Shown here in pieces: positions 1 to 21,647 of a stretch of 21,647 bases of DNA. Position 1 is the stretch's first letter. Each line of letters opens with the position of its first letter. The stretch covers positions 1 to 21,647 of IMG/VR virus record IMGVR_UViG_3300035670_001378. One strand, written 5' to 3'. A program made the position numbers and the translations under genes. Under the pieces are notes generated by a model. The model worked only from the letters and a program-made list of their open reading frames with translations. It had not been told where the DNA came from and made no database searches. The DNA is from a virus.

Positions 1-169
1 GAACCACATCCTTTTGGTTTTTCATTTGTCCCGTTGAAGTAGTTAAATATCTCATATACCATATTATTATTTTCAGGGGTTCTCATACTCGTGTTGAAAA
101 ATATAGCTTGGTTGTCTCGTATCCATTTTTCGTATATCATCTTCTTTTCATCAGGGGTTGGTTTATTTA
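1..169. repeat. Near-identical terminal overlap, left copy
   Basis: Matches 21479-21647 base for base over the first 125 positions, then differs at six of the remaining 44 (near 126, 147, 154-156 and 165). Both copies read in the same frame of the same gene. This looks like a circular contig overlap with two alleles rather than a true terminal repeat, which should be identical. Confidence 0.9.
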
Positions 170-740
170 TCTCCTTGAGTAGTTTACTATCTATAATCGT
201 TTGTGATATAGATGAGGGTATTTCAATATTTTTTTGAATGTAGTACGTCATAAGATTTTGTATACCTCTTTTGAATGTCTTGGATATTGTTGTTCTATCT
301 ACCTCAAGTGTCTTACCAAGTTTGGTATAACTCTCACCAGTTGAGTAGTATAATAAGATAATTATAGCCTCGTACCGATGTCTGTCGTTGAATGACTTAT
401 ACATCTGGTCCAGACCATTCATAATAAGTTCAATAGTCTCATCTTTTTCGTAGTCGTAGTTTTCTTCTTCCATATCTATATTTTCTGTTAATTCTATATT
501 TTTAATTCTTTTGTATTTGTAATAGAATGTTGATGTTGAACTCCTAAACTGGTTAAGTGCTATTCTTATGATGTACCATTTGTACTCACCACTCAACATC
601 AGTTCACTCGCTCGTGGATGTTCTAAAAATATTAACAAAACTTCTTGTGTGAAGTCGTCTAATAAATCGGGGTATTCTCCTTTGGTTATATTCCTTATTT
701 GTTTCTTTATATCATCATACTGCTTTGTAGTTAAGTTCAT
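1..740 (-). CDS. Phage sigma-70-like / HTH protein, C-terminus cut by window edge
   Basis: Begins at ATG 740 and runs open to the window edge (246 codons), so it is partial here; the last part is present at 21433-21647, giving about 261 residues. Residues about 24-62 (DLLDDFTQEV, then WYIIRIALNQF) resemble sigma-70 region 2. After an acidic linker (MEEENYDYEKDE), residues about 150-172 (SYTKLGKTLEVDRTTISK) resemble the helix-turn-helix of region 4. The C-terminal part holds a separate block ending in a CGSC motif. It may direct host RNA polymerase to phage genes, or be a DNA-binding protein derived from a sigma factor. It overlaps the end of the membrane coiled-coil gene by 26 bases and, on the circle, lies directly upstream of the terminase genes. 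The sigma-like assignment is fairly sure; activity as a true sigma factor is inference. Confidence 0.75.
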   Translation of the reverse strand, partial: MNLTTKQYDDIKKQIRNITKGEYPDLLDDFTQEVLLIFLEHPRASELMLSGEYKWYIIRIALNQFRSSTSTFYYKYKRIKNIELTENIDMEEENYDYEKDETIELIMNGLDQMYKSFNDRHRYEAIIILLYYSTGESYTKLGKTLEVDRTTISKTFKRGIQNLMTYYIQKNIEIPSSISQTIIDSKLLKEINKPTPDEKKMIYEKWIRDNQAIFFNTSMRTPENNNMVYEIFNYFNGTNEKPKGCG

Positions 741-1017
741 TCTCTAATTCTTTAATCCTCGTCCTCAATATAGAGATTTCCTCCTCATACTCATCTATTC
801 TTTTCTCATAATCACATATTCTTTTTTCAAGTTTACGGAGTTCAGTTTCATACCTTTTCTCCATTTCACTTATTACTAAAGAATAGCTCTCCAAACTCTT
901 ATTGAGATTATTTATATACGCGCTCTCATTAGCTCGATTTCTTTTCCAAGTACCAGCGAAAAAGGCTAAAACAGATGGAACACCCGTAGTGATAATTAAA
1001 TTAAGAATTTCGTCCAT
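715..1017 (-). CDS. Small membrane protein with long coiled coil (spanin- or holin-accessory-like)
   Basis: 100 residues. One hydrophobic segment at about residues 3-21 (ILNLIITTGVPSVLAFFAG) is followed by WKRNR, consistent with an N-terminal anchor leaving the rest on the positively charged side. Residues about 35-95 are a highly charged heptad-rich coiled coil (E, K and R alternating with L and I). This resembles small anchored coiled-coil proteins common in phages; inner-membrane spanin is one possibility, but no partner outer-membrane lipoprotein was seen. Its 3' end overlaps the start of the sigma-like gene by 26 bases, so the two are probably cotranscribed. The upstream gap contains a strong terminator, and I see no clear promoter after it. 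The gene is probable; the role is uncertain. Confidence 0.7.
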   Translation of the reverse strand: MDEILNLIITTGVPSVLAFFAGTWKRNRANESAYINNLNKSLESYSLVISEMEKRYETELRKLEKRICDYEKRIDEYEEEISILRTRIKELENELNYKAV

Positions 1018-1042
1018 AATATTTTGATATTTATATTAAAAT

Positions 1043-1074
1043 ATAATACCCCTCTTTTTAGTGAGGGGTATTAT
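1043..1074 (-). terminator. Strong intrinsic terminator, 12-bp perfect stem
   Basis: Perfect inverted repeat ATAATACCCCTC / GAGGGGTATTAT (1043-1054 with 1063-1074) around an 8-nt loop. On the minus strand the stem is followed by TATTTTAATAT, a T-rich but not pure T tract. It ends the cluster of small genes upstream and precedes the 715-1017 gene. The stop codon of the 53-aa ORF lies in its loop. Confidence 0.75.
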
Positions 1075-1219
1075 CATATATATCCTTAATAGTTGAACTT
1101 AATGTTTTTCTTACCTTTAATTCTAAACCCATCTCCTTAAAGGATATGACGTTCTTGTGGTATTCTTGGTTATAGTAGTCCTGTTCTACCATAAACTTAT
1201 ATCTCTTGTTTTTATTCAT
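1058..1219 (-). CDS. Small hypothetical protein, 53 aa
   Basis: Starts at ATG 1219 and ends at TAA 1060-1058. The product begins MNKNKRYKFMVEQDYYNQEY and is basic and tyrosine-rich, with no membrane segment or known motif. Evidence that it is real: it fills an otherwise empty gap on the coding strand, keeps an open frame from just downstream of a promoter-like TATATTTA site, and ends inside the terminator loop, so transcription and translation end together. Function unknown. It could be a small phage regulatory or host-takeover protein, but nothing in the sequence shows that. Confidence 0.5.
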   Translation of the reverse strand: MNKNKRYKFMVEQDYYNQEYHKNVISFKEMGLELKVRKTLSSTIKDIYDNTPH

Positions 1220-1239
1220 AATTATTTACCTTTTATTCA

Positions 1240-1268
1240 TAAATATACAGATAAATTGAAAAAGTTAA
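1240..1268 (-). promoter_or_regulatory. Weak promoter-like site before the 53-aa ORF
   Basis: Minus-strand TATATTTA (1247-1240) with TTA 18 bases upstream (1268-1266). The box is the same as in better sites at 1487 and 4197, but the upstream element is not the expected TTG. It overlaps the stop codon of the 66-aa gene and would give a leader of about 14 nt for the 53-aa ORF. Confidence 0.25.
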
Positions 1269-1465
1269 TTATCAAACATTTCATTAACAAAATTTTTAAT
1301 TTCACGAACTTTTCGTCGAGTATTAGATGGGTTGTATCCACTCCAATCAAATTTATCACAAATTTTACAAATACAGAGTACTTGTTCCAATTTGTAAGGT
1401 GAGTTCAAGTCAATAGAGTTTTCTTCTACTACTTCAAGAAACAGGGTGTGGATTGATTTTTTCAT
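1265..1465 (-). CDS. Small hypothetical protein with CxCxxC motif, 66 aa
   Basis: Starts at ATG 1465. The product begins MKKSIHTLFLEVVEEN and contains CICKIC at about residues 31-36, followed by DKFDWSGYNPSNTRRKVREI. The cysteine cluster could bind a metal or be incidental; there are too few ligands visible to call a zinc finger. The start is supported by an A-rich leader containing CAAACAATAAACA just before the ATG, almost the same as that of the gene at 1717, and by a promoter-like site at 1487-1517. Function unknown. Confidence 0.6.
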   Translation of the reverse strand: MKKSIHTLFLEVVEENSIDLNSPYKLEQVLCICKICDKFDWSGYNPSNTRRKVREIKNFVNEMFDN

Positions 1466-1486
1466 AGTGTTTATTGTTTGAGGGTG

Positions 1487-1517
1487 TAAATATACAACGG
1501 GTTTTTTAATCTGCCAA
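1487..1517 (-). promoter_or_regulatory. Bacteroidota-type promoter candidate
   Basis: Minus-strand TTTG, a 20-base spacer counted from TTG, then TATATTTA (box at 1494-1487). This fits the TTG / TAnnTTTG pattern known for Bacteroidota except for a final A instead of G. It lies about 21 bases before the ATG of the 66-aa gene. Confidence 0.4.
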
Positions 1518-1525
1518 ATATTATT

Positions 1526-1717
1526 TTACAAAATCAACATTCCGTTTTGTTCTTTTGATTTGTTGTAGAATGTTTCCTTATCTACCATTACAAAGGAGGT
1601 GTAATCATTACCTAAAAGTTTTTGGATATGATTTTCAGGTTTGCGTAATTTACGGAATACAATTACACCGATGGTTTTTTCTGTTGTTTCTACGAGGTAG
1701 TAATAAGTGTTTTTCAT
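1526..1717 (-). CDS. Small hypothetical protein, 63 aa
   Basis: Product begins MKNTYYYLVETTEKTIGVIVF and continues with alternating short strands and a K/N-rich middle (RKLRKPENHIQKLLGNDYTSF), suggesting a small alpha/beta fold. I chose ATG 1717 because it sits directly after the leader CAAACAATAAACAAA, almost identical to that of the 66-aa gene. An in-frame GTG at 1771 would add 18 residues and overlap the upstream 42-aa gene's stop in a GTGA arrangement, so translational coupling from that start remains possible. Function unknown. Confidence 0.55.
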   Translation of the reverse strand: MKNTYYYLVETTEKTIGVIVFRKLRKPENHIQKLLGNDYTSFVMVDKETFYNKSKEQNGMLIL

Positions 1718-1767
1718 TTTGTTTATTGTTTGTTTGTTTGTTATAGGACAAATTAACGGCAAGAATT

Positions 1768-1896
1768 TCACTTATCCAAATTATTTGTTCTTTTTTTCAA
1801 ATATTTTTTGTCGTGTAGTTTCTTCCATTCTTTGAACCTTTGGAGTTTCATCCATACAAACATCCAGGCTTCGAGGGGCATACGTTCTTTATTCAT
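1768..1896 (-). CDS. Small basic tryptophan-rich protein, 42 aa, coupled to helicase
   Basis: The ATG at 1896 overlaps the helicase TGA stop in an ATGA arrangement, a common sign of translational coupling. The product contains four methionines and three tryptophans in its first 25 residues (MPLEAWMFVWMKLQRFKEWK) followed by a very basic tail (KKLHDKKYLKKR). It may be an amphipathic or nucleic-acid-binding helix. Its position suggests a role linked to the helicase, but no family is recognised. Short length is the main reason for caution. Confidence 0.55.
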   Translation of the reverse strand: MNKERMPLEAWMFVWMKLQRFKEWKKLHDKKYLKKRTNNLDK

Positions 1897-3221
1897 AGTA
1901 GTTGTTGATTATCGGTGTCTATAATTATTTCTGAGGGGTTATATTTGAAGTTTTTTACTTCAGCCAATACCCCGTGTCTATTTTTGGTTATCTTCATCGT
2001 AGCGGTATTATTTTCCTTTTGTGTTTCATTCCTTGTTAAGAATACAACCATAGATGCTTTATCGAGTTTTTTCTTTGAACCAGCAACTTGTGAGTTGTTG
2101 CCGTCCTCACCATTCAAACCAGTTCTATTTGTTTGAACTGCAGTCCACACAACAATATTATTATCAACAGCATACTTCTCAAGTTCGTTGACTACATCTG
2201 ACTCACCCTGCCAAAAATCACGGAATTTATTATTTGATTTAATACAATCCAAATAATCTATTACAACTACATCTATTCCATCTATAGACTTCTTTGTCTT
2301 TTCAATTGCACCAATTACATCTGATATTGTTGTTTCCCCTTCAGGTAGTTTAGCGATTTTCAAATAATCCTTTAGATGTACCAAATTTGAACTCAAACGC
2401 TCCGTGCCTAACTTCCTATTGTGCAGCTCGAGTTGTCGGTTCAAATCCCCTTCAAAAATGATATGGAGGACTTTATTCTTATCTTGTGCCATCTCTGATG
2501 CAATATGCGTCAAACACGTTGACTTTCCCACACCTGTTGGAGCGATGACTATACCCATCTCGCCCCTCGCAATCCCTCCATTTTCATCTATTAAAGATAT
2601 CTTCGTTGGAATGGTATTTCTCTTTTTATTTTTATCATAATCAAAAATATCAAATAGTTGAACGTCCATACCACCAACATCATTACTTTCGTAATAATGT
2701 ATTCTCCTCAATAGTCTGCCCCTCTCTTTACTCTTCGGGTTGTTGGATAAGTAATTTTCTATTCTTTCAATCAACTCCTGTTTGAAGATATCTTCGATAA
2801 ATTTCTTTGTCTTTGGAATGTGTAGTTTCACCTGCTCCAAGAAATCCTCAATAACCTTATACTGATGAATATATCTCTTATTCCCTTCAGAGTCAGTTAT
2901 AGTACCATTCTTTTGTATTTCAATAAATATCTGGCTAAATGATGGAACATCATTATGTTGAATCCAGAACTCCTTAATTATCTGCAGTACAAACTTGAAT
3001 GATTTATCATTTGGAATATAGAAATCCAAATCATCTTTATACTTAACATAAAACCCCTCTGATTGAATTATTAGATAACACAACTCATAATCATATATTT
3101 TATCCTTTGAGTCATCCATTTTAACCTCGAACTTCTTAAGTAAGTTTTCTGCATTTTCTTTCAAATGCTCTTCATAAGGTATACCATATACCTCTTCGTG
3201 TGTTGAAATTATTTTTTCCAT
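1893..3221 (-). CDS. DnaB-type replicative DNA helicase
   Basis: 442 residues. The N-terminal half (about 1-200) is helical and corresponds loosely to the DnaB N-terminal and linker regions, here divergent. The C-terminal RecA-like core has Walker A APTGVGKST (227-235), a Walker B strand VVVIDYLD (318-325), the motif H3 glutamine in AVQTNR (363), and a basic KNRHG (413-417) in the arginine-finger area. This is the SF4 hexameric helicase pattern; it should unwind phage DNA at the fork using ATP. No primase, polymerase or loader was recognised, so host enzymes likely complete the fork, with the neighbouring winged-helix protein as a possible initiator or loader. A very long hairpin lies directly upstream of its start. 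Confidence 0.9.
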   Translation of the reverse strand: MEKIISTHEEVYGIPYEEHLKENAENLLKKFEVKMDDSKDKIYDYELCYLIIQSEGFYVKYKDDLDFYIPNDKSFKFVLQIIKEFWIQHNDVPSFSQIFIEIQKNGTITDSEGNKRYIHQYKVIEDFLEQVKLHIPKTKKFIEDIFKQELIERIENYLSNNPKSKERGRLLRRIHYYESNDVGGMDVQLFDIFDYDKNKKRNTIPTKISLIDENGGIARGEMGIVIAPTGVGKSTCLTHIASEMAQDKNKVLHIIFEGDLNRQLELHNRKLGTERLSSNLVHLKDYLKIAKLPEGETTISDVIGAIEKTKKSIDGIDVVVIDYLDCIKSNNKFRDFWQGESDVVNELEKYAVDNNIVVWTAVQTNRTGLNGEDGNNSQVAGSKKKLDKASMVVFLTRNETQKENNTATMKITKNRHGVLAEVKNFKYNPSEIIIDTDNQQLL

Positions 3222-3246
3222 TTTTCTTTTGAATTTAGTGATTACA

Positions 3247-3339
3247 AAAATTGGAGTGGTGATGGGGGTGAACTCTATACCCCCTTTTCAAGAGGGGGTA
3301 TTAGAGTTGGATACACCCCCTCACATACACTTCAATTTT
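3247..3339. other. 93-nt extended imperfect hairpin, origin or attenuator candidate
   Basis: Three stacked stems fold on one axis. The outer stem pairs 3247-3258 with 3328-3339 (12 pairs, one G-T). The middle stem pairs 3259-3270 with 3314-3324 (11 pairs, one bulged T at 3263). The inner stem pairs 3271-3285 with 3293-3308 (15 pairs, one bulged T at 3301). Interruptions are short: 3309-3313, the bulge 3325-3327, and a 7-nt loop. It sits in the 185-base gap between the winged-helix gene and the helicase. On the minus strand the outer stem is followed by TTTTTG, so termination or attenuation before the helicase is also possible. Confidence 0.7.
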
Positions 3340-3400
3340 ATCATCTTAAGTTTTTTTTATTTTTAATTTTTTATTATATATTATTGGATATAATATAGTA
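3340..3400. other. AT-rich tract beside the long hairpin
   Basis: Almost pure A+T with several T runs and a 7-bp dyad ATTATAT / ATATAAT (3373-3379 with 3388-3394). It lies between the hairpin and the winged-helix gene. It could be a DNA-unwinding element, but AT-rich leaders are general in this genome. No clear iterons were seen. Confidence 0.4.
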
Positions 3401-3406
3401 CCACAT

Positions 3407-3703
3407 TTAGAGGTGCTGTGATTTACTTTTTGTTAGACTTTTAGGTGTCTTCTTTTTCGTTATACCTAAATACCTAACTCTATTATTCTTCGTAAAATTT
3501 CTATAGATATATCCGTCATCTTCCAACGACTTTAACTTCCTTTGAATAGTCATAACCGAACAACCTAAAACGTGAGAGAGTAGTTCGTTGGACGCATAAC
3601 ATTCACCCTTCCAACCGAGTATGTAAGAATATATAAGGTTCTTATACACATCATTAAAACCCCAGTCTTTATAGACTATATAAAACTCTTTTTTATCATT
3701 CAT
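3407..3703 (-). CDS. Winged-helix DNA-binding protein, possible replication initiator or helicase loader
   Basis: 98 residues. Residues about 36-72 (ASNELLSHVLGCSVMTIQRK, then LKSLEDDGYIYRN) give a helix-turn-helix and wing typical of the HTH_36 / DnaD-N style domains found in phage and plasmid replication proteins. The C-terminal tail is strongly basic (TKKKTPKSLTKSKS). The start overlaps the end of the upstream gene by 8 bases, so the two are cotranscribed. Its place next to the long hairpin, AT tract and helicase suggests origin binding. A transcription-regulator role is equally compatible with the sequence. Confidence 0.75.
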   Translation of the reverse strand: MNDKKEFYIVYKDWGFNDVYKNLIYSYILGWKGECYASNELLSHVLGCSVMTIQRKLKSLEDDGYIYRNFTKNNRVRYLGITKKKTPKSLTKSKSQHL

Positions 3704-4154
3704 TAGTGATACAAGATTTCGGGTTTAGAATTGTTTGGTTATCGCTGATGTATACAAACACTCTATTTAACGTTTTTCCACCCCGCATTTTCATTAAAAC
3801 CTTATGGGCTAACTCCTCATATTCCTCATACTCTTTGAAGGTCGTAAACGTGAGATAAATGTTTTTCTGTGCATTCTTGTAAATCGTTGGGAAATATGTC
3901 TCAAAATTATACCACAAATTTGTTAACTCGATATTCAAGTTAGAACCAGACCATACCTCAACTTTATTACTGATGTAAATGTCCTCATCCCAAGAGACAT
4001 TCTCAAACACATTCTTAAGACTATAGTAGTCTCTAATATGTTTACGTGCATACTCGTTGATTACTTCACTCATTTTAAGTCCCTGAAGCTTACAGACTTT
4101 TTTGAACTCCTCGTGAGTGATTTCACTCATCTTAACATTAGCATTGTTGTTCAT
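3696..4154 (-). CDS. Hypothetical protein with ribbon-helix-helix-like N-terminus
   Basis: 152 residues. Residues about 7-42 (VKMSEITHEEFKKVCKLQGL, then MSEVINEYARKHIR) read as a short strand and two helices, as in ribbon-helix-helix DNA-binding proteins. The remainder is mixed alpha/beta and unrecognised. It is the first gene of the replication block, preceded by a good promoter-like site (4197-4226) and a 17-base dyad at the expected transcription start. That arrangement suggests autoregulation, with the protein as repressor of its own operon, but binding is inferred from position only. The leader has AAGG before the ATG, one of the few Shine-Dalgarno-like signals here. Confidence 0.65.
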   Translation of the reverse strand: MNNNANVKMSEITHEEFKKVCKLQGLKMSEVINEYARKHIRDYYSLKNVFENVSWDEDIYISNKVEVWSGSNLNIELTNLWYNFETYFPTIYKNAQKNIYLTFTTFKEYEEYEELAHKVLMKMRGGKTLNRVFVYISDNQTILNPKSCITNE

Positions 4155-4176
4155 TTTACCTTGATTTTAATTTATT

Positions 4177-4193
4177 ATGTGGACTTTCCACAT
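4177..4193. promoter_or_regulatory. Operator-like dyad at the early promoter start site
   Basis: Perfect inverted repeat ATGTGGA / TCCACAT with a 3-nt centre. It begins four bases downstream of the TATATTTA box, so it covers the expected transcription start. It could be an operator for the ribbon-helix-helix-like protein just downstream, or a 5' mRNA hairpin. Confidence 0.5.
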
Positions 4194-4196
4194 CCA

Positions 4197-4226
4197 TAAA
4201 TATAGAACTATTTTAGTAAAAGTCAA
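4197..4226 (-). promoter_or_regulatory. Early promoter candidate for the replication block
   Basis: Minus-strand TTGACTT, with exactly 19 bases between TTG (4226-4224) and TATATTTA (4204-4197). It matches the Bacteroidota TTG/TAnnTTTG spacing and lies just after two terminators, 42 bases before the ATG at 4154. Confidence 0.55.
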
Positions 4227-4257
4227 AGAAATAGTATCTTTTTTTTTAATGGGTAAG

Positions 4258-4289
4258 AAAAAACCCCTTACTCCGTTGAATAAGGGGTT
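4258..4289 (-). terminator. Intrinsic terminator, second of a tandem pair
   Basis: 9-bp perfect stem AACCCCTTA / TAAGGGGTT (4262-4270 with 4281-4289), 10-nt loop, followed on the minus strand by TTTTTTC. It separates the late region from the early promoter at 4197-4226. Confidence 0.85.
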
Positions 4290-4342
4290 ATAATAAAGTA
4301 AAAACAATTGAGATAAAATGGGACTTCTATCTATAAAGCACG

Positions 4343-4377
4343 AAAAACCCCGAAGACTTTTACATCCATCGGGGCTT
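4343..4377 (-). terminator. Intrinsic terminator, first of a tandem pair
   Basis: Stem AAGCCCCGA / TCGGGGTTT on the minus strand (one G-T pair) with a 15-nt loop and a T tract ending TTTTTCG. It is downstream of the holin-like gene and closes the late transcript. Confidence 0.75.
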
Positions 4378-4408
4378 CTCACTTATTCAAAAGACAAATA
4401 CTATGATA
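4343..4408 (-). ncRNA. Possible short RNA from an orphan promoter
   Basis: A promoter-like site (4415-4445) points into a gap with no credible gene and meets an intrinsic terminator about 65 bases later. A transcript starting near 4408 and ending near 4343 would be a small hairpin-ended RNA. No homology or conserved structure beyond the terminator is visible. It may instead be only a booster promoter reading through into the early block. Confidence 0.3.
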
Positions 4409-4414
4409 ATACTA

Positions 4415-4445
4415 TAAATATATTACAAGATTTACTTGAAGTCAA
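4415..4445 (-). promoter_or_regulatory. Promoter-like site after the holin gene
   Basis: Minus-strand TTGACTT overlapping the holin stop codon, a 20-base spacer from TTG, then TATATTTA (4422-4415). It shares TTGACTT and TATATTTAT with the site at 4197-4226, which makes chance less likely, yet no gene follows before the terminators. Confidence 0.4.
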
Positions 4446-4609
4446 CTATTACTCCTCTTAACCCAATAACTCCAAACAAAACCTGATAATGTAATTATAG
4501 CTCCAACGAGGGCTTCTACCTCACTCGTTTCAACATAACCCTTTGTCACCAGTAAACCACCTGCAAACGTTAATGCGTGTCTTAAAAATCCTTTTAATTG
4601 TTCGTTCAT
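4442..4609 (-). CDS. Holin candidate, 55 aa
   Basis: Starts at ATG 4609 (MNEQLKGFLRHALTFAGGLL); an upstream in-frame ATG at 4657 would add 16 residues but overlaps the end of the fibre gene. The product has two hydrophobic segments, about 9-20 and 30-47, separated by a short turn (KGYVETSEVE), and a basic end (YWVKRSNS). The pattern L-R-H/W..LT..G-G, K-G-Y-V, A-L-V-G-A resembles small two-helix phage holins of the Pam3-gp28 type. It would form lesions in the inner membrane at lysis. Location at the end of the late region supports this. No endolysin is next to it, which is unusual. Confidence 0.55.
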   Translation of the reverse strand: MNEQLKGFLRHALTFAGGLLVTKGYVETSEVEALVGAIITLSGFVWSYWVKRSNS

Positions 4610-4623
4610 AATACTAAATATAA

Positions 4624-6060
4624 TTAACCAAAATCTGCGTGATATCTTACATAACACGTATCTGTACTAAATACATCAAACACAAATAAATCGGTTGAGT
4701 TATGTGTTATAGTTGGAAGTCCATTAGTTTCATATTTGAAGGTATAACCTGTTGCTGTTATACTTGATATGGAATGTGAACCCCCATTATTCATATACAA
4801 CATATATGTTCCACCAGGTTTTAGATTATCCAACGTAATCGAAGTATTACCCGTTAAGTTTATTCTTTGAAGATTACCTCTATTCCAATCTATTGTCTGT
4901 GTTGTACCTGAACCACTATCATAAAAGTTTCCTGATGTTTGTCCTGATATTTTAAGGTTCTGTACCAACACTTGATTATCTTCGTTTGTAGTTAAACCAC
5001 TACCACCTATAATAACACTTCTATCGTAATTATTTGTATTATTTGAACCACCAACTATAACACTTTCTGTTGCACCTGATATATCATTATTAACACCGGC
5101 GAAAATACCAGAATTATCAGTAGTACCTGATATATGGTTAGTATTTCCACCAACTACTGCACTCCATCTACCTGACGAATATATCCTATTACTTTGTCCT
5201 CCTGCAATAAATGAGTAAGTTGAACCTGAATATATTTCTGCATATTGTCCTCCAACTATAACTGAAAAATTACCAAATATACTATTATTTGCTCCACCGA
5301 TAATTGAAGTGTGTGTTGCTCCTGATAATAAATTAGTTCCACCACCACCAATAAAACCATTTGTTGATGATGATATAATATCATTTTCACTACCACCAAC
5401 TATACTTGACCTGGTAGAAGCTATATAATTCAAATATCCAGAACCTATAAAATTGTAATCACCTGATGCTATTTGTGCGAATTCACCAGTAACTATACCA
5501 TTTCTTGCTCCTGCGATTTTAGGGTATCTACCAGATAAAGTCGCATTCATACCTTCACCACCCGTAATTTCACTTTGATTACCCGCTATTAAAACATTAC
5601 AATAACCAGCAGAAAGATTATTTCCTGTTCCACCTAATATAATATTTAATCCAGTATTACCACCTATAGTGTTAGAATTTCGTGCTCCAAAAATAGAAGC
5701 ACCATTACCTGTAATATCACAATTTAATCCACCAACTATTGCTCCTGCTGAACCTGCAGATATTAAATGATCTTGCCCACCAACAATAACATTATCAGCA
5801 ACTGCCGATGTTGTAATTGTATTACCCGTTCCAGCTAATATTAAACTCCTTGTTGAAGCTGTATTTATTACTGATGTCGCATAATAATCACTTACAATAT
5901 TATTAGTACCATTTGCTTTAATAACAGGACTGGCACCACTTAATAGTGTTGAAACTTTAATTTTACTTGTTGTAGTATTTCCACTATCAACAATTGCCAA
6001 CACATCATCATTTGTCTTTCCAGTCTGTTCTGGAAGTTGAAAAATTGTTTTATTAGCCAT
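4624..6060 (-). CDS. Tail fibre / adhesin with GGxxN beta-roll repeats
   Basis: 478 residues. The N-terminal 45 or so (MANKTIFQLPEQTGKTNDDV...) look like a virion-attachment segment. From about 65 to 370 there are some 15 imperfect repeats of 17-20 residues with the core S-x-I-V/I-G-G-x-x-N-x-I, as in SIVGGSEND, SIIGGANNSI and SVIVGGQYAE. Such repeats form left-handed beta-rolls in YadA-type trimeric adhesins and in some phage fibres. The final 100 residues (NLQRINLTGNTSITLDNLKP onward) resemble fibre tip or trimerisation domains. It probably binds the host surface. It starts one base after the preceding gene's stop. Trimeric assembly is inferred. Confidence 0.7.
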   Translation of the reverse strand: MANKTIFQLPEQTGKTNDDVLAIVDSGNTTTSKIKVSTLLSGASPVIKANGTNNIVSDYYATSVINTASTRSLILAGTGNTITTSAVADNVIVGGQDHLISAGSAGAIVGGLNCDITGNGASIFGARNSNTIGGNTGLNIILGGTGNNLSAGYCNVLIAGNQSEITGGEGMNATLSGRYPKIAGARNGIVTGEFAQIASGDYNFIGSGYLNYIASTRSSIVGGSENDIISSSTNGFIGGGGTNLLSGATHTSIIGGANNSIFGNFSVIVGGQYAEIYSGSTYSFIAGGQSNRIYSSGRWSAVVGGNTNHISGTTDNSGIFAGVNNDISGATESVIVGGSNNTNNYDRSVIIGGSGLTTNEDNQVLVQNLKISGQTSGNFYDSGSGTTQTIDWNRGNLQRINLTGNTSITLDNLKPGGTYMLYMNNGGSHSISSITATGYTFKYETNGLPTITHNSTDLFVFDVFSTDTCYVRYHADFG

Positions 6061-6061
6061 C

Positions 6062-6364
6062 TTAAATATCAGTTATTACAACAGAATATCCTAAAGCTTC
6101 CAATTCTGCTTTTATCTTTATTTGTGTAAATTGTAATACATCTTCACCATCAACATTTCTATCATATTCATATCTTCCATCTAAAAGGAAGTTAGGATAA
6201 AAACTTTGTAAACCATTATCATAAGATGTTTTATTCACCCAATAATTAACACTTATATTAACTTTATTACTACTTTGATTAACATTATATATTGTTCTTG
6301 CATAACAACTTGATAAGGTTAAACCATTATCTAATTCAATACTACCACTTATTTCTAAAGCCAT
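6062..6364 (-). CDS. Small virion-accessory protein of unknown function, 100 aa
   Basis: Product begins MALEISGSIELDNGLTLSSC and is rich in beta-strand patterns (VNISVNYWVNK, VLQFTQIKIKAELEALGYSV). No signal peptide or membrane helix is visible. Its place between two fibre-type genes and its beta-rich look suggest a fibre adaptor or chaperone. Its leader contains TGTTTATT (plus-strand view, 6384-6391), an element shared by six gene leaders here. Function not recognised. Confidence 0.6.
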   Translation of the reverse strand: MALEISGSIELDNGLTLSSCYARTIYNVNQSSNKVNISVNYWVNKTSYDNGLQSFYPNFLLDGRYEYDRNVDGEDVLQFTQIKIKAELEALGYSVVITDI

Positions 6365-6391
6365 TTTATTTATTTTTTATTTATGTTTATT

Positions 6392-7276
6392 TTAATATTC
6401 TAAAGCAAATCCATCATTCGTAATCAACACCTCACCAAGATGTGTTTCCAAATAGTTTGTATTGTCGTTAATTAAATACCAAACGTCAGGTTGGAATACT
6501 ATACCTAAAGAACCTAAAGAGTGTCCTACACCCCTTATTGCAACTCCATCACTAAAGGGTTGAAATGTATTAAAATCACTTGTTTCATCCAACCATAATG
6601 AACCTGCAGAATAACTTGTTATACCCGTTATTATTCCACTTATATACATCCCATCAGTTGCAGGGTTCGTACCCTTGGCAATACCTAAAAGTTTGTTATA
6701 CGAGTTACTGGCATTTACGGGTGTCTGCCAGTTTGTTCCATCCCAATAATAGATGGTATTTGCTGTTGTTGTACCCGTTCCAACCTTTATTATATTTCCA
6801 CTTGGTTCACCTGTTGAACCTGTATAATTGAATGTAAAAATACCTGTACCGATATCTTGAGATATACTCATACCCGTACCTGCACTAAACGCAATATCAT
6901 CCGTTATTTCAGGTGCTTTACCTGTTGGTAGTTGAACGGCGGCGGACTTAATAATACCTGTTGTATTTGTATTACTATAGTCCATCGTAGCTCCACTCAA
7001 ATCAAAAACTGCATTTTGGAAGTTGGGTACACTATTCGTAAAGTTCATAGTCGCACCCACAAAACTTACACTTGTACCCGAAAAACTTACATCGGTAGTA
7101 TCCTTGAAGTCTATAGAGTTCTGGAACCTTACTTTTGATGTTGATATTATTATCGGTAGTGGAGTACCTAAACCATCAACCAAATATTCTTCAGTTCCAC
7201 TTGCACCTGTAAAATTATCCACCCTTAATATAGAGGGATATGTACTCTGTATTGTTTGTCCTGATAAACTACTCAT
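6392..7276 (-). CDS. Virion structural protein, fibre or decoration type
   Basis: 294 residues. Residues about 45-105 are a short solenoid-like run of aromatic, small and S/T residues (DVSFSGTSVSFVGATMNFTN). The middle has a glycine/threonine-rich segment and YYWDGTNWQTP. Residues about 190-260 (LLGIAKGTNPATDGMYISGI) resemble a beta domain found in capsid decoration and fibre proteins of Bacteroidota phages. It overlaps the connector gene's stop by ATGA, so is made with the portal-connector set. It could be a fibre, a head decoration protein or both; no enzyme motif is seen. Confidence 0.6.
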   Translation of the reverse strand: MSSLSGQTIQSTYPSILRVDNFTGASGTEEYLVDGLGTPLPIIISTSKVRFQNSIDFKDTTDVSFSGTSVSFVGATMNFTNSVPNFQNAVFDLSGATMDYSNTNTTGIIKSAAVQLPTGKAPEITDDIAFSAGTGMSISQDIGTGIFTFNYTGSTGEPSGNIIKVGTGTTTANTIYYWDGTNWQTPVNASNSYNKLLGIAKGTNPATDGMYISGIITGITSYSAGSLWLDETSDFNTFQPFSDGVAIRGVGHSLGSLGIVFQPDVWYLINDNTNYLETHLGEVLITNDGFALEY

Positions 7277-7830
7277 CCTATATATCCTTCATTTTCTTTT
7301 TTATACAGACTACATCCGTACCCCTTTGGAATGAATATACCACTATCATAAGCATTTAACTTATTTGGAGCCATAAAGTCCTCATCGAAGTTGATATACT
7401 CAGGAAAAGAGTTTTCATTCTTCCTCAAATACTCTCTCGTCCTCTCACCATAAAATTGTGCTATATCTAAAATTGAACTCCTCAAGTATTTAATTTCACT
7501 CAAGTCTGCAATCTGCCCCTCTTCACTTGTACCGACTAAAACAGACTTATTTTTAATTCTATAATGAATAGATGGAAGTGCCAAATATACCGAATAATTA
7601 GCCAACATCGGTGCAATATAGTCGTTTAATAATGTCTGTTCTGCTGCCGATGTAGTACCACTCAATACCCTTGTTTTTAACCCCTGATAAAAGGTTGTAC
7701 CAAGTTTTTCTTGTATAAAGATATCTTGAGCTTGAAGTACAAACGGCTGTATAACATCATCATAAAAATTCTCATAAACGCCAGTCAACTTCTTTAGTCG
7801 TCCTGAACTGATAAATAAAACATAACTCAT
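7273..7830 (-). CDS. Head-tail connector (DUF6712 / gp6-like)
   Basis: 185 residues, mostly helical. Motifs such as IQPFVLQAQDIFIQEKLGTT, LLNDYIAPMLANYSVY and YRIKNKSVLVGTSEEGQ match the layout of adaptor proteins that bind below the portal ring in siphophages. Its ATG overlaps the portal stop by one base (TAATG), and it directly follows the portal gene, as expected for an adaptor. The family name is from pattern memory; the connector role is also supported by gene order. Confidence 0.65.
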   Translation of the reverse strand: MSYVLFISSGRLKKLTGVYENFYDDVIQPFVLQAQDIFIQEKLGTTFYQGLKTRVLSGTTSAAEQTLLNDYIAPMLANYSVYLALPSIHYRIKNKSVLVGTSEEGQIADLSEIKYLRSSILDIAQFYGERTREYLRKNENSFPEYINFDEDFMAPNKLNAYDSGIFIPKGYGCSLYKKENEGYIG

Positions 7831-8915
7831 TATTGCTCTATTGTTTGACTAAATGTTAATTTTCTTGGTATAACGTTTATTCTAACATTATATCCATAAG
7901 AACGCAATATCCACTCCAAACTCTTGTTAATCTCCTTTTGTTTTGGTTCAATAACAACACTTAAAAAGTGTGCGAACGCAACCTCCATCTCCTGTGCATT
8001 ATTTCCAAGTCCTGTACCCGTCTCGCGAACGCCGAGTAAAAGCGGCGAACTTATGCGGTGGGATGTAAGTGTCCTCGATGTAATTCTATTCTCCAACTGA
8101 ATATAGTAGTCATCATTTGGAGGTGTTAATGTTTCTATTTTTGGTGCATTTTCAATACCATCACTAAAGTTCAAAAACACCTTACCTGCGTTTGTCTCAC
8201 TCGCAAAAGCTTCATTTAAGTCCTTATGAAGTTTTCTCTTTTCATCATCACTTGGAATTCCTGCAGGAAACGTAATTATCAAGCCAGGACTTATTCCGTT
8301 AGAGATGTTGGAGTTGTGGTATACAGATATTCTCCCGTCCAATTGGATGTCGTTTAACGCTCCCATATATGATGGGAGAGGGTAGATATCATTTCCTGGA
8401 TGATATGTCTTAAAATAGTATATTTGTGAACTATCATCACCTTTATTCTCTGTTCTATTGAACGCAGGATATCTTCTTGGTGGATATTTCCTTGTATTGT
8501 TCCAGTTGGATGAATAGTAGTACTCCTCAACAATATCCTCCTCATTTAATTTACCACTACGAACTTTATCAAAAGGTATATGGTATATTTCCGCAATCGC
8601 ATCACCCCCTCTATTCCATATCACATTTATTGCAAACCCGTTAAACATAACATAATCGAGAGCTATTTTTCTATATAACTCATCTATACTCTCATTTTGA
8701 GTGTTTACAATATCATCACCTATACCCTCAACCCCTTCACCACAAACTGCGTCTGTAGTTGCTTCTATACACGTATTATGAATAGCCGAACTATTTTTGA
8801 GTTCAATTAACTTGGCAGGAAACATATTATCCTCACCATAACTTACCCATTCTTTACCCCTTACCTCAACAAATTTCGGTATTTCAATACTCTTAAAACT
8901 AAATATTTCAATCAT
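7830..8915 (-). CDS. Portal protein
   Basis: 361 residues, shorter than many portals. The N-terminal part has YGEDNMFPAKLIELKNSS and an extended ATTDAVCGEGVEG region. The middle has the beta-rich wing. Residues about 230-330 carry ETNAGKVFLNFSDG, HRISSPLLLGV and GLGNNAQEMEVAFAHFL, the typical portal stem and clip patterns. It forms the 12-fold ring through which terminase packages DNA. The start overlaps the upstream gene by 8 bases. Unusually it lies far from the terminase and after the capsid gene in transcription order. Confidence 0.8.
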   Translation of the reverse strand: MIEIFSFKSIEIPKFVEVRGKEWVSYGEDNMFPAKLIELKNSSAIHNTCIEATTDAVCGEGVEGIGDDIVNTQNESIDELYRKIALDYVMFNGFAINVIWNRGGDAIAEIYHIPFDKVRSGKLNEEDIVEEYYYSSNWNNTRKYPPRRYPAFNRTENKGDDSSQIYYFKTYHPGNDIYPLPSYMGALNDIQLDGRISVYHNSNISNGISPGLIITFPAGIPSDDEKRKLHKDLNEAFASETNAGKVFLNFSDGIENAPKIETLTPPNDDYYIQLENRITSRTLTSHRISSPLLLGVRETGTGLGNNAQEMEVAFAHFLSVVIEPKQKEINKSLEWILRSYGYNVRINVIPRKLTFSQTIEQ

Positions 8916-9324
8916 TTTCAGTATAATTTACAAACATAACATTACCCTCATTATTTGATAAATACTCATCGAATAGTTGTTGTGGATATCTGTTGACTAA
9001 TTTAACCAAACGTGTCTCACTTTCAACCCATACCTTATTATCATTATACTCAAAAATAGCAGTATAATACTCATCACTACCATCAAAAGTCTCCAAAAAA
9101 TCGTCCGTCCAAGTTATATCATAAGAGTACCAAGTATCATAATCATCAACTTTTGTTAAAGGAAAATAAGTCCAAGGTGTTGATATAATGTTGTTGTTAT
9201 TTATCGAATTATTTGAATAATTAGATATTAACCTCATCCTGTATCCAGTTAACGCAGGACTGCCACTCGGTGATTTACCCTGTAAATATACACGACTTGG
9301 AGTGGTATTTAGTGTAATTAACAT
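8908..9324 (-). CDS. Hypothetical beta-rich protein before portal, 138 aa
   Basis: Begins MLITLNTTPSRVYLQGKSPS and is rich in Y, W, T and N with alternating beta patterns (YYTAIFEYNDNKVWVESETR). No catalytic or membrane motif is visible. It is the first gene after the terminator at 9370-9396 and a promoter-like box at 9339, and is translationally linked to the portal gene by an 8-base overlap. It may be a virion protein needed with portal assembly. Not recognised. Confidence 0.6.
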   Translation of the reverse strand: MLITLNTTPSRVYLQGKSPSGSPALTGYRMRLISNYSNNSINNNNIISTPWTYFPLTKVDDYDTWYSYDITWTDDFLETFDGSDEYYTAIFEYNDNKVWVESETRLVKLVNRYPQQLFDEYLSNNEGNVMFVNYTEND

Positions 9325-9338
9325 ACTTTTTTTATCTA

Positions 9339-9368
9339 TAAATATAAAATACTAAAATGTGGGTATAA
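9339..9368 (-). promoter_or_regulatory. Promoter-like site restarting the portal block
   Basis: TATATTTA (9346-9339) lies 14 bases before the ATG at 9324 and immediately after the terminator. The upstream element is TTA at a 19-base spacing, weaker than TTG and overlapping the terminator's T tract. Confidence 0.3.
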
Positions 9369-9369
9369 A

Positions 9370-9396
9370 AAAAGGGAGACACAACGTCCCCCTTTT
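9370..9396 (-). terminator. Intrinsic terminator after the tail tube gene
   Basis: On the minus strand, AAAAGGGGGAC / GTCTCCCTTTT form an 11-position stem with one mismatch around a 5-nt loop, followed by TTTATA. It lies 23 bases past the tail tube gene and splits the late region into two parts. Confidence 0.8.
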
Positions 9397-9418
9397 CATT
9401 ATATATATAATCCTAATG

Positions 9419-9946
9419 TTATGAAGCAAAATTGACTTCATACATCGGTGAAGTACTTAAAGCCTGAAGCTCGATGACCCAACCATTTCTATCACCAAAA
9501 CTTGTACCTGTACCTCCTGTTGAAGATATTGCAATAGCTCCAAGAGTATTACCCAAAATCCATCGTGAACCATTATTATCTTCGACGACAACTGCCAATC
9601 TCTCACTCTTTGCCAACTGCTCTAATATAACCTGTTTGGTACTATCCAACTTATTAACAGGTATACTTAAAGTCTGCGTAAAGAATGCAGTTCCATTCTC
9701 ATCACTAAACGTACCAGTCTCGGTTAAAACCGCTGTTTGCTTTGGTACTTCAATCTTATAGAATGGAGCCGTAGTTAACCCTGTAGTAGCACTATAAGTA
9801 GTACTATCTGCTGTGAATGAAGTGATTGCTCCTGACGTTGCAGTCATCGTCATCGTACCACCCGTTAAAGAACGGATGTAGATTACGCGGACGCCGCCAG
9901 AGTTTTCTCTACAATCAAGTGAAACTGCTGATGCTAAATTACACAT
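9419..9946 (-). CDS. Probable major tail tube protein
   Basis: 175 residues, beta-rich. The C-terminal half contains KQVILEQLAKSERLAVVVED, NGSRWILGNTLGAI and GTSFGDRNGWVIELQAL, a pattern I associate with tail tube proteins of Bacteroidota siphophages. Many copies would stack into the tube around the tape measure. It follows the capsid gene by 33 bases and is the last gene before a strong terminator, fitting a very abundant protein. The function rests on motif memory and position and should be treated as probable. Confidence 0.6.
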   Translation of the reverse strand: MCNLASAVSLDCRENSGGVRVIYIRSLTGGTMTMTATSGAITSFTADSTTYSATTGLTTAPFYKIEVPKQTAVLTETGTFSDENGTAFFTQTLSIPVNKLDSTKQVILEQLAKSERLAVVVEDNNGSRWILGNTLGAIAISSTGGTGTSFGDRNGWVIELQALSTSPMYEVNFAS

Positions 9947-9979
9947 AATTTCTTATTTTTAATTTGAAAATTATGTTAA

Positions 9980-10879
9980 TTAGAATTCACCAACCCAGCA
10001 GCTTGGTTCACTTACTTGTACTCCAATTCTCCATCTCATGCTCGACTTCAAGGTGTCCTCACCTTCGTCGTAGAATAGACGGAACTGCTCGAAATCACTT
10101 AACAAGTCTGTACCCAAGAATAGAGTAGACTTTGGACCCAGGAATTTCTTATTTACATTACCACTCTTCAACCCGCTACAAGCGACAACCTCGACATCTA
10201 TACCAGGTATAATCAAACGAGCGTCAGTCATATCGGGACGATAATGATATAAGTTCGCTTGAACTAAAGCAGTCTTAATTACTCTGTATTGAGACGGAGA
10301 AACAATCAAGACAATATCACTATCCATCTGGCAAGCTCCACTCATCGCAACGTACATCGCGTTCGCTTTTTCAATTGCGTTTGAAGTAGTCCATGCAGAT
10401 GCAGTTGCACCTGAAACAACACCATTAGCCACGGTTAAGTAGTGAGTTAAACCACTAACAGACTGGGTGCTATCACCTAACATAATGAAGTCTTGGTTAG
10501 CTTCCTGTAGTTTTTCAACGAAGTAGTTAGCTAAAATATTTTCAAAAGATAATCCAGACTGAACTGCTCCAGGAGCCAAACTTTGTGATAAGAATGTATC
10601 CCTGAGAGTTTGGGGGCAATATGTTTGTTGCACCTTAAAGTTAGCCAAATTCATCGTTATTTGAGAAATCGTCGTGGTACCAGAATTCGTAAATCCACAT
10701 TCACTTCCATTTTGAAGGATAAATTGTCCTTCCATTAAAGGAATATCTACACTTTTTGCAGATAAACCAACACGAACATTCATCACCGAAGCGATGTCCG
10801 TATTCAAAATTGCTTTTGAGATTAAGTCATATGAGTTCTCATCTATATAACCTGTAATCCCTGCTACGTTAAAAGCCAT
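9980..10879 (-). CDS. Major capsid protein
   Basis: 299 residues. Follows protease and scaffold genes as expected. Features include an extended N-terminal helix region, VQQTYCPQTLRDTFLSQSLA, a spine-helix-like segment FENILANYFVEKLQEANQDF, DIVLIVSPSQYRVIKTALVQ and a C-terminal MRWRIGVQVSEPSCWVGEF, compatible with the HK97 fold seen in Bacteroidota siphophages. No long delta domain is visible upstream, consistent with the separate scaffold gene. The A-rich leader carries TGTTTATT (plus-strand view, 10898-10905). Confidence 0.8.
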   Translation of the reverse strand: MAFNVAGITGYIDENSYDLISKAILNTDIASVMNVRVGLSAKSVDIPLMEGQFILQNGSECGFTNSGTTTISQITMNLANFKVQQTYCPQTLRDTFLSQSLAPGAVQSGLSFENILANYFVEKLQEANQDFIMLGDSTQSVSGLTHYLTVANGVVSGATASAWTTSNAIEKANAMYVAMSGACQMDSDIVLIVSPSQYRVIKTALVQANLYHYRPDMTDARLIIPGIDVEVVACSGLKSGNVNKKFLGPKSTLFLGTDLLSDFEQFRLFYDEGEDTLKSSMRWRIGVQVSEPSCWVGEF

Positions 10880-10903
10880 AATTTTTAGTTTTTTATTTGT
10901 TTA

Positions 10904-11440
10904 TTATTTTTTACCATTTCTCATATCGAGTATTTTACGCATTTTTGCTTCGTACATACTCTCAACTTGTTTTTGGTTTTCACCAATATTGTTGGTGATT
11001 TTCTTACCAGCGGGTTCTTCACGGAACGCTTGGAACTCACCTTTAAGATTATTTATTTGCTCTCTTAACGAATTTATTTGTTCGTTTAATGGAGCGATGA
11101 CTGAAGTAATTTGTTCGAGTATACCTGCGTTAAATTCTGCTTTTTCCTCGACTTCAACTACTTCTTCACTCTTTGGTTCAATTGAAAGAATAACACCATT
11201 TTCATCTACAGAGACTAACAAACCTTCTGTAGTTTCGTGTAAACCCAGCGGCGCCGTAATATCCCCTTCAGGTGTTTCCACATATAGTGTTTTTCCAACT
11301 TCAATTTCACCTTCAGTTTTTACAATTGTTCCATCCACCAACTCGGCTGTGGCGAACTGGGTTTCGACTACCGCTTCCGTTTGAGTTTTTGCTTCACTCA
11401 ACATCATACGAAGTCTACTAATTGCTTCTTCAAGTTTCAT
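10904..11440 (-). CDS. Scaffolding protein
   Basis: 178 residues, acidic, between protease and major capsid. Residues about 28-88 (FATAELVDGTIVKTEGEIEV and on) form a small beta domain found in several such phage proteins. Residues about 105-140 (ILEQITSVIAPLNEQINSLR) form a coiled coil, and the C-terminal end is basic (MYEAKMRKILDMRNGKK), the usual capsid-binding end of scaffolds. It should guide capsid assembly and then be removed by the adjacent protease. The leader contains TGTTTATT (plus-strand view, 11456-11463). Confidence 0.7.
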   Translation of the reverse strand: MKLEEAISRLRMMLSEAKTQTEAVVETQFATAELVDGTIVKTEGEIEVGKTLYVETPEGDITAPLGLHETTEGLLVSVDENGVILSIEPKSEEVVEVEEKAEFNAGILEQITSVIAPLNEQINSLREQINNLKGEFQAFREEPAGKKITNNIGENQKQVESMYEAKMRKILDMRNGKK

Positions 11441-11496
11441 TTAGTTTTTTTTTGTTGTTTATTTGATAATAAATATTTTTTTAGTTTTTAACGGGA

Positions 11497-12792
11497 CTAC
11501 TCCTCTATAGAGTTAATAATATCTATTATTTCTTTTTCCATATTTGTCTTCTTATTCACCAACCTTGAGTAGAACTCACCCGCTAATGAAAAACCCCTTA
11601 ATTCACCATCTTTAATCCTTCTCCAAGTCTCATCATCGTTTATCTTATATGAGACAAACCACGTTCCAACAGGAAGTGAAAATCCGTAATATCTTGACTT
11701 GTCGTGAAGCATACTCTCACTAATCCAACTCTCAACCAACGTGTTTGTTTGTACCACCTCTCCATTATGGTTGATATCTGTATTGTGAAGCTTCATATCT
11801 CTCAAAAACTTTTCACTCATCTTTTTAATCGTATCTTTGGTGAAGTACACATAAAAAGGTTCACCCCTTTCGTCTCTCCTTAATATCTTCATATTTGGTA
11901 TCATAACAGCTCCAACGACAATACGTTGTTCGTCATCTACACTAAACTGATGTTGGAAGTTCAAACGAGCATTATTTGGTACTGAACCATAAGGTGATGG
12001 ATATGAACTATTTTTTGTTCTTACTGCCAAGTTTTCTGCATATCCTTCTGGGTCAGTTAACATAATAATCTTCATACCCTTCTCATTCTTAAACACCTTC
12101 AACTTCTCGAAGTAATGTTTACAATTAATCCCACCAGCCCATTTGAAAATTGAATATGTCGATGAACCTCTCGGTGCAAATTGAGGGTTTAAACTACTCA
12201 TTTTTTCAATTTCTGCTTGAGTAAATATCTTACCTGCTTTGGATAAATTCATCATCGCTTTACAGAACTTCCTTTGAGGTGGTGCACCCATATATCTCCA
12301 ATAAACTTCAGGTTCTGCTTCCTTTTTTATACCTAATTTTTTCAACAAATCAAATGCTCTTAACCCATCTATAACCTCCTTTACTGATATAAACTCTGTT
12401 CGTCTTAAATTAACAAATACATCATCTTCAGTTATATATTCTCCGTTAGCATCATCCTGTGCGAACTCAATAATCATATCCCTTAACTTTTCAAGTTCAA
12501 CCGAAAATTGAAGTTCACATTCTTCATCACAAAACTCTTTATTCTCGTACATACTTTTACAAGCCGCAAACCTTTGAGCTTCGTCGGGAAATTCGATATT
12601 TAATTCACTCATACACCTTGAGATAAATTCATCTTCACTTTCACCCGCTCTGGGTTCAACGAACTCTTCACTAAAGGCAAAAAAGTCTACCATTATTGCG
12701 GGGTTATCGACGATGGATATAACATCCGTTCCAAGTTCGTCTTGGATTTCATCGTCAATTTCAATTTCAAGTGATATAATTTTTTCGTTCAT
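11497..12792 (-). CDS. XkdF-type prohead serine protease with inserted morphogenesis-like segment
   Basis: 431 residues. An XkdF-like start (DVISIVDNPAIMVDFFAF, 23-40) and core (RIVVGAVMIPNMKILRRDER, 290-309) are separated by about 200 residues. Candidate catalytic residues are His342 in DINHNG and Ser402 in RGFSLAGEF, with Glu354 in LVESW. The insert has PRAGESEDEF (47-56), FPDEAQRFAACKS (68-80), and CxH in GGINCKHYFEKL (Cys224, His226), motifs seen in phage head-morphogenesis proteins. The enzyme should cleave scaffold and capsid precursors. Its ATG overlaps the tape measure stop (ATGA). Protease assignment is good; the meaning of the insert is inferred. Confidence 0.75.
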   Translation of the reverse strand: MNEKIISLEIEIDDEIQDELGTDVISIVDNPAIMVDFFAFSEEFVEPRAGESEDEFISRCMSELNIEFPDEAQRFAACKSMYENKEFCDEECELQFSVELEKLRDMIIEFAQDDANGEYITEDDVFVNLRRTEFISVKEVIDGLRAFDLLKKLGIKKEAEPEVYWRYMGAPPQRKFCKAMMNLSKAGKIFTQAEIEKMSSLNPQFAPRGSSTYSIFKWAGGINCKHYFEKLKVFKNEKGMKIIMLTDPEGYAENLAVRTKNSSYPSPYGSVPNNARLNFQHQFSVDDEQRIVVGAVMIPNMKILRRDERGEPFYVYFTKDTIKKMSEKFLRDMKLHNTDINHNGEVVQTNTLVESWISESMLHDKSRYYGFSLPVGTWFVSYKINDDETWRRIKDGELRGFSLAGEFYSRLVNKKTNMEKEIIDIINSIEE

Positions 12793-14570
12793 AATCTCGA
12801 ATATCTTTCTATTTGATTATTTGCTTGTTGTGCATTATTAACATCGCTAACCAACACATAAGCCCTTACAGGTACGGACTGAATACCCTCTGGTGTACCT
12901 ATAGTTTGATTTCCACCAAATCTTACTTCAGGTTGAGGTACTCCAAGAGCTCCACCTGGACTTGTGGTATCAGTATTATTATTTATATTTGGACTACCTC
13001 CACTCTTAAACTTCGCAATCGTGGTTGCCAGAATGGACGCAATACTTATACCCGCATTTATACGAGCCTTGGTATTTGCAGCCGCAATCAACGTCAAACC
13101 GCCATCCGGTAATAGCTTCCAAGAGGGGTTCGCTCTGTTGGCTGCCAATTCTCTTTGGAGGTTAACAACCACCTCACCAACAGCGAGTGCTTTTTCAATA
13201 GCAAATGCAATATTCGCAGCCTTTTCATTCTCACCTGCAAGGGCTGTAAACAACTCAACCCCTGCTCTCGCTATACCAAACTTCGCATCCTGTAAACCCT
13301 GTTCTGCCTCCAACACCATTTGGTTGAAGTCTATTTGTCTTTGTAAATCAACATTATTAAAGTCAGCCGTTAATGCGTCTTTATCTTTTCTATATTGTTC
13401 TTCTATTTTTAATAGTAATTCTGCATTACCATTTGCAAGGTTAATTCTTCTGTAGTAGTCATCTTCCAAATCTCTAAAAGCCAATTCCCTTTGGTCCAGA
13501 CCCGCTCTATATAACTCCTCCTCAAGTTCACCCTGTTCGTCAAGGATATTTGTTCTGGCTTCTTGTAATTGTTTGAGGTTCAAGAGTATTGCAGTCTCCC
13601 TGACTAAAGCAGCCGCAGCCTCATCAGCCGCTTTCTTGGTTGCTTCTTCTGCTTTTTTGGCTGCCGCTTCTGCATTTCTTTTTTCATTCGCCGCCTCCTT
13701 CGCCTCTTTCCTTTTCCTTGCGTCCTCTGCTTTAGCAACCTCGATATCCAACTCAAAAACTCGTACCTCTTCCCTTCTGGCATTAAGTGTTTGGTTGATT
13801 AAATCATATCTTTCCTTCTCATCTTCATTAACACCAAATCTAATAATCTTACTTAACTCTTCCTCAAGTCGTATAATATCATTCGTCCTCTCCTCCTTTT
13901 TTTGACGTAAAAAGTCCAACTCCTGTTCTAAAGTTAACTCACCCTCTTGAGCCAATAATAATCTTTTCTGTGCGTCAATACGTCTATCTATAGATGCATT
14001 ATATTTATCAAATGCGTTAATTTGTTTTTGTAATTTATCATTAACATCAACAACAACTTCACCTGTTTCTTCTTCGTTGTTCTTAAAGATTAACAACGCA
14101 CCTGCTGCGGCTATAATTGCCGAAGTTAATAATACATAAGGGTTCGCATTAGCAACCGCGTTGAATACTGCTTGAGCCGCAGCAGCCAACCTTTGATTTT
14201 GTGCGAGTAATCTTACACCCTCTGCTGCGTCAATTGCTCCCCTTGATAAAGCCAACACCCCGATGACGTTCTCCTCTAACTCTTTGAAGAATGCATTATC
14301 CTCAACACCGAGTAGTGAAGCCGCACCAGCCAAAAACTCAAACGAACCTGCCAATACCTTAACCGCACCTTCCATCGTCTGTAGTTTTCTTTCAAAGTCC
14401 TCACTATTTATTCCATCTGTTGCCTGTTCTAATTTATCGGTACTTTGTGTCGCCTCATCAGTCGCTCCTTTAACCTTTTTTAACACGTCATCAAGTTGCT
14501 CCAAACTCGTGATATACTCCTCTATACCATCAACTTTGAAAAATATACTTACATCTCTTTGTGTTGCCAT
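12789..14570 (-). CDS. Tail tape measure protein
   Basis: 593 residues. A helical N-terminus is followed by a hydrophobic segment (about 145-162, YVLLTSAIIAAAGALLIF), then long charged coiled coil from about 178 to 355 with a lysine/alanine/glutamate-rich tract, and a second hydrophobic region near 440-520 (INAGISIASILATTIAKFKS). This is the usual tape measure plan. By the general rule of about 0.15 nm per residue, the tail would be roughly 90 nm, a flexible or medium siphophage tail. Serine/alanine-rich reading frames on the opposite strand here are shadows of the alanine/lysine-rich coiled coil. Confidence 0.8.
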   Translation of the reverse strand: MATQRDVSIFFKVDGIEEYITSLEQLDDVLKKVKGATDEATQSTDKLEQATDGINSEDFERKLQTMEGAVKVLAGSFEFLAGAASLLGVEDNAFFKELEENVIGVLALSRGAIDAAEGVRLLAQNQRLAAAAQAVFNAVANANPYVLLTSAIIAAAGALLIFKNNEEETGEVVVDVNDKLQKQINAFDKYNASIDRRIDAQKRLLLAQEGELTLEQELDFLRQKKEERTNDIIRLEEELSKIIRFGVNEDEKERYDLINQTLNARREEVRVFELDIEVAKAEDARKRKEAKEAANEKRNAEAAAKKAEEATKKAADEAAAALVRETAILLNLKQLQEARTNILDEQGELEEELYRAGLDQRELAFRDLEDDYYRRINLANGNAELLLKIEEQYRKDKDALTADFNNVDLQRQIDFNQMVLEAEQGLQDAKFGIARAGVELFTALAGENEKAANIAFAIEKALAVGEVVVNLQRELAANRANPSWKLLPDGGLTLIAAANTKARINAGISIASILATTIAKFKSGGSPNINNNTDTTSPGGALGVPQPEVRFGGNQTIGTPEGIQSVPVRAYVLVSDVNNAQQANNQIERYSRL

Positions 14571-14588
14571 AATCTTAAATATAAAATG

Positions 14589-16934
14589 TTAATTCCAAGT
14601 CGTACTTTCGGTATTCCATAAGTTTGAGTTCAAGTTCCATATATTTGAAGTCGGTGGTATATACCCTGAACCATCAGGTGAGAAGTCTAACAACTTGATT
14701 AAGTCAACCTTACATATCTCATTTCTACCAACTTCTAACTCTGTAATTTTTTCAATATACCAATATGAGTTTTTGATAAATATAACATCTCTTGGAGTGA
14801 GTGATTTTACACTATCAAAATCGAGTAAAAAATACCCCGTCAATCTCCTTGAATATTTGTTATATAAGGTATTCATATATAACTGCCAGTATACCTCATA
14901 TACGTCAGTTCTTGGTACTCGTGGAGCTCCTCCTTGTGTTGCTGGTCTCTCCTCAAAAATAGCTGCAGCTGTATTTACTGCTCGTTTATACCAATTCAAA
15001 TCCGTCGATGCAGAAACAGGAAAAGAGCTATATGATGAAACTTGAGGGTACTGATTATATGATATTGTAGTTGAACCTGTGTATCTCATATACCAAGTAC
15101 TAAACGAAGTAGTACCTGTTCTATCACTTGTATTTACCATTCCATTATAGAATAATAAACGTGTTTTTGGCTCCATCGGTTCTTTAACTCGTTGGTAGTG
15201 TTGTTCTCCAACAATACCCTCCCATATAAGAGGTATTGTAGTATAATTAAATCTTAAGTTGGATAAATTAATAGCTTGTCTATCAAAAAAATGGGGGTTA
15301 TATATGGGTGTTGATGCAAAGTTTGTTTCAATCACCTTTTCACCTGTTAATAATTCGTAGTTCGAGACTAACTCCCTTGAACCAAATGGAAGTCCATTAT
15401 TACTCGTTCTTAATACCCAGTCATTACCAATATCAGTATCACTTTTATCCTTGAATATAACCTTCTTACTTTGTGTATAAAAGGTTGGTTCAAGGACAAC
15501 ATCTTTGGAATTATCCAATAGTTCAGTCCAATCGTATATCTCTCCACTACCTATTATATCCTTCCAAGGCTCAATTAAAAATCTATTATTACCCTGATAT
15601 ATCATTACCATTCTAAACTTCGTTAAAATGTCTTTAATGAAGTCTATTTGTTTGTAATCACACGACAAATAACCACCAGGACTTATTGAACCAGGGGATG
15701 AGGTTATACCAAAATATGAGTTGTATATTTCAGCTGGATTTGTACCATTATTTTCAACCTTGATGTATAATTTATCACCTGTATTCGCTGTTGTACTAAA
15801 GGTTGTAAACCAGTTCGATGGGTTAGATGTTAATGAACCACTTGAAGCGAGTACTATTTCAGTAGTACCCGTCATTCTAATCAACTTAAACTGAATATCT
15901 ATGGGGTTGTTAAATGCATTTGAAACAAACATCTGTACCACCCCTTCATATGTTCCGTTTGCGGGACATGTATATCCAACACTTTGATTATAGTTATTAT
16001 TGTAGTCATAAGGTGCAGGCAAAAATTCAGGAAAAAACGTAACTGGTTGGTTAACGTTAAACAATACTAAAGACGAAGCTAACGTAGTAAATTGAGGTTC
16101 AAGAGAATATAATAACATATTGTTGGAGTTAATACCCGCAGTAAAGTCTGCTTCATTACCCCATGCAGAGACATATAGATTTCTAAAAAAGTTCGAGTTG
16201 AAAAATGTACTCTCATAACTAAATCCCGCCTCCTCAAATATCGTATCTATAATTTTTTTTGCACGTATCATCGGTTTGAACCTCTCAAACTCAAGGGGGG
16301 ATGTACTTGCAGTAAAATATGGTTGAGGTGAGTATACACTACCACTATTTACATAACTACCTATAACCGCTTGTTCTGCCAAAGGTATTTCAGGAAGATA
16401 TTGTGTCGGTCCAGTAGTTGCAGTATACGAATTTCCAAAGTCAACAAGGGGGTATATCACATCCCCTTGAAAAAGTCCTGATGTCGTTGTACCTGATGGG
16501 TATGCTTCCCAACTCGTAGTAATTGCACTCCAATCAAGAGTGTGTGTTAAACCAGTTAAATTAAGTTGGCATAATGTCTTTTCACCGATGGAAGTCTGTA
16601 GATTTTTCTTTTCACCTAAAAAGAATATCTCATAATCTGCGTACTTACTATCCTGTGATAAATATACCTTTAATAATCTTATTTCACCCTGTTTATACTC
16701 CGTTCCATTAACGAGTATCTGTGCCTCCCTCTTAACAGAGACATCGAAGTCAATTCCATTTATCTCAAACGCCTGTTGAAAAAATAAGTTGTTTTGTTTT
16801 GTTGCGGGTACTCTAAAACTTTTGGAGTAATCACTTACAACCCCAAAATCACTATCATCAAAAATGATATTCAACTTCAGGGGGTCGTCCTCGTATAAAT
16901 CAAGGAATATTCCATCTACTACAAGTTGAACCAT
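14589..16934 (-). CDS. Large distal tail / baseplate protein, 781 aa
   Basis: The N-terminal domain (LDLYEDDPLKLNIIFDDSDF, then SKSFRVPATKQNNLFFQQAF and EIRLLKVYLSQDSKYADYEI) matches a pattern I know from tail-tip proteins of Bacteroidota temperate and lytic siphophages. The middle is beta-rich (carbohydrate-binding-like, SYTCPANGTYEGVVQMFVSN style strands), and the C-terminal third is another conserved tail region (WYIEKITELEVGRNEICKVD). It probably sits at the tail tip and contacts the host. It begins one base after the upstream stop. The precise class (hub or Dit/Tal type) cannot be told. Confidence 0.65.
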   Translation of the reverse strand: MVQLVVDGIFLDLYEDDPLKLNIIFDDSDFGVVSDYSKSFRVPATKQNNLFFQQAFEINGIDFDVSVKREAQILVNGTEYKQGEIRLLKVYLSQDSKYADYEIFFLGEKKNLQTSIGEKTLCQLNLTGLTHTLDWSAITTSWEAYPSGTTTSGLFQGDVIYPLVDFGNSYTATTGPTQYLPEIPLAEQAVIGSYVNSGSVYSPQPYFTASTSPLEFERFKPMIRAKKIIDTIFEEAGFSYESTFFNSNFFRNLYVSAWGNEADFTAGINSNNMLLYSLEPQFTTLASSLVLFNVNQPVTFFPEFLPAPYDYNNNYNQSVGYTCPANGTYEGVVQMFVSNAFNNPIDIQFKLIRMTGTTEIVLASSGSLTSNPSNWFTTFSTTANTGDKLYIKVENNGTNPAEIYNSYFGITSSPGSISPGGYLSCDYKQIDFIKDILTKFRMVMIYQGNNRFLIEPWKDIIGSGEIYDWTELLDNSKDVVLEPTFYTQSKKVIFKDKSDTDIGNDWVLRTSNNGLPFGSRELVSNYELLTGEKVIETNFASTPIYNPHFFDRQAINLSNLRFNYTTIPLIWEGIVGEQHYQRVKEPMEPKTRLLFYNGMVNTSDRTGTTSFSTWYMRYTGSTTISYNQYPQVSSYSSFPVSASTDLNWYKRAVNTAAAIFEERPATQGGAPRVPRTDVYEVYWQLYMNTLYNKYSRRLTGYFLLDFDSVKSLTPRDVIFIKNSYWYIEKITELEVGRNEICKVDLIKLLDFSPDGSGYIPPTSNIWNLNSNLWNTESTTWN

Positions 16935-16935
16935 T

Positions 16936-18342
16936 TTATCCGTTTTGTATGTTTAATTTATTTGAAAATCTAAAGTTCAAGGTATACTGAAAAAGTTTGT
17001 CTTTTCTATATGTCCTCTCCACCCAACTTGTATCAGTTAATACTACACCATACCAGTTGGTATCACCATTTAACCTCACCTTTACATCAGGTGATATAAA
17101 TAAGTTTTTAAGGTATTGAGCTTCATTATCAGTCAGGTATCTCGTGTTAATGGAATATACCTCATCCAAGTCCTCCCTATAGACTTTATCACCCCTATCA
17201 TAAGTTGGTATGGTATATGTCGCTCCATTCCAATTACCTAACGTTTTTGTATAAGTTAACCTGTTGATATTTATAGATTTATCCACCCTCTTTTGAAAAT
17301 AGAAATAATCACGGAAACCAAAAGAGTTTAACCAACTTACCTGTATCGGTTCAAAGTCATTACACTCATCATCCACTATTTCAATCATATACGTGTCCGT
17401 ACAAGGTGTCGTTGTATATGAAGTGAATATGGGATTACAACTTGGAGGAGCGTATAAATAACCCGATATAAATACTCTTGTTGTATTTGGATTACCTGAT
17501 ATTAAAGTATTATTCGCTCCACATGCAACGTTGATAATATCATAAGGGGCAGATATATCTGTGGTACTTGAAACAGACGTACCAGGTCCACCACCAAACG
17601 TGGTTATATTTGATAAAATATTATCATATAGTTGAGTAGTTCCACTCATCAAGGTTATCCTAAAACCTCCAATCTTTTTGTTTGTAGTTAAGTTCGCAGT
17701 TGCTCCACTCAACACCTCATTCATAAAAGACAACGTATAATAATCACCACGTCTCATCTTCATTTGGTAGACATTTATACCAGCTCCTATATACGCAGGT
17801 TTTCCACCTGTTAATGAAGCCCCATCAACCATATCATAAGTCCAATCAGTTAAGGCTCTCGACTTTTGTACTATTATGGGACATCCTATAATTTGTTGTG
17901 CTTTAATTTGATATGGGTTAGAGTTCCAGTTGAGTACGTTAAAATCTTTACGTCCATTTATTACTATATAATCATTTGTACTTGCAGTTGAGGGTATTGT
18001 ACCTTGAGATGTTGTACCCCCTGTAGAGTTTTCATAACCATATACAATCTTATATCTAAACACCTCACTATTTGATGTACCATATAATGTGGTATTCTCA
18101 ATAGTCGGGTTAATATCAACATAATTTTTTAAGATATGTTGAATATCGAAATGTGCGTACCCTGCTTGGTTGGATGTTTGTCTTAAGTCTGCCTTTACAT
18201 TACCACTCGTATCTATAACCTGAATTGCGAACTTCGGGGCTGTAGAGTTCAAGTCATAAAAACTATATACGTTCGCACCATAAGTTAAATTCCATTTCGG
18301 TGGTGTATTTGTAAGAGCCACATTTGGACTTGGAGTTGCCAT
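16936..18342 (-). CDS. Distal tail protein, Dit- or baseplate-like, 468 aa
   Basis: Beta-rich throughout. The C-terminal 150 residues (WLNSFGFRDYFYFQKRVDKS, then LTDNEAQYLKNLFISPDVKV and WYGVVLTDTSW) form a conserved-looking block that in Bacteroidota siphophages precedes the large tip protein. The middle (about 160-310) may be an inserted ligand-binding domain; it contains cysteines in PPSCNPIFTSY and TTPCTDT. The ATG overlaps the stop of the gp10-like gene (TAATG). It probably joins tube and tip. Function inferred from position and fold impression. Confidence 0.6.
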   Translation of the reverse strand: MATPSPNVALTNTPPKWNLTYGANVYSFYDLNSTAPKFAIQVIDTSGNVKADLRQTSNQAGYAHFDIQHILKNYVDINPTIENTTLYGTSNSEVFRYKIVYGYENSTGGTTSQGTIPSTASTNDYIVINGRKDFNVLNWNSNPYQIKAQQIIGCPIIVQKSRALTDWTYDMVDGASLTGGKPAYIGAGINVYQMKMRRGDYYTLSFMNEVLSGATANLTTNKKIGGFRITLMSGTTQLYDNILSNITTFGGGPGTSVSSTTDISAPYDIINVACGANNTLISGNPNTTRVFISGYLYAPPSCNPIFTSYTTTPCTDTYMIEIVDDECNDFEPIQVSWLNSFGFRDYFYFQKRVDKSININRLTYTKTLGNWNGATYTIPTYDRGDKVYREDLDEVYSINTRYLTDNEAQYLKNLFISPDVKVRLNGDTNWYGVVLTDTSWVERTYRKDKLFQYTLNFRFSNKLNIQNG

Positions 18343-18788
18343 TATTTTTCTTCTGTTAATATTTTTATTATTCTATTTTCAATATCTAAAGGATAAAATC
18401 TTCTTGGACGAATACCAGGGACTTTGACGGGGTTAGACTTTGAACCAAATATATGACCTGGTTCATATTTAATTTTGAAGTTCCCCTTTGAGACTGCTTC
18501 GTTAATCGGTATACCTAACCTTCTCTTTGTACCATTTACACCAAACGAGATGAAAAAACCATAATCCAACATACTCACTTGGATTATATTTTCATCATCT
18601 TTTTCGATATACTTAACCTTCATACTCCTCCTCAAATTTCCCGTCCTATTTCTAAAATCACCCCTCTGTAGTTGTTGGTTGATATCACTTACCAACACCG
18701 CAAACTTACCATCTAACCCCTTGTCGTAATACTCAATCGTATCGAGTATAAACTGGCTTAACTCATCTATTCCTTCCTCTTCCATCAT
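18342..18788 (-). CDS. HK97 gp10-like tail completion / neck protein
   Basis: 148 residues. The pattern FRNRTGNLRRSMKVKY, then VSMLDYGFFISFGVNG and RPRRFYPLDIENRIIKIL matches the HK97 gp10 family of siphophage neck proteins, in which a T-G-x-L-R/K-x-S segment and a Y-a-x-x-x-x-F-G-T-G-like segment recur. It normally helps join head and tail. The gene starts MM; either methionine is possible. It overlaps both neighbours by one base, indicating one operon. Confidence 0.7.
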   Translation of the reverse strand: MMEEEGIDELSQFILDTIEYYDKGLDGKFAVLVSDINQQLQRGDFRNRTGNLRRSMKVKYIEKDDENIIQVSMLDYGFFISFGVNGTKRRLGIPINEAVSKGNFKIKYEPGHIFGSKSNPVKVPGIRPRRFYPLDIENRIIKILTEEK

Positions 18789-19228
18789 TAAAACGGCTTA
18801 TCACAAACATCCAACGGGGATGAATAGATTATGTTTATAGAACAGGAAGCACCAACCACATTATCTTTCATTCGTTCAACAAAGGGGGTGAAGATAAACC
18901 CATCCTGTACTTCCAAAAGGGGATATGTTGTAGTCAAGTTTATCTTTGAGATGATATCATTTAATATAGTAATACATTCACTCTGTGCGGTGATAATATC
19001 TTTATATGTCTCAAACGTCTGTTCCATACAGATGAGGTTAAAGTTAAACGTCGAGGTATTTCTTGTTGAACTTATTTGAATGGGGTTAATAAATACATAA
19101 GGGTAGTTTGGACTTGATGTATCTTCAGGCGTCATCACATCACTTATTTCACCATAACCAAACTGGTTCACAAAATGATGTGAGGTAGTTATACCTGATA
19201 TGATATCGACTATTTCTTTATAGTTCAT
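18788..19228 (-). CDS. Tail terminator-like protein
   Basis: 146 residues. YPYVFINPIQ, FNFNLICMEQTFETYKDIIT, a central helix with QSECITILNDII, and the C-terminal GFIFTPFVERMKDNVVGASC / PLDVCDKPF match a small alpha/beta protein seen next to gp10-like genes in Bacteroidota siphophages; the layout fits tail terminator proteins that cap the tube. It overlaps the upstream gene by 11 bases. The role is from gene order and motif memory. Confidence 0.55.
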   Translation of the reverse strand: MNYKEIVDIISGITTSHHFVNQFGYGEISDVMTPEDTSSPNYPYVFINPIQISSTRNTSTFNFNLICMEQTFETYKDIITAQSECITILNDIISKINLTTTYPLLEVQDGFIFTPFVERMKDNVVGASCSINIIYSSPLDVCDKPF

Positions 19229-19877
19229 TTCTTAAACTTTTTTGTCTATTTATTTCTCTCGTATTTTTATCCTTATTCCAACTTATGTAGTTCAACGCAG
19301 ATATCAGGGGTTTCTTTACAGCTTCATCTATATTCAAAAACTTACCATCGCAGAGTATCATAAGGATTTCCCACCATATATACTCAAGTGGTATCTTATT
19401 CTTTTCTTCCTCAACAACGGGTTCATCATCTGCATCAAATAACTTTTTATACCTATTAAATATGGATATTCTAAACGTGAAGTATTTGTTTAACCCATCC
19501 CATATATCGTTGATAAACATCTCATCACTATACTCAACACCAAACAATAAGGGGACTACTTTATCGAGGTTCTTATGTATCCCTTTACCTGCGTAAATCT
19601 CCATATCCACAAAATCACCAAACGTTAAATTATTCAAGTTTAACTTTAACTTCAGTCCTTCACCATTCGGGTACATAAGTACTGATATAATACTTACAGC
19701 CAACACCTTCGTCTCAAGGGGTATACGTTCACAATCTTTAAGGGGTATACCTATTGAGTGGTGAATTAACATATCATAATTCGTCTCAATAAAACTCCAG
19801 TTAGACAACACACTCCACTTCTTGAGGTTCAACCTTTCGGGGATATTGTACTCCACCTCATCTATTACCAACTTCAT
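19218..19877 (-). CDS. Probable tail assembly chaperone-like protein, 219 aa
   Basis: N-terminal MKLVIDEVEYNIPERLNLKK, the central LNNLTFGDFVDMEIYAGKGI (T-x-G-x-F-V-D-x-E), and C-terminal YIWWEILMILCDGKFLNIDE, LISALNYISWNKDKNTRE read like helical tail-assembly or tube-initiation proteins of Bacteroidota phages. It is the first gene after the large terminase (ATGA overlap), not directly before the tape measure as in the standard order. No slippery sequence for a frameshifted chaperone pair was seen. Assignment is tentative. Confidence 0.4.
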   Translation of the reverse strand: MKLVIDEVEYNIPERLNLKKWSVLSNWSFIETNYDMLIHHSIGIPLKDCERIPLETKVLAVSIISVLMYPNGEGLKLKLNLNNLTFGDFVDMEIYAGKGIHKNLDKVVPLLFGVEYSDEMFINDIWDGLNKYFTFRISIFNRYKKLFDADDEPVVEEEKNKIPLEYIWWEILMILCDGKFLNIDEAVKKPLISALNYISWNKDKNTREINRQKSLRNEL

Positions 19878-21094
19878 ATAACGTAAGAATATTTACCCTT
19901 CATTTTATTTTTCTTCCTTGAGTAGTTCGCCATACACAACGACATAACACAATCGTCGTGAAACCCATTTGGAGCTCCATATTTAACACTTCTCGTCTTT
20001 GGTGAGTATTCATACGAGAATATGGATAACTCATCATATAAGGACGGAAATAAAGTCCTTGAGGGTATTTTAATATTACCCTCGTTTATATCAAGTATCA
20101 GTCCTTCAATAATTTCTTGTTTACTATTATTCGTCGTTGTAAAGGGGTGGATATTCTTACACCTCTTCGACAACAAATCATAAAACAAATCACCAACAGA
20201 GTTTACCTCCACAAATACCGATGCATTCCATTTGTTAATACTTGAGGACACCATATTCACAATCTCACTCCAGTCCCTTTTATTTGTCCTTAATACCTCC
20301 ACCACATTTCCACCTTCATCCATCAACGTCAGTACAGAATAGTCCACCTGTTTAGCCAAATCCAACCCTCCATAAATCTTCCCTTGAGATGAGGGGTATT
20401 CATCAAACGTGATTTTATCCAACCCCGAAAAGACTTCACTACCTCCATCTAAAAACTCTGCAAGATATTCCTGTTTGAATATGTTTTCAGGTATTGTCTT
20501 TTTCGCATCTTCAATCTCATCTGCGTTAATAAATGGACTATCATAAGATGAACCCTTATATGACTTATAGTTCGGGTACATATCACTCAATCCCATTTGG
20601 TATAAATTATAGAACCAGTTTTTAGATTTCGGGGTAGATAAAAACAAGGCTTTCTTACCTTGTGATGCCATCGTTGGACGAATAGACTGAACCCATGCAT
20701 TTTCGTCTATATACGCACACTCATCCATAATCACGTAGTTGAATGAATATCCACGTATTGTTTGGTAGTTCTCTGCAGACTTAAAATAAATCTCACTCCC
20801 GTTGGTGAGTACCATTTGGTTTTTGGAGTGGTTTGATGACTTGATTATACCCGACTGATAAATAGCATTTTCAATTTCACTATGCACCTTCTCTGCTTGA
20901 GCAAATATCGGGGACACCCATAATATCTTTGTACGGGGTTCATTTATAGCCCAATACAACAAGATATTTTCACCCATTAAACTTTTACCAAACTGACGCC
21001 CAACCGAGACTATATGGTACTTAACATCAGTCTCTAAAATACTATTTATGATATCCCTTTGCTTTGGATGAGGTGTAAATCCTATGTACTTCAT
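19874..21094 (-). CDS. terL: Terminase large subunit
   Basis: 406 residues with both domains. ATPase: Walker A GRQFGKS (32-38), Walker B YVIMDE (120-125), coupling motif STP (153-155). Nuclease, RNase H fold: Asp246 in GGLDLAKQVDYS, Glu297 in VFVEVNSVGD, and Asp380/381 in GFHDDCVMSL. It docks at the portal, pumps DNA into the prohead and cuts it. ATGA overlaps join it to the small subunit upstream and to the gene downstream. It is compact but appears complete. The terminase class (cos or headful) cannot be fixed by reading. Confidence 0.95.
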   Translation of the reverse strand: MKYIGFTPHPKQRDIINSILETDVKYHIVSVGRQFGKSLMGENILLYWAINEPRTKILWVSPIFAQAEKVHSEIENAIYQSGIIKSSNHSKNQMVLTNGSEIYFKSAENYQTIRGYSFNYVIMDECAYIDENAWVQSIRPTMASQGKKALFLSTPKSKNWFYNLYQMGLSDMYPNYKSYKGSSYDSPFINADEIEDAKKTIPENIFKQEYLAEFLDGGSEVFSGLDKITFDEYPSSQGKIYGGLDLAKQVDYSVLTLMDEGGNVVEVLRTNKRDWSEIVNMVSSSINKWNASVFVEVNSVGDLFYDLLSKRCKNIHPFTTTNNSKQEIIEGLILDINEGNIKIPSRTLFPSLYDELSIFSYEYSPKTRSVKYGAPNGFHDDCVMSLCMANYSRKKNKMKGKYSYVI

Positions 21095-21405
21095 ACATCA
21101 TCTTTTGCTTCAATATCTTTGTTTATACCAAACTCAAACTTAATATTACTTAACAACTCTTTTCCGTCCTCACCAGTCAACTCAATCTTTTGGAGTTGTG
21201 GAAGTACGAAGTGTGATAACTTTACAATTAACTCCACGGCTTTTGCTGGGTCTTTCTCTGCCGTTTGGAGTATCCATTTATTCAAGTTTTTATTGTTGGC
21301 TTTTACAATCTTCAAAAACTCTTCACGTACACTCTCTGTAGCCTTGTTCTTACTACCAGCGGGACGCCCAGGTCCTCTACTTAAATTCGGGTTTCCTACA
21401 CTCAT
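21091..21405 (-). CDS. terS: Terminase small subunit-like protein
   Basis: 104 residues. The N-terminus carries LSRGPGRPAGSKNKAT, a basic AT-hook-like G-R-P-x-G-S-K-N-K segment found at the start of many phage small terminases (DUF5681 type), followed by two or three helices (FLKIVKANNKNLNKWILQTA, ELIVKLSHFVLPQLQKIELT). It should recognise packaging DNA and hand it to the large subunit, whose start overlaps its stop. The leader contains TGTTTATT (plus-strand view, 21421-21428), and the sigma-like gene ends 27 bases upstream. Confidence 0.75.
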   Translation of the reverse strand: MSVGNPNLSRGPGRPAGSKNKATESVREEFLKIVKANNKNLNKWILQTAEKDPAKAVELIVKLSHFVLPQLQKIELTGEDGKELLSNIKFEFGINKDIEAKDDV

Positions 21406-21432
21406 AATTTTACAAATGTTTGTTTATTTTAC

Positions 21433-21647
21433 TTAAAAATATAATTTTTGGAAGTAGTGATATTTTTGTGCTATACACGAACCACATCCTTTTGGTTTTT
21501 CATTTGTCCCGTTGAAGTAGTTAAATATCTCATATACCATATTATTATTTTCAGGGGTTCTCATACTCGTGTTGAAAAATATAGCTTGGTTGTCTCGTAT
21601 CCACTTTTCGTATATCATCTTCTTCTCATCATCTGTTGGTTTTTTTA
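21433..21647 (-). CDS. C-terminal part of the sigma-like protein (second allele)
   Basis: Open frame entering from the window edge and ending at TAA 21435-21433. It matches the C-terminus of the frame at 1-740 and continues it by 15 residues to SCIAQKYHYFQKLYF. The block NNMVYEIFNYFNGTNEKPKG followed by CGSC resembles small CGSC proteins that occur on their own near terminase genes in Bacteroidota phages, as I recall. Compared with the left copy there is a Pro-to-Asp change and an Asn-to-Lys change near the edge; the other differences are synonymous. An ATG at 21618 could allow separate translation of 61 residues, but the frame is open beyond it. Confidence 0.7.
   Translation of the reverse strand, partial: KKPTDDEKKMIYEKWIRDNQAIFFNTSMRTPENNNMVYEIFNYFNGTNEKPKGCGSCIAQKYHYFQKLYF
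21479..21647. repeat. Near-identical terminal overlap, right copy
   Basis: Partner of bases 1-169. The divergence lies only in the last 44 bases and is mostly synonymous, as expected of two related strains rather than sequencing noise. Confidence 0.9.

Follow-up and report, generated by a model that had tools for sequence, protein, structure and literature searches.

A conserved bulged hairpin between the winged-helix and helicase genes of a small tailed phage, a candidate replication origin

An 89-nt bulged hairpin was found between the gene of an initiator-like winged-helix protein (3407-3703) and that of a T4 gp41-like replicative helicase (1893-3221) in the viral record IMGVR_UViG_3300035670_001378, which was analysed over its whole length of 21,647 nt (the window). 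All four genomes with this winged-helix and gp41-like DnaB gene pair (the window and its relatives L002, L007 and L015) had the hairpin at the same place, and between the two genes the order was fixed: a dyad, an A/T-rich tract and the bulged hairpin. The reading that we favour, and to which we give an even chance, is that the hairpin is the phage replication origin or its core, acting at the DNA level.

Genome and gene context

The window represents a small tailed-phage genome, with every identified gene on the minus strand. It has terminase, portal, protease, capsid-like and holin genes and a short replication block (Table 1). At about 21.5 kb, the genome probably is circular or has terminal redundancy, with assembly or population variation, because the record ends share a 169-base repeat (positions 1-169 and 21479-21647), with six mismatches clustered towards one repeat end.

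Table 1 Features of the window discussed in the text, with the evidence for each.
Feature	Position	Strand	Evidence or remark
Conserved bulged hairpin core, 89 nt	3249..3337	-	Arms 3294-3337 and 3249-3284, apical loop 3285-3293; folds and four-genome structural alignment
3-nt bulge TAT (consensus TRT)	3325..3327	-	TAT, TAT, TAT and TGT in the four genomes
5-nt bulge TATCC (consensus WATCC)	3309..3313	-	Same arm as the first bulge, 10-11 bp away
A of the conserved A.C mismatch	3332	-	Partner C at 3254; identical in 4/4 genomes
A/T-rich tract with its A's mainly on the gene strand; putative DNA unwinding element	3338..3397	.	Lowest duplex stability of any 60 bp in the window
Small dyad TATTAT-N5-ATAATA, which a dimeric regulator or initiator might bind	3379..3395	.	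Single match in the window
DnaB-type replicative helicase, T4 gp41-like, 442 aa	1893..3221	-	DnaB_C E 5e-16; phrog_19 E 3e-47; T4 gp41 chains best
Winged-helix protein, 98 aa, like the N-terminal DNA-binding domain of phage replication initiators/DnaD	3407..3703	-	HTH_36 E 7e-9; PHROG replication-initiation families
152-aa protein, possible ribbon-helix-helix N-terminus	3696..4154	-	Inspection and sub-threshold ParG match
Sigma-factor-like protein	3-740, continuing at 21433-21645	-	phrog_1740, E 1.5e-6

The winged-helix protein matched PHROG replication-initiation families in all four members. Its top fold match, a weak one, was a RepA-type initiator (RepA-DNA complex 5kbj); confidence in the AlphaFold models was modest (pLDDT 66 and 67 for the winged-helix and helicase models), and the fold matches are supporting evidence only. 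By tblastn, the winged-helix protein had no relative among annotated phages, and the search used for the helicase found no relative in genome contigs. None of the window proteins scanned matched a primase family. In L007 and L015, the position of the 152-aa gene is occupied by smaller genes with a similar N-terminus.

Of the ten window genes examined, most had A-rich upstream regions without an evident Shine-Dalgarno sequence, as in Bacteroidota, which is no more than a hint at the host. The sigma-factor-like ORF crosses the junction of the two record ends. This gene lies just upstream of the terminase genes, a neighbourhood also seen in several relatives, and its product may drive the late genes. 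Two promoter-like sites with identical hexamers (TTGACT/TATATT) were seen on the minus strand of the window, at 4445-4417 and 4226-4199, and a 12-bp terminator-like hairpin (4289-4262) lies between them, after the holin gene. The second site may begin the replication operon; promoter matches overall were at chance level, and sigma-70-type matches near the hairpin were no commoner than chance.

Structure of the hairpin

A stacked hairpin of 38 base pairs with small bulges only had been predicted from the sequence at 3247-3339. Folding confirmed it, with the core at 3249-3337, and the pair count was a fair one: the conservative structure has 34 core pairs, or about 37-40 with the flanking and apical pairs added by the folding program. 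The region 3230-3420 folded at -69.9 kcal/mol on the plus strand and at -56.7 kcal/mol on the minus strand, so that both strands, which the original prediction proposed to fold, gave strong structures (z about -7; 0/200 shuffles equalled it). Across the whole window and on either strand, no other local secondary structure was as strong.

On the gene strand, the core reads AATTG, an A.C mismatch, AGTG, the bulge TAT (UAU in RNA), GTGA-GGGGGTG with a bulged A opposite, the bulge TATCC, AACTCTA, a bulged A, TACCCCC, the 9-nt loop and the returning arm. The single bulged A's are at 3263 and 3301. The spacing of the two larger bulges corresponds to about one helical turn, and the A.C mismatch (3332/3254) reads G.T or G.U on the opposite strand. 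No Rfam family reached its gathering score in the window, L002, L007 or L015. The lax Rfam matches were short or unrelated chance matches and were discarded.

Conservation in relatives

A TerL search gave twelve IMG/VR relatives, among which L002 and L007 carry the same gene pair; a third relative contig, L015, was added by helicase profile. A covariance model (R1) trained on the window, L002 and L007, with L015 left out of the training, found L015 at E 8e-7. The remaining TerL relatives had neither a DnaB_C helicase nor the hairpin in their records, several of them fragmentary, with the exception of L008, whose record ends inside the helicase gene and does not cover the hairpin position. Because several of these records are fragments, the absence of the hairpin where the helicase is missing is only suggestive. 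A corrected DNA-motif scan of IMG/VR recovered L002, L007 and L015, plus L052, L053 and L055; the latter three had motif matches, yet did not fold into the structure, and were rejected as hairpin carriers. There was no significant DNA match in annotated phages. Insertion of a mobile element was also rejected, the hairpin having the same position despite flanking proteins that are only 34-59% identical. One TerL relative has a different gene arrangement (L005:6388-9800): there is no DnaB match, and the space from its portal-side genes to the sigma gene holds nothing but small genes and an HNH-like ORF.

The four genomes were structurally aligned by hand, with N for missing bases. Two-sided changes were found in 14 of the 27 aligned pairs and one-sided changes in none, and 106/106 cells held standard pairs (100% paired), percentages that are biased towards the structure because the alignment was fitted to it. 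The covariation score was 0.617; shuffles scored 0.226 ± 0.051 and slid structures no more than 0.123. In stem 2 (AGTG/CACT, ATTG/CAAT, ACTT/AAGT), which invariant bases flank on both sides, the compensation is seen without any fitting. The constant features were the A.C mismatch, the TRT bulge, the GTGA/TCAC helix, and the WATCC bulge with the AA after it. Neither the gene pair without the structure nor uncompensated stem changes, both named in the original prediction as grounds against it, were seen: the hairpin is there in 3/3 relatives, and its stems compensate. As judged from the alignment, this demonstrates that the hairpin is kept by selection. Fixed bulges within stems that turn over look like a shape read by a protein.

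The A/T-rich tract and the dyad

The strongly AT-rich flank that had been predicted beside the hairpin was borne out, with 55 of 60 bases from 3338 being A or T. The least stable 60-bp duplex adjoins the hairpin in the window (start 3337) and in the three relatives (L002 1089; L007 7251; L039 4840, a longer version of the L015 locus). The tract is on the helicase-distal side of the hairpin, and the dyad lies between the tract and the winged-helix gene. For the dyad, one match in the window compares with 0.03 expected, and counterparts occupy the same place in L002 (TATTAC-N4-GTAATA) and in L007 and L015 (TATTAT/ATAATA).

Iteron-type origins combine direct repeats with an A/T-rich unwinding element. 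Here the A/T-rich element is present, and among the repeat families listed there was no direct-repeat array (iterons) near the hairpin. GC skew, another of the checks proposed with the original prediction, did not mark the hairpin: it had no inflection there and was negative almost throughout, tracking the coding strand.

A candidate origin and its alternatives

The origin reading is favoured because a compensated hairpin occurs in all four genomes with this gene pair and R1 finds L015, because the least stable tract and a conserved dyad adjoin the hairpin, because the winged-helix protein matches replication-initiation families and the helicase is gp41-like, and because TerL relatives without this helicase show no hairpin in their records. 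Against it stand the lack of a GC-skew inflection and of iterons near the hairpin, its position inside an apparent operon, so that it is also transcribed, a co-occurrence with the helicase gene that is equally expected for a leader RNA, and a sample of only four genomes, some of them fragmentary.

At such an origin, either the winged-helix protein or its small DNA-binding neighbour would bind the dyad and/or the hairpin, and the adjacent A/T tract, the weakest duplex of the genome, would open. The hairpin would then form as a cruciform or once its strand is exposed as single-stranded DNA. The winged-helix protein, the helicase or the host primase would read its two bulges, which lie on one face, and this reading would position the gp41-like helicase and the first primer. 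Priming would fall to the host primase, because no primase is recognisable in the phage. More tentatively, and with perhaps one chance in three, the element may represent a new class of origin. It would be served by a stand-alone winged-helix protein as initiator together with a gp41-like helicase, would need neither a phage primase nor iterons, and would consist of a single long hairpin, recognised via two fixed bulges one helical turn apart, beside a dedicated unwinding element.

The original prediction had offered a replication origin or initiator target and a structured RNA leader side by side. An element linked to replication is supported by the compensated stems, the fixed bulges, the least stable tract in 4/4 genomes and the initiator-type gene; the choice between a DNA origin and an RNA leader is not settled by the sequence. 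The leader, which we regard as possible though doubtful, would be a fold of the winged-helix/helicase operon transcript ahead of the helicase start, where the helicase or the winged-helix protein would bind the bulges and repress or adjust translation. Conserved bulges are typical of protein-binding RNAs, and they are conserved here; the hairpin is within the apparent operon transcript, the gene-strand RNA folds strongly, and the core lies 14-27 nt upstream of the proposed helicase ATG in all four genomes (27 nt in the window). There is also the precedent of the T4 DNA polymerase gp43, which binds an RNA operator whose hairpin stands about 40 nt ahead of its own start codon (PMC3014915). However, none of the 121 gene-strand pairs in the four genomes is G.U, a count that rests on few independent lineages. 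Such an absence is unusual in an RNA helix that has changed so much, and together with the mismatch that reads G.T on the opposite strand it suits DNA no less than it does gene-strand RNA. For L007, the best gene-strand fold departs from the conserved shape and the opposite strand retains it; on that strand a single continuous shape is common to the four sequences. The missing G.U pairs, the A.C mismatch that becomes G.T or G.U and the other fold preferred by L007 make us lean towards a hairpin that acts as DNA, or through the opposite strand; in four related sequences, this is not proof. A least stable tract next to the hairpin is predicted for an unwinding element and would not be required for a leader RNA. 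Nor does the leader account for the constant position of tract and dyad on the far side.

Known phage RNase III sites are comparable in kind to a long irregular hairpin between genes of one apparent operon, as found here, and cleavage of the duplex could separate the winged-helix mRNA from the helicase mRNA. This is unlikely: the enzyme does not generally need fixed bulge sequences such as TRT and WATCC, nowhere else in the window does a similar hairpin stand out, and the neighbouring A/T tract and dyad would be unexplained. Simple termination had already been held the weaker explanation on the basis of a five-base T run after the hairpin on the minus strand, and this judgment was upheld. The run is there in the window, after a strong GC-containing hairpin, and some 10-20 nt past the hairpin there is a T-rich tract on the opposite strand. 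Yet in the gene direction no T-run follows in L007 and L015, and the terminator scan of 1800-5000 found one ordinary 12-bp terminator-like site (4289-4262) and did not score the hairpin. Read the other way, the hairpin has no credible gene ahead of it, and a gap separates the stem from the T-rich tract. Since fixed bulges would also be superfluous for termination, an intrinsic terminator or attenuator is very unlikely. Least probable of all, to the point of being hardly credible, is an inverted repeat without function, whose perfection is maintained by template switching as the phage replicates. Template switching can yield paired changes in hairpin arms, so the paired arm changes could come about in this way, but it would erase the bulges and the mismatch, which keep their place and sequence in 4/4 genomes while the stems turn over.

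Comparison with known systems

The crenarchaeal plasmid pRN1 requires a 100-nt stem-loop for replication, whose sequence diverges under a constant structure; for Bordetella phage BIP-1, the proposed origin is a stem-loop of similar kind next to its replication gene (PMC4234260). Our hairpin resembles both in being a stem-loop of roughly 100 nt beside replication genes, with conserved structure and diverged interior sequence (here four genomes, 14/27 pairs compensated), and in the company of a winged-helix domain, a hexameric helicase and a small regulator gene in the same operon. In pRN1 and BIP-1, however, one protein combines an archaeo-eukaryotic primase, an SF3 helicase and a winged helix, and the stem-loop is 3' of its gene, whereas here the winged-helix and gp41/DnaB-type proteins are separate, no primase was recognised, and hairpin and A/T tract share the space between the two genes; homology was not detected. 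By analogy, the pRN1 stem-loop origin appears closest in working; judged by the proteins, the hairpin is not a member of the pRN1/BIP-1 family.

The oriV of RSF1010 has ssiA on one strand and ssiB on the other, two sites of about 40 nt that each contain a 21-nt hairpin and are recognised by the plasmid primase RepB' (PMC4434180; PMC4234260). The likeness is a functional analogy of initiator, hexameric helicase and strand-exposed hairpin. Unlike the RSF1010 arrangement of an ssi pair, RepB' and iterons, there is one 89-nt hairpin here, with no cognate primase and no iterons.

Among RNA elements, the translational operators of the T4 and RB69 DNA polymerase gene 43 are hairpins of 16-18 nt with a conserved loop (PMC3014915). 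Our hairpin is much longer (89 nt), a point against the leader, and has a variable loop, conserved bulges and a conserved A/T tract upstream. It also recalls the ssNA-helicase motif, absent from the list of lax Rfam matches, which is reportedly a structured element, a candidate RNA or ssDNA, ahead of helicase genes; in both cases the structure is conserved, precedes helicase genes and may act as RNA or as DNA.

Few uncultured phages have a known origin, and origins of the structured, non-iteron kind have rarely been documented. A compact and recognisable element that moves with a given initiator/helicase pair would, if the origin reading is true, provide this phage group with a testable origin and stem-loop origins with a second protein context. 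Acting as RNA instead, the hairpin would represent a new family of regulatory RNAs that control a replicative helicase.

L007 (L007:7185-7247) and L015 (L015:3775-3837) have a second structured element, which overlaps their winged-helix gene at its end; neither the window nor L002 shows it evidently. It reads GGAACA...GGGGGGACAT...ATCCACCC...TGTTCC and has one apparent compensatory pair change, ACA/TGT to ATA/TAT.
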